Part shown: in pieces, positions 1 through 64,000 of the stretch
How the letters are laid out: every line of letters begins with the position of its first letter
Position numbering within the stretch: the first letter of the stretch is position 1
Assembly (NCBI RefSeq): GCF_008831285.2
Contig: NC_045147.1
Coordinates: 21,840,981 to 21,904,980, forward strand
Direction of reading: 5' to 3'
From: Nymphaea colorata
Lineage: Eukaryota > Streptophyta > Magnoliopsida > Nymphaeales > Nymphaeaceae
Length of the DNA: 64,000 nucleotides
Translations under genes and position numbers: made by a program
The notes under the pieces: generated by a model
What the model was told of the DNA's origin: nothing
The model's input: the letters and a program-made list of their open reading frames with translations, nothing else
The model's database searches: none

Positions 1-972
1 GACACACCGATCAGCCTATTTTTAGAGTGACCTGAGAAGTTTGGTGCAATTTGTCCTTTTATCTTCTTAATTAGGGAATTGTCATTAATTCTGTAAATGG
101 GACAAAGGAAGATGAAAACAAACAGACTTGCAGGTCTACGCCTTCTTTTGGCTCTTTTCTTCTTTTTCACTCCATTTTTTATCGTAGAGCGTGAGTCATA
201 TCTGTCCCTTCGATCTATGAGCGCATAAAATGCGTTTAACATCTGTAGCGCAAGCAAGAATTACTGTAAGATTAAACTTGCACGTCTCGCATTGCCATCT
301 GCAAAAGTTTTCTGACTTCTGCAATGTGTCATTCATCTCATGATTTTAATTCTAAAATTTTTACTTTAAAGCATCTAACTTTAATGATCAAAACAAAAAC
401 TGAATGCATCTAAAACAGGCAGCCAATACAAAATAATCGATCGAACGTGATCCTTTACGATTAAGCACCTTACTGTAAAATGTTTCGAATCTGAAGGTAA
501 ATGCCCAGAACATGTAATTGTTCCAACACAATCGCATCCTTAGTATTGCTTACATAACAGTTGTTTTTTTGTATTAATTAAACCATATTTCTTGAGTATG
601 AAGTTAACGAATTTTACTTATGACTCCCACTTTGCTTCAAAAAGCCGTTGTGATTCAAGAAATAAGTATTTTGTTATTCTAACGCTAGTAATGTAAATTA
701 AACGCATGAAAATAATTAAAAAGAGAGAAAATGGGCATACTACGCAAGCCTGAACAGATAAGCATCAAAGGTTTACGATAAAAAAGAAAACGAGAAAAAA
801 GGGCGAAATTTTAGGTAGATGATCGTCAAAATCCTAGATTTTTTGGTTTTGACTCGTGATATATTAACTCTTCTCCTGCCACCTTTCCCTTCTGCTACAC
901 TCTTCTTGCTGTCGTATCGCTATTCTCTCTCTGTCTTTCCTCTCCTGTCTGATCTCTCTCAGAGTTAGTCTA
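1..972. other. AT-rich spacer and CASP-like gene promoter
   Basis: No protein-coding signal is seen. The last 120 bases before the ATG at 973 are pyrimidine-rich (many TCTCTC and CTTCC runs), typical of plant core promoters and leaders. A weak TATA-like stretch (atatatta) lies near 857-866, about 110 bases before the ATG. The upstream part is plain AT-rich DNA in which I see no repeat or RNA gene. Confidence 0.5.
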
Positions 973-2068
<1,096 letters not shown>

Positions 2069-3622
2069 AAACCACCAAATAATCTCTTGTTCTTAATCGT
2101 GTTGCGGACTGAATCCTACAAATAGCAAGATATTCGTAGCCTTCAACCATTGATAGTTCTTTTTCCTTTTTTTCCTGTAAACAGTTTATCATTTCATGGT
2201 TCCAAAGTTTATGCCTTTTCACAAAGGGCCAGACGTGCCTTCACGCTTCCGTCAACATTCCACGATCTTTCCTTGAAAATGAAAAAAGGCCCGAACTTGA
2301 AGACTGTGTTGTCAGTATAGACTTCATCAGAATCAGTTCGGAACACCCCCGAATCGGGGAACCCGTTTCTTTTGTTGCAAATTATTTTCCACAGAGTTTC
2401 GTTCTTACATAATTTTGGCACACTGAGACCGGTTCAGCTAAAGCGGCGAATCGGTCGATTCACTGATTCAGCAGTCTTGTCGATTTCCCACAACGCTGGC
2501 AATCGTTTTTGCTCTTATAGGGCATTTTTTGAAGCATGGTTCCTTGTTATGTGCCAATGCCATAATATTGCTCCGAAGAAGTTTATATTTTGTACAATAT
2601 TAGTAATTAAATATTAAATATGAAGAAGAGAAAATAGCCTAATAAACATGGATTTTTAAGAAGTCCTTGGGAACCCGATATTCAGAATATTGGTTTGACC
2701 CTATGAAAAAGAGGGACAAAGTAAAGTGGGAGAAGGATATGTGTTCTCGAATAAACATTGAATGTGGCATATTCGGAGTTCAAAATGGCCACAATATCTT
2801 AGTTGAAGAGAGAGAGAGAGAGAGAGAAATTGATATAAACAAGACCCGTTGAATTTTTTTTGTCAAAAATCTATTTCAAATAAAATAAAAACATCTTAAT
2901 ATGTTCATAAAGTGTAGCATGCTTTGATTCAAGTTGTTTTAATAAAAAATATTATCATGTTGTTCATTTTTTCTTAAGTATAAAAGCACCATTAAAATCT
3001 ATCAAATGATCATTTTAGTATTTGGTTTTTATTACAAGGTTATATTACAAAAAATATAACCAAAAAATATTTTAAAAATCAAAATTAAGCATTTGGTTTT
3101 TATTTCTGACCTAAATGTTTTGTTTCACTAATCATTAATATATATATATAATGTATTTATTTATTTATAAAAACAAAAATAAAATCCGAAAATTAAAAGG
3201 ATGAAACGATGGAGCACGGGTACTTTAATAAAAGACGCCGTTTGATTGGGTCATTACGACAAAGATTAAAGGAATTTTTGTCATTTCAAAAGGAGTCTCA
3301 ATGATGAGAGGGAGAGTAAATTTAGCTAGACGCGTGGCTCTTGATGATTGATAGAATTGATTGCAGCAAAGATGAGCATGTCAAAGGCATATATTCCTTC
3401 TAAGGATAATGATATGGCGACGACGGTGACAATGACTTAACTATGGTGGCGTTTAATGAAGTGAACGGATATTCAATGGACACGAACCATGAGAAAGGGA
3501 TTGAATTTCACAAGCCATGAACGAGAATAAAGTTGGGTTCAGTTTGGTTCTATTTAGATGTGAGGTTGAACTGTTTGGTTCGTCCCTTAAAAAAAACCTA
3601 GATCCGCCCTTAACCATGGCAC

Positions 3623-3696
3623 ATGTAAATATCGAACCTTCAACTAATAGTCAGCTCATGTAAATATCGAACCTTCAACTAATCGTCAGCTGATTG
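3623..3696. repeat. 37-base tandem duplication
   Basis: The unit beginning catgtaaatatcgaacc is present twice in direct succession (3623 and 3659), with one or two differences (aatagtcagc versus aatcgtcagc). It looks like a recent local duplication. Confidence 0.8.
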
Positions 3697-4398
3697 TATA
3701 TTACCCTAAGGTTTGAACCAAGTGCTAGCCATCTATATGACTAGCAAGGAAAACAAAATCACACCCCCACATGGGAAACCATTTCTTATGACAAACACAT
3801 AAGCCATGGTTAACAAGCTCCATTAGAAAAGGAGAAGTGGAGGAATCATGGACCATCGAAATAAATAAAGAACATTATCATCTCTAAAATGCCATTTTCT
3901 TCAAGAATTGACTTTTCTCATTTTTTTTTTAAGTTCTTTTTGCTTCTTATATATGTAAGTTTGAAAATGCTTTAAAAACGGGTTATAATTACCTGTAAAA
4001 TAAATATATTTACATTTGAAAGGTAATTTAACATCCTAGCATTTTACCCACAATCGTGTCATGTCCGAATCAATAGCGACGCGCAACAAGATTCCATCAT
4101 AGCAAATAAAAGTACTTTCTCTAATACTTTGCAATTCCAAAATAATTACACATGAGAAAAGCGGAAGTATCTTTTTTCTCTGTCATCAGGCAAGAAAAAC
4201 GCTTCTTTAAAATACTCGTCTCCATCGGATTCCCTGTGCACCGCCTCACTCGATAAAAGTGTCAATATTTTTTTTTTCCACGAACGAAATTCATTTTAAA
4301 TAAATATATTTTTCTAGAATTTGCTGCTTTCTGCCATTAAATAAAAATTCGAGCGGGTTTCCGTGATTCCTTTTCCCTTGAATTGAGAATGAGAGCTC

Positions 4399-4401
<3 letters not shown>

Positions 4402-4436
<35 letters not shown>
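4402..4436. repeat. (TA)n microsatellite
   Basis: About 17 uninterrupted TA units. A 77-residue minus-strand open frame across it encodes an Ile-Tyr run and is an artefact of the repeat. Confidence 0.9.
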
Positions 4437-4441
<5 letters not shown>

Positions 4442-4581
4442 CGCAGAAACGGTCTGGAATGAGTATCTCCCGCCATATTTTGAGGGTTCCCTTTCAAGCC
4501 AAGACTCTTTTTTTTTTTGCCCACGTTTTTTTCTTTTTTCCCATGTTTAAGAGGTTGTTTCGCTGTTACATTTTAGTGTTT

Positions 4582-4745
4582 TAAGAGGTTGTTTGACACT
4601 AGCAACAATTTGTTACATGAAATTTTCTAAAAAAATTAGGGCAAATTTATTGAATCTTTATTACATAATGTTATATGAATCTATTTAAATTTTGAGACAA
4701 AATCACTAGACAAGAACAATGTGTTATGTGTGCCAAACTGCCCCT
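4582..4745. mobile_element. Candidate MITE with GGTTGTTTG-type ends
   Basis: The left end reads ggttgtttgacactagcaa and the right end gtgtgccaaactgcccc, giving imperfect terminal inverted repeats around an AT-rich core without coding capacity. Such ends resemble Tourist/PIF-Harbinger MITEs. The target-site duplication is not clear, so the borders are approximate. The element at 56412-56561 shares internal wording (tttgttacatgaaa-like next to its end) and may belong to the same family. Confidence 0.45.
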
Positions 4746-5960
4746 AAATTTTTTTCGAGTGGTTACTTTCTGTTGTTTTCAATTCAATAGTGGAACTACT
4801 GTGTGACAAGAGTGGGCCACTGCCCTGTCTTATATTGTAATTAAGCTAGATCTAAGTTTAGCTAGGTTCAGCCGCATAGTGCCTACACCAGACTTGAATC
4901 AGTACCCTACAATCACTCATTCTCTTCAGCGAGAAATCGGTTAATGCCCCTCAGTCAAAATTTTCTGACTCCGCCACTATTCCAGTTCCATTTTACACCC
5001 CTTACCAGTTACCACAGAGGTTTATAGAGTCATGATCTTTTTACAGTCTTGAAGAGTTTGCCCAAAGTCGTGAAACCAATAAGGTAAACCAATTCATTAC
5101 ACATTTATCAATCGAAATAGGGATGGATTCTACAAGTTTGGAAACGTACCACTAAGCGAATCATAAAAAAATATGTGGACCATAAGATTTATAAAAACAA
5201 TGGTGTTACATTTTCAGCCCATAAAATATGATCTGCAAATTAAACATTTGTGATTTTTCATTTCTACTGTTCTCGGTATTCTTCGAAAAGCCTGAAAATG
5301 TCATGCAACACATGGCGTGGGACATCACTTTTGCTGACGACAAAGCGCTAAAGGGGGAGCAAGTGCATTTGTGATTGAGATTTATAACTCCAACCACCTA
5401 CAACCAAATTAGCCTTCCTTCATCTTGAGAGGTGACTGAATGTCCATCAAACGAGTGTACATCTTGTGACATGATAGGAATTTAAATGCAATATTGACAA
5501 TGATGGGTATAAGATCTACTACAATGAGACCTCCTCCAATCAAGCATTATTGTTGTACAAGATCTCCTTTTTTCTTTCTTTGGAATCAAATGGCTTGAAC
5601 TTATTATGAGAAAATGATGTTTGTTGATGAATAACTTTAACTATTCTAAAGCGTTTCATGAGAATAATTGCACGTCGTTCATTTGAATGACTGGTCCCTG
5701 TTGTTGGCTCCTTGTGTTTAGTTTAAGGTGAATGCATGTAGAAGCTTTGTATTCAAATGCATATCTTTTAAAAAGTTCACTTTAATGTAAAAAAGGAGAA
5801 TCACAACCCTTATTTTGCCACGATAAGGTTTTATTTCTCCTACTTCAAGTATACTTAACAGATGTTATAAAATTTGCCTTGAATTCGAGGGTTCGAAGCG
5901 AATTGATGGCAAAACAATTCAATCTACTCGCTTATGCAAACATAACAATGGATTTTTTGG

Positions 5961-6065
5961 GGTCGTTTGACAGTTGAAACACTTTGTGAATGTTCTATTA
6001 ATTTGTCTCAAACTTTAAGACAAGAACATCAATTAATCACAAAGTAATCCATTTATCAAACAACC
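5961..6065. mobile_element. Candidate 105-bp MITE
   Basis: The left arm ggtcgtttgacagttgaaa...ctttgtg is matched in inverted order by cacaaag...atttatcaaacaacc at the right end. The inverted arms span nearly 28 bases with several mismatches. No coding capacity and no clean target-site duplication are seen. Confidence 0.5.
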
Positions 6066-6699
6066 ATGTTTCTTATTTTTTCTTGCTTTTACATACTTTA
6101 GCTTTTGTTTTTTAAAACATATTTTTTACTGATTCTTTAACTGAATTAAATACAAAGTTGGTCTGAATCAATTCAATTTATTCTTCCTTTTTAAGACATG
6201 GGTCTTGACAGTGATGACCTGGCTCTTTTATTCATCAAGGTTCGTTAGCTTTTAAGACTCCAAACCATGCCTTTTAAAAGTGTTTGGTAAAAAGAATATT
6301 ACATTTTTGAAACATTTCTTCTTAACATGTGGTTGATAGATCCAGAAATAAATATATGATCACATCATATTCTCTAGAACATGAACATAATGTTTTTAAA
6401 CATGGGTCTTAAGAACATGAATATTTTAAGAAGTCAATCTTCTTCTTATTAAATGTCCTCTTTGCTAATCGAACCAATCCCATGTTGTGTCGAGTGAAAA
6501 TTCAAGTTTAAAAAGTTGAGCAAGAGCCATGTGTTAGGTTGGTAACTACCGAAATTTTACTGGAATCCGGGGTGAACAGTGTAACTAAAACGGTAACGGC
6601 TCCCAGAATCAATTGATAGAAAAACCACCTCCTTTTTATCTTTTTTCTCGAAAAGATCCTTGACCTTTTTCCTTTTCCAACCATATTTTCCTGTCAGCC

Positions 6700-8145
6700 T
6701 CTGACAGAATCAATCATTTCCCACACCATGACCTTCCACTTCTTTTCCTCCCAGTCTCCACCAAGATCCCGGCGTTATTGAGACCGTATTCCGGCAGGCG
6801 GCAACTTGCTCAGGCCGCTTGTGGTTGCCCATCTAGGTTGCCTCCTTTTCTCGGTCTGGTGGATATCATATCATCTGCTGCAGTGTAACAGAAGCAACGC
6901 AGCGGACCTTCTTCCTCCTGAAAAAATCAGACCATGTTCACTTCCTTTTATTGTTCCTCTTGGCTGCCCATTTCTCTCGTGGGGAAGGGATTATTGTCGT
7001 AATTGGTGGTCTGTTGTAGTTGAACATCCAGTTCCCTGTTTGGTGACTTTGGTTCTCCTTTCGGGGTTCAGAAGGCACGGATTCTGTGCTTCGGAATTGT
7101 ATCATTGTCCTCCTTCTGAACTTATCCTGCTTGCGCAGAGAAATGTCCCCTTTCACAAAAGTGGTACCTTTCTGTGGATCTGCTTCATTTTATTTTTCTG
7201 GGATTCTTCTCTTAGCTTTTAGATTGGAGAAGAAGAATGTTGAATTTGGTATTCTCTGGTTTGTGAATGTGGTTTCCTTTTTCCTGTTAGATGATCTTGT
7301 ATCCTTTTTTTTTTTTTTTCAAACGGAAATGTCAGTTCTCATAGAAGTGATAACTTTCCTGTGGATCTGCCTCATTTTATTTTACTGGGTTCTTCCCTCA
7401 AACTCTCTGTGATTTTTTTTTCCCGCCTGTGTAGCTCTGAGGAAGAAGACACAAAATTTTGATGTTGGTATTCTTTTGATTGTGAATATGATTTCTTTTT
7501 TGTGCCATATGGTATAGGATCTTTTTCTTTTATGTGGATCAGTTAAAGCCGCCGAGTGACTTATTTTTCTTTTATACCGTTCTATTTTACGGTTATTTTA
7601 TTAAAGGCTTTATTTTTTTGACTCCTTTTTTGTACTTGAAAATGAGAATGATTTGATTTTGTATTTTCGGTTTTAGCCGGCTTTTTTATGTGTCAGGGTA
7701 CGCATTGGATTCTTATTTGGTACAAATTGCATTGTTGGTGTCATCTACTTTTTCCGAGTTTTCTGAAAGGCTTGTTCGGTGACTGTCTTAACAGGGGCTA
7801 GGCATAGTTGCAGGGCTGGGTGGCCCAGGGTTTTAACCAGCAACCATTGGATACATGCCACACTGTTGATTCAGTTGCATACCTCACCAGAGTTCAAAAG
7901 CCAGAAGAGCAAATTTTTTACGAGTAGAAAGAAAAGGGTTGGTACTTCAGGGGTCTAGGTTCATACGGTTTTCTGTATTCTTTTCGAACGGTATGTTACT
8001 GTTTCCCTTTTACTTAATTCCTTCTCTTTTTTCAGTTCTGTGATAGATTTTGTTGGTCTCTGGTGTGACCCCTAACTGGAGAAGATCGTTCAGTAATGGT
8101 GGATTTGTTCTGGGTATAGACGCACTTTCCGTTAAGCTACTTTCC
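6700..8145 (+). other. Probable 5' leader or leader-intron region of the kinesin gene
   Basis: Protein-free apart from fortuitous frames across the tandem repeat. A strong acceptor-like tract (cttctcttttttcag) ends at about 8035, followed by an in-frame stop (8044-8046) and then the first in-frame ATG at 8146. This fits a 5'-UTR intron ending near 8035. No start site can be fixed. Confidence 0.4.
7140..7525 (+). repeat. About 186-bp imperfect tandem repeat, two units
   Basis: Unit 1 starts at gaaatgtcccc (7140) and unit 2 at gaaatgtcagt (7326). Both then carry, in order, a ctgtggatctgc block, a cattttattttnctggg block, a gaagaag block, a ttggtattc block and a tgtgaat block. A weaker third echo (atgtggatcagtt, then a cttttat block) follows at about 7520-7660. 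The array is T-rich on the plus strand and lies just upstream of the kinesin coding region, probably in its 5' leader or leader intron. Confidence 0.75.
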
Positions 8146-11115
8146 ATGGACGAATCATCTGGCTGTGTCATTGGATCCACAGAGGCATTGGGAGAGCCGG
8201 CAGAAATGCTTGACAGGCCACAGTCTCTTGATACGCTTCCTGCGGAAGCAGTATTTACAAATGTAGCTTTGGTTCCTGAGTATGAGAGGAAGGAACTGGA
8301 AGAAACTATCTCAAAGCTTGAAGGCAAGTTTGTAAGGAGTTCAATGCATAAAACCTCAATCTGTGAACTCCTCTGTCGTGTTCATAAACCCCAGTCTCTG
8401 AATCTCTCTGTCGTGTTCATACTATCTTATTGTGAACGGTTTCCGTAGGAGAGGCAGAGGATTTGAGATCCCAACTACGGCATTTGGACGCGAAGCGGCG
8501 GGATGCATTAAGCAGGTTATTAGACCTGAAAGGTGGTGAATTTCGAAGTCTGCCTTCAACAACGTGTGAGATGATGGACAGTCTTTCTCAGGCAGTGTTT
8601 ACATTTTCCTCTGTTTTCAGGCAGCATCCGGGTTTTCTGTCGCATTCGTCCTTTTCTGCAAGCGGAGAAGAGAAGCAAGCCTGCACTGATTTCTCCTCGA
8701 TCGGAGAAGATTTGGGTTCAAGGCATAAAGAAGAAAGAGTTCGTCTTTGATAGAGTTTTCTCTCATCAGGCATCACAAGGTAAACTGCTACGAAACCTTT
8801 AAGATTCTTCAATACATTGCCCTGATGTTCTAACTGAAAATTGATAGAAAGATCTGTGTAATACACTTATAGAGGATGTTTTCGTTGAGGTTGAGCCGAT
8901 TCTCAAATCTGCACTCGATGGTCACAACGTCTGCATATTTGCCTATGGACAGACCGGAACTGGCAAGACATTCACAATGGTTAGAAGCATGCCAGTACGC
9001 TTCCTGTTAATTGATTCTCTTGCTTTTGTCTGTCAACTTTTGAGCTAATGCAGTTAGATCTGAGGGATTCTTCAGGAAGGAACATCGGATTGTCCTGGCA
9101 TCGTTCCACGGGCTATCAAAACACTTCTTCATCAAGCTTCGATTGATAAGGCAGCGGCCTTCAAGTTTTCCTTAAGCATGGTGGAGGTTTACATGGGAAA
9201 CCTGAAGGATCTATTAGGTCACAAGCCGTCCACAAGAATGGTGGACTCCTCTTGTTTCTCTAGAAGGTAAAACATCTGATCTCTGACATCAGTTATTGCA
9301 CTATTTTAAATCTTTGGCGCTTTTAGTTTAACTTTACTGGCTATATAGCAGTCTCAACATGCAAACAGATGCCCATGGAGCTGTAGAAATCGATGGTCTC
9401 ACTGAATTAACGGTAACCGACTTTGCACAAGCAAATAAGAATTATGTTATGGGAAGGAAGGCTAGATCTACATGTTGGACCAATGCCAATGAGGCATCCA
9501 GTAGGTCTCACTGGTAAACTTCCTTATTCAGCGGCCTGTTTGTTTCTAAAAGTTTCATGTTACCGTGTTAAAGCTAAGATTTCATCTAATTTGGAGACAT
9601 TTGTGATTGGAACTTTCTGGTGTGTATATGTAGCTTAACTAGACTAACCATTATCCGCCATGAGGGCAAGAAGGCAATATCAAGCAAATTGTGGATGGTT
9701 GATCTTGGAGGAAGTGAACGGCTACTCAAAACAAAAGCCACTGGACAAACTCTTGATGAAGGACGAGCAATAAATTTGTCCCTCTCAGCTCTTGGTGATG
9801 TTATTTGTGCACTAAGACGAAAGCGCAATCATGTTCCATACAGGTAAATTTCTTTGGCGTATTTCTCTCTCATTTGTTGTGATTATAGTCTTCAATTTTA
9901 TACTTGAAATTTTTTCGTTAATATTACAGTTTATTTACATGTATATGATGTTTTTCACTATTTTTTTTTACCATATGCAGGAACAGCAAGCTGACTCAAG
10001 TACTTAAAGATTCACTTGGTATTTTAGTGGGGTATCATTAGCCTGTTTTTTGCTTTCACGAGTTCACCATTGTCACGAAAGTGTTTTGGATGTAGGACTG
10101 GATTCAAAGGCTCTCATGGTCATTCATATAAGCCCAAAGGAAGATGACATCAATGAGACCATATGTTCTATGAATTTTGGGCAGAGGGCAAGGAGCATAG
10201 AGTGCCACAAGGAATGCCCTGAGGTGACTATAGGGATAACTTTTCTTTGATCACCATTTTTTCTGTTGTAGGAAGATCAAATAACTCCTCTTGCTTTATT
10301 CTGCCATTATATAACTTATGGTCCTTAGACAAATAGGTTTTCATTTCTCTCAGGAGTTAAAAATTTTGAGGCAAAAGAAGATTGCAGAACTTGATCAGGA
10401 GATGAGAAGCGCAGAGAAGGATTGCCAAGTGACAAGAGACCATATCCAAAGCATTGAAAGCAAACTGGAAGAAAAGAAGAGGATATTGTCACTGTCAAAT
10501 GCTAATGAAGATCAAACAGGGTCTCCAACGTGTCCCCTATCCGTTCCTAGAGAACTTTTTGAGAGTCCTAAAGCTTCTGCTAAATCCGTAACTAGAAATA
10601 GTTCTGTTTCTGTCCCTCGATTTATGTTATCCACTGCGTGCAGCAGACAGAGGCAGCTTGCTGAAAATGAAGCCAAAGTAGCAAAAGCTAACAGATCAGG
10701 AAGAAAATATGTCAGTGATGTAGATTTTCAGCTATCAGGATCTCGCATTCTTTTCCAATCAAATTCTATTATCAAGGCAAGCCCAAGTCATGGACTATCA
10801 CCAAGGACTAATGCCAAGAAGCTTCATATTGAAGAATTGAGCTCTATGCACCCTGATACTCCAGTTCATGACAACAGTGGCTCAAAGTTTTCAAAGACAC
10901 CCCAAAATAATAGACTATCTGCCTCCCCACTAGTTTCAAACAGGCGGAATTTGTCTGATCCCATGTTTCGTAAAAGATTGTCTGATAGGTCAAATTCTTG
11001 CGACATGACCAGTCACCCGTCCAAAGGCACAAAACTAATTCGTTGTTCAATGCCCAATACCTTGAAGTTAATTCATGATTCTGATTACTACTCCTCAGTA
11101 AACTGTCACAGCTAA
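8146..11115 (+). CDS. Kinesin-14 family motor protein (KIN-14T-like), 10 exons
   Basis: Exons 8146-8323, 8449-8532, 8621-8779, 8873-8979, 9076-9266, 9349-9513, 9634-9843, 9981-10018, 10096-10223 and 10354-11115 join in frame to 673 residues. Order: short acidic N-terminus, coiled coil (about 46-85), motor domain from [12 protein letters not shown] (88) to about 415, a second coiled coil (about 420-460), then a Ser/Arg-rich tail. Motor motifs are complete: P-loop GQTGTGKT (166-173), switch I SSRSH (290-294), switch II DLGGSE (318-323) and VPYRNSKLTQ. A coiled-coil neck immediately before the motor marks the minus-end-directed kinesin-14 class. DLGGSE for the usual DLAGSE matches the plant KIN-14 subgroup I remember around At1g55550; the exact clade is an inference. 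The first intron uses a GC donor (aag|gcaagt), the only choice that keeps [12 protein letters not shown] in frame. The ATG is the first in frame after a stop at 8044. The exon 6 start could be 9349 or three bases later. Confidence 0.9.
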
Positions 11116-13400
11116 TCAAATATGAAGAAATGCGGCTAAGATGTACCAAATACTCAGTTATGCAGATTTACGCTTCAGACAACAAATTATTTGACAATTC
11201 GTGAGTAGTGTAAGTATAGCATTGAATGATTTGTCATAATGTTGGGTCAATAATCAACCAATTGTATTACCTGGCAAGCTTGCATGCTTAACATAAAGTA
11301 GAAGAGATGTATCTTCAATGTAATTCTGGAGTTTGGTATTCATTTTGGGATAGCAATTTGGTTTTACTGTTATTGTATCTGCTATCTTGGATTTGTAACT
11401 TTCTGTTCCTTTATGGCATTGACAGTTTTCTTTTCCCAATTCAGATCTACATCAAGACGTTCATTAATCATTATTATCAGCATATTGTTGTGCCACGCTA
11501 GTGGCTACAAAGTCTTTTACCAAAACTGACAATAACATGCAGAATGGTTAGGCCTAGGTATACAGGACCAAAAGGTAGTGGGTACGTATGTTGCCTGCAG
11601 ACAAAGTTCTCGCTGCTCCAGTTACCTGTAGATCGACATTATCTACCAAAAGAATTCAGTGGAAAAGGAATCTGGAAAGAACTTGAGAATAACATCTGCT
11701 GCTTAATTTAAAATGCTCTCAGGTATCTCTATTGTATGTTAAAAATAAAACTCTGTCTACATTCAGTTCTTACTTGATTGCCCATGAAAACATATTATTA
11801 TTAAGCAACAGGCTGCTATTTTTTCTTTTCACAAGCCCCCTGCCTAAACATTGTTACTATTTTCCAGACTCTCTAAGCACAGCAATTGTGTAGCTTGTGC
11901 TGGCATACCCTTGTTACACACGAATTTAACCTCCCAAACGTTTCTTTTTCCTTAAAGTCGAAAAGATCTTCTGGACCATTTCTTAACGAACACCCTTTCC
12001 ACAAATTGTTCTTTGATCTCTTTTGTCATCTAAGAGTTAAAACTCACAGCGTCTAAAGGTGACAAAACCTACCAACACGGCCAAAGAACTATCCCAAAGA
12101 CACAGCAATACTTGGAACTGAAATTTGCTGCATAAATGCATGCAAGTAAACTTTTTTACTACCATATATTATCATGGTACAGTACCACCTGTAAAATTCT
12201 ATGAAGGTGCACCGTACCATAAAGAGTTAGAGAATACTACCATTTCCAAGAAATGCCTTTTAATGTGATTGAATCCCACAAGAAACACATGCTCTACCGG
12301 AAAAATTTCAAAGGTACCACTTCTTTTACAAGCCATCTGAAATATCTGATGATAATGTCACTGACTTTTACAACACATTATATCATAAATATTTTTCCTG
12401 CGTAGCAACTGTCAAGCCCTTGTTGTATCAAGGCATGAACTCTTAAATCGGCCAACTACAATCACACACTGACACTGTTGATACATCAGCATTGTGTCCC
12501 ACACGGAGGACTAACGCACAACTTGCATGATGGGCAGCCTGCATGCCTGGTCTGTGCTAAAGGACATATTCATGTTCCTGTATGGGTTTGCAGAGATGGA
12601 TAACAATTTTTCTTCTTATTAGGTGCTCTACATGCATATAAACACCTTATTTCCTTCCTGTCAGATAGACCCCGCAGAGATGGGAAGAGGGCAAGGTAAT
12701 AGGCTTTCTCTCTGAATAATACCAGGAACTTTTCATGTAAAAAATATTTGTCTCGGACAGTGTGGTGCAGTAGGCTGGGACTAGTCATCTAATGCGTAAA
12801 ATAATGTTGTCGCTGTCGGCATTGGAGGTGATTCAGGTGAACCATTTTACAAAGAATCAGGCTGTATCAGCCATATTGAGTGGTGGTTAAATGATCTGCT
12901 TTGACCTTTATACAAAAAGAATCTAATTTAAAATAATTTTATATCAACCTAAGATGCTGATACAATGCATATTGGCCAGCAGCCTGATACAAGCTGGTAT
13001 TAAAAACCCTAATCGATATTTCTTGGATTACATATTCTTATTTGCAGTATCGGTGATATGGTGTTCATCTGCCCTTTTTGAATTACTGCTACAGAAAACC
13101 GGGGTAGCTTCTTTCTCATAACCATCCAATTAACTTTATAAAATAATGCCTTCTGTTCAACTTTAGAAGACAAAATCCCAAAGTTGGGTAGGTAGGATAT
13201 GATCCAAAAAGCAAATATTCATGGTTTGTCTGATGCGCTTTGTCAAGATTACAGAATGCAAGCAACAATGTGTGTGGGTGTGTGAGAGCAAGAGCAAGAG
13301 AGAGAGAGAGAAGGTTCATACTTGTGCAACAGTGTCTGTGCATTTGAAAACTGATGAAGCCAAATTGAAGGCAGTAAACAAGAAAGAAAAGAAAGGACAG
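11116..13400. other. Intergenic region, no gene seen
   Basis: The stretch includes the kinesin 3' UTR. It has scattered short open frames without domain character and a GA-rich tract near 13,290-13,315. A weak TATA-like ttataaaat (about 13,135) lies 280 bases upstream of the first MIR169-like hairpin; I do not assign it. Confidence 0.4.
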
Positions 13401-13410
13401 CCTGTCACGA

Positions 13411-13553
13411 GAGTAGGAGCAAGTTCATGTAGCCAAAGATGACCTGCCTGTTGCCACAATACTAGAAGTCCCCTTGCCCTGATGGAAAGGCCAAGCTCTT
13501 AATATTCAGGACGCGTAGGCAAGTCATCCTTGGCTGCAAAAACTCACTCTACC
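13411..13553 (+). ncRNA. MIR169: Candidate MIR169-family hairpin 1
   Basis: The left arm has TAGCCAAAGATGACCTGCCT (from 13430), two changes from the miR169 sequence. The right arm has GGCAAGTCATCCTTGGCTGC (13517-13536), whose reverse complement contains the uninterrupted miR169 core AGCCAAGGATGACTTGCC. The two arms pair over about 21 bases with few mismatches, and pairing partly continues outward (gagtaggag with ctcactcta). Two readings are possible. On the plus strand the miRNA would be the variant in the left arm with a star-like right arm. On the minus strand the canonical core would be the 5'-arm miRNA. The plus orientation agrees with the neighbouring hairpin 2. The family targets NF-YA mRNAs. 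Confidence 0.75.
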
Positions 13554-14731
13554 CCTTTCATCCAAGGCTCTCATCTTCCACCAAGCACACAGCCATGCAT
13601 GTTCTGCACACCTCTATTTGTAGTATCACAAAAGGGACAGTAGGATATGGCCATGCAATGCTGATGGTCTCTATTCCCTTCTTAGATCAGATTATATTCC
13701 ACCACCACTTGTTGAGTCATGCATATTGAACAAGAAAGTCAAACGCAAAGAGAGAGGGAGAGTGAGAGATGATAAGGTGATGGTGGAGGACATGAATAGA
13801 TCCTGAGCAGCATTGACTTTAATAGTGGATGGATGGGGGGCTCCTTAACTTGGAATAATGTCAACATAAAGATGAAAAGGAGAGAACCCTCTTGTCCATA
13901 GACTCCATACTGAATGTATCAGAAGACACTAAAATGGTATTTAGCTTTTTCACATGATATCTAGGGAAATTCTCCTGGTTATTCTTCTGTAAAGTAACAC
14001 AGCTGGATCCCCTTTTGAATGATTCCAGCCATTTTCTTATTATAGAAAGATTTTGTTTTCCATACACATATATGTGGAATTAATGACTGAAACTTTTCTT
14101 TTTACAAATCTAAACTTCAATGTGGTTTATTTTTAAAAACAGAGACTTGAATTATGTGTCTGTTAAAGAGAGAATTTTTCTATAATAAACTATTTTTTAG
14201 AATTTTTGGCAGTCAATTTTCAATCGTGATAAAGACTTACAGACACAGACACACATATGGAAATAAAGCAAATTAACCAAATGTTGCAATTAATTTATTA
14301 AGATCACAGTCATACGATTACTTTTGCAATAAAGTCGTATTTGATAGTCAGTAACGGAAAGTTCAGATCGGGCTTTCCAGCCAATCATTGATGGAGTAAT
14401 ACTGCTCATGGAGTGAAAGGGAAAAGACCTTCGTTCTTCTGATAACGACCACAACGACAGTAACAACACAATATATGTATATATATTCATTTATGCTGTT
14501 TCTATTTTAAAGAAAACAAAAAGGTTTCTCCACTAATCTTGTCAGTTACATTAAGATTCAACAGATATAAACGAATATATTCTTGATCGTGCCCTGGAGA
14601 AAGGTTGAGCTTGTATCTTGAACGTTGGCTTCTTGAAGGAGAATTGTTGAATGATTTAGATCGCTTTATAGATCTTAGAATCATTTCATTCAAATTCCCG
14701 AATATGTTGAGCTCCCTGCATGTCCGATTGC

Positions 14732-14739
14732 TATAAATA
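14732..14739 (+). promoter_or_regulatory. TATA box of the MIR169 hairpin 2 transcript
   Basis: CTATAAATAG is a consensus plant TATA box. It lies about 100 bases upstream of the hairpin at 14841, predicting a start near 14765 and a short leader before the hairpin, a normal layout for a plant MIRNA gene. Confidence 0.65.
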
Positions 14740-14840
14740 GAGGGCACTGACTTGGAGTCTGCATTGGCACTTCATGGTTCCTCACTCAGTACGGAGGGTT
14801 GGAATCACAAGAAGATCAGAGGATGGGCTTTACATGCATG

Positions 14841-14977
14841 GGCAATGCGCTTGGGTAGCCAAGGATGACTTGCCTTCGTCTCTGCATGCCCCCAACACGA
14901 TACTGCTCGGTCCGAGCACATGTCCGGGGGGCCAGAACAAGTGGGCAAGTTGCCTTGGCTAGCCTCAGCACATTGCC
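14841..14977 (+). ncRNA. MIR169: MIR169 precursor hairpin 2
   Basis: TAGCCAAGGATGACTTGCCT at 14856-14875 is identical to the first 20 bases of the TAGCC-type miR169 (21st base T instead of G). The opposite arm, GGGCAAGTTGCCTTGGCTAG at 14943-14962, is a typical miR169 star. Pairing extends below the duplex: ggcaatgcgctt (14841) with agcacattgcc (to 14977), so the stem is about 34 pairs with a loop of about 67 bases. miRNA on the 5' arm, stem length and the upstream TATA box all fit the family. miR169 guides cleavage of NF-YA transcripts. Hairpin 1 lies 1.3 kb upstream, making a small cluster. An 86-residue open frame overlapping it is a shadow. Confidence 0.9.
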
Positions 14978-16390
14978 TCTTACGTTAGGCCACAGCATCC
15001 TCTTCATTCCCATGGCATGCATGATGCATCCCTTCTGCAGGACTGAGGTTAATATGCATCATCTCTTCCATTTCTTTCATGCATGCATGCATGATTGCGG
15101 GTCACTCTTACAGATACAAGACTAAACTTTTGAAGTATTATATTTTGTGCATATGCAAACTCAACTATGTGCGTGTTTGTGTCCAAAGACAAAGGATTTG
15201 CATTCGAGGGCACTCTTAATTTGGAATTGTTTGTAAAAGTTTGTTCATGTTTTGCTTTTAAGTTGTTTAATTTTCATGCTTGTTCGTTCATGGTGACCAT
15301 GTACTTGTAACATTTACAACTTCGTTTCAGTTTCATGAAAAATTAGTGTGATTATGAATGTTAAATTCAACGATCGAATGTTGAATAATCACGTCATATT
15401 TTCTGAAACAAGAAAATAATATTAGAACACAATGTTCTTAACAGATGTTCCCTTAAGATTAGTCACGCTTCCAGTAATGTGAAACCTTGTTGTTAGTTAT
15501 AAAGTCCTAAATTAGCTAACTCAAGCTGGTGGCAAATAAATTGAACTCAACCGATTGACTGACGATCTAAAGATGCAACATGTCATTCATTATGTAATTT
15601 TTGTTACTTGTTACTATCTTTGAAGATTTCTTATTTGCTATCATTTTCTATATTTCTCCCTTTCACTTTTTACGCTTGAAAATTTTCGACTAGGTTAGTG
15701 ATTTTCTTAGATTCTGGTTAGTACTGCAAATGCTTCTTGATTAGTGTTTGTTTCTTAATGTGAGTTGATCTCATTGAGGGGCGTTTGATTACTTCTAATT
15801 TAGAACACCGGGATCTGTTGTGGATTTGGCACGGCATGCTTTTGTTGATGTTGGCAAAACAAATCATGGTAAAGTTCATGGTTTGTCAAACGAAGGATTT
15901 TATCAGTTTCTGGTCTATGGATCCAATTTGATCCTGGCTCTAATGCATTTTCTTGTACTGGATCCGATCCATTTCAACCCAAGTAGTGCACCGAATCCAC
16001 AATTGACAGATTATGAATCGTTTTGAGGGCCCATAGGGGGATCCAACATGGCTTGACTGCCCCAGGATCCATATCCACAATCAACACCCTTAGGCCTCGG
16101 ATCTCAAATTTGGATCTAGAAGGTCCAGACACCCACTTACAAGTGAGCTCATATAGGGCCAAGCGCAGATCGGATCTCGTCTGGTGGATCTCACAAATAT
16201 CAATCCATTTCCGACATGGGAGATCCAAGTTTTTAAAGGAACCGAGACGAGAGTTGATTTCCTATTCCCGGTTCGGCTCGGAAATAGAAGTTTGTTAATC
16301 ATGCCTCCAACATTCCAAAATTTCAATTATACCCCTCAGACGGGACGATAAAGAGGCGATCGGCGCGCCGGATTTTCACTCTTCTTCGCG
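14978..16390. other. Intergenic region and methyltransferase promoter
   Basis: No gene seen. The right half (15,900-16,250) is rich in ggatcc/ggatct words that look like degenerate repeat DNA. Just before the ATG at 16391 the DNA becomes GC-rich (ggcgatcggcgcgccgg) and no TATA box is visible. Confidence 0.4.
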
Positions 16391-19042
16391 ATGGCGCCCA
16401 AAGGGGGGCTCTTCTCACTCCCCCTTCTGCTACTCGGAGGGTTTGCTCTCCTTGTTTTCTTCTTCTTCCTCCCTTCTCTCTTCAGATCTTCTTACCTCTG
16501 CTACTCGGAGTCGCGGAGCGGAGCTACCGGAAGTAGTGGTGTTGGAGGGAAGGAGGGATCTGAGATCCCTTCCCGAACATCGCCATCATCGTCCTCAAAT
16601 CCGGTGTCCGCTTCGGCAGATGACATTTCCTGGTTGAGGGACCAATTGAGGGCGAATGAGCTTCGGGATCCGCCCACTACGGCGGAGGGCTGGCACATGC
16701 TCCGGAAAGGGATCAACCCTCGCACCAGAGCTCAGCAGCTCGAGGATCTGCGGAAGTATGTTGCTTCTTGAATCTATTTCCTCTTGTGGTCCTGTACTTT
16801 TGTTAATTTTTTGTCATTGTGCGTCTATATAGTTGCGTTTTCCTATCTGGCCCTGCTTTATCTTGTACTCCACGAAATTTTAGGGTATTTGGCGATTGAC
16901 AGTTTTGCATTTTCATCTCGTTAGTACGAAACATTTCCTTGCTTCTTGTTCGGTTATTTTTCTTTATTTGGAATTTCTCTTGTTTAATGTGGCATTTTCA
17001 CCTTTTTGCAGTTTATAAGTTCCTTTGCTTGTATGTTGAAGTTCAGGAGAATTGTGGCTCTTAAGGTCAAATCTCGTTTTAGGAATGTCGAAACCTTTCT
17101 TAGGCCTCTGAAATGAACAACTGACAATGTGTGTGGAATAAGAAACTCGGTTTTGATCAACAGCAGCAGACCGTCCTGTACAACATAAATTCAGCCACCA
17201 TTTGAACAAGTATTGGAAACAGAGCATTTGAAAATTTTAGTTGGTTCTTGTAGCCCTCCAGTGCTTGCCTATCCTGCTAGGGCCAAGGTTTCTGAAAAGT
17301 AGATAGAATTAGTTTTCTCGTGTACGAGAGGACTAGAGCATCATTTTTTGTACGAGAGAACTAGACCTTGGGTTTCGATCTGTTCTTAATGCGTCCTTCT
17401 ATCTTGTCAATGGATCTTTCTCATTAGTGTGTCAAAATATTCGAGTGATGAAGTTGCCTCTGAGATTTTCTAAATACTGACTGATTACATCATCAAGCTC
17501 GTAAACAATCCATTGTGACAGTCTTTGGGTCCTGACATTCTTGACGTTTCCCTTTTTTCTATTTTGATAGTCGATGACTCCATACCAATGTTGTCTCGTC
17601 TTCTTTCGCGTTTTTCAGTTTTAGGAACCACAAAAGCGTTAGATTGTAGCTTTAAATAAAAGGTCCCACGCTGGGGATCTTTTGTATGTCAAGAATTTGT
17701 CCATGGGCGGGAGATGAGTGTTTCAGGATCTATCTTTTTTTCGTAGGCTTTTAGGATCTATCTTTTGAATAAAGGTTGCTTGAATTTTACTTTCCCTAAT
17801 CTTCCTCTGGAAAGGCTGTCAATAGGCCCATTTTTGTAGCGGGTAGCCCATGGTTAATCTGGATAGGAGATGATTTTTTTTTTTTTCAAGCAGCTTGTCG
17901 ACCATTGTCCAGAGGAGAGAACAAATTCTTCGTCCAGAAAGCTGTCAGTTTCAGTGAGCCTGGACATCGGTCTTAATGAATTGCATAGAATTTATGTTAT
18001 GCAGTTTGTTGTTTCCTGCTTGATCCTTTATTATCTGCTAAATTTGAATGCAGTTACAGGATGAACCCAGGTGAGACTTTAGTGTTGTGGGTACGGTACA
18101 CCTAAACTAAATGGTACTTCTTGGCGATGAATGAGATTCAGTTTTGCCGTTTTCAATGGAAATAGGTCGGTCGGATACGCATCCAGTAGATTTCTACTTT
18201 GTTAGATTTGATTAACCCCAATTGCCATTAACGCATTAGACATTAATTTGTGCCTTATCTTATGTTGGTTTGTGTTAATTTTGTTTAATTTTTAGAAAGG
18301 AGGCACTTGTTGGTTGATCTAGACGAACCGTTGCATTCGTTCATCTTAAAATTCTTTCGGTGTTAAAGGTTTCCTAACTTTCCTTGACAGGTTCAAAGGC
18401 ATCTCACACTACGAGGATGGGGAGAATAATCATACCGAATTGCCCTGCCCTGGAGAATTACTGGTGGAAGAGCACCATAGCAACTATGGCGAGCCTTGGG
18501 CCGGAGGGCGTGATGTGTTTGAATTTTTAGCTAAGTCGGTTGATCTATTACCTGATTTTCAAGTGCTGGAGATTGGATGTGGCACTCTCCGGGTGGGTCT
18601 GCATTTCATCCGATACCTGGATGCAGCCCATTTCCATTGCCTGGAAAGAGATGAACTCTCTCTCATGGCTGCTTTCAGATACGAGCTTCCTTCACAGGGT
18701 CTTCTGCACAAGCGTCCCTTGATCGTGAAAGGCGATGACATGGACTTCACCAAATTCGGGGACGATGTCGCCTACGACCTGATGTATGCGAGTGCTGTCT
18801 TCCTTCACATTCCAGACGCCCTTGTGTGGGTCGGCCTGGAAAGGCTTGCTTCCAGACTAAAGCCTTCCAAGGGCCGGCTTTTTGTTTCTCACAATATAAA
18901 ATTTTGCACGCGATTACATGGGGATGAGTGTTCGAAGCGGCTCTCAAATATTGGCCTGGAGTACTTGGGGAAGCGTACCCATGATAGCCTTCTTTTCAAT
19001 CACTACGAAATATGGTTCGAGTTCAGGCGGCCAAGGACTTGA
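16391..19042 (+). CDS. Membrane-anchored SAM-dependent methyltransferase, 2 exons
   Basis: Exons 16391-16755 and 18391-19042 (donor gtatgt, acceptor gacag, Lys codon split aa|g) give 338 residues. Residues 5-31 form one strongly hydrophobic segment directly after the start, suggesting a type II signal anchor (ER/Golgi) with the catalytic part lumenal. A Ser/Gly-rich linker follows (about 35-72). The catalytic part holds the class I motif I VLEIGCGTLRVG (180-191) and an acidic end of strand 2 (HCLERDE). Later come the motif II/post-I-like GDDMDFTKFGDDVAYDLMYA and a motif III-like LKPSKGRLFVSHN. Acceptor substrate is unknown; the sequence resembles an uncharacterised plant methyltransferase family, not an O-methyltransferase of phenolics. 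The single intron is 1.6 kb, with no further exon seen inside it. Confidence 0.85.
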
Positions 19043-20190
19043 GCTTATTATGTTCGGAATTTTGGTACCTGTGATTGTGATTGAGCAGCTTGAACCAGGC
19101 AAAGAACGTCAGGGTTCAATCAGATGGTCGGATTTGCTTGTGCCCGTTAAATGCCTCAACCATTCAAGCCCCGCACGAAACCTACGTGCATCGTTCTCAA
19201 GAGTGCATCCCACCACGCCATATTGCTGCAGCAAAATTTGTTGGAGGAAGTGGGCGAGACAAGAGTCTGGCTCGTTATTTTTCACAAGTAATTGTCGTCG
19301 TACTTGTTGAGCCCGTCGATCTGTTCCTCACCGTGATTATTTTTTCTGTAATTGAACACTTTTCCTTTTGGTAAATTCAGCTAACAGCAGGATATCTACT
19401 TGCACCACCATCTGTTGGACCAGGTTTCGGATAGCATGACATGGTTAAGGATATTACTTTCATGGGTTTTTGTTGCATCGCCCTAAGTTCCTACGTTCTT
19501 CCTCGTATCTGTGTCAGACATTCCATCTTACTCTGTTGACTGGTCGTTCTTAAACAACGACGGAGACTATATTCATGACGCTAACTTGTATCATGTCTAG
19601 TGCGGCTGCATCAGCTGCTGGCACTAGATGCAAGGTGATGATGCTCTAAGACCTGATCTAATATTTCCTGACACATTAATACAACATTTTATTCAAGGGA
19701 TTGGAAAATGACGCACAAGGACTAGAATTTTGAGTTCCCAAGTACTTCGGAAGCGGTGGGCTTCAAAAATTTTGAACTCCTCTCGTCAGAGTCCAAGTTG
19801 CCACTTCCCATAGCCAAATCACCAGCCATCAATCCGGTGGTTATATTTTCCGGTTGAAGGACAACGGGAGACCGCCCCGATGGAAAGCTGGAAATACAAA
19901 CGGAAACATCACCAACTGCAGGTTAGAGTAACAAGTGACAACGGATTGGATCGCTGGTTACAGCGGCTGGTAGACGTGCTTGTCGAGGGCCCCTCTACAA
20001 GCAAGAAGATGCGGAGGAAGTAGAGTATTTACTTGCGTCTTTTTCCATCCATGCGATTTTTACCGGACTGGAGTACAGTCAGGTACAAATCCCCGACCAT
20101 CTGAAGCTCAAACTTAAACGACGGTCGCCTCGACCACTTCGTACCAAGTAATTTCACAACCTTCAGCAAAGAACGCTATCATGTTGCTTA
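19043..20190. other. 3' flank of the methyltransferase gene, no gene seen
   Basis: Two overlapping open frames (18918-19310 and 19081-19374) run out of the methyltransferase end but show no domain or splice support, so I read this part as 3' UTR and spacer. Confidence 0.4.
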
Positions 20191-20335
20191 TGCGGTGGTC
20201 TTTCAAAAAATTCCTTTTAATCACATCACATTGGAGAATGCCCACGAACAAATGGTGCATATAATGTTTCCAATAAACTTAATTATACTGGACGGGGGGA
20301 AACACATCCCTGTACAATACCCAAAAATAAAATTA

Positions 20336-20620
20336 TGGTGCATGAAATTGCATGACGAACACCCTGTACACATCTCTCTCATTCACATCCAAATAATACA
20401 AATCACCAGCACCGGTTACGGGCACATCCACTTTCCTAACAAAAACTTGAGGTGGATGATGTATGACCTCCAGGCTACACGTTAGAATGAGCTGTCCGAC
20501 TGAGCAGACAAGAATGAAATTCCCATCATATTTCTTTATTTGCACTCTTGGCTCCGCCAAAAATTTGAAGATGAAAGATCCGTACTTCACATAGAATTCA
20601 TGGGCTGACGGTTGCTCCAT
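20336..20620 (-). CDS. Unrecognised 95-codon open frame, possible gene fragment
   Basis: The minus-strand frame from the ATG at 20618-20620 encodes a protein-like sequence (MEQPSAHEFYVKYGSF near the start, VRKVDVPVTGAGDLYYLD near the end) with ordinary amino-acid composition and no low complexity. I do not recognise a family. The opposite strand also has a 96-codon frame, so chance is possible. No introns joining it to anything else are evident. It could be a relic of a gene or a chance frame. Confidence 0.2.
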
Positions 20621-20789
20621 GGGTTCATGTTATTGCTGCCAAACCAATGACATCACCACCTTCCTCAGTGCTTTGCTCCATTGACAGACTTGGGTTGCGG
20701 ATCCTAACTGCAGAACATAGAGCAAGAGGCACATTGGCAACATTATCCTACAATATTTTGGCAGGGACTAAATCATCAATCACTAAAGT

Positions 20790-21240
20790 GTACGTCAATG
20801 CGAAGATTCAAGTAATACACAGTGAACTCCAATTTGCTGACAAACTAAAATAGGAAGAATAACAATGGCATGATGATGCATGCAAATCCTGTAACAAGAA
20901 CACAAATTTATTGTACGATAAATCACTAAGGTTGTGTTTGTTTCACCATGGATTTCAGATGAGCGGATTTCAGATCCGTGGTGATCTATGATCCTTAGGA
21001 TCTCAAATCCATTCTTGAATCCATGGTTTTTAATGCTAATGAAATCCTCAATTTGTTTAAATTAAGGATCTCTCCACGCAGCTTCAGATGTTAGATCCGA
21101 GGCTATCAAACACAACCTAAAGTTTACATCATAGCGAAGATTCAAGTAATACACAGTGGACTCGTAGTTGTTAACAAACTAAAAATAAAAAGAATAAGAA
21201 TGGCATGATCATGCATGCAACTCCATTAACAAGAAGACAT
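20790..21240. repeat. Direct duplication of about 115 bp
   Basis: The segment around gcgaagattcaagtaataca (20800-20903) is repeated at 21135-21240, down to shared wording such as gaataa(c/g)aatggcatgat and catgcatgcaa. The MITE at 20930-21117 sits between the copies. Either a tandem duplication received the MITE at its junction or the copies arose with it. Confidence 0.75.
20930..21117. mobile_element. Tourist-like MITE, 188 bp, TAA target duplication
   Basis: Terminal inverted repeats are ggttgtgtttg (20930) and caaacacaacc (ending 21117), 11 bases perfect. They are flanked on both sides by TAA (20927-20929 and 21118-21120), the TWA duplication typical of PIF/Harbinger elements. The interior has no coding capacity and contains several ggatct/gatcc words. 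Diverged relatives occur at about 47432-47637 and 57341-57512. Confidence 0.85.
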
Positions 21241-21576
21241 TTATTCTCCAGTGCTTCACATGAATGCAAATGCTGACCTTAGTTGAAGCTATAAGGAGAG
21301 TTCTTTGGGGGACCAATGTAAATTGAATCCCAGATTGAATGCCACATCACAGACACTGAACTGGGTGTCCTCACAGAAAGAATAGTACGAGTAGCTTTCA
21401 ACATAAGCTGGACTCTCAAGATTCTAAACATGTTTTACTATTTTTTAGCAATAAAGGTACCAGCTGAACTACTGTAAACAAGTTTCAAATTTTAATGCAA
21501 AACACAATTCCTCTGAAGGGGCAAAGTTAAAGTTTCAACTGTACAATTATAGAAAAGCTTGTATTCATTTCCAACA

Positions 21577-24500
21577 TCAAACGAACAAGCAACATTTTAA
21601 TCTCATCATCACTAGAAAATTATGCATGATTACAAATGTGTGTCCAGCAAACTGGGATTCGGCTGGAGGTAAATTAGGAGTGACCTGCCATGGATTTTCT
21701 GTCGTTTCTGTTGTACCACTGATTCCTAATGTATTTAGTTCCCAGAGCAAACCGTTCATGCCCACAATAAACATACCCATACCAGATTCGTAACCTTCTC
21801 TGTACAGTTTTCCACATTTGTATTTGGTCACCTTAAATGCATCACAAAAAATTCTTCCTTGTGGATTCCATTCCATTTCAAACTTCAACAAATCTACATC
21901 TCCAACGTTTGTGTTTTATGCATGCTATGCATCACATGCAATCATGATTTAATAGCCCAAATGAAGACATATCTACCAACAAGGGCAACTAATGGTGTTC
22001 AGAAACATCTTGGTAGTGAAGGATCTAAGAGGTATTTCCATGAAACCGGAAGGATTGTACTATATGTAATTTGCAGTGCAATGATCGGCTCTCCAAAGAA
22101 GAAACTGCTTTATTGAACGCAAGAATATACCTGAAATATTGGTCATGGCACCAGCACCCTTCTGAGCAGCAAGTGCCCGCAACTTGTCTCCAGTAGCTAA
22201 CAGAAGCAAGCTTTTCATATGCTGCTTTTGTTCTTTAGGGCTAGATGTCTTCGCTAAGGCATCCTCGAATGCAAGGAGGTCATGCATCGTTATGCATGGA
22301 AGGGACAATAAAACCTGTAATAAGAAGAAAAGCACGCAAAAAAGAGAAGGGATTTATAAGCCTCCTTATAAACTCGTCCACCAAAAAAAAAAGTTTACTT
22401 GAGATGAGATAAGAAGACCCGGAAGATGGACTATGAGTCAACAAACTGCAGTACCTCCTTACATGCAGCGTCCTTATTAGACAGGGAGGTGAAAATATCA
22501 CAACAGAGCCCCACAAGATCTGCACCGATGATTGCATTGGAGTCTAGCATCAAACCTCTAATGATTGCAGAAAACATCTCCTTTGCAACAAATGCCCTGA
22601 GTCCAGGATTATTTGTTGAAACAGCTAGTAGAATGACAGCCCCACAGAATGATAACAACTTAGCCACTGCCTCGCCATCAGGCCAACAAAGAATTTCCAA
22701 ACTAAGTTGAAGAACAGGAAAAGTAGGACCATTCCGTTTAAGTAGAAAGCTGCAAACAAATTCAATTACTCCATCATCGATATGAATATTTAAAAAAAAA
22801 AACAGAAAAACATGAGCGCATTGAAAGCAGAATGGTGTTAGTGACGCATATCACGTCCACAAAGAGATAGCCAAAGAATAACTAAAATCATTTAGCATAC
22901 CACATTAGAGAATTGGAGGCCAAACCTTCCAGGCCTTCCACATTTGATTCCATACGGTTAGCATGTCCAACTTGTTCTAATAGAGACAAACAGGCATTTA
23001 AACCAGGAGATGCTATAACTGATAGCAAGGAGCATATCTCTCGTGTCAATGATCGAAGCAGCTGTTCTTCCATTACTTCTACCTGCAAATCCGATGAAGA
23101 AAAATTGCCACCAATATCTGGAATTTTTGCTCTTCCTTCATTGATTAGATTGGTCCATGAATAAGTAAGGACCTGATAACAATGGCTAAACAGCGGGAGC
23201 AGAAATTTTGTCAGCCATGAATCCCATAACTCTGTAGGGCAAGATTTCACCAGAGGAGTCAGAACAGAGTGGGTGAGTTGGCGAAGATGCCAAAAATTCA
23301 TTGATCTTATATTTTCCATGAGAGCTAAAGCAACAGAACTGCTGTCCAAACATTTAAAGAAGCAGTCCCCAATGGTAGTTGACAGGCCTAAGACATTATA
23401 CCTGAAACCAATTGATGTAATGAGATAACATTAACAGCAGTCTCATCTGGAACAAGGAAATGGGAATGTCATAGATGACATGAAAAATAAAAAGGGGGTG
23501 GGATTATAAAGGCATGCGCCAAAAGCTGAAAAATTAACAAAAAAAAAATCAACAGAACATAAAGCTATTGAGCAAAAAGGCTTGAAGTGACCCACACACA
23601 AACACGACAAAACAACCATATATATATAAAAAGCAACACAGAGAGGGGATGGATGATCATGGGAAGGATTTATGCATGATTTCCAAAAGTAGACCTTGTT
23701 GCTCCTAGACGTATAAAACGACATAACCAAGGGTAGAATGTTTAACATTATTGCTATCTATTAGATTCAATAGCGATTAATTCTCTCCTTATATGATTCA
23801 AGTTCAACTTTGCTATACATGTTAGTAACTGATGCCTTGAAAAATGAAAACCTAGGATCTGACTCTAAGACAATAATGTCTACATTTTCCATGTTCTAAT
23901 TTATCAATAGATACCAATATAACTTCTATTCATTAATGGTTCTCTACACTGCCTCCAACCAGGAAAATAAACCTCACTATTTTCAAATTCCTTTTCAATT
24001 ACTACTTTCCAGGGAGATGCTGTAGAATGCAAATGAGATCTTCTCGGCAAGTATAAAAGAGATTGTTGGAGAAATTTTCAAATTTAGGCAAATAACAAGA
24101 GAAGCTGATAATTAAATAAACACCAAAAACAAAAAATCAGTGCATCACAATCTTTTTCTTCAGTTGAAAAAGTGCATGCGGCCAGGAATATGGTATATTC
24201 TGGGCGATTAAAGCATTTTTCTTCCCCTGAAAAATGAATGCTGCTTTAAGTACACTTAGTTGGAACCTTATTGAGAAACTTGAAAGTGGGGCATCAAATT
24301 TATCCAAGTGCTAAAGAATTATGTGACAGGCATCAAGTTTATAAAAGTGTGAATGAAGTAAATGACTATATATCACTTACCCACTCTCTCTCGTCCCCTT
24401 CAACCAATTCCTTATGTCATTTTCTTTTATCTGCATGGTTTCATGCCCATGCATGCTGTTTAGAACTGCATCTGCCATGGATGGTGGGTCCTTAGGTACC

Positions 24501-27500
24501 TTAGAAGTTGACCCACCTAGAAGCATAGCTTGCTCTGTTTGGCTCATCCTCATAGCATTTTGTACAACTGGAGGCAAAGCTTGAGCTACAGACTGTGACC
24601 ACATTGAATGTACAGAACGAAGCAACTGCAACAGTATTTAAAGCTTAAACTAATGTTGGCATAAGACATATCCAAGCAGTAGATTTTCGACAAGTTAAGT
24701 CATGACTTACCCTAAGAAGAGGAGGCAGTATCCATGGTAAATGGGATGCAAATGGATGGGTACGATTAGAATCACTCTGCAAAATTGGAGAATTTTTTTG
24801 TGTCCCACTCCTCTTAAGTGCTCTCTCAAAGAATGTAATGGAGTGGAAGATGGACCACATTGTTGCATCATCCATGAACAAGCGAACAAGACCTGATGGA
24901 TCAGACAAATATGTATTCTGCCACTCCATCTGTGTCCATTCCTTGCTAATGGGCTCAAGTAAACAGGACAAAACTCTCTCTTGTGTTTCACTCCTGCGAG
25001 AAAGACAGTTGCCTTGGCAAAATTATTCATCTCTCTCATATGGAGAAGAAACTGCAGTGACCAACACAACTAAGTAGCAGTAATCTGTAGATGGCAGCTG
25101 TAAACTCAGAGGGCAAAATCAGCAAACGTAAGCACAAACTTAGAGGGCATAATTACCCAGCAGCAGAGGCAACAATTAGAAATGCTTCCCCCAAAATATT
25201 ATGCTCTCCACGAGGTAGACGCCCTTCTGCATGCAGACAAGCCACTGTCTCTGTAATCTCCTGTCGATTGTTCAGGTGAATAGAAGAAAATGTTAAAAAG
25301 CAACATCAGCACCATTGGCAGTTTTTTTTTCCTCAAACTAATCAGCTCTTCAAGTTTGAAAAGGGAAAATTATCCCTTTTCCCATAGGGCAGCTAACTTC
25401 TTCCTTACAATTGGTAGCCAATAACCGACACTTCTACAGACTAGCAACAGCAGAGCAGAAACATAGTTTTACATAGACTCAATCTTTAACACTTCAAGGT
25501 CCAATGGTTTGCAACAATTTTGGATTTTTTTTCTTTTTTATTTCACTTTTTTTTTTCGCCGTTCATGAGAAAGAGGAACATAATAGCTCACTTGCACATT
25601 TTCTTGTGACTTGTCCACAACGCAATTTGACTTGGAGCTCCTTCACCCCATTTACACCAAAGTTCATGAGATATTGAAGATCAGGTATTGTCATGTTATT
25701 CTCAAGACATTTTAACACTAAACTATGTGGTAACTGAGACAAATTTTATTGATTATGTGCTAACTGAGACAAATTTTATTGAAGAAACAACCAAAAAATT
25801 AAACAAATAATGGCAATCATCAGTTTAAATTTAAACAGGAACTCACATATGAAGACTTTCACATGCTTTAACATATATGAGAAGCGTTTATTTATTAGGT
25901 TGGACCTTCCCATTTCTCATCCTATGCTGATGTTCCATCAACCAAGCCCCAGTTTCCCAATCCTTTTTTGTTTGTGCAAAAAGGCATAAAACACAGGGTT
26001 GCACATATATGCATGTCAGATACAATAAAAATGACTATTCATCATTAGAAGTAGCTAGTTCTTATCCATAATGAGATCACAAGCTGCCAAACTTTCTTTC
26101 CGATACTCCCAGTGAGAAGTGGTACATGAAAGAAGAGAAAGCAAAAAAAAGACTAAACTAAAAAAGAATCTCAGGAGGAATTTCAGAATTGGAGCTGGAA
26201 AAACAACTAGATGATAACCTTCATATGTGGAAGAAGACTTCTATCAGCAGTTTGTGCAATCCGGATAAAGGATGTACAGATATGCAGTCTTACACTACGG
26301 ACATTATTTGAAGGATCCTGTCATTGGACCAGTCAAGCAAGGTTGAATACATATTTATCTGTATGAAAGAGTATTGAAAGAACGAATAATTTTACCATTA
26401 CCTTATCAGCAACAGGAAGCAACTGCAACAGCTCAAAAAGAATTTTTATAACCCCATGTACCACTTCAGGGAAGAACTTGAGAAATGGACCAAGAGCATC
26501 AAAATGGCGTGCAAGGATTTTCAAATACATGGGTTTGCTCACGTTCAAAGAAAGTAGTTGCCGAAGTGAGTCTGAATTTCATTATCAACCAAAGGATAAG
26601 GGAATGTCAAGAGCTGAACATGCTTGGTTGTAAAATTAAAGAAAATAAGCAGCTAGACAACCTTGTATTGCACGAAATGCCTGCTGTACTTCAGGGGAGT
26701 TGCGATCAGCAGATTCACATGGCCCATCAAAAACTGAAGCAACAACAGTTTCCAGAGCCAACTGAGTACTCTCCAGTAGGGGTAAATCCTGCAGACATCA
26801 GAAAATTACAGAAGATTGAGAAACAATGCCTTTCTAACATGTTCAGAAACACTAATACACAATATTGTGCCATTTCACTGGATGGTGGCTTACAATATGC
26901 GTGCACACTCGTACTGAATTCCAGAAAGGATATTTATGCTCTCCAATAAATTAAAAAAATCTGTTTTTTTTTATATATTTATATGTTGAACTCCTATCTA
27001 CCTTGTCAGGTGATGGTGCACTTGCACAGCTGTTAAAAACGGACTCTATTCTTTGAAATAACTTCACCGCTGCAACAACAGGCTTGTATGAGGAGACCAA
27101 TCGCACAAGTTCCAACTGTGCCAACATAAGATCAAGAAAAGAGTTAGAAAATAAAAATATATATTTTGCTCCCCATCCCGAAGAAGAAAAGGCACAAACT
27201 CCATCAACCATGGTGGGAAAAAGAGAATCAACATGGACTTCACAAAAAAAAATCCAAATAATAATTGACAAGAAAAAGTCATCATTGACCCTTAATGGAG
27301 GACAAGTACAATCTAATTTCCTAGTAAATGACCACACAACCTGTTTTTCTCATTGCAGATGCAGACAACAGATGATCATGCAAGGATGCAGATGAATGGC
27401 TGGGCACCTCAAAGACTGGAGGTGCCCTTAGTTTGCTGATGGGGCAAAATTATCATCCACTGTTTTATCAGTACCACCTTGAACCCTTGACATGGACAAT

Positions 27501-30500
27501 ATGCAGGAAAAGCTGTTTAAGTTAATCCACATATCCAGGCTACTCTAAAAGAAAGCAACCTAGATTCAATTATTTCACAAACAGTTGTCCGCAGGAAGCA
27601 TTGAACACTAATAAATGCACCAAATGTTCCAAAAAAGAACATTAAATGCATCCAGAAGACCGATTTGCAAGTCGTAGTTAAAAAAAAAAAAATGGACAAA
27701 TAGCAAATTTTGCTACAATCAACAACTTCCGCACCATTCTGCCACGGTACAGGCCATAGTCTCCCTTGCTGTCATAGCTATCATTCCAAATCTCAAGTGC
27801 CCCACCAGGAGAGGCAGTCTTCTTTACCATGCGTTGGAAAGAAAAATCTAATATAACGCCATATATGTGGTCATCAATACAAATTTGCATCCCTTTCTTT
27901 TCCTTGTCTGCTAATCCAGAAACAGAATCTTGACCAGAGGTAGGAGACCCATCTCGTGCTTGGGCAGGAACCTTTGGCTTCAGTAAGTCCTTTAGAAATG
28001 CCTGCAGAAGGAAAAAGTAATGTAGATAACTAGTATATATAGAAAGTTAATAAGCTCTTCACAAAAGGGGGAAACTTTACCAGCCAAAACTGAAGTGATG
28101 AAGCATGAAGAGCCAGCTTACTATGTTGAAAATACCCTAGCATCTGAAAGTTCAAGCATTAATGACTAGGTGTATGAAACTGGAAGAAAAATCAACAGAC
28201 ATAAATTGGTGGAAAAGCATTAGCAATTCAGAAATGAGTTCCAATAAGATATATTATCCCGAACCCATAAAAAAATTATACAATAAAATGTGGTCCAACC
28301 CCTTGTATGAATCTTTCACCTTGTGCAATTCAATCACGTATTGCATTTGAAATTCTCCTTCCAAAGAAAAAAGTTTGATGCTCAAGTATATCATAAACCA
28401 ATTGCAAGAAGAGAAAAAAAAATTGCAAACAGGCTCAATAGCAAAGTATAGCAAAGTACATGTTCTGTTGAAATCATTTAACAATCAACCTTACGATCCA
28501 AAGAAAATGAACTAGTGTGGAGCCCATTATTTGTTCCGAATCTTCTTTGATCTGACCTAAAATAAACTAATTCATGATGCAGCCATAAAAAGAACAAACT
28601 ATAGGCTTTTCTCTAGATTGCAGGAGGAGAACTCTGATTTAAAAGAAAAAAAAAAATCTGTATTTTTTTGGTCGTGTCTATGTGTGTGTGCCTGTGTCTG
28701 TGTCTGTGTACACACATCAGATCAATAGGTCTAATCAGATCCACAAAATCTAAATTCCTGAAACTGGAAAAATAAATGTCCAAAGTTCAAGAGTATGAAA
28801 AAAAAGTTTTAGAATGATCAGCAAAGAAAACATAGGATCAACTCTAACACATTTATAAGAAACGTGCTGGACAGGATTCAAAAGTTTAATTCTTCCCCAG
28901 CCTGAACACACACAGGCACACACCAAAAAGAAGAGCAAGAACATACCTGCTCAAGAAACAGATTGAGCAACAAACCATCAGCAATGCAGTGTAAATTATG
29001 GGAACCAAAATTCACCATGCTTTCGCACAGGCATTCAGCAAATTCATATTCACTTTGATCGAGACCAGCTGCATTCTGATGGCACCGCTGCAAAAACTCA
29101 CTTGATGCTTTTGTAAGGAAACTACAAATGTCATGCATGGCAGCATCAAACTCAGAAGAACCACAATCAGTATTCCTTTTCCTACAAAAGAAATGTGCAG
29201 TATGGAAATAAAAAATCAGAAAAGGAAGTGAGAAAGAATTATAAGGAGTGGGTTCAAAAGCTGAATTTGAAGATTCAAGAAGATTTTTTTTTTCCAAATT
29301 TCACACCTGGGAGCCATGATCTTGAAGAAGTCGCAAGCATGGGAACGAATATCAACAGAAGAAAGCAAAAATCCGCATCTGTTCATAAATTACCACAGGA
29401 ATAGCAATCACGAATGAGAGCATTGTGTGTGTTTAAAAGAGAATGGATACAGAACAAGTATCTTACGCGGTAATCAAGCCATATTTTGCAAGATCTGATA
29501 TAGGTGCCCATTCTGCATAAGTATTCACAGCATTGAGAGAAGCAATTACGGTGGTCAGGTGTTGCTTTGCACTGTCAAATTGACCTCTTCCAGCTTCAGC
29601 AATGGCAGCATGAAAGTGGTTTTGAAGCAACTGAAATATAAAGTTATAAACAATGCTTAATCTCCAGAAGCCAAGTTTAACTATACTTCACAAACTCTTT
29701 TAACAGGGACATGCACAAGCAAACTCACATTATATAATAACGGGAAAATATCTGGTAGGGATTGAGTAAGACCACGTACAAGTGTCCTTCGTCTGTCTCC
29801 TGTAAGCAAAGTAATCGCAGACTAGGTCTCAGGACAAGAAAGGAACAAACCTCGACATATTCTGACTTACTCATGGACTCACAATTGTCCAAAAGAACCT
29901 ATGAAGAAAAGTAAAATGAACTCTGCTTGATAACATTAGTATTCAAGTCTTCCAGTTAAGAACCTTCTAAGTCCTCATTATGAATGGTAACATCTTCCGG
30001 AAGCCACCTCAAAAGCATGGCAATCAATTCTGCCTGAAATTTATTAGCAATCCACATATCAGTAGCAAAATCTGAAACCATATATATATATATATATATA
30101 TATGGATGAAAGAGAAAGAACATGAGAAAAAATTATACCTCAGTAGGACCTTGCTGACATACAGCATTCAAAGAAGGCAATATCTCTTTCCATAAATTGA
30201 ATCCTTCACTCCTGATAACCTACAGGATGGGAACAATTATGTCAATATACATAGAATTGAGAGAAAAAACAAATTACCTTACTAAAGCTAGATTTCCAAT
30301 TGGAGTGGCCACAAGAAAGTGTATGCAACAGTCGCTTCTAAACCTATTAATATCCATGCCTTTCTGAAAAAAAGAATGAACTGATACAGAAGCTGGAAAG
30401 AAAAGTCAGAATTTCAGAGTGTACACTAAAAATGACAACAGAACATGAGCAGGTCCTCCATCTTTTGCACCTAACATTCTTTTGCATGTGGGGTGTGGAC

Positions 30501-31332
30501 TGTGCAGTGGAGAAAATTATAACAAAAATAAGATAGTTTAAGACCTCAGCAATTAGCTGCGCAGCTTGACTTTTCAGTGCCCATTGTTCCTGAGGATCCG
30601 CCATTTCAGTTATCACCTTAACAGATGTGACAGCAAAATCTTGCTGTTCATGACTGTTGAGTTCCCCCCAACGTAGTCGGACCAAATGCTGCAGACAGTA
30701 ACATTAATTTTAAATGGTAGCCCATGCAAAATGAATCCTAAAATCATCGAATATGAATTTAGGAAAGGACTTAAAAAAGAAGTCTCCATAATGCAAACAG
30801 TAAGTATATACAACATATGACCTGGAAACACAGAAGACAAGTGGCAACCTAAGAAAGAAAGTGAGATCCCTCTCTGATCTCCAAATTCATCATCATTTTA
30901 TTTTTAATAATATTTTAGAAATCATTCCCTCTATTCATGTCACAAGACAAAGATAACAAACAAGCAGCAGAAGTGCTATGTTCAAAATAGTGAAGAGGCA
31001 CTATGCTCTTTAACTAAGAGGTAGCAAGCAGATTATGTAAAGCAGCCATGCATGTAAAGAATAAAACCTCGGCGGCTCAATTAGAAGATGATAAGACCAT
31101 GTTTCAAGTTTTCAACATGGTCTTCACATCATCCAGCATTTAGCATGGTATTTTAGTAGTCAAAGCCCATCTAGTGTGCCTAGGCACTGAGCACTATGTG
31201 GATCAGCTAAGCGACCAACCTAGGGGCTACGAGGCACACAGGTCGCTTGTTCGCTGCCTGGGCTGATCTGACTAGGCATCAGCATGTGTGTTTTTGGCAT
31301 TACCAGAGAATTTTGTACACAAATTTATTTAC

Positions 31333-31378
<46 letters not shown>

Positions 31379-34300
31379 GAGAGTGAGAGAGAGTTACTAT
31401 GCATTTGTTCTACTTCTACATTCATATTTTTCTAGTCTGTTGAAAGCTACATATATGATATATGTATCTATTATACAGGCAATGTTACGCGGTTTTTATC
31501 TAACATATATGATGTTATGCCATGCATTCATATGATTTTGACACTTCAATACTACTTACTCTGCTACAGTATGCTTAAGTTAATCTCAATAATGTGTAGT
31601 TTTTCATTTTTATATTCCTAATTTATTTTGAATTGGCAGGCACCAGCCTAGGTCTTTTATAAGGTCAAGCACTACTCCTGCTAAGAGTTTTTTATTACAA
31701 ATTTGGCATGCCTAGAACCTGTGAGGCATTTATATTATGGCAGCACCATAGGTGCATCCTAAACCAAAAGAAGCCTGTTTCATATGCACATGGCTCCTTA
31801 CGAAGACGACCACTTTTATAAACATCTTCACATTACTTCTATATCATGAACAAGGGAAACATAACATACAATGAAGCTGAGGACGTGAAATAATTGGAAC
31901 AAAACATTAACAATTTGAGAAACATATATTAACATAAAGTTTTTGAGATACTATTTGTGTGTAAGTGGAGAAATTGAAAACAACGGGCTACCTCTTGGGC
32001 CAGGTGGTTTTTTAATCTTGCATTGCTAAAAAACCATGCCAAAAGATACCTTCCTGATGGCAATGGATTGGCCACAGATTTTAACAATGGAATGGACCTT
32101 TTACAATAGTTTTTAGCAACACAAAAAGAAAATGATCATCCGGTCACAAAGATAGCCAGATGTTTTCTATTTATATATATACATATATGGAAAATACAAA
32201 TCAGCCAACTGCCAGAAATTGCTAGATGGTTAAATATTTAAATCCACCGCTAAAAAGCAACATAAACTGTCATTAAAACCAGTAATGTATGTATCGTACA
32301 ATACGTACCATATTGTTTGCAATTTACGGTACAATACACCCTCCGTATCGTAAATGGGGGGGTGTATCAGTCCTTTTTCGACTTTTCTTTAAAATGTCCG
32401 CCTTCTTCATTTCTAACGTAGGGATTGTGCGCCCAAGGAGGAAGATCATCAATTTTCATCATGAAAACATCGATTTTCACCATGAAATCATCGATTAAAT
32501 GGTCAATTTGTGTGTGGGTGGCTGATTCTTGTTTGGAGGAAAGGCGTTTTCTTGATTTCTTTTCTGTAAGGTATGAAACTCTGTTTTTACCATATATTTA
32601 TATATTTTTACCGTAGATTGAAAGATTTCAATTGTTTTTCATTAAGTTTACCGTAGGTTTTCGTTCTTTTTTTTTTTGTGAAAATATGGATCCTACATGG
32701 CAATGGTGGGAAAGAGTGAAGGACAATGACCGGTTAAAACTCAAATGTAGCTTTTGTGAGAATCCATTTTTAGGAGGGATTATTAGAATGAAACACCATT
32801 TGGCAGGGACCACCAAAGATGTAGCTCCATATGTTGGAAAACCAAACAAACCTTTACCTCCATTTGTGCGTCAGCAGTGTTTAGATATGTTTCATGTTTT
32901 ACATCAAAGAAAGATACAAAAACATATGGAAGAGGTAGATGTAGGCTATAATGAGCCTTGGGAAGATGAAGAAGAAGAAGAAACTTATGAAAATGTTGAA
33001 TATGATGAATATGATAGCAGACTAAGAACAGATGTGGATAGCTCTAGAGGTAGAGGGAAAGGAATCATGTATAAAAGAGGTCGATCTGGCCCATCGGGAA
33101 GGAAGAGAAGAGGCACACTAGATATTAGGGTCAGGCGTGGTCATCGACCACCTGGTGGTAGAGTTCCTACTGGTAGGTCTAGTGTTGGTTTTATTAAGAA
33201 CTTTTTTCCTTCATATACTAGCCCAGGTGGTTAGTCGCAGATTCGTGCTACTATGACATCTAAAGATATGCTACATCAGGCACAACTGTCGGTATGTAAA
33301 TGGCTTTATGATGCATATATTCCTTTTAATGCAACTAATTCCTTTCAGTTCCAAGTCATGGCAGATGCAATTGCATCTATAGGCCTCATATTCAAAATGT
33401 CATCATACCATCAAGTGAGGGACAAATTTCTTCAACCTACGGTGAAAGAAGTATCAGAACATTGCGCTCAGTTGAAATTATGCTGGAATGAAACAGGTTA
33501 CTCCATTATGTCAGATGGATGGACTGATACACAGTCAAGAACACTTGTGAATTTTCTTGTTTATTACCTTAAAGGTACAATGTTCTTAAAATTTCTTGAC
33601 TTATCTCATGTTCCTAAGACTGCTGAGATTTTGTTCAATGTTTTTGATAATGTCATACAAGAAGTTGGACCTACAAACAATGTACAATTTATTACAGATA
33701 ATGCTGAAAATTATAGAGTTGCAGGGGATGTTATTTCAAAAGTATAGAACATTTTATTGGAGTCCATGTGCCACTCATTGTGTTAATCTAATGCTTAAAG
33801 ATCTTAGTGACAAGCATGATATGAAATCAATTGTTGACCAATGCCAAGAGATTACAAAATTTATCTACAATCATGCATATGTATTGAGTTTGATGAGAAA
33901 ATTTAGAAAATGAGTGAATTAATACGACCTACACAAACTAGATTTGCCACAAATGTATTGACGGTGCATAGTATAGTGAAACAAAGAACTCCGTTGAGAC
34001 AGATGTTCGCTAGTGAAGAATGGGCTACATATCCACATGCTCATAAAAGAAATTCTTCTTTAGTTGTGGATATTATATTTAGTAACGAATTTTGGGAATC
34101 ATGTGTGAAGCTATTGAAGGTCTGTGTTTCATTAGTTAAAGTTCTCAGGTTAGCTGACAGCAATGATAGGTCTTCCATAGGGTACTTATATGAGGCTATG
34201 GATAAAGAAAAAGAGGCAATTCGAGACAACTTGAAAGGAAAGAAAAATTTATACATACCCATATGGAAGATTATAGATAAAAGGTGGACTGAACAACTTC

Positions 34301-36036
34301 TTCAACCCCTCCATGCAACAGCTTACTATCTAAATCCTACAATTAGATTTTCTACTACATTTAAGAAAGACAGAGAAGTCACGCATGGTTTGTTAAATTG
34401 TATTTAAGTGTTAGTGGCAAATTCTAGATAACAAGATGTTGTGCACAATGAGTTTGATCTATATGATAATTGTTTTGGGGACATGGGAGAACCTAGCACC
34501 GTTCGAGCCAGAACAACCATGCGTCCAGGTAAATACATAGAAATTTTTAACTTACTTTGCATTTGTTACATTTGATTCTTTTATGTTGCTTTAACTTTTA
34601 CATGAAATTTGTTTTATTTTTGTTTAGATTTGTGGTGGAATAGGTTTGGGATTGATTGTCCACACCTAGCACGTTTTGCAATTAAAGTCTTCAGCCAGAC
34701 ATGCAGTGCTAGTGGATGCGAAAGGAATTGGACTGTTTTTCAACATATCCACAGCAAGAACATGAATAGGCTTGAACAAAAAAGGTTGAATAACCTTGTC
34801 TTTGTTCGATATAATATGAGGATGAGGTTGAAACAAAAGTAATATAGCTTAATATTTACATTTGATTATATATGTTTACATATAACTATATATTAACAAG
34901 TTTTCTCTTATTTAACATAGACAATTACAAAAAACATCAGCAAGGAAGCACACATCTCAGTTTGATCCTATCAGCTTGGAAAACTTTGACCAACTATAAT
35001 ATTGGATGATGAAGATCTTCAATGCTTCAACTTGAAGCTGAAGCAACAGAAAAATGTGTTGATGAAGGAGAGCTTGCTGGTAATGAATATGTTGATGAGG
35101 ATATTCAAATTCATGAAGATGAAGATGAAGAAGAAGATGGAGATGAGGATGAGAATCAAGATGATGAAGATTATGAATGAGAGTCGAGAGTACTTTAATT
35201 TTATATGTATTGGCATTGAACATTTTCACAATTTCATTGTTATGAAATTTCATATTTCATTTTACAATGATATTGTTATGAATTTTGATGTCTATGAATG
35301 AGGAATGCGTAACTTTATAGCAATAATAAGTCTATCATTATCTAAAACATGTTTTCTATGAAGAACTTATTATTTTTTATTTTTACTGATTTTTTTATGA
35401 ATTTTTCGATTTTTTTCAATTTTTCCTGATTTATTATTTTAAAAAAATATGATACGGTTACGATACGTTACGATATTTTACAATACGGCGTATCTTAAAG
35501 CCCGACCGATACGGCTTGCGATACGCTTTTTACCACATTGGTTGAAACACCATAAACCATGGCTATACCATAGACTGTTGTTAATGGTTTTGTTGCAAGG
35601 TATTTTTAGCAACAGTTTAAAATTATTTTTGTCATCCAAAATAACCAGCTGATTCTCCCTCCTCTAACGATCTGGTCATCAGGATGTCTCACATACATAG
35701 CCCAATGCAAATTGGGCTGCGTGTGTGAGACATCCAAATGGCCAGATGACAGGAGGATTTCAGCTTCTACATATATGTGTAGATACATAAACATAGAGAA
35801 AGAAAGAGAGAAATTGGTAGGTGTTAGACATTTAAATTAGATAAGGAACAATCTCAGCCCTTGATTTTTTCATATCAACGGTTGAAAGAAAAATAAGAAA
35901 AAAAAAGTGATAGAAACATTTTCGTCATCTAGTATCAGTTCACACCTTTTTCTTCTTATTTTTCTCTCTATCACTGATATGGAAAACATCAACTACTTAG
36001 ATTGTTCCTTATTTGTCCATCATCTAAGTGCCTAGC

Positions 36037-36115
<79 letters not shown>

Positions 36116-36963
36116 GTGTGTGTGTGTGTGTGTCGCTTCTCTGACCACTTATCCAGAAGTAGGGTATTGTGTGTCAGTCAGCTGTTTATAGGGGAGGTGA
36201 TGAAAGTGGATGGCTGGGTGGAAGGTAGTGGTGCACCCATAGAGGGTGGTACCCCCTCAACCCTCTACTCCTTATACCGAAGAAAGAGGAAAAGTTGGTC
36301 AAAAATGTTGAAATGTGCATAATCATAAAATCATCACATTATGGTCTAAATGGTCGAGATGGTGCCATGGTTCCATATGCTGGGAATCCAACATCAATAT
36401 TTACATTCAGTCATTCACAAGCTGACAAGCTTAAATCCTGCATCTGAAAAAGAATACCAGCAAACAAGGAGAATGCAGAAAAACGAGTCCAAGAAAGCAC
36501 GGAAAAACACTACCAAAAATGACGAAAAAGTTCTAGGCAACGTGAAACCAATCAATGGAAACCTCACCTGTAACAACTTAAACCCGTGCAGCCGCACCTC
36601 CGGCGGCCAATTCCTCGACACCAACCGAAACGACGTTCCCGCCAAGAGTCGAACGTCTCCCTGCTTGACCTGCCCAATAGCGAAACATCCCAATCGATCG
36701 TTCAGACCCCAAAAAAAAAAAAAGCAGGATATGCAATCAAACTTAAAAAAAAAAAGGACGAACAAAAGGAAATGGAAAGCCACAAAAACCCTAGAAAACA
36801 ATAAACAACGCGGGAAAGCCCCGAATGTGAACAAGAAGAAGGAGAGAAAACCCACGGATTCCAAAAAAGAGAAGGCGGCCTGCCGAGCATCAAGCGGCGA
36901 AGCATAGTCCAGAGCAGCGATGATCGCTCTAGCAACGCTCTCCGCTCCCTTGTTTTCCTCCAT
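21577..36963 (-). CDS. HST: Exportin-5 homologue HASTY, 22 exons
   Basis: Exons (5' to 3'): 36963-36856, 36669-36568, 30688-30545, 30219-30139, 30033-29964, 29799-29729, 29630-29467, 29378-29307, 29181-28947, 28143-28081, 28001-27735, 27115-27002, 26788-26662, 26571-26402, 26317-26219, 25260-25157, 24993-24711, 24625-24381, 23401-22901, 22749-22455, 22314-22131, 21725-21577. All junctions are GT-AG and in phase; the product is 1215 residues (Arabidopsis HST is about 1200). Recognisable segments: N-terminal MEENKGAESVARAI, LLRWLPEDVTIHNEDLEGD, FLKDLL, HFDALGPFLKFFPE, GEHNILGEAFLIVASAAG, NTYLSDPSGLVRL, DIRNWLKG, LPCITMHDLLAFEDALAKTS. It is a HEAT-repeat karyopherin of the exportin-5 family, acting in miRNA biogenesis and movement with Ran and DCL1-related complexes. 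The last exon is the least certain: its sequence does not match the C-terminus I recall, and read-through of exon 21 to a stop at 22060 would give an alternative end. Intron 2 is 5.9 kb and transposon-filled. Confidence 0.95.
30080..30103. repeat. (TA)n microsatellite in HST intron 4
   Basis: About 12 TA units. Confidence 0.9.
31160..31760. other. Possible degenerate non-autonomous element in HST intron 2
   Basis: This stretch differs from the surrounding intron by GC-richer wording with repeated cctagg motifs (gtgcctaggcac near 31178, aacctaggggc near 31218, cagcctaggtc near 31645, atgcctagaacc near 31709). It also holds an 18-unit TA microsatellite (31340-31375). No clear terminal repeats or coding capacity. 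Confidence 0.25.
32280..35540 (+). mobile_element. Decayed hAT-superfamily DNA transposon in HST intron 2
   Basis: The element lies antisense to HST. Both ends are rich in gtatcg/cgatac words. The proposed left end is cagtaatgtatgtatcg (32280) and the right end, read inverted, is caatgtggtaaaaagcg (from 35540). Flanking octamers attaaaac (32272-32279) and gttgaaac (35541-35548) match at six of eight positions with two transitions, compatible with an old 8-bp hAT target duplication. Borders are therefore tentative; the transposase identity is firm. Confidence 0.8.
32686..34842 (+). pseudogene. hAT transposase pseudogene (BED finger, DUF659, hAT dimerisation)
   Basis: From the ATG at 32686: a BED-type zinc finger (CSFCENPF...MKHHLAG), an acidic linker, a basic Arg/Gly-rich stretch, a DUF659 region (SIMSDGWTDTQSRTLVNFLVYY, FITDNAENY) and WSPCATHCVNLMLKDL. 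After a probable intron (34529-34627) comes the C-terminal dimerisation domain (WWNRFG...FAIKVFSQTCSASGCERNW). Breaks: an in-frame TAG at 33232, a frame change near 33740, a change back near 33905, and a stop near 34405. An uninterrupted protein is not made, so the copy is non-autonomous today. Confidence 0.88.
35650..35762. repeat. Long near-perfect foldback in HST intron 2
   Basis: Left arm (35650-35707) and right arm (35710-35762) are inverted copies with few differences: ctgattctcc...ggatgtctcacata...agcccaat against the reverse complement ctgaaatcct...ggatgtctcacaca...agcccaat. The apex is only a few bases (about 35705-35712). Pairing covers roughly 50 of 56 positions. It could be a foldback MITE or a young inverted duplication able to give small RNAs; no known miRNA is recognised in it. 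Confidence 0.85.
35841..36012. mobile_element. MITE with 14-bp perfect terminal inverted repeats
   Basis: ataaggaacaatct at 35841-35854 is repeated inverted as agattgttccttat at 35999-36012. Interior sub-terminal matches (aagtgatag with ctatcact) extend the symmetry. No coding capacity. A target-site duplication is not obvious. Confidence 0.7.
36039..36133. repeat. (CT)n-(AT)n-(GT)n microsatellite in HST intron 2
   Basis: Three adjoining dinucleotide tracts of about 20, 17 and 11 units. The 106-residue open frame across it is an artefact. Confidence 0.95.
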
Positions 36964-37959
36964 CAGACTTCACTACCCGACGATCGGAAAAACGCGGGAG
37001 AATCTGCACCGAGAAAAATGAGAGTAGACAATCTGATCGTAACTTCGATCATCAAACAGAGAGAGAGGAGGAGGAGGAGGTAGGAGCGTCCGCCATGTAG
37101 ACTTGGAGAGAGTGAGTGCTAGAGAGGGGGGAAGGCGTCGTCTTTGCAATTGCGGGAAATGCAAGCAAAATCTTATTATCGAGCAACGACGGACCGATAA
37201 ACCGCACCGACTCCACCATCGGGTCTGGATCTGATCAACCACTCCGGGGTACGTTCCGTGTCTAAAAACCTATCCATGTAGAGCCGTAAACAGTGAGAAT
37301 CCGATCTAGATGTAAGCCAGGTTCGTCTTGGATCCAAATCCGACCTCGAGTTCAATTCTCAAATCTTAACCCATTAATTAGAAGCCGGCCGAATCTGAAT
37401 CCAGCACTAACGAGGAAGATTTAGATTCTTTTCATGGCATGAGAAGGATGAATCTATTATAATAAATTTCACGTAGTTGTTGAGTTGCTACTAATAATTG
37501 AATATACAAAATGACATTTGAGAAGAAGAACATTGTGATATTAGAAATAACTTTATTGGCATACTGAACCTCATTTCCATCAATCTTGAGATGACTTATT
37601 TCTATAATTGTCTCAAATGTCTGATATTTGAATCTTAAACTTTCTTATGGGGTTTCTTTTACCAGATTTGGTATTTAAAATCTACCATATGTTTTTTTAG
37701 AAGAGCAACATATGTTTTTTTAGAAGCGCAAGAGGATGATCATCCCATCACTCAAAAAGAGAGCCGAAACCCATTAATCGCCATAAAAGAAAAAAAAAAA
37801 AGGAACAGGATGTAAGATTTGATCCGATTTTGGCTCGGAACTTGAATGTTCAAGGATTCATATGCGTCTCTGACTAGACATAAGGCATGCTTATCCTTGA
37901 TAATCTTATACCAATGAAAAAAATGTAAGTGGATCAGGTCCAGATCCATATGTTGGAAC
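36964..37959. other. HST promoter and spacer
   Basis: Immediately upstream of the HST start (rightward on the plus strand) the DNA is purine-rich (gagagagaggaggaggagg near 37,060-37,080), which is pyrimidine-rich on the HST sense strand as in plant leaders. A short direct duplication (tatgtttttttagaag, two copies near 37,689 and 37,711) is present. No gene. Confidence 0.4.
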
Positions 37960-39930
37960 TCTATCATTTTGACATTAGAAAACCTCGCATTTTTCATAAA
38001 ATAACTTGAATCAAAACATGTTTTGTACCAAAATAGTTTTTAAAATATATATTAAGGTGTTTATATTTTATATAAAAATAATCTTTAGCAAAAATTCAAA
38101 TTTGCATACAGTTTCTACCAACCTCTTTATCTCTCTTTATATATATATAGGGGAATGGTGACTATAGTAGGTATCCAGAATTATCAAACTCACTCAGAAG
38201 GCCATTCGAATGGACGATTGTGACAAAATTAAAGAAAAAAAATTGTAAGTTAATACTAACCTCACCATTACATTATTGTGACAATACCATGCATATCTTT
38301 TACGGTAAATAAAGGTTACGAAATTATGCACTCACCAATCAATCTTCACTATGTGACAATAAAGTGCATTATCTGCCATCAAATGCTCTTGATTATGTTT
38401 TACTAACAAGAGCCCAACATCTATAAATATTGCAGCTTAAAGTAATGCAAACTGGGTTAGGTGCATGGATAATTTTGTCCTTTTCCTTGTTTTCCATACA
38501 TACTATGCTCTTAGCATACATCTTGTTTGGATGGAGGGATTGGGTGAAAAATGAAAGAAAATGACGTCATTTCTTGTGTTTGGATGACTAATTAATGGTG
38601 AGAGAAATGAAAAGAGAGCTGAAAATTGTGTTAAGGTGCAAAGGAAATGAGAGGAAAAGAAAATTATTTTCAAATGTAATTTCAATCTCTCTAAAAAAAA
38701 AATGAAGAGATTGGGAGGAAATGGAAAAGGTGTTCCTTTCTTTCATTTTTCTTATTTTCTTTTCAATTGTATTTTCTTTCCATTCATTTTCATTATTAAA
38801 ACTAATGACATCACATCAATAAGACTGTAGTCTTATAAAAAATACTAATGACATCGCATCAATAAGACTGTAGTCTTGTAGAAAAGTGATGGATACGAAA
38901 ACTATTTCCCTTTTTACTTTGTGTCACCGAAAAGTGCCGTCTGAAGTAAAGCCGGCCAGGGAGATGCCGCCCATGAGTTTTTGCTGGACATGCATGTGAA
39001 AAAAAATGTTTCGTCCAACGGTAAAGCCAAATGGGGCACTGTTATAAAGATTCGCATGCATAACATATATAAATAAGTAAATAATTATAAGAAAATTCAA
39101 AATTTTATTACTGGTGTGGACAATTGCCGACGCCAACCTATATGTCGCTACTGGTCCGTTGAGTGTGAGAATGAATTTTAATCGTCATAAACCCTCATTG
39201 TTCACAAGGGCATGCACAAATCCCAAGGAGAACACAACATGAAATGTTTCCTCTAAACGTGGGTCACATCTTTATGTTCCATCTCCCTCTCTAGTGCCAA
39301 AGTTGTTTTTGGATTAATTAAATTATGTGAAACATTTAATGAAAGCGCTGCCATTGTCCAATTGAGAAGGCCTACAATCCGATTGGAGAAATAGCCATTT
39401 CATGTAGGGGTGGAGCCCTGTTTGTTTGTGACTATTAAATAAAAATTTTAAAAATGTTTAGTGGGGCCAACCCTTATTTTTTCAAAAGTTTTATAAAAGT
39501 AAAACTAAATTTTTTAAAAATTTAAATTTTGAGCACTTGGGGGCCGTGCGTGCTCCCCTTCCCTCTACCCTCCCGATCGATCATTGGTTTTTATAGAGTG
39601 TAATATTTTATTGTTCACCTTTATATATTTGTCCTTGTATGGAGGGATTTCACTTTTTTTTTTTTTTAATTATGTGGCATATTTTTAGCATTTAAGCACC
39701 TGACCATTGACAACTGAAAATGAGTTGCATGCCCCGTTTAGGCCAAAAAACAAAAGGTAGGAAGGGGACATTTTGAAAATTATTTAAAAATAATTATTTT
39801 TTACATTTTTAAAAAATTTGAATTTATTTTTTTGTCCCTTCATTTTATGTTAGTTTTTATCATTAACCATGTTGGTACACGAAATTTTCATACACTGATG
39901 AGGCGAGCAACCCGAAAACTGGAACGAAAT
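37960..39930. repeat. Large direct repeat, copy A (about 1.97 kb)
   Basis: Copy A aligns colinearly with 40790-42610. Shared landmarks in the same order: a cataaaataacttgaatcaaaacatg block, tatataggg(g)aaa(t)ggtgactatag, cactcagaaggccat, gtgacaaaattaaag, ctcaccaatcaatcttcac, ggtgagagaaatgaaaagag, caccgaaaagtgccgt, acatttaatgaaagcgctg, aaaatgagttgcatgc and a gatgaggcgagcaa end. It includes an internal 38-base tandem duplication (about 38,805-38,880, gacatc(a/g)catcaataagac). No coding sequence is seen. Confidence 0.8.
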
Positions 39931-40789
39931 AACTCCAAGAACAACCATCAATGTATCCATATGGATCCAGCCCCTCACGACATTAACCAAATGGATTTAC
40001 TAAGTTAGTTTAACATGATAGAAGGAGTATGTGACTGTGCAAAATATAGGGACAATTCGTACCGTCACACTGTCTGATTCAACATGATAAACAGTTAAGA
40101 GAAAAATGAAGAAAAAAAGATGATAAATATTTTAATCAACATTTTTAGTTAGATATATATATATAATATATATATAATGAGAGAGAGAAAAAAAAGTGGT
40201 AGAAACCTACTATTAGGTGATAGACAAAACCCCTACTATTGTGTCATGGACAAAACCCAAATCATTTAGCTCCATTCGATGCACATGAAAAATACTTTGC
40301 ATCAAAGAAATTTCTCCTGTTCATACCATTTTCCCTTGAGAGAAAGAAAATGGTAGAAACCCCTACTATTATGTCGTGGACAAAACCCCTACTATTATGT
40401 CATGGACAAAACCCAAATCATTTAGCTTCGTTTGATGCACATGAAAAATTACTTTGCATCAAAAAATTTTATCCTGTTCGTACCATTTTCCCTTGCAACA
40501 TCAAACACAAAAAACTTTAACATGTGTTTTTCATTGATTTTGGAAAAAAAAATCCCACTCAAAAAAGGCAGACCTTTCTAGGACTAACTTTTTTGCACAG
40601 TAATTTTTCTATGGTAATTTTATCATTCTGGTCATCACAAGTTGCCTTAAATGTAATGTTTAAGGTGTTTTTTTTTTTTAGCAATCTAACATAATCGATA
40701 CGATCTTAAAAATAGGTTGATGCAAGATATATACTAAGTTTTTAGACTTTGATAGTATTTTTATAATAAGCAAAAAATGAATGACTCTC
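39931..40789. other. Core between the two large direct repeats
   Basis: Non-coding, AT-rich DNA containing a 154-bp tandem duplication (listed separately) and a short TA tract near 40,150. No reverse transcriptase, gag or transposase wording is visible. Confidence 0.5.
40197..40498. repeat. 154-bp tandem duplication
   Basis: Units start with tggtagaaac at 40197 and 40351. Both contain catggacaaaacccaaatca, gatgcacatgaaaaat, actttgcatcaaa and ttc(a/g)taccattttcccttg. The second unit also has an internal repeat of a 25-base block (cccctactattatgtc). Confidence 0.85.
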
Positions 40790-42610
40790 ATACCATCAAC
40801 ATTTTGATATTATAAAATCTCACGTTTTTCATAATATAACTTGAACCAAAACATGTTTTGTAACAAAATAGTTTTTAAAATATATTAAGTTGTTTATATT
40901 TTATTTAAGAATAATTGTTAGCAAAAAATCAAACTACCAATCTCTTATATATATATATATATATATAGGGAAATAGTGACTATAGCTATCTAACTCACTC
41001 AGGAAGGCCATCTGAATGGACGGTTGTGACAAAATTAAAGAGAATAAGTTAATACTAAGCTCATCATTACATTACCGTGACAACACCATGCATGTCTTGT
41101 ACAGTAAATAAAGTTTATGAAATTATGCACTCACCAATCAATCTTCACTATGTGGCAATAAAGTGCACTATATGCTATCAAATACTCTTGATTATGTTTT
41201 ACTAACAAGAGCTCAACATCTATAATTTTGTCTTTTTCTTTGTTTTCCATGCATGCTATGCTCTTCCACCTTGTTTCGATGAAGGGATTGGGTGAAAAAT
41301 GAACCAAAAGAAAGACAGTTGTTGTGTTTGCATGACTAATTAATGGTGAGAGAAATGAAAAGAGAGCTGAAGATTGTGTTAAGGTGCAAAGGAAATGAGA
41401 GCAAGGAAAAGGAAGTGATTTCCTAATGTAATTTCAATCTTTATAAAACTGAAGAGAGTGGGAGGGAAAAGGGAGAGGTGTTCCTTTCCTTTCATTTTTC
41501 TCATTTTCTTTCCTTTACATTCCTTTCCATCTGTTCCGCTCCAATCCAAACAGAGTATTGTGTGGTATCCCAACTAATGGCATCACAGCAATAAGAGTGT
41601 GGGAATGTGATGGATAGGAAAAATATTTCTCTCTTTTCTTTGTCGCACCGGAAAGTGCCGTGTGAAGTAAAGCTGGCCACCGGACGACAAGCTTGACTTG
41701 GCCACCTGCCGCCGACGACCCTTCGCCGGTCGTGCATGTGAAGATGTCGCAGCAGTTGAGTGTGAGGCGTGCACAAACCCAACAAAAAACGTTTCCTCCA
41801 CAACACAAAACGTGGGTCACATTTTTCCTTTCATCTCCCTCTCTAATGTCATGTTGTTTTTGCATTAATTAAATTATGTGAGACATTTCATGAAAGCGCT
41901 GTCATTGAGAAGGCCTAACAGGACGTCGCCCTATCGGAGATGTTGCCCTTTCATGGCGGGGTGGAGCCAGGGTAGGGTTGTACTGTCTTATTTGTGACTA
42001 CTAAATAAAATTTTTTAATAGGATCGACCTTTTTTTTAAAAAAATTTTATAAAATAAAACTATTTTTTTTAAAAGTTTAAGTTTGAAAACTTGGGGGGCC
42101 TGTGCCCCCCCAGTCGCATGGCAATCAAATTCGCAACATTCCAGCATCACGTTGCTTCCTAGAGAGTCCGGATGGCTCTGAGGAAAGTTTTCCTAGTTTC
42201 CTAAATGCTCGTCATGGGGTTTTTTTGTTTTTTTCAAAGGGTGTTTTTTTTTTTACCTTTACATATCTGTCCTTGTAGTGAGGGATTTCACCTTTTTTTT
42301 TTTAATTATTGGAGTATTTTTATCATTTGAGCAACCTGACCACTGAAAATGAGTTGCTAACTATTAAGAATGAGTTGCATGCGCCGCCCTTTACGCCAAA
42401 AAAAAAAAACAAAAAGGTAGGAGGGAAACATTTTGAAAATTAATTAAAAATGATGTATTTTTTAATTTTTTTAGTTTATTTTTTTCCCACAAAGTTCATT
42501 TTTTGTTATTAATCAGAGATGACTATTATAATGAATCATACTGGCGCACTAAAATTTCATACATCAATATAATGAGGCGAACAAAAAAAAAATGAAAACA
42601 CTAAAGTAAA
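40790..42610. repeat. Large direct repeat, copy B (about 1.82 kb)
   Basis: Partner of copy A in the same orientation, with many small indels and substitutions. Two minus-strand frames (41515-41865 and 41501-41806) lie here but have no counterpart kept open in copy A, so I do not call a gene. Confidence 0.8.
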
Positions 42611-43095
42611 ATAAAGCCGTTCGACAATTTTGCTACGTCCTCCACCTTTCTCTCACTAAATGTCCTTATGTGATTTTCCTAAATTATGAAGTTTGATTAT
42701 TATTACAAGAACTGGCATACCAGTCCCTTTCAAAACGGACATTTTTGTTGTTGACAGTTCCAACCTTCAGTTTGATATGAAAATATATGGACGAGAAATG
42801 CCAACGCTGGTCTCCATGAACGGACTTTTCTCTCTATTAACAGTGAGATTCCTAAGCGTGTTTAATGAGAGGACTCATCCAAGGTACACTTCATCCCAGA
42901 TGACTTTACTGCCGATGAAAAGTCAAGAGTTCTAGGATACCCTAAGTTTATCGACTGTTCATTATTCCCTCGTTGTTCATGTGAAAAAATCTATGTATGA
43001 ATCCAAATGTGAATTGCGTGGAAGCAAAGAAGTTCAGGAAAAAAAATGTTTCAACTTTCTTTCTCTAGATCCCACGGTATTCATGGCTTTGCGTG

Positions 43096-43103
43096 TATAA
43101 ATA
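43096..43103 (+). promoter_or_regulatory. TATA box of the tryptophan synthase beta-like gene
   Basis: TATAAATA (in gtgtataaatatac) lies 213 bases before the ATG at 43309, predicting a start near 43130 and a leader of about 180 bases that ends in a short AC-repeat tract. Confidence 0.65.
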
Positions 43104-43308
43104 TACATTCAAAACATGGCAGCCTTCCATGCATTCTTCCTTTGTGATAAACACCATCAGACCAAAATTTTCTTGCTCAGTGATCTCCACGTCTATCTGT
43201 CTCTGTTTTCTTCGATTGTGAGTTGTAAACAAAACATCTGAAACACAGGTCTCTGTCTTCAGAGCTTCGTTGCCACAGAGAGGGAGACACACACACACAC
43301 ACAGACGA

Positions 43309-46300
43309 ATGGAGGCCACCGGAATTATCTCAAATGTTTCACGGAACATTACGAGTTGTCCGGCAGTCGAATCGGCTGAGTGCGATCAAAGGCGGTTGAG
43401 GCCACGGCCATCCATTTTTAGCCTAGAGAGAGGCGGTGGGCTCAAACGTGGAGCTGCCCGTCTTGTGCATGCAAGCAATTGCATCGCCGGTGGAGCGGCG
43501 GGGATGCAGACGATGGGAGAGGTGAACCTCAGAATCCCGGCCGATTCCCGTGGCCGTTTTGGCTCCTATGGAGGCCAGTTTGTACCGGAAACCTTAATAA
43601 CTCCTTTAAGAAAGCTGGAGGATGCTTTCAGTAAGTTGATTGAGGATTCAAGTTTCCAGGTTCGTTCTCTCATCCTTTGTTTTTCCAGATTTTGATCGGA
43701 GATTATAAATCCAGTTTATTTAAACTCATGAACCTTTTTGAACTCGAAAGTCTAACTCAGATGGATCGAGCTCTTGTCCGCAGCTGCCATCTTCTTCTTA
43801 ATTTCCCTTAAGGCATGCACCAGTGACAAGCCAAGGCACTCGAAAAAGATGGTAGCTTTCTAGTTCTTAGAAGGAAATAATCAAGAACCGCCAAATCCAT
43901 GAAATTTTTTGGATTGTCATATGTTTTGTGAATGGTATACTCTAGGGTAGTCGAGGAGAATCTACATCCACTAATTTTTAATAAAAACATTCAAAGTTTA
44001 CGAACTTTTTTTGGTTGGATCAAGCACATACAGGCACTGATTTCTCAGTATAAAACTACTAAAATTTCAGTAGTAGAAAACCAAAATTTTTTATGGAAAT
44101 AACTTAAACTAGAATACGTTTATGCAAAATTAGTAACCGTAAACATGTAAAACTTTTGCTAATTAATATATTTTTTGTATAAGTTTATATTGAATGGTCT
44201 TTATATACACAGAATCTATTACTATTGATATCCATAGTGTTAATTGACATCTGTCAGTAGCAATTGTCGGCATGAAAAAGACATTTACTGTAGTTACTTT
44301 TACTGGAAAATTCCATACCACCTGTTCGGCTCGGATAGATTTAGATTTGGATATGGACATCCCAACAAACCCAGAGAATCAAGCAAAGAAGGATGTTCCT
44401 TATATTGAGCTCCTTCTTTTGCAGATCACTGTGAGAAAGCTCAGTAACAAAGGCTAGTGGTATTTGTGGCCACCACTACTACCAATCAAATCAATCTACA
44501 AGGTTCTAATATTACACATACATAGAGTGACAACCTTTTAAATAAATGGAATCTTAGCTATATATTGTATTACAGGCCTTCAAGCAATGGTTTATTAACA
44601 TACGACTGTTGATGCTTGATGTAGATGGAGCTGCAGGTACTGCTAAGAGACTATGCTGGTCGCGAATCGCCTTTATACTATGCCGAGAAGTTATCGAACT
44701 ACTACAAGGAAGTTGGAGCTGGAGTGGAGATATACTTGAAGAGGGAAGATTTGATCCACACTGGATCACATAAGATTAACAATGCAATTGGTCAGGCATT
44801 GGCCGCGAAGAAGCTTGGGTATGAGCACGCCGTGGCTGCAACCGGCGCAGGGCAGCATGGAGTCGCCGCGGCGGCGGCATGTGCCAGGATGGGCTTGAGC
44901 TGCACCGTTTTCATGGGCACTAGGGACATGGAACGGCAGCCTCACAACCTCCTTCAGATGAGGACCCTTGGTGCTGAGGTAGATTAGTCTTCTCTGTGCT
45001 TCTTCAGAAACCTTTTCAACCAGTTCGAAAATAAATTATAACTTCCAAAGTGAAATTTTATTTATTGTTTTGAAAACGTATATACTTTTATGTATGTTCG
45101 TTTTATTGATCGAAAAATTGATATCAGTGCACTAATAAGGACCTATTATTGTAACACCCTATCATGAAACAGTTTAGCCTCGTGTTATTGAATATTTTTA
45201 AAATTCTTCAGAAAATTGATAAGGAGGTTGACTAAATGATTGAAGTGTCCTGGTTCCAAACTTTTTGAGTTACATAAACTACAACTACTGCTAGGAGCGG
45301 GTTGTGGGAGTGATTGGGGAAACTTGAATGTAGCTACTTAAATTTTCACAAACATCTGAAAGAAAAACCGTTTAATTTGTATTTTTGTTTTCTTCTTATA
45401 GGTAAGATCTGTAGAGGGCAACTTCAAAGATGCAGCATCACAAGCAATCAGGGAGTGGGTGTCAAACCTAGACACCAGCTTCCACCTCTCAGGGTCACTC
45501 GTTGGTCCGCACCCATGCCCATCAATGGTGGGGGAGTTTCAGTCAGTCATCGGGAAGGAGGTGAGGAAGCAAGCAACAGAGAGATGGGGAGCAGGGAAGC
45601 TGCCAGATGTTGTTCTGGCCTGTGTGGGCAGTGGGTCGAATGCAATGGGAATCTTTAGCGAGTTCTTGGGAGATCAGAAGGTGAGACTCATAGGTGTGGA
45701 GGCAGCAGGCTTGGGGTTGGGAAGTGGGAGGCACTCTGCAACTCTCGCCAGAGGGGAGGTTGGCGTCTTCCATGGCTCCATGAGCTACCTTCTCCAAGAT
45801 GACTATGGCCAAATGACTGATCCTCACTCCATTGGTGTTGGGTAAGTTGATATTAATTGTTTTTTTTTGCCTTTGGTTCAAGGAATGCAAATGGGTAGCG
45901 CCCATCTTCTTTGAATACTATTAATATTGATCACTTGATCGTCTACGATGTCGCTGTTTCAGAATTGTTTGTGTTGCTGACCTGCCACTGAATTCAGTAT
46001 AGATCTAACATTGTCTCCGAAGTTGATCATATAAATGTTGTTTGATTATGTTGCCGTTTCAGAATTGTTTGGATTCCTGACCCGCCACTAAACTCCATAC
46101 AGATAAAAAATAGTTATCTCTAAGTACTTCACGATATAATTGATTGTTGATAACTGTGTTAGGTTGGAGTATCCGGGAGTCGGGCCGCAGCTCAGTTTCC
46201 TCAAGGATATAGGACGCGTCGAGTATTACACCGTCACTGATGCAGAGGCAGTGAATGGTAGGACAATCTCTCTCTCTCTCTCTCATTTTAGATGATTAAG

Positions 46301-46507
46301 ATTAAGTTCCTGATAAGTGCTCTCTTGCCTGCAGCATTCAAGAGACTGTGTGCATTGGAAGGCATAATTCCTGCATTGGAGGCATCACATGCTCTGGCCT
46401 TCCTCGACAAGCTCTGCCCTCAGCTGCCTCATGGCTCAAGGGTGGTGGTCAACATCAGTGGGAGGGGCGACAAGGATGCAGAGATGGTCTTACACCATAT
46501 ACAGTGA
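43309..46507 (+). CDS. Tryptophan synthase beta-like protein with altered active site, 5 exons
   Basis: Exons 43309-43659, 44625-44978, 45402-45841, 46163-46257 and 46335-46507 give 470 residues, normal for plastid TSB. About 65 N-terminal residues (Ser/Arg-rich, few acids after the start) look like a transit peptide. The fold-type II PLP core is intact: PLP lysine Lys167 in [17 protein letters not shown] (191-197, His115 equivalent), GPHP (270-273), EGIIPALE (Glu350 equivalent) and NISGRGDKD (Ser377 equivalent). Three conserved positions differ. The catalytic Glu109 equivalent is Ala189 (codon gca, VAATGAG for AETGAG), the Asp305 equivalent is Glu384 (GLEYPGVGP for GLDYPGVGP), and the phosphate-loop GGGSN is GSGSN (311-315). 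The family condenses indole with serine to tryptophan. Glu109 is the acid/base of that reaction, so this enzyme is probably altered in activity or specificity. All splice sites are GT-AG and the frame is clean, so it is not a decayed pseudogene. Confidence 0.9.
45948..46145 (+). repeat. About 99-bp tandem duplication in intron 3 of the TSB-like gene
   Basis: gctgtttcagaattgtttg (about 45,953) recurs as gccgtttcagaattgtttg (about 46,052), each followed by ctgac(c)tgccact and an atatagatc/atacagat block. Each unit carries an acceptor-like gtttcag. The true acceptor used for exon 4 is downstream at 46162. Confidence 0.75.
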
Positions 46508-47431
46508 TCACCATCAAGGATTCTCAAAGAAGAAGGAGAAGAATAAGTTCCAATGGAATTCTGCGGGGAGATGGCTCCCTTCCTTTTCAAAAGGAATGAT
46601 CTATACAAGAGAATTTGAAAAAATAAAATTTCAAAAACAGGATGCTTAGCATCATAGAGTGGATTACGACGTAGGGAAACTATACAGTCCCCTTATATCA
46701 AAAAGCAAGAAGCAATACTTGCCTAACCACGGCCAAATTCATACCTATTATCAGTTTCTCTGTATTGGCATAGTAATCCTACCCACTTCTATTGTAACCT
46801 CTTTATTATCAACCCGCCAACCATACTTCATGTAAGGCGAAGAGTAAGTTATCTCATTTTTATGTCACATTCACACTAAAAAAAAAAACTTGTGGTGGCG
46901 TAATTTTTAAATTGAATGCATTAAAATGTATATTGTTAAGAACTGATGTGTAATCACATCTTCTTTTTATTAATGTTCTGAAGTGTAACAATGATGGTGA
47001 AAACTACTTATTGCATAATGAACACCAAGCAATCTCCCTTCCCACTGATAATTTTATTGTATCTTAAATGTTCATTGAGTCCAACCCTTCATGTGTATCA
47101 TACAATAATCCAACCTTTTACACTTTTCATGTGTATGTTGCTTAAAATTTTTGAATTGGGAACAGAGCCTTGATATTTGGATGAAGGGAAAGAAAATGGT
47201 TCTGAACGATATAAAAGGAAAGAAAAAATATTGGAGAAAAGAGGAAAAGAGGAAAGAAAGAAGAAATTGTTATAAAAGTTTATTTGACTAGAAAGAACAA
47301 AAGATCAAATATAATATTTTTTTAACTATATAAAGCAAAAAAGGCCATGAACGGGTGGAATAAGACAAAAGGTCTTAACATTTTATGCTATAATAAAGTT
47401 GGTTCGATTTTATCACCTAAGTAGCCCATAA
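46508..47431. other. 3' flank and spacer, no gene seen
   Basis: AT-rich DNA after the TSB-like stop. The first 200 bases or so are presumably 3' UTR. Open frames are short and featureless. Confidence 0.4.
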
Positions 47432-47637
47432 AGTTGTGTTTGTTTCATCAACCTGTGGTGATCTTAAATCTTAGGATTTTAGATCCATAAATTTAAGATC
47501 AAAACACCCCTATCTCATTTTAAATTCATGCTCTTTAACATGTACCATGGTTTTAGTTCATGCTAATGAGAATCTCTCAAAACACACATTTTTTTATGCG
47601 GCTTTGGATAATCTAAGACTATAAAATGCAACATAAC
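47432..47637. mobile_element. Diverged relative of the Tourist-like MITE
   Basis: The left end gttgtgtttgtttcatca matches the 20930 element (gttgtgtttgtttcacca). Shared internal blocks are gtggtgatc, a ccatggtttt block and a tgctaatga block. The right end is degenerate (gcaacataac). Borders are approximate. Confidence 0.55.
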
Positions 47638-47724
47638 TGTTTTCTGCTGGAAAAAAAAGGATGCCCTTGTTATTCGTGGTAATAATTTGGAAATAGTGTT
47701 TGATGAGTTTGACATTGTCTATAA

Positions 47725-50700
47725 ACAAAATATTTAACTAATAGCACTTTAGAGATTCAGTCTTATGACGCTTATTCCTCTTCTATTATGCTAAAGTATT
47801 TCTTGTACCCAGCCAAGGTATTTGTTTTTACATTTTAATCATTTCTTGACATGTTAATTTGTCGATAAAATTTCATATATTATCGTATCAAATACTAATC
47901 GTAAATTGGCAGAAAAATTCAAATTGCGCATGGCGCTGCGTTATCGGACATCAGATCTGGATTCTGCCTCCTGATCCGGATCTTCTCTCTTTTTCTCTCT
48001 CTCTAAAACCCTACCAACTCTCTATCTCTCTCACCCGTCTATCGTTAACCCTAGAATGGAGAAACCTCTCTCTCTCTCTCTCTCTGTACCAACCAGTGTT
48101 TTCTGAAATGGGATTTTACACTCTGAAAATTGTTAACGCGACCCTTTCTACGATTGGTTTCCGAAATGGAATGTGTAAATGACCAAATGTCATCTTTTCT
48201 ACTATTGCAGCTTCTGGGCATCCTATTATAGGAAGAAAAGATTCAGATGGTTTGTGGTGGTTCGCCACCATGGCTTCTCTGTCGTCCTTTCTAGGGATGG
48301 AAGTCCACCAACTCTCTTACTTTCTAAATCGATTATCCATGTCTTCGCCGGTGATAAGAGCATCATAGGCCATGAGCCTCCAACAAGAACCTTGCGCAAA
48401 AGAGGTAATCCCTTCTACCCGGCTTGTTGGTGGCAAGGAAGAATGTGCTGAAATGCTAATCTGAGGCATCATCTGACTTGGGTATTCGTTTTTTTTTTTA
48501 CTTTCATCTCGCATCCCAATGGAAGCCATTAGGTCTTGCGGTTCGTTACTTTTTTTGCATTTCTTGCTCGGAAGGCTTCAGTATGCACTTCCAGGCTTGA
48601 TTCGTTTTGTTCGTGAATAGGGTTGGTGTTTCTCCTTCTTTTGTGTCATTGTAAATTGAGTCCTTCGCTTTGATTGCAGATAGAAAAGCTTGATTGTAAT
48701 TCAGAAGACAGCTTACCGGGTAAAAATGTGTTGGAAGTGCCATATATACTGACTTTAATGATCGTCGATAAAAATGCTTAATAGAACGGGTGAATGACGG
48801 CCAGAATAGGGTAACAAGTGATTAAAGTGACTAAAGTAGTTATTCTTATTTGAAATCACTTTTTGGGGAAACGGCACCCCAATTTTGGTTTACGATTTTT
48901 GCCTTTTCATTTTGGTAGAAATTCTGATGGGTCAAATTATGAACAATGCTAGTTTTCGGAAGGCGCTTCCACACCGTTTCTTGAGCACAGGGTTTTGAAT
49001 GATCATGTCTGGACTCTAAAGGAGCACCTTTTGGCTTTGAGAAGTTGAACAGAGAGAACAAATATATTTACTGATTTGTTATTTCGGTTGATCTTTTTAC
49101 TGCCTATGATGAGAACATCTATCACAAGGATCAACAAGAAATTGAAACTTGTTGATTGCAAGGGTGAACGTGCTAATGTATCTGAGGCATCAGTTATCTT
49201 CTCCGCGACCGCATCTTTTAATCTTTATTGAACTCGTTCTTGTGTGAAACAGAGAAATTTTGTAGTGAGAGTAGGCATTGCTGCCTATTTCCTTCAACTT
49301 TTACTCATTCTATTTTGTGGTGCGGTGAAAAATTCAACTCCATTTGCGGTTATGTATCTTGTGTTAGAAGAGATCTGCTCTTTCCAAAAAGTGTAATTTT
49401 CTTCTTATCTACTTTGATTTGGTGTGGAAATGAAGTTGACAAGCTTGAATTATTAAATTTTGTTTTAGTTGGCATGTCTGCCATTTTGTTCATGGTAATG
49501 ATCACATGGTCTTTGTTACCGTTCAAGTGCTCACCAGAAACGTGTATATCACCGGTACATTTTCTTTTGCAATAAAGCATCAGTAATATGAAGCCCCAGC
49601 TTTGGTTCTTTGAAATTGTGTTTGTCACTTGTCACTCTATGTGCGCATGGTGTCGACCCTTACGTCAGCATATGTGCACCAACCGTCTTAAAACTATGCA
49701 AAATCCTCTTGTCAATTTTGTTGTACAAGTACATCTATTCCATCTGAGGGATATATTGCCCTGCATCTACCTGCAATTATGTTATTAGCTTTATCGTATA
49801 GGTAGATGTGGAATTTCTGGCTTAAGCAGCCTGTGGGATCTGGACTGGGAATAGCGTCATCATCATCATCATAAGAATGGTTACTGTCATGCATGGTCCT
49901 GTCAATTAGTTTAGCCTCAGCATTCACATGGGCCAGCAGGACTCTGAAGATAACAGAAGAGATCTTTCTGCTAACGGTCAACATGTGTATTACTGGTCCG
50001 CTTCCTGTTCATTCTTATGTAAATAACATCCCTTTCGATGTTTACTTGTGGCTGGTAGCAAGTCTTGTTGCAATGGCAGTTGGATTCAATCATGATTCAA
50101 AATTTCACATTATTGCAAGTTGTTGTGGGGACTGCAATTCTGCAACTGGGAACTTCTACTTAATTTCTGAAGCACAATTGTACTTCAATATCATCCGATG
50201 AATGATGACCTCCTTCCTGTACGAAGCACATTAGTTGCAACTTGGAAGCAGTAGTAATGCTAGCATCTCCATGTTCAACGAAGATCGCCAAATTGCCAAA
50301 TTGCAGTCATGTTCTACACTGAGCTACTGTGAATAAATACTTCTTGGTTTCTCAGGTCTCATGATTCTCAACGCCCTGAAGTCTTTGATCTTGTTGCGAA
50401 GATGAAACTACACAATTTTCCCAAGAACAGAATTTGGTGTATTACCTTGACAAGCATCTCGGATTCTGATGTTTTAATTGCTCTACCTAACTGTGCTGAT
50501 CCCTTGGATCTTGAGTGGCTGATGCTCGTCTCCAATTGCACAACCTAGTTTTGATTTCTGGCTCAGTTACTGTACCTAACTGCCTACAAGTAACATTAAG
50601 CAGGTTTGAAGGTGGGCTGGATCTTGTTTAAGGGTTTCCGGCCATTTACCCTGCTTTCTGTAGCAAAGCAACAGCAGCATACTGTAACACTGTTATGTCG

Positions 50701-51287
50701 AAATTATGTTTCTGAAATATACCTACAATCTTCGCTTACTTGCCATCTTGATTATAGGTGGCTGACTATTGTAAGCATCACTGATGTGTTTTGGGTTGGT
50801 CATGAGAACATTTGCGTCCACTAGCGTGTGTGAATCATTATGCTTCCAATGGTTGTCACATTATTTACCTCCTGAATCATGATATCTTGTTATTCTCTTC
50901 TCTTACCTTTAACCTGTTTCTCAATCACGGCAACCAGTCTTTGTCACGACCTTGAGATGCGTTCAAACTTGATCTCCTGTAATGTGGTAGGCTTGCTGGA
51001 CTGAGGGTACCTAAGTTCCAGTACTTATCCAAGTAAAATGGGACAGACCAAGATATTTATCAGGCCACGACCTAATAAATTTAGAAATTATAGGAATTTC
51101 AATTTCATGTCAGGAAAGATCTAAAATAGGAAAACAGGAGAAAAACTTGCTCTTATAATGAACATCTAACTTGAAAAAAAGTAGAACACATTTTTAGAAA
51201 CTTGCTCTTTTAAGATAAACTAGTGCTTTTATTTTTCCACAAGTTTTTACCGGTGCAAGTGGTTTCATGAAAAACACTTTCGTGAAC
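47725..51287 (+). repeat. Tandem segmental duplication, copy 1 (about 3.6 kb)
   Basis: Copy 1 aligns throughout with 51288-54830 in the same orientation at a spacing of about 3.62-3.67 kb. Landmarks: CT-rich leader with accctag, gtggtggttcgccaccat (48254), gataagagcatcatagg, taccCGGcttgttggtggca, ttggtgtggaaatgaagttgac, a catcatcatcatc run (49856), cacatgggccagca and gacagaccaagatattta. The start resembles a plant transcript leader (CT-rich, AAACCCTA). No long conserved frame survives in both copies. Open frames at 48179, 49228, 49893 and 50606 lack domain character. Confidence 0.85.
48254..48271 (+). other. Conserved short hairpin with TTCG loop, copy 1
   Basis: gtggtgg-ttcg-ccaccat forms a 7-pair stem (last pair G-T) closed by a four-base TTCG loop and runs into an ATG in strong context (gccaccatgg). 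The same 18 bases occur at 51878-51895 in copy 2. The closing pair is G-C, not the C-G of the extra-stable class. Confidence 0.6.
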
Positions 51288-54200
51288 GAAATGTTTAACT
51301 AATAGAACTTTGTCATTTGTACTTTTAACATGTATGTCTTCTGTCATAAGAATATTTCTTTGGCTCGGAAAAGATATTTGTTATCCACGTTTTATTGATC
51401 TCTTCACGCGTTTGTCCATAAAAGCTGAAAATTATCATGTACGATCCAAGTTGTGTATGGTGGTGCATTGGTTCTTCATTATCTTATCGGACAATGCGTC
51501 TGGATTTCTTTATCAATCTCGAGATCCGGATCTAGCCCCATCCCCCGGTCCGAACCCTGGTTCAGCACCTCCAACATCGGACCCTAGAAACTGGAACTCC
51601 ACTTCAAAAAACCAATAAGCTCCAACTTTCTCGTGGCTTCAGGTCGGGTCTCTCTCTCTCCCGGGCTCTAAAAACTGTAACCTCTCTCAATAAACCCTAG
51701 AAAACTAGAATCCACACCCCCGCCGCCCCCCTCCGGCGTCTCCCTCCCTCCCTCTCTCTCTCTCTCTCTCTTTTGTATCTCCCTCTACCAAGCAGTGGTT
51801 TCTGATACTGGTCCTTTACACTCCGAAAACTGTTAACTCCACCGTCTTTTATACGCAAGAAAAGTTTCAGATGGGTTGTGGTGGTTCGCCACCATGTCTT
51901 CTCTGTCATCCTTTCTGGAGACGGAACTCCACCATTTTTTTCGCGTTTAAATCGATTACCCACGTCTTTGCTGGTGATGAGAGCATCATAGGCTATGAGC
52001 CACCAACAAGAAACTTTGCGCAACCGAGGTAGTCTCTTCTACCCGGCTTGTTGGTGGCAAGGAGGAATGTGCCAAAATGCTAATCTGAAGCACGATCTGA
52101 TGTGGGTTTCCGTTTCTTTTTACTTTCATCTCATTCCCATTGAAGCCATTAGTCGTGCGTTACTTTTCTTGCATTTCTTGTTGCTCAAGAGGCATCGGTA
52201 TGCTGTTCCGTGCGCGACTAGTTCTATTCGTGGACGCGCTCGGTTTTTCTTTTTCTTTTGAGTTACTGGAACTTGGTTACGGCGCTTTGGTCGCAGATCA
52301 AAACGCTTGATTGCAGTTCCGAAAACAGCTACCCAAGTAAAAATTGGGTTTGAAGTGCCATGTAAATTGCATTGATGAAAATGTTCAACCGAGAGGGGAA
52401 GAAAGGGCCGGGGAAAGTAAGAAGTGATTAATAAAGTGACTAAGCCAGTTATTTTTGTTCGAATTCAGCGTCTGAGAACATGACACCCGAATGTTGGTTC
52501 ACGATTTTTGAGGTTTTCATTTTATTAGAAGTTTCTGATGGCTAAATTTATGAAAAAGGCTAGTTTTATAGGAGGCAAAGATACTGTTTTGAGCACAAGG
52601 TCTCTAGATTCTAGAATTGCGCCTCTGAAAGTTAGAACACAGAAAATCAATACATTTGCTGATTTTTTCTTTCAGTTGATTGTTTTACCGAACATTCATC
52701 ATGAGCATCAACAATAAATGGAAACCTGTTGATGGCAAGGATGAACGTGCCATTAGTATTCTGTGTCATCAATTATCTTTTTCGCAGAACTCTTTCTTTG
52801 GAATAGTCTCCATTTTTCTAGTGTGAGAAGGCATGCTGCCTATTTCCTGTATCTTTCACTCCATTTTTCTTTGCGGGTCGGCGAAAAAGCCAACTTCATT
52901 TATAATCACATATCTTTGGTTAGAAGAGATCTGCTTTTTCAGAAGAGTGTAAATTTCTTCCTAAGAGTGTAAATTTCTTCTTATCAACTTTGATTTGGTG
53001 CTGCAATGAAGTTGATGTGCCTAAAACTCCAACGGTCTCCGTTTTGTTCAGAGTGATGATAGCACATACATAGTCTTTCTTATCGTTCAAATGCCTACCA
53101 GAAGTATGTGTTTCCCTGGTATAATTATTTTCTGCAATCAATATTCGGAAACAGAAAGCCCCAGTTTTGGATCTTTAAAAAATTGTGGCCACTCTATGTG
53201 GTTCATGGTGTGGGCACGTACATCAGCAGATTCAACACATGAAGAGCCGTCTTTAAGCTCTGTAAAATCTGTCAATTCGATGTAAAGTACATCTATTTCA
53301 TCGATGGGATTTCATGTGTACACCTACCTGCAATTCTATTGTTAGCTTTGTCATGTAGATGGATGTGGAATTTCTAGCATAATCTGCTGGTGGGAGCTGG
53401 ACTGGGAAAAGCATCATCATCATCATCATCGAGGAGTGCTTACCGTCATCCATGGTCCTGTCACTTTGGTTTTGCTTCATCATTCACATGGGCCAGCAAA
53501 ATTTTGAAGATAACATAAGGGTTCCTTTTGCTAGTGGTCAATGTGGTGTATAACTGTTCCTCTTCCTGCTGTTAATGCGTCTGTAGATAACATCCATTCG
53601 ATGTTTACTTACGATCAATATCAAGTCTTGTTGCAATTCCAGTTGGATGCTATCATGATTCAAAATTTCGCCAGATGACTATTCTTAAGTTTGCTGTGGC
53701 GACTGCAATTCTGCAGCTGTGAAGCCTAACTTCTGCCCATCTGCGTAATTTCTGAAGCACAAATTCCATTTGATCTATCATCTCATGAATGGTGGTCTTC
53801 TTCCTGTACGAAGGACATTAGTTGGAAGCGGTACCAATGAGAATTCTGCATCTCCATGTTCCACGACGATGGGCAACTAGCCGAATCGCAGTCATGTTTT
53901 ACACTAAGTTACCGTGAACAAATAATGTTTTGATTGGCGCAAGCCTCGTGATTCTCAACACCTCTCAATTCTCTTGCCTTGTTTCAAAAGATGGACTACA
54001 AAGTTGTCCCAAGTGCAGAACTTGGTGCATTAGCCTGATGTGCATCTCGGTTACTGATGTTGGAATTGCTCTGCCTAGCTGTTCAGACTCCTTCGATCTA
54101 GTGTGGTTATGCCCACCTCCAATTGCACAACCTAGTTTGGATTTCTATGGCTCAGCCATTGCACCTACCTGCCCACCAATAAGACCAAGTGGGTTTGCAG

Positions 54201-54830
54201 ATGGGATTATCCGGTGAAAGGGTTTTACCGCGCTTGTCTGCGACCGATTAGAGTCCCATCTGACTGCAAATGTACCCTGCTAATGCTGGGTCCTCCCATC
54301 CTCTACCTGCTTTCTGTAGCAGAGCGCAAGCAGCACACTGGCTATGTCAAATTTGGTTCTGAAATAGATCTAAAATCTTCGTTAACGATTTGCCATTTTC
54401 ATGATAGGTGGTTAGCGATGCATGCATTATTGATGTGTGCGTGTGTTTTTTGGTGCGGTCCTCAGCCACTCGCATCCGCTTCCATTGAATCACTGTGTGT
54501 CCCAATGGTAGTCATATTATTTATTACATACCAAATCATGATATCCTGTTTATGTTATTTTCTGCTTTATCTTTAACCTGTTCCTCAACAATGGCAAACA
54601 TTCTTTATACAAACTCAAATGAGTTGCGTCCAAAATTCATCTCCTATAGTGTGGAAGGCATTATGGCCGGACGGTGGATTAGTTCCAATACTTATCCAAG
54701 TAAAGTAGGACAGACCAAGATATTTAGCCGGCCATGACGTCTCGATATCTATAAATTATAGGCATTTTAGTCTCAGGTCAGGAAATATCTAAAACAGGAA
54801 AAAACAGGATGACGAACTTGGTCTGATAAT
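51288..54830 (+). repeat. Tandem segmental duplication, copy 2 (about 3.5 kb)
   Basis: Second copy of the unit described at 47725. Indels between the copies are not multiples of three (for example between ctccacc and aaatcgatta near 51,930), which argues against a conserved protein in this part. A 20-base local repeat (agagtgtaaatttcttc, twice near 52,942-52,980) is private to this copy. Confidence 0.85.
51878..51895 (+). other. Conserved short hairpin with TTCG loop, copy 2
   Basis: Identical stem and loop to 48254-48271; the downstream ATG is also kept (gccaccatgtc). Confidence 0.6.
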
Positions 54831-56410
54831 ATCAGAATCAGGAAAATCGATCACACACGGATACAGGTGGCTGAAAAAAATGGTCCATGAATCTTCCCTA
54901 CATGCCAGCTTTTCTTTGTGGATTGGGTTTTTGCAGTTCGAGGATCCGCCCCATTGTCAATGGTACAACGCTGACTACGGATACAATTCTACTCAACTGC
55001 GGGCTCAATTCAGTGACGGAACCATAAATTTTTAGCTAAGGGGCACTATTAGTTTGAATTTGAAATTTTAAGGGGCACTCATATATTAAAAACTAAAAAT
55101 TAACAAAATTTGTATATGTAAATAAAGAAAATCAATCATTTGATGCACACCAACATATAAGGAAAAAAGGGTCAAACGCATTGCAAAATATGTGAATTTA
55201 TGTATGTCAAGATGTGGTAAAATCCGCCCTATGTTATGATCTTTTCTCCATCAATTACATATCAAAACATGTCCTTGAATTTTTTTTTTCTTTTCCAACC
55301 ATATGTAACTATACTGTTCCATTAGTGGAAATGAAGGTGTTGACATATTATAAAGTTTCGATATAACATCCCCTACCTAAAAAGCCTAGAAGCCATCTAT
55401 TGTTTTCAGAAAAGAAGAAAGAAAATGAGAGGCTGCCATTTAAGGGATTCTAAGCTATGTGAGGCTTCCATTATAAGCATGACCCAGGTGGGGATAAGCT
55501 TGACACATATGCTCACAATAGGCAGAGAGCAGTGATGTGAAAAGGTCTATAATGCAGAGAGACAAAGATTACCTATTGTACATGAACTTCAATAATTCAG
55601 CATACTTCCAAAACTTGCCTGCCCAGATGCTGAAATGGACCAATCTCATGTGGAGGAGATAAACCCCTGAATATGCCTTCACAGGTCATTGGTTTTCCTA
55701 GGAAAAAAGTGGAAAATAACAAAAGGGGACTTCCTAATAATTTGTCATGAAATGTTTGGGTGTAAAAAATGGGCATAATATTTGAGATAATATTTGCAGA
55801 CAATTTGTTTCTCCACAGTGATGCTGATGTATGGTCTTCCCTGCCAAAATAATACAAAAACTTGGTGTTCTTTTTTTTTTTCCTAGTTTCTTTCCTCCTT
55901 TTATTTTCCTTCATGATAGGGAGTCGAGTTCACTGCCACCTGTTTATGCTAAGAGATGCTTACTTTGGGTGTTCAACTTTGCCTTTCCTTCAGCTTCAAG
56001 GGATCTCAAGTCTGACAAATTTTGTTTGGCTTATGCTTAGTTATTCTTTCTCTTTTGTTTTTTCTGTTTTCCTAAAAGATGAATTCTAAGAAGGCATTTG
56101 ATTACCCCGAATCTCAAACTCGAGGAAATTTAAATTCATGGTTTTACCAGACCCCATCCTACTTGTCCGCATCTAAATATTGGATTTGGACGATCAGACA
56201 AACTCTGACCGTTGATTCCGCTTCAGAGAGCCGTTGAATCCAGTTCCCATTAGGCCAGACTCGATATAGCATGGGCTCATCGATCCCAACCCAAAACCCA
56301 CAGTCTGCAGATTGCGAGCGCCTTTTGGAATCATTTTCCGAGAGAACCACTAAAACCGAAGTCTACTCTTGTGAAAGATTTTGTTTTGTGACGGAAGAAA
56401 ATGATTCCTA
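54831..56410. other. Intergenic region, no gene seen
   Basis: AT-rich DNA. Open frames at 55597-55914 (-) and 55831-56089 (+) overlap on opposite strands across a T/A-rich tract and lack domain character. Confidence 0.4.
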
Positions 56411-56411
56411 C

Positions 56412-56561
56412 GGGGCTGTTTGGCTACAATTACTCTTTTATGAATCTGCTCTAACGAAACGAATCGATGAAATGCTGCGACATAATGTTTCATGAATCTA
56501 CCATAATTTTTTGAGCAAATTCATGAAAGAATAACAACTTGTTACTGCTGCCAAACACCTT
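56412..56561. mobile_element. Candidate Tourist-like MITE, about 150 bp
   Basis: ggctgtttggctacaa at the left and gctgccaaacacc at the right are imperfect inverted ends, and sub-terminal blocks (tttatgaatct, attcatgaaa) are also inverted. No coding capacity. Target-site duplication not resolved. Confidence 0.55.
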
Positions 56562-56963
56562 CTATAGGATCCATATCCAATTTTTCAACGCCTGGTATGA
56601 ATGAATCATATATGAATATGGTTTGATGTGGTAAGAGAGATACCTCCAAGAGAGCGAAACCCTCTTTTTTTCCTCCTTGCCCTCCGAAGTCGAAGGTTGT
56701 ATTGGTACATTGACAGGGAGCGATGCACTATTTAATTGGAGTCTTGCGCATCCATTGTAAATGTTTACGGTTCGAATGAATAGCACCCACGATAATCAAA
56801 TTGGTGATCAAACTTTTACTTGTTAGCCAGTTCAACATACTGTAGCACGCACCCATACAAATTGAACTAGTGATCGAACTTTTACTAACCAATCAGCCAA
56901 CTATGCTATGTTCATTTAAACAAAGTTTTCCCAAAGACATGTCAGCGGAGTTGCTGGGCAATG

Positions 56964-57142
56964 ACACGTGGTAGAGATATGACGATTTACTGTCTTGACG
57001 TCACTCTCCTACCTGTCACCTCAACAAGACGACACGTCACAGCGATATCCTCATTGTCGACCGCAAAAGCGTAGACGGAAGGAACTTTTTCTTCTTTATA
57101 TCTTTTATTATGTGGCCTAAATGTCGTCTGCTTTCCACGTGG
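56964..57142. promoter_or_regulatory. Cluster of four ACGT-core (bZIP/bHLH-type) sites
   Basis: ACACGTGG (56964-56971), the palindrome TGACGTCA (56996-57003), ACACGTCA (57032-57039) and CCACGTGG (57135-57142) fall within 180 bases. The G-box, C-box and ABRE-like words are classical plant bZIP sites. The nearest recognised gene downstream is the beta-amylase (ATG at 59090, 2 kb away), so the served gene is uncertain. Confidence 0.5.
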
Positions 57143-57340
57143 CATATCATTTTATTCTGCTCTCGTGGTTGCCGAACAGATGCCCCGAAGACGCTCCAAA
57201 TTTCGAGAATGCCACCAGACGGAAACCGGAAATAAGACCGACATGACCGGCACTGCCTGTTTGTGATTAAATATTGAAAACAATTTAACGTACACCTTCA
57301 TTTGAGTATCATCTTGTTATTATTAATGAATAACTAAAAC

Positions 57341-57512
57341 ATATTTGTTTCAATGTGGATTTTAGAACTCCCCATTCAACCTTTAATCTATGTTTTTTTT
57401 TAATATGTAGCATGAGATATCCAGTTTGTTTAAACTGAGGTTCTTCCAATACACATATTTTTATTTATGTAGTCTATCGATCTAAGATCCGAAGTTATCG
57501 AATACAACTTAA
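57341..57512. mobile_element. Degenerate relative of the Tourist-like MITE
   Basis: Left end atttgtttcaatgtggattt and right end gatccgaagttatcgaatac match the ends of the 20930 element (tttgtttcaccatggattt; gatccgaggctatcaaacac). Only about 170 bp remain. Confidence 0.5.
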
Positions 57513-59089
57513 AAGTTAAATTTGAGAACATATTAAAGAGGCTTTTGGTAACAGTAATGCTGCACTAGTGTTTCGTCGGACATATTCATGGAAATGCTAA
57601 CACAGTATTGCCTGCTAAAAGAATGATTATAATTAAAGAGAAGTACGTTGAAATAACATGTTGATATTTTTTAAGACACTTAGGGGTAAGTGTCCTCACA
57701 TAAAGTAAAGAAAAAGAAATTTATAATTTTGTCCATCTAATAATTGCTTAACAATTATATTGCATTTGTGCAAGTTGAGATTTGAAATTTAAGGGGTCTT
57801 TGATGGTTTGAAATTTTGATTCAAGAATTAAAATTTCAGAACATAATTCCTTCTCAAACTAAAATGAAATAAAATTCTAGGTTTTCTAGTTTCCTAATTC
57901 CAAAAACCAAATACTATATTTGTTTAATAATTCCAAGTTCTTAAACAATGAGCATTTTAATTCTAAAATTCATTATTCTAGCACTCATAAGCTGGCGTCT
58001 GGTATGTGCATCTTATATAATGTTTTAGTATGATTGTGAGCCCTTACAATGAAATTTAGGGACCCAATTCGGGTATTCATCTAATTTAATTTTTTAGTAG
58101 TAAAAATCATCTAATTATGTTCATTAAAACGAAACAATTGAACAAATGTTTTATGAATCCACTCTAATATTTGAGTAGATTCCTAGAATAGTCACAGTGT
58201 TCTTAACCATCCTTTTAAGTATTCTAGTTCTTTAATTTACAATTACATTCTGTCACCATATTCCTTCGAAAGTTTAGAGCAAACACAAGACCAAATTCCC
58301 TTTTTTTTTTTTTGCTTAAGATAATTTGACATATATTTTTAAACAGACGTTCATTTAAAAATAAGTATGTTTGAATTAAGATGAGGCTTGGTTGGTGGAA
58401 CGCGGTGGCATTTTGGTAGTTGTTGAGCAAGGATGAGGGCAACAGTTCAGTGTCCCCCCTCCCTCCCCCCGAGTTTTCCTTCAAATAAGCGCATGCAGCC
58501 TCCTGCTCTGCTCGCGGGATTCCTTCCTTTCTCCTCTCTTCGCTCGATTTTCTGCTGCAAAGAGAACAAAGGAGAAAATTTCTCAGCCCTACGACTACGA
58601 TTTCCTCCCTTGGTCATCCTAGACGGCTCATTGTTACTCGTTTCCTTATTTTCTTATCCTGTTAATACTTCTTCTCCCTGGATTCTCGTTGCCCATCGAG
58701 TATCTAGCAGACATCTGTCTGTAAATTATCCTGAATTCTCTTTTTCTGGATATAATCAGTTCCTGTTTGCATATTTAGATATTTGGATTTTCCTTTCTCG
58801 GTAAAGTTGGAGCTGCGGTTTTGTCCTGTATCATTTGCAAAATACTTTTTCTTCTTGGTGATTCTCATCCTTGACTGAATCCCATATTTTCATTATAAGA
58901 TAACGAAAGAACCTGGTTTATTCGATTTTAGGAGGATTTGTCTTTGATTTTTCTTTGAGAAAAGGGCTTCTCTCTCCCTCTCTTTTTTAAACTGGGATTT
59001 TTTCCTGAAATCAGTGATATTGAACCCAGGGGTCTGATTTCTTGTCATATCAAACGGGTCGGGTTTCCTGATTTTTTTTGAAAGGAATC
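57513..59089. other. Spacer and beta-amylase promoter/leader
   Basis: From about 58,430 the plus strand becomes CT-rich (cccccctccctccccccgag, ttcctttctcctctcttcg), as expected for a leader. A 123-codon frame (58433-58804) in this leader has no domain and is probably fortuitous. No TATA box is convincing. Confidence 0.4.
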
Positions 59090-62065
59090 ATGGAGGTTTC
59101 GGTGATCGGAAGCGCGCAGTTTCCCGCCGGGAGAAAGAACTCGGCACTTTTGAAGTCGGATCTCGCCGGATGTTGCAGAGAATTGGCGCCTTCCAGGAGG
59201 GACTTGAGTTCAATCGGGTTCGGTTCCGCGGGGGCCGGGGGAAGGCGGAGGAGGGTGGCTGGAGTCTCTCTGGTGACGGCCACCAGGGCAGAGATGGCCG
59301 TCGTTGAGAAGGCAGCCGGCAAGCGTTCGCACGATAAGAAGGTAAAAAATTTCGATCTTGGTGTCTGTTTCTCTTTTCATGTTAGCTAGTCCGTTTCTCT
59401 TTTCATGTTAGCTTAAATCTAGTTGCTATGTGAGGGGTTTGCTTCAGGATTGCCCCCTTTGTTGCTCCTTGTAGTCAGAGGAGTGTCTTTATAAAACGCT
59501 ATAGATTTTTTTCCTCCTGACTTTTTTTTCGTAGAACTTTCCCCCTGTTCTGGTGATCAGGAATAGACTCCAGATTTTTTCTTTATTTTTGCCAAGAAGA
59601 TTTATCCTTGCTCTGTTTCTTCTTTGCAGCGTGGTAAAATTTTGTGTTTTTGTTGGGTAGAAGGCCCGTTACTTTCCGCCAAATTCGGGATATGTCGATA
59701 ATGACTTGTCTTTGAAATGACGAGATTGTCCGTCCACCTTCACTATCCCCCTTCGACGCGTGAGACTTGTCGTCTCGCTTACTCGGAGGCAATGAAGTTC
59801 AAATGTTTCTTTTTTTTCCCTCTTTGTTTTTTTCCTCCCACGATTTTCTGTTTTTCATTTTCCTCTTAGAAAATTCTAATGGTCGACAGTGAAGATCCTT
59901 CTTCATGTAGTATGGCTTTGTTATCCTTGATATTTGTTTTATGCCCTGAGCTAATCGATATTTTTGGGAACAAGGTAATAAGAAATTTTAACTGATACTT
60001 ACTCCTGAAATGAATAAAATCTCACAGTGATTATATACGTGAGGTTAGGCTTCCTATGTTTCGTAAGAGGCCAAAGTGGTCTTCTAAGACTTTAATGGAA
60101 TCCATTCGGGATGTTTACAACTAGTATTTGTTTGGGTCTACTGGCTTTGGTGGGTAGTTTTTCTTACGAAGTAGCAACTTGGGTAGTTGTTTATTGGTGG
60201 GATAATTAATTGTTGTGGTGCAAGCGCCTCTACAGATGTTTGTTTTCGCTTCCATCTGTCAGTTCCTTTTTTCTTCTCTGTGTTTCTGCAAGCGTTTGAA
60301 GGAAAAACTTAGATATGAACCCTCAGAATCCAACTATCGGTAGCCAATAGAGGAGTAAATTTTGCAATAAAATGATGCTAGTTAACTCGTAAATTTCAAA
60401 CTGATCAGCTGAAGAGTCTGGCTTTGAAGGTTTAATAACGCGAAACCGATTCAAGTGTCAACTTGTTTGATTTGGGTTGAAGTAAATATGTTTCCTTCAG
60501 TTCATGGAGACTTGAAAGTAAAAACTAGTTGGAATTCAATTCCTACCATTTAACACGGCCCTAACTCTTCTGAACGTTGTCACGCAGAGTGGTCGAACTC
60601 CGTTTTACGTAGCACTTCCTCTTGATACAGTCTCGCCCGACAACAACTTGAACCATATGAAGGCCGTCTCCGCCGGATTGAAAGCTTTGAAGCTGCTTGG
60701 TGTTACGGGTGTGAGCGTCCCAGTGTGGTGGGGCATCGTAGGGAATGAATCTGAGGGAAAATTCAACTGGTCTGCATATCAATCTCTTGCTGAAATGATC
60801 CGTGATTCCGGGCTTAAGCTCCGGTTTTCTCTCTGTCTCCATGGTAGACCCAACATCTCGCTTCCTTCGTGGGTGGTTAAGATCGGAGAAAGCGAACCTG
60901 ATATTTTCTTCAGGGACCGCGCCGGAAAACGGTACATGCACTGCTTGTCGTTGGCAGTTGATGAGCTTCCGGTACTTGCAGGGAAGTCTCCGATACAAGT
61001 CTATGGAGAATATCTTTCTGAATTCAAGTCGTCGTTCTCGAGCCTTTTAGGCACCACAATCACGGTAAACATGATCTGCAATATTGGATGAAGAACAGTC
61101 TCTCTTATTTGGGTTCGACTGTTTCTGTCGTCAATGGCTGTCCTTTTTTTTTTTGGTCTGAAATTCGAATTTTCTAACAGGATATCTCAGTGAGCCTTGG
61201 CCCCGATGGTGAGCTTAGGTACCCCTCATTCCCGGAAAATCGACGCGGCAAGATTCAGGGGGTCGGAGAGTTTCAATGTTATGACAAACACATGCTTTCC
61301 AGCCTGAAGCAACACGCTGAAAGTTCAGGCAATACTCTTTGGGGTCAATCCGGACCTCATGATGCGCCTAACTACAACCACTGGCCACACACTAACAACT
61401 TCTTCAAGGACTCCGGCGGTTCCTGGGAGACACCATATGGTGATTTCTTCCTCAGCTGGTATTCAGGCCAGCTGATTGACCACGGCGATCGCATCCTCTC
61501 TCTCGCGTCACAGGTTTTCGGCGATAGCGCAGTCACCATCTCCGGCAAAGTCCCGCTGGTGCACAGTTGGTACAAGACTCGGTCACATTCTGCTGAGCTG
61601 ACCGCAGGATTCTACAATGCTGACAGAAGAAACGGCTATACCGCCATTGCCAGAATGTTTGCCGCAAATTCAGCTACACTAGTGCTGCCAGGGATGGACC
61701 TCTCTGATGCTCATCAACCATCTGAAGCGCTATCAAGCCCGGAGTCCGTAATCTCGCAAATAAGAGCGGCTTGCTTCGAGCATGGAGTGTCATTATCAGG
61801 GGAAAACACATCAGTTTCCGGTATACCAGACAATTTCAGTAGGATTAAAGAGAACCTTAAGAATGACCAGTGGAGCTTAGATACATTCAACTACTGCAGA
61901 ATGGGTGCATACTTCTTCTCACCGGAACATTGGCCAAAGTTCACAGAGTTCTTCCGGGGGTTGGAGTTGCCTGAAAAAGATATTGATGACCTCCCAGACA
62001 ACGAGCAGAAGCTCTCCTTCGTTGGGGCTGCTCAGTCAGAGAAGACATTGCTGGTGCCAGCATGA
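59090..62065 (+). CDS. BAM9: BAM9-like beta-amylase homologue, probably non-catalytic, 3 exons
   Basis: Exons 59090-59341, 60588-61064 and 61181-62065 give 537 residues, as in Arabidopsis BAM9. The first 75 or so residues are Arg/Ser/Ala-rich and look like a plastid transit peptide. A glycoside hydrolase 14 barrel follows: PFYVALPLDTV (89-99), VSVPVWWGIV, GPDGELRYPSFP (250-261), GEFQCYDKHML, PHDAPNYN, GDFFLSWYS, HSAELTAGFYN. The first catalytic Glu (soybean Glu186) is Glu254, and a Glu lies at the second site (SGENTS, Glu451, soybean Glu380). The flexible loop with Asp101 (HQCGGNVGD in active enzymes) is replaced by CLHGRPNISLP, and the inner loop with Thr342 (FTCLEMRD) by LVLPGMDLSD. These losses mark the BAM9 clade, whose members lack amylase activity and are thought to regulate leaf starch breakdown. 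The ATG follows a stop-free short stretch and is the first Met giving a transit peptide. Confidence 0.92.
59366..59413 (+). repeat. Short tandem duplication in BAM9 intron 1
   Basis: tttctcttttcatgttagct occurs twice, 26 bases apart, just inside the intron. Confidence 0.8.
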
Positions 62066-64000
62066 GCGGATTCTCAGTCCTACTCTTCTTTGGCGATGTA
62101 AATATTTGCATATTATACTGTAGCTGGTGATACTCGTGTGGCAGTTAGGCTCATTTCGGGAAGTTTGTTCCTTGTTTCTATAATGTAGAATAGAATAATG
62201 TATGTGATCCTCCAATTATATTATAGCCAAATATACTTAAAGTAGAGCTTACAGTGAGGGGATTTCCTAATTCTGTATGTTTGTATTTTCTTCTGTTTTT
62301 TATTTTGTTGATGACTAGATTCGAGGGTGGCTTCAGTTAAGAGTCCACAAGCTTGATTTCAGCAAGGAAAATTAATTAGTAGAGGCGAACTTCAGTTAGA
62401 ATCAGAAACCTCCGATGAGTTCCAAAAAATTAACGATAAATTTGCTATTATTTATGCCCGCTCTGTTAACATAATCCAAGCTGCTTCATGGTCTCTTTCT
62501 CTCACAAACTCTCCCAGTTCTTTGAATGCGTGTAATCAGGGATAACTCGTTCCTGACAACTACAATTCAGAGGACCCAACTCCTTGTGTGACTGTGTCTC
62601 TCTTCTTGCCTATTGTGGTTGTCAAAGATATAAACCCTCCAACTTATTAATCGGTACAGAACAATTCTCTCTATACACCTCCCAGTTCCACTTTGTTTCT
62701 TGATGTAAAACCTCTTGGTGCTCTTCCTTCTAGGAGAATCTCTTATTGGCAGCGATGGTGCAGAAAACAGTTTACTAAGCTTTAGTAAAAGTTTATGGAC
62801 GAAGTTCGTGTAGGATTAACGGATAGTTTGATAACCATCAGCACGAATAGTCAAGTGTCTTTTTCCAACGCAAAGATTCGCTATTATACAAAACAAAATT
62901 TGGCATTTTTCTCGATAAAACACATGTTTGTCTCTGGCGATTGCCGTAAACTCTTACCAAACAGTTCACAAAGCATTTGCAATTGTGGACTTAAAAGGTG
63001 ATTGTGCATAAACTTGTCCATCAAACGCTTCCTGGATCTGAAGATGCACATAGAGAACGTCAACCCTTGTCAAAAAGAACACTTCCTCATTTAACAGCAA
63101 AGAACCAGGTCTTCATTTCTCTTTGAACTTGGAATGGGCACCATTTGGGTATGATCAGGCAAATTTCCGACGTCCTCCCTAAGAATGTCTTGCAATCTAG
63201 CCAACAAAAGCTCGGTTCACTTGGGAAATTAGCTAGATTGAAGACCCTTAACTTGCAGGAAGTTCAAATTTAAATAAATTGCCAGAGCCATGTGTAACTT
63301 AGCATACCGTATACGTTAAATAAAGAAGCAAAAACTTGCAAAAGGAAACAAAAACAGGGACCCTAAAACCAGTTTACCGGTTAGCAGTACGAAGGGGTTT
63401 TGTGGCACAAACGCCACAAGCGCATTGAGATAGGAAATTTTATCGTGTTCCCAGTCACTTTCCCCTGACAGATCAGGTCCAACTGGCCCTTGACAAATTG
63501 CCATCACGGATCAAATCCTTTCGGTAACATGTCCAAAAATTGGGTCCACCCGGTGTCCTGACCATCCTCCTGATGGCATCCACTTCTCCATTTGTTCTCC
63601 ATATTGGGATTAGACATTTTTTTTTTCATTTTCAATTCCAGATTTTGAAAGTTATTTTGAACCACACCTTCGAAGAAAGGGATAACCCCAACTCCAAGCA
63701 TCCAAAATATCAGACTTTAAAAAGCGCCAACATCTTGTCTGAAGTTCTATGGTTAAGTCACTGGAGGCCATCTTCTGACTCTCTTCTTTTACTGCAATAA
63801 ATCAGACTGACTAGGTAAGGGCTTCTTCTATTTAGAGTCGACCTTTTTAGTTGCAATTTTAAAAATAGGGCTCCATTTATGAACTTTCTGTTTAAGAACT
63901 TGCTTTAAAGGGCAACAGCCAAACAAGGGCCTCAGTCAAAATTCTGCATTCAAAAAGTGGTTTTTCATTCTCATAGAGAAAAAGGAAAAAGCGAGAGCCC
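62066..64000. other. 3' flank and intergenic region
   Basis: The first 150-200 bases are presumably the beta-amylase 3' UTR (T-rich, several aata words near 62,190). The rest shows only short open frames without domain character and no repeat that I can support. Confidence 0.4.

Follow-up and report, generated by a model that had tools for sequence, protein, structure and literature searches.

The closest described systems to the gene considered here are the TSB-likes, noncatalytic paralogues of the tryptophan synthase beta chain (TSB) that bind TSA and stimulate it to release indole (Florean et al. 2025, PMC12727527). The TSA/TSB-like pair of A. squarrosa is reported to convert indole-3-glycerol phosphate (IGP) and serine to indole, not to tryptophan, and the A. 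squarrosa TSB-like is reported to give no tyrosine from phenol (PMC12727527). As described there, three sites characterize these proteins: Ala almost always replaces Glu190, with Ser or Pro taking its place in Solanaceae; Glu universally stands in for Asp386; and position 222 is occupied by Arg or Lys (PMC12727527). A permanent contact between this Glu and the Arg is a hypothesis put forward by the authors of that work. Substitutions described in the same source bear on both changes, as TSB-E190A loses tryptophan synthesis, and E386D lowers indole formation, which ties the Asp-to-Glu change to TSA activation (PMC12727527). When both changes were put into A. squarrosa TSB, tryptophan synthesis was lost and, by that account, no indole activity was gained, so that other residues matter as well (PMC12727527). 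A TSB-like is present in all core eudicots examined there and is reported as absent from monocots and basal eudicots (PMC12727527). Bacterial TSBs with Gly, Ala or Ser at the Glu site are described as able to use phenols (PMC12727527). The TSB-like mechanism and both substitutions are already in print. In tea, the formation of indole from IGP in vitro is reported for CsTSB2 combined with CsTSA; CsTSB2 is wound-induced, and its regulation runs through a G-box bound by MYC2 (PMC7242085).

Gene structure and active-site residues

The window, which is the whole 64,000-nucleotide stretch of DNA analysed, contains a TSB paralogue with five exons on the plus strand at 43309-46507, encoding 470 amino acids in a model built from splice borders and homology. 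A sequence-only reading had placed the gene at 44625..46257; the gene is real, but that interval covers exons 2-4 only. The intact frame and correct splice sites which the same reading described are borne out, as all 470 codons are open and each of the four introns runs from GT to AG. Exon 1 (43309..43659, +) begins with the ATG at 43309, remains open up to a donor GT after 43659, and encodes an N-terminal extension and the start of the enzyme core. Exon 2 (44625..44978, +), delimited by its AG and GT borders, carries, according to the residue map, the PLP lysine K167, Ala189 and R221. Exon 3 (45402..45841, +) carries K244, R252, a three-residue deletion relative to both TSB and E. coli, and the phosphate loop GSGSN. 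The motif GLEYPGVGP, with Glu384, is encoded by exon 4 (46163..46257, +), and exon 5 (46335..46507, +) contributes E429 (E. coli E350), S455 (E. coli S377) and a TGA stop. A possible TATA box, recognized as a string match to TATAAA, lies 213 bases upstream of the ATG (43096..43101, +). The N-terminal 75 residues include 10 basic, 6 acidic and 10 Ser/Thr residues, and the extension is, judged from the sequence, a probable plastid transit peptide.

At the site of the catalytic Glu109 of E. coli, the codon GCA (44838..44840, +) encodes Ala189, so the Glu that defines a canonical enzyme is absent, and GAG (46167..46169, +) encodes Glu384 at the Asp305 site. Both replacements, of the acid/base Glu and of the closing Asp, had been called with exact numbering, and the Ser noticed earlier in the Gly-rich phosphate loop is likewise present (GSGSN vs GGGSN; S312 at E. 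coli G233). His166, Lys167, Gln194, Arg221, Glu429 and Ser455 of the window protein correspond to His86, Lys87, Gln114, Arg141, Glu350 and Ser377 of E. coli, the PLP lysine thus being kept. Arg221, the partner of residue 305, is also kept but does not discriminate, as canonical TSB has Arg there too. K244 and R252 are kept at the positions of E. coli K167 and R175, which we take to belong to the TSA interface. The deletion in exon 3 is accompanied by other changes relative to TSB and E. coli, in a region that presumably faces TSA. Altogether, canonical TSB and E. coli agree at 52 positions at which the window protein differs or is gapped, one of them in the phosphate loop. Set against the published TSB-likes, A189, E384 and R221 correspond to sites A190, E386 and R/K222 and have the residues described for all three (PMC12727527).

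The window protein scores 525.8 against the NCBIfam trpB model TIGR00263, whose cut-off is 392.45; a bifunctional family scores slightly higher, yet below its own cut-off. Among solved structures, the best matches are beta chains of tryptophan synthase, including a reconstructed ancestral chain. The TIGR00263 score speaks for a tryptophan synthase that functions despite its changes. However, the catalytic Glu is absent, the published TSB-E190A is described as without tryptophan synthesis (PMC12727527), and the genome has a canonical TSB, so that this explanation is extremely improbable.

TSB and TSA-family genes in the genome, and the origin of the paralogue

The genome searched comprises 407.8 Mb assembled into 783 contigs. 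The window protein gave ten exon-level matches in it, distributed over three genes (five in the window gene, four in a gene on contig C1 and one in a gene on C8). The C1 gene, at C1:34496468-34502410, is a canonical TSB with Glu192 and Asp388 intact and Arg224, and is the one such gene found by the search that the sequence-only reading had proposed. The C8 gene is a type II TSB, as judged from the motif TETGAGQWG and a weak match to the window protein; the label is that of PMC12727527, and the assignment by motif is ours. The profile PF00291 has 27 matches genome-wide. Eight PF00291 loci were compared with the window protein, and strong matches were confined to the window gene and the C1 gene; of two further places compared, one is the type II gene and the other has no match to it. 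The best PF00291 match in the genome is a PALP-family stretch with three internal stop codons on a 35 kb contig (G000:C244:25616-26407); tblastn finds no match between this stretch and the TSB-like.

The profile PF00290 has two matches, both in one C1 locus. Its eight coding fragments, when joined, score 322.9 bits with BX1 and 321.0 with a chloroplast TSA chain as the best solved-structure matches, values so close that the comparison does not separate TSA from BX1. The locus is read as TSA because it is the only one of its kind found, and we infer that it is not a BX1/IGL gene. No second IGL/BX1-type locus was seen with PF00290, applied exon by exon with only the best candidates scored, a search that a short or divergent gene could escape. 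With the alpha-type locus read as TSA, the genome has both a canonical TSB and a TSA beside the window gene, as is expected for a TSB-like.

The exon lengths of the TSB-like (351/354/440/95/173) are close to those of canonical TSB (357/357/443/95/176), and the positions of all four introns are common to both genes, which indicates a duplication at the DNA level. Identity between the two proteins is 57% overall and rises to 64% in the enzyme core. In the core, pS is 0.866 and pN 0.219; as synonymous sites are saturated, the duplicate is old, and dN/dS can be stated only qualitatively, with pN far below pS. In its sequence, the gene resembles an old duplicate that arose at the DNA level and is kept under constraint. 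Its Ala189 and Glu384 do not look like the outcome of chance or decay, given the open 470-codon frame, the 64% core identity and the saturated pS. A functionless, decaying duplicate would accord with the 52 altered or missing positions on which TSB and E. coli agree, including the one in the phosphate loop. However, the intact frame and splice sites, core values of pN 0.22 against pS 0.87 and the presence of the published two-residue signature all argue against decay, which is very improbable. For similar reasons the suggestion that selection had been relaxed is a poor fit: the gene retains an intact frame with pN far below pS, and the same two changes recur across the TSB-likes examined in the published work, except that Solanaceae have Ser or Pro where the others have Ala (PMC12727527).

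Synteny was examined with 367 ORFs of at least 40 aa, taken from the 28 kb surrounding canonical TSB and compared with the window and 150 kb on C10, an amount of sequence too small to decide on an origin by whole-genome duplication. There were eight matches at E 1e-6, seven of them on the TSB-like itself (on either strand) and one, weak, at 35452-35553.

Other features of the window lie on both sides of the gene. About 9 kb upstream of the TSB-like, at 32617-34407 (+), an ORF with what we take to be a BED-type zinc finger precedes a DUF659 ORF (PF04937, E 6e-34) and one more ORF; together they are probably a transposon, presumably of hAT type. The exons of an Exportin-5 gene, which we assume to be of the HASTY type, occupy 22431-29300 (-), where PF19273 matches two of the ORFs, strongly at 22888-23430 and weakly, below the cut-off, at 28878-29300. 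Exons of a glycosyl hydrolase family 14 (beta-amylase) gene, recognized by PF01373, are found at 60522-62065 (+).

Proposed role in indole release

With a probability of roughly 0.92, the window gene would encode a TSB-like pseudoenzyme that binds TSA and activates it for indole release. The match to the published signature makes a regulatory role the likely option. Such a role, together with the loss of tryptophan synthesis, had been among the suggestions of the sequence-only reading, and both fit the published TSB-likes (PMC12727527). The residue signature alone is no proof of TSA activation, since the double-substituted A. squarrosa TSB is described as having no indole activity (PMC12727527). 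The three-residue deletion and accompanying changes in the presumably TSA-facing region also count against the proposal, as does the restriction of the published TSB-likes to core eudicots. TSA binding and activation, indole release, plastid location and stress induction are predicted here by analogy with published work on other species.

Under the proposed mechanism, the TSB-like would take over from canonical TSB as the binding partner of plastid TSA and would activate TSA allosterically. Glu384, being longer than Asp, may remain bonded to Arg221 at all times and so hold the active conformation. With the indole-activating carboxylate missing, the TSB-like would not join indole to serine, so that the cleavage of IGP by TSA would end in the release of free indole. 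The indole could then supply defence volatiles, floral scent or indole-derived metabolites, and the canonical TSB of the genome would compete with the TSB-like for TSA.

A different proposal is that the protein is still active as a PLP enzyme but catalyses another reaction, using a different nucleophile or only eliminating water from serine. It retains the PLP lysine and most of the phosphate loop, as well as E429 and S455, and the use of phenol by bacterial TSBs with Gly, Ala or Ser at the site offers a precedent (PMC12727527). However, the A. squarrosa TSB-like is reported to have given neither tryptophan in vitro nor, from phenol, tyrosine, and the lowered indole formation of E386D ties the Asp-to-Glu change to TSA activation (PMC12727527). 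The other beta-replacement or elimination chemistry raised by the sequence-only reading is thus not favoured and is quite unlikely, and the regulatory TSB-like is the preferred explanation.

Distribution and comparison with known systems

The plant's position relative to the core eudicots was approached through an AP3 end motif, which we take to be of the core-eudicot (euAP3) type. The exact pattern has no match in the genome, although the motif itself varies. A looser pattern has 81 matches, nearly all of them one repeat; three stand apart, and the one of these that was read is not AP3. The DNA word for the loose pattern recurs near-identically on most large scaffolds of the genome, and hence is probably a dispersed repeat. 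Membership of the core eudicots is presumed here from the gene itself. A position of the plant outside that group, with the TSB-like and its hijacking of TSA being older, or having arisen more often, than published, and with the phosphate-loop Ser marking yet another form that changed independently, seems quite unlikely.

Ala at the Glu109 site also occurs in prokaryotes. An exact DNA pattern for a single motif, ATGAGQHGV, was found in 12 stretches of a bacterial and archaeal collection of 84,980 genomes. Two of the 12 are open TrpB frames, one is a broken trpB remnant and nine have no TrpB match; Ala in this one motif thus appears rare, in a count that has no TrpB total as its denominator. 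The combination of Ala with Glu at the Asp305 site was not seen among the 12 stretches. Both open frames (L040:1-852 and L042:1326-2186, the latter on the minus strand) encode TrpB of Planctomycetia metagenome bins, with Ala at the Glu109 site and Asp305 kept. They share an 11-residue motif with the window protein but differ from it in that the bacterial GLDYPGVGP keeps the Asp. The two contigs both end a few bases from the motif, which is a strange coincidence and may reflect the assembly. The remnant, at L049:2580-3124, is a broken trpB-like sequence of Corynebacterium mendelii with a 10-residue motif.

The analysis names a probable indole switch for one more plant and describes, in a single genome, a small gene set, in which a single TSA-family locus and one gene each for TSB, type II TSB and TSB-like were found. 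It also indicates that a TSB-like pseudoenzyme can be found by residue reading alone. Tea CsTSB2 is likewise a TSB paralogue, but its G-box sets it apart (PMC7242085), as CACGTG does not occur in the 3 kb preceding the window gene, where other E-box-like words are present; this difference is no proof in either direction. Canonical TSB of the same genome shares with the window protein the fold family, five coding exons, the intron positions and the PLP lysine, but differs in having Glu192 and Asp388. The closest likeness is to the core-eudicot TSB-likes described in PMC12727527, with which the window gene has in common the Glu-to-Ala and Asp-to-Glu changes, an Arg at the pairing site and a canonical TSB paralogue in the genome.
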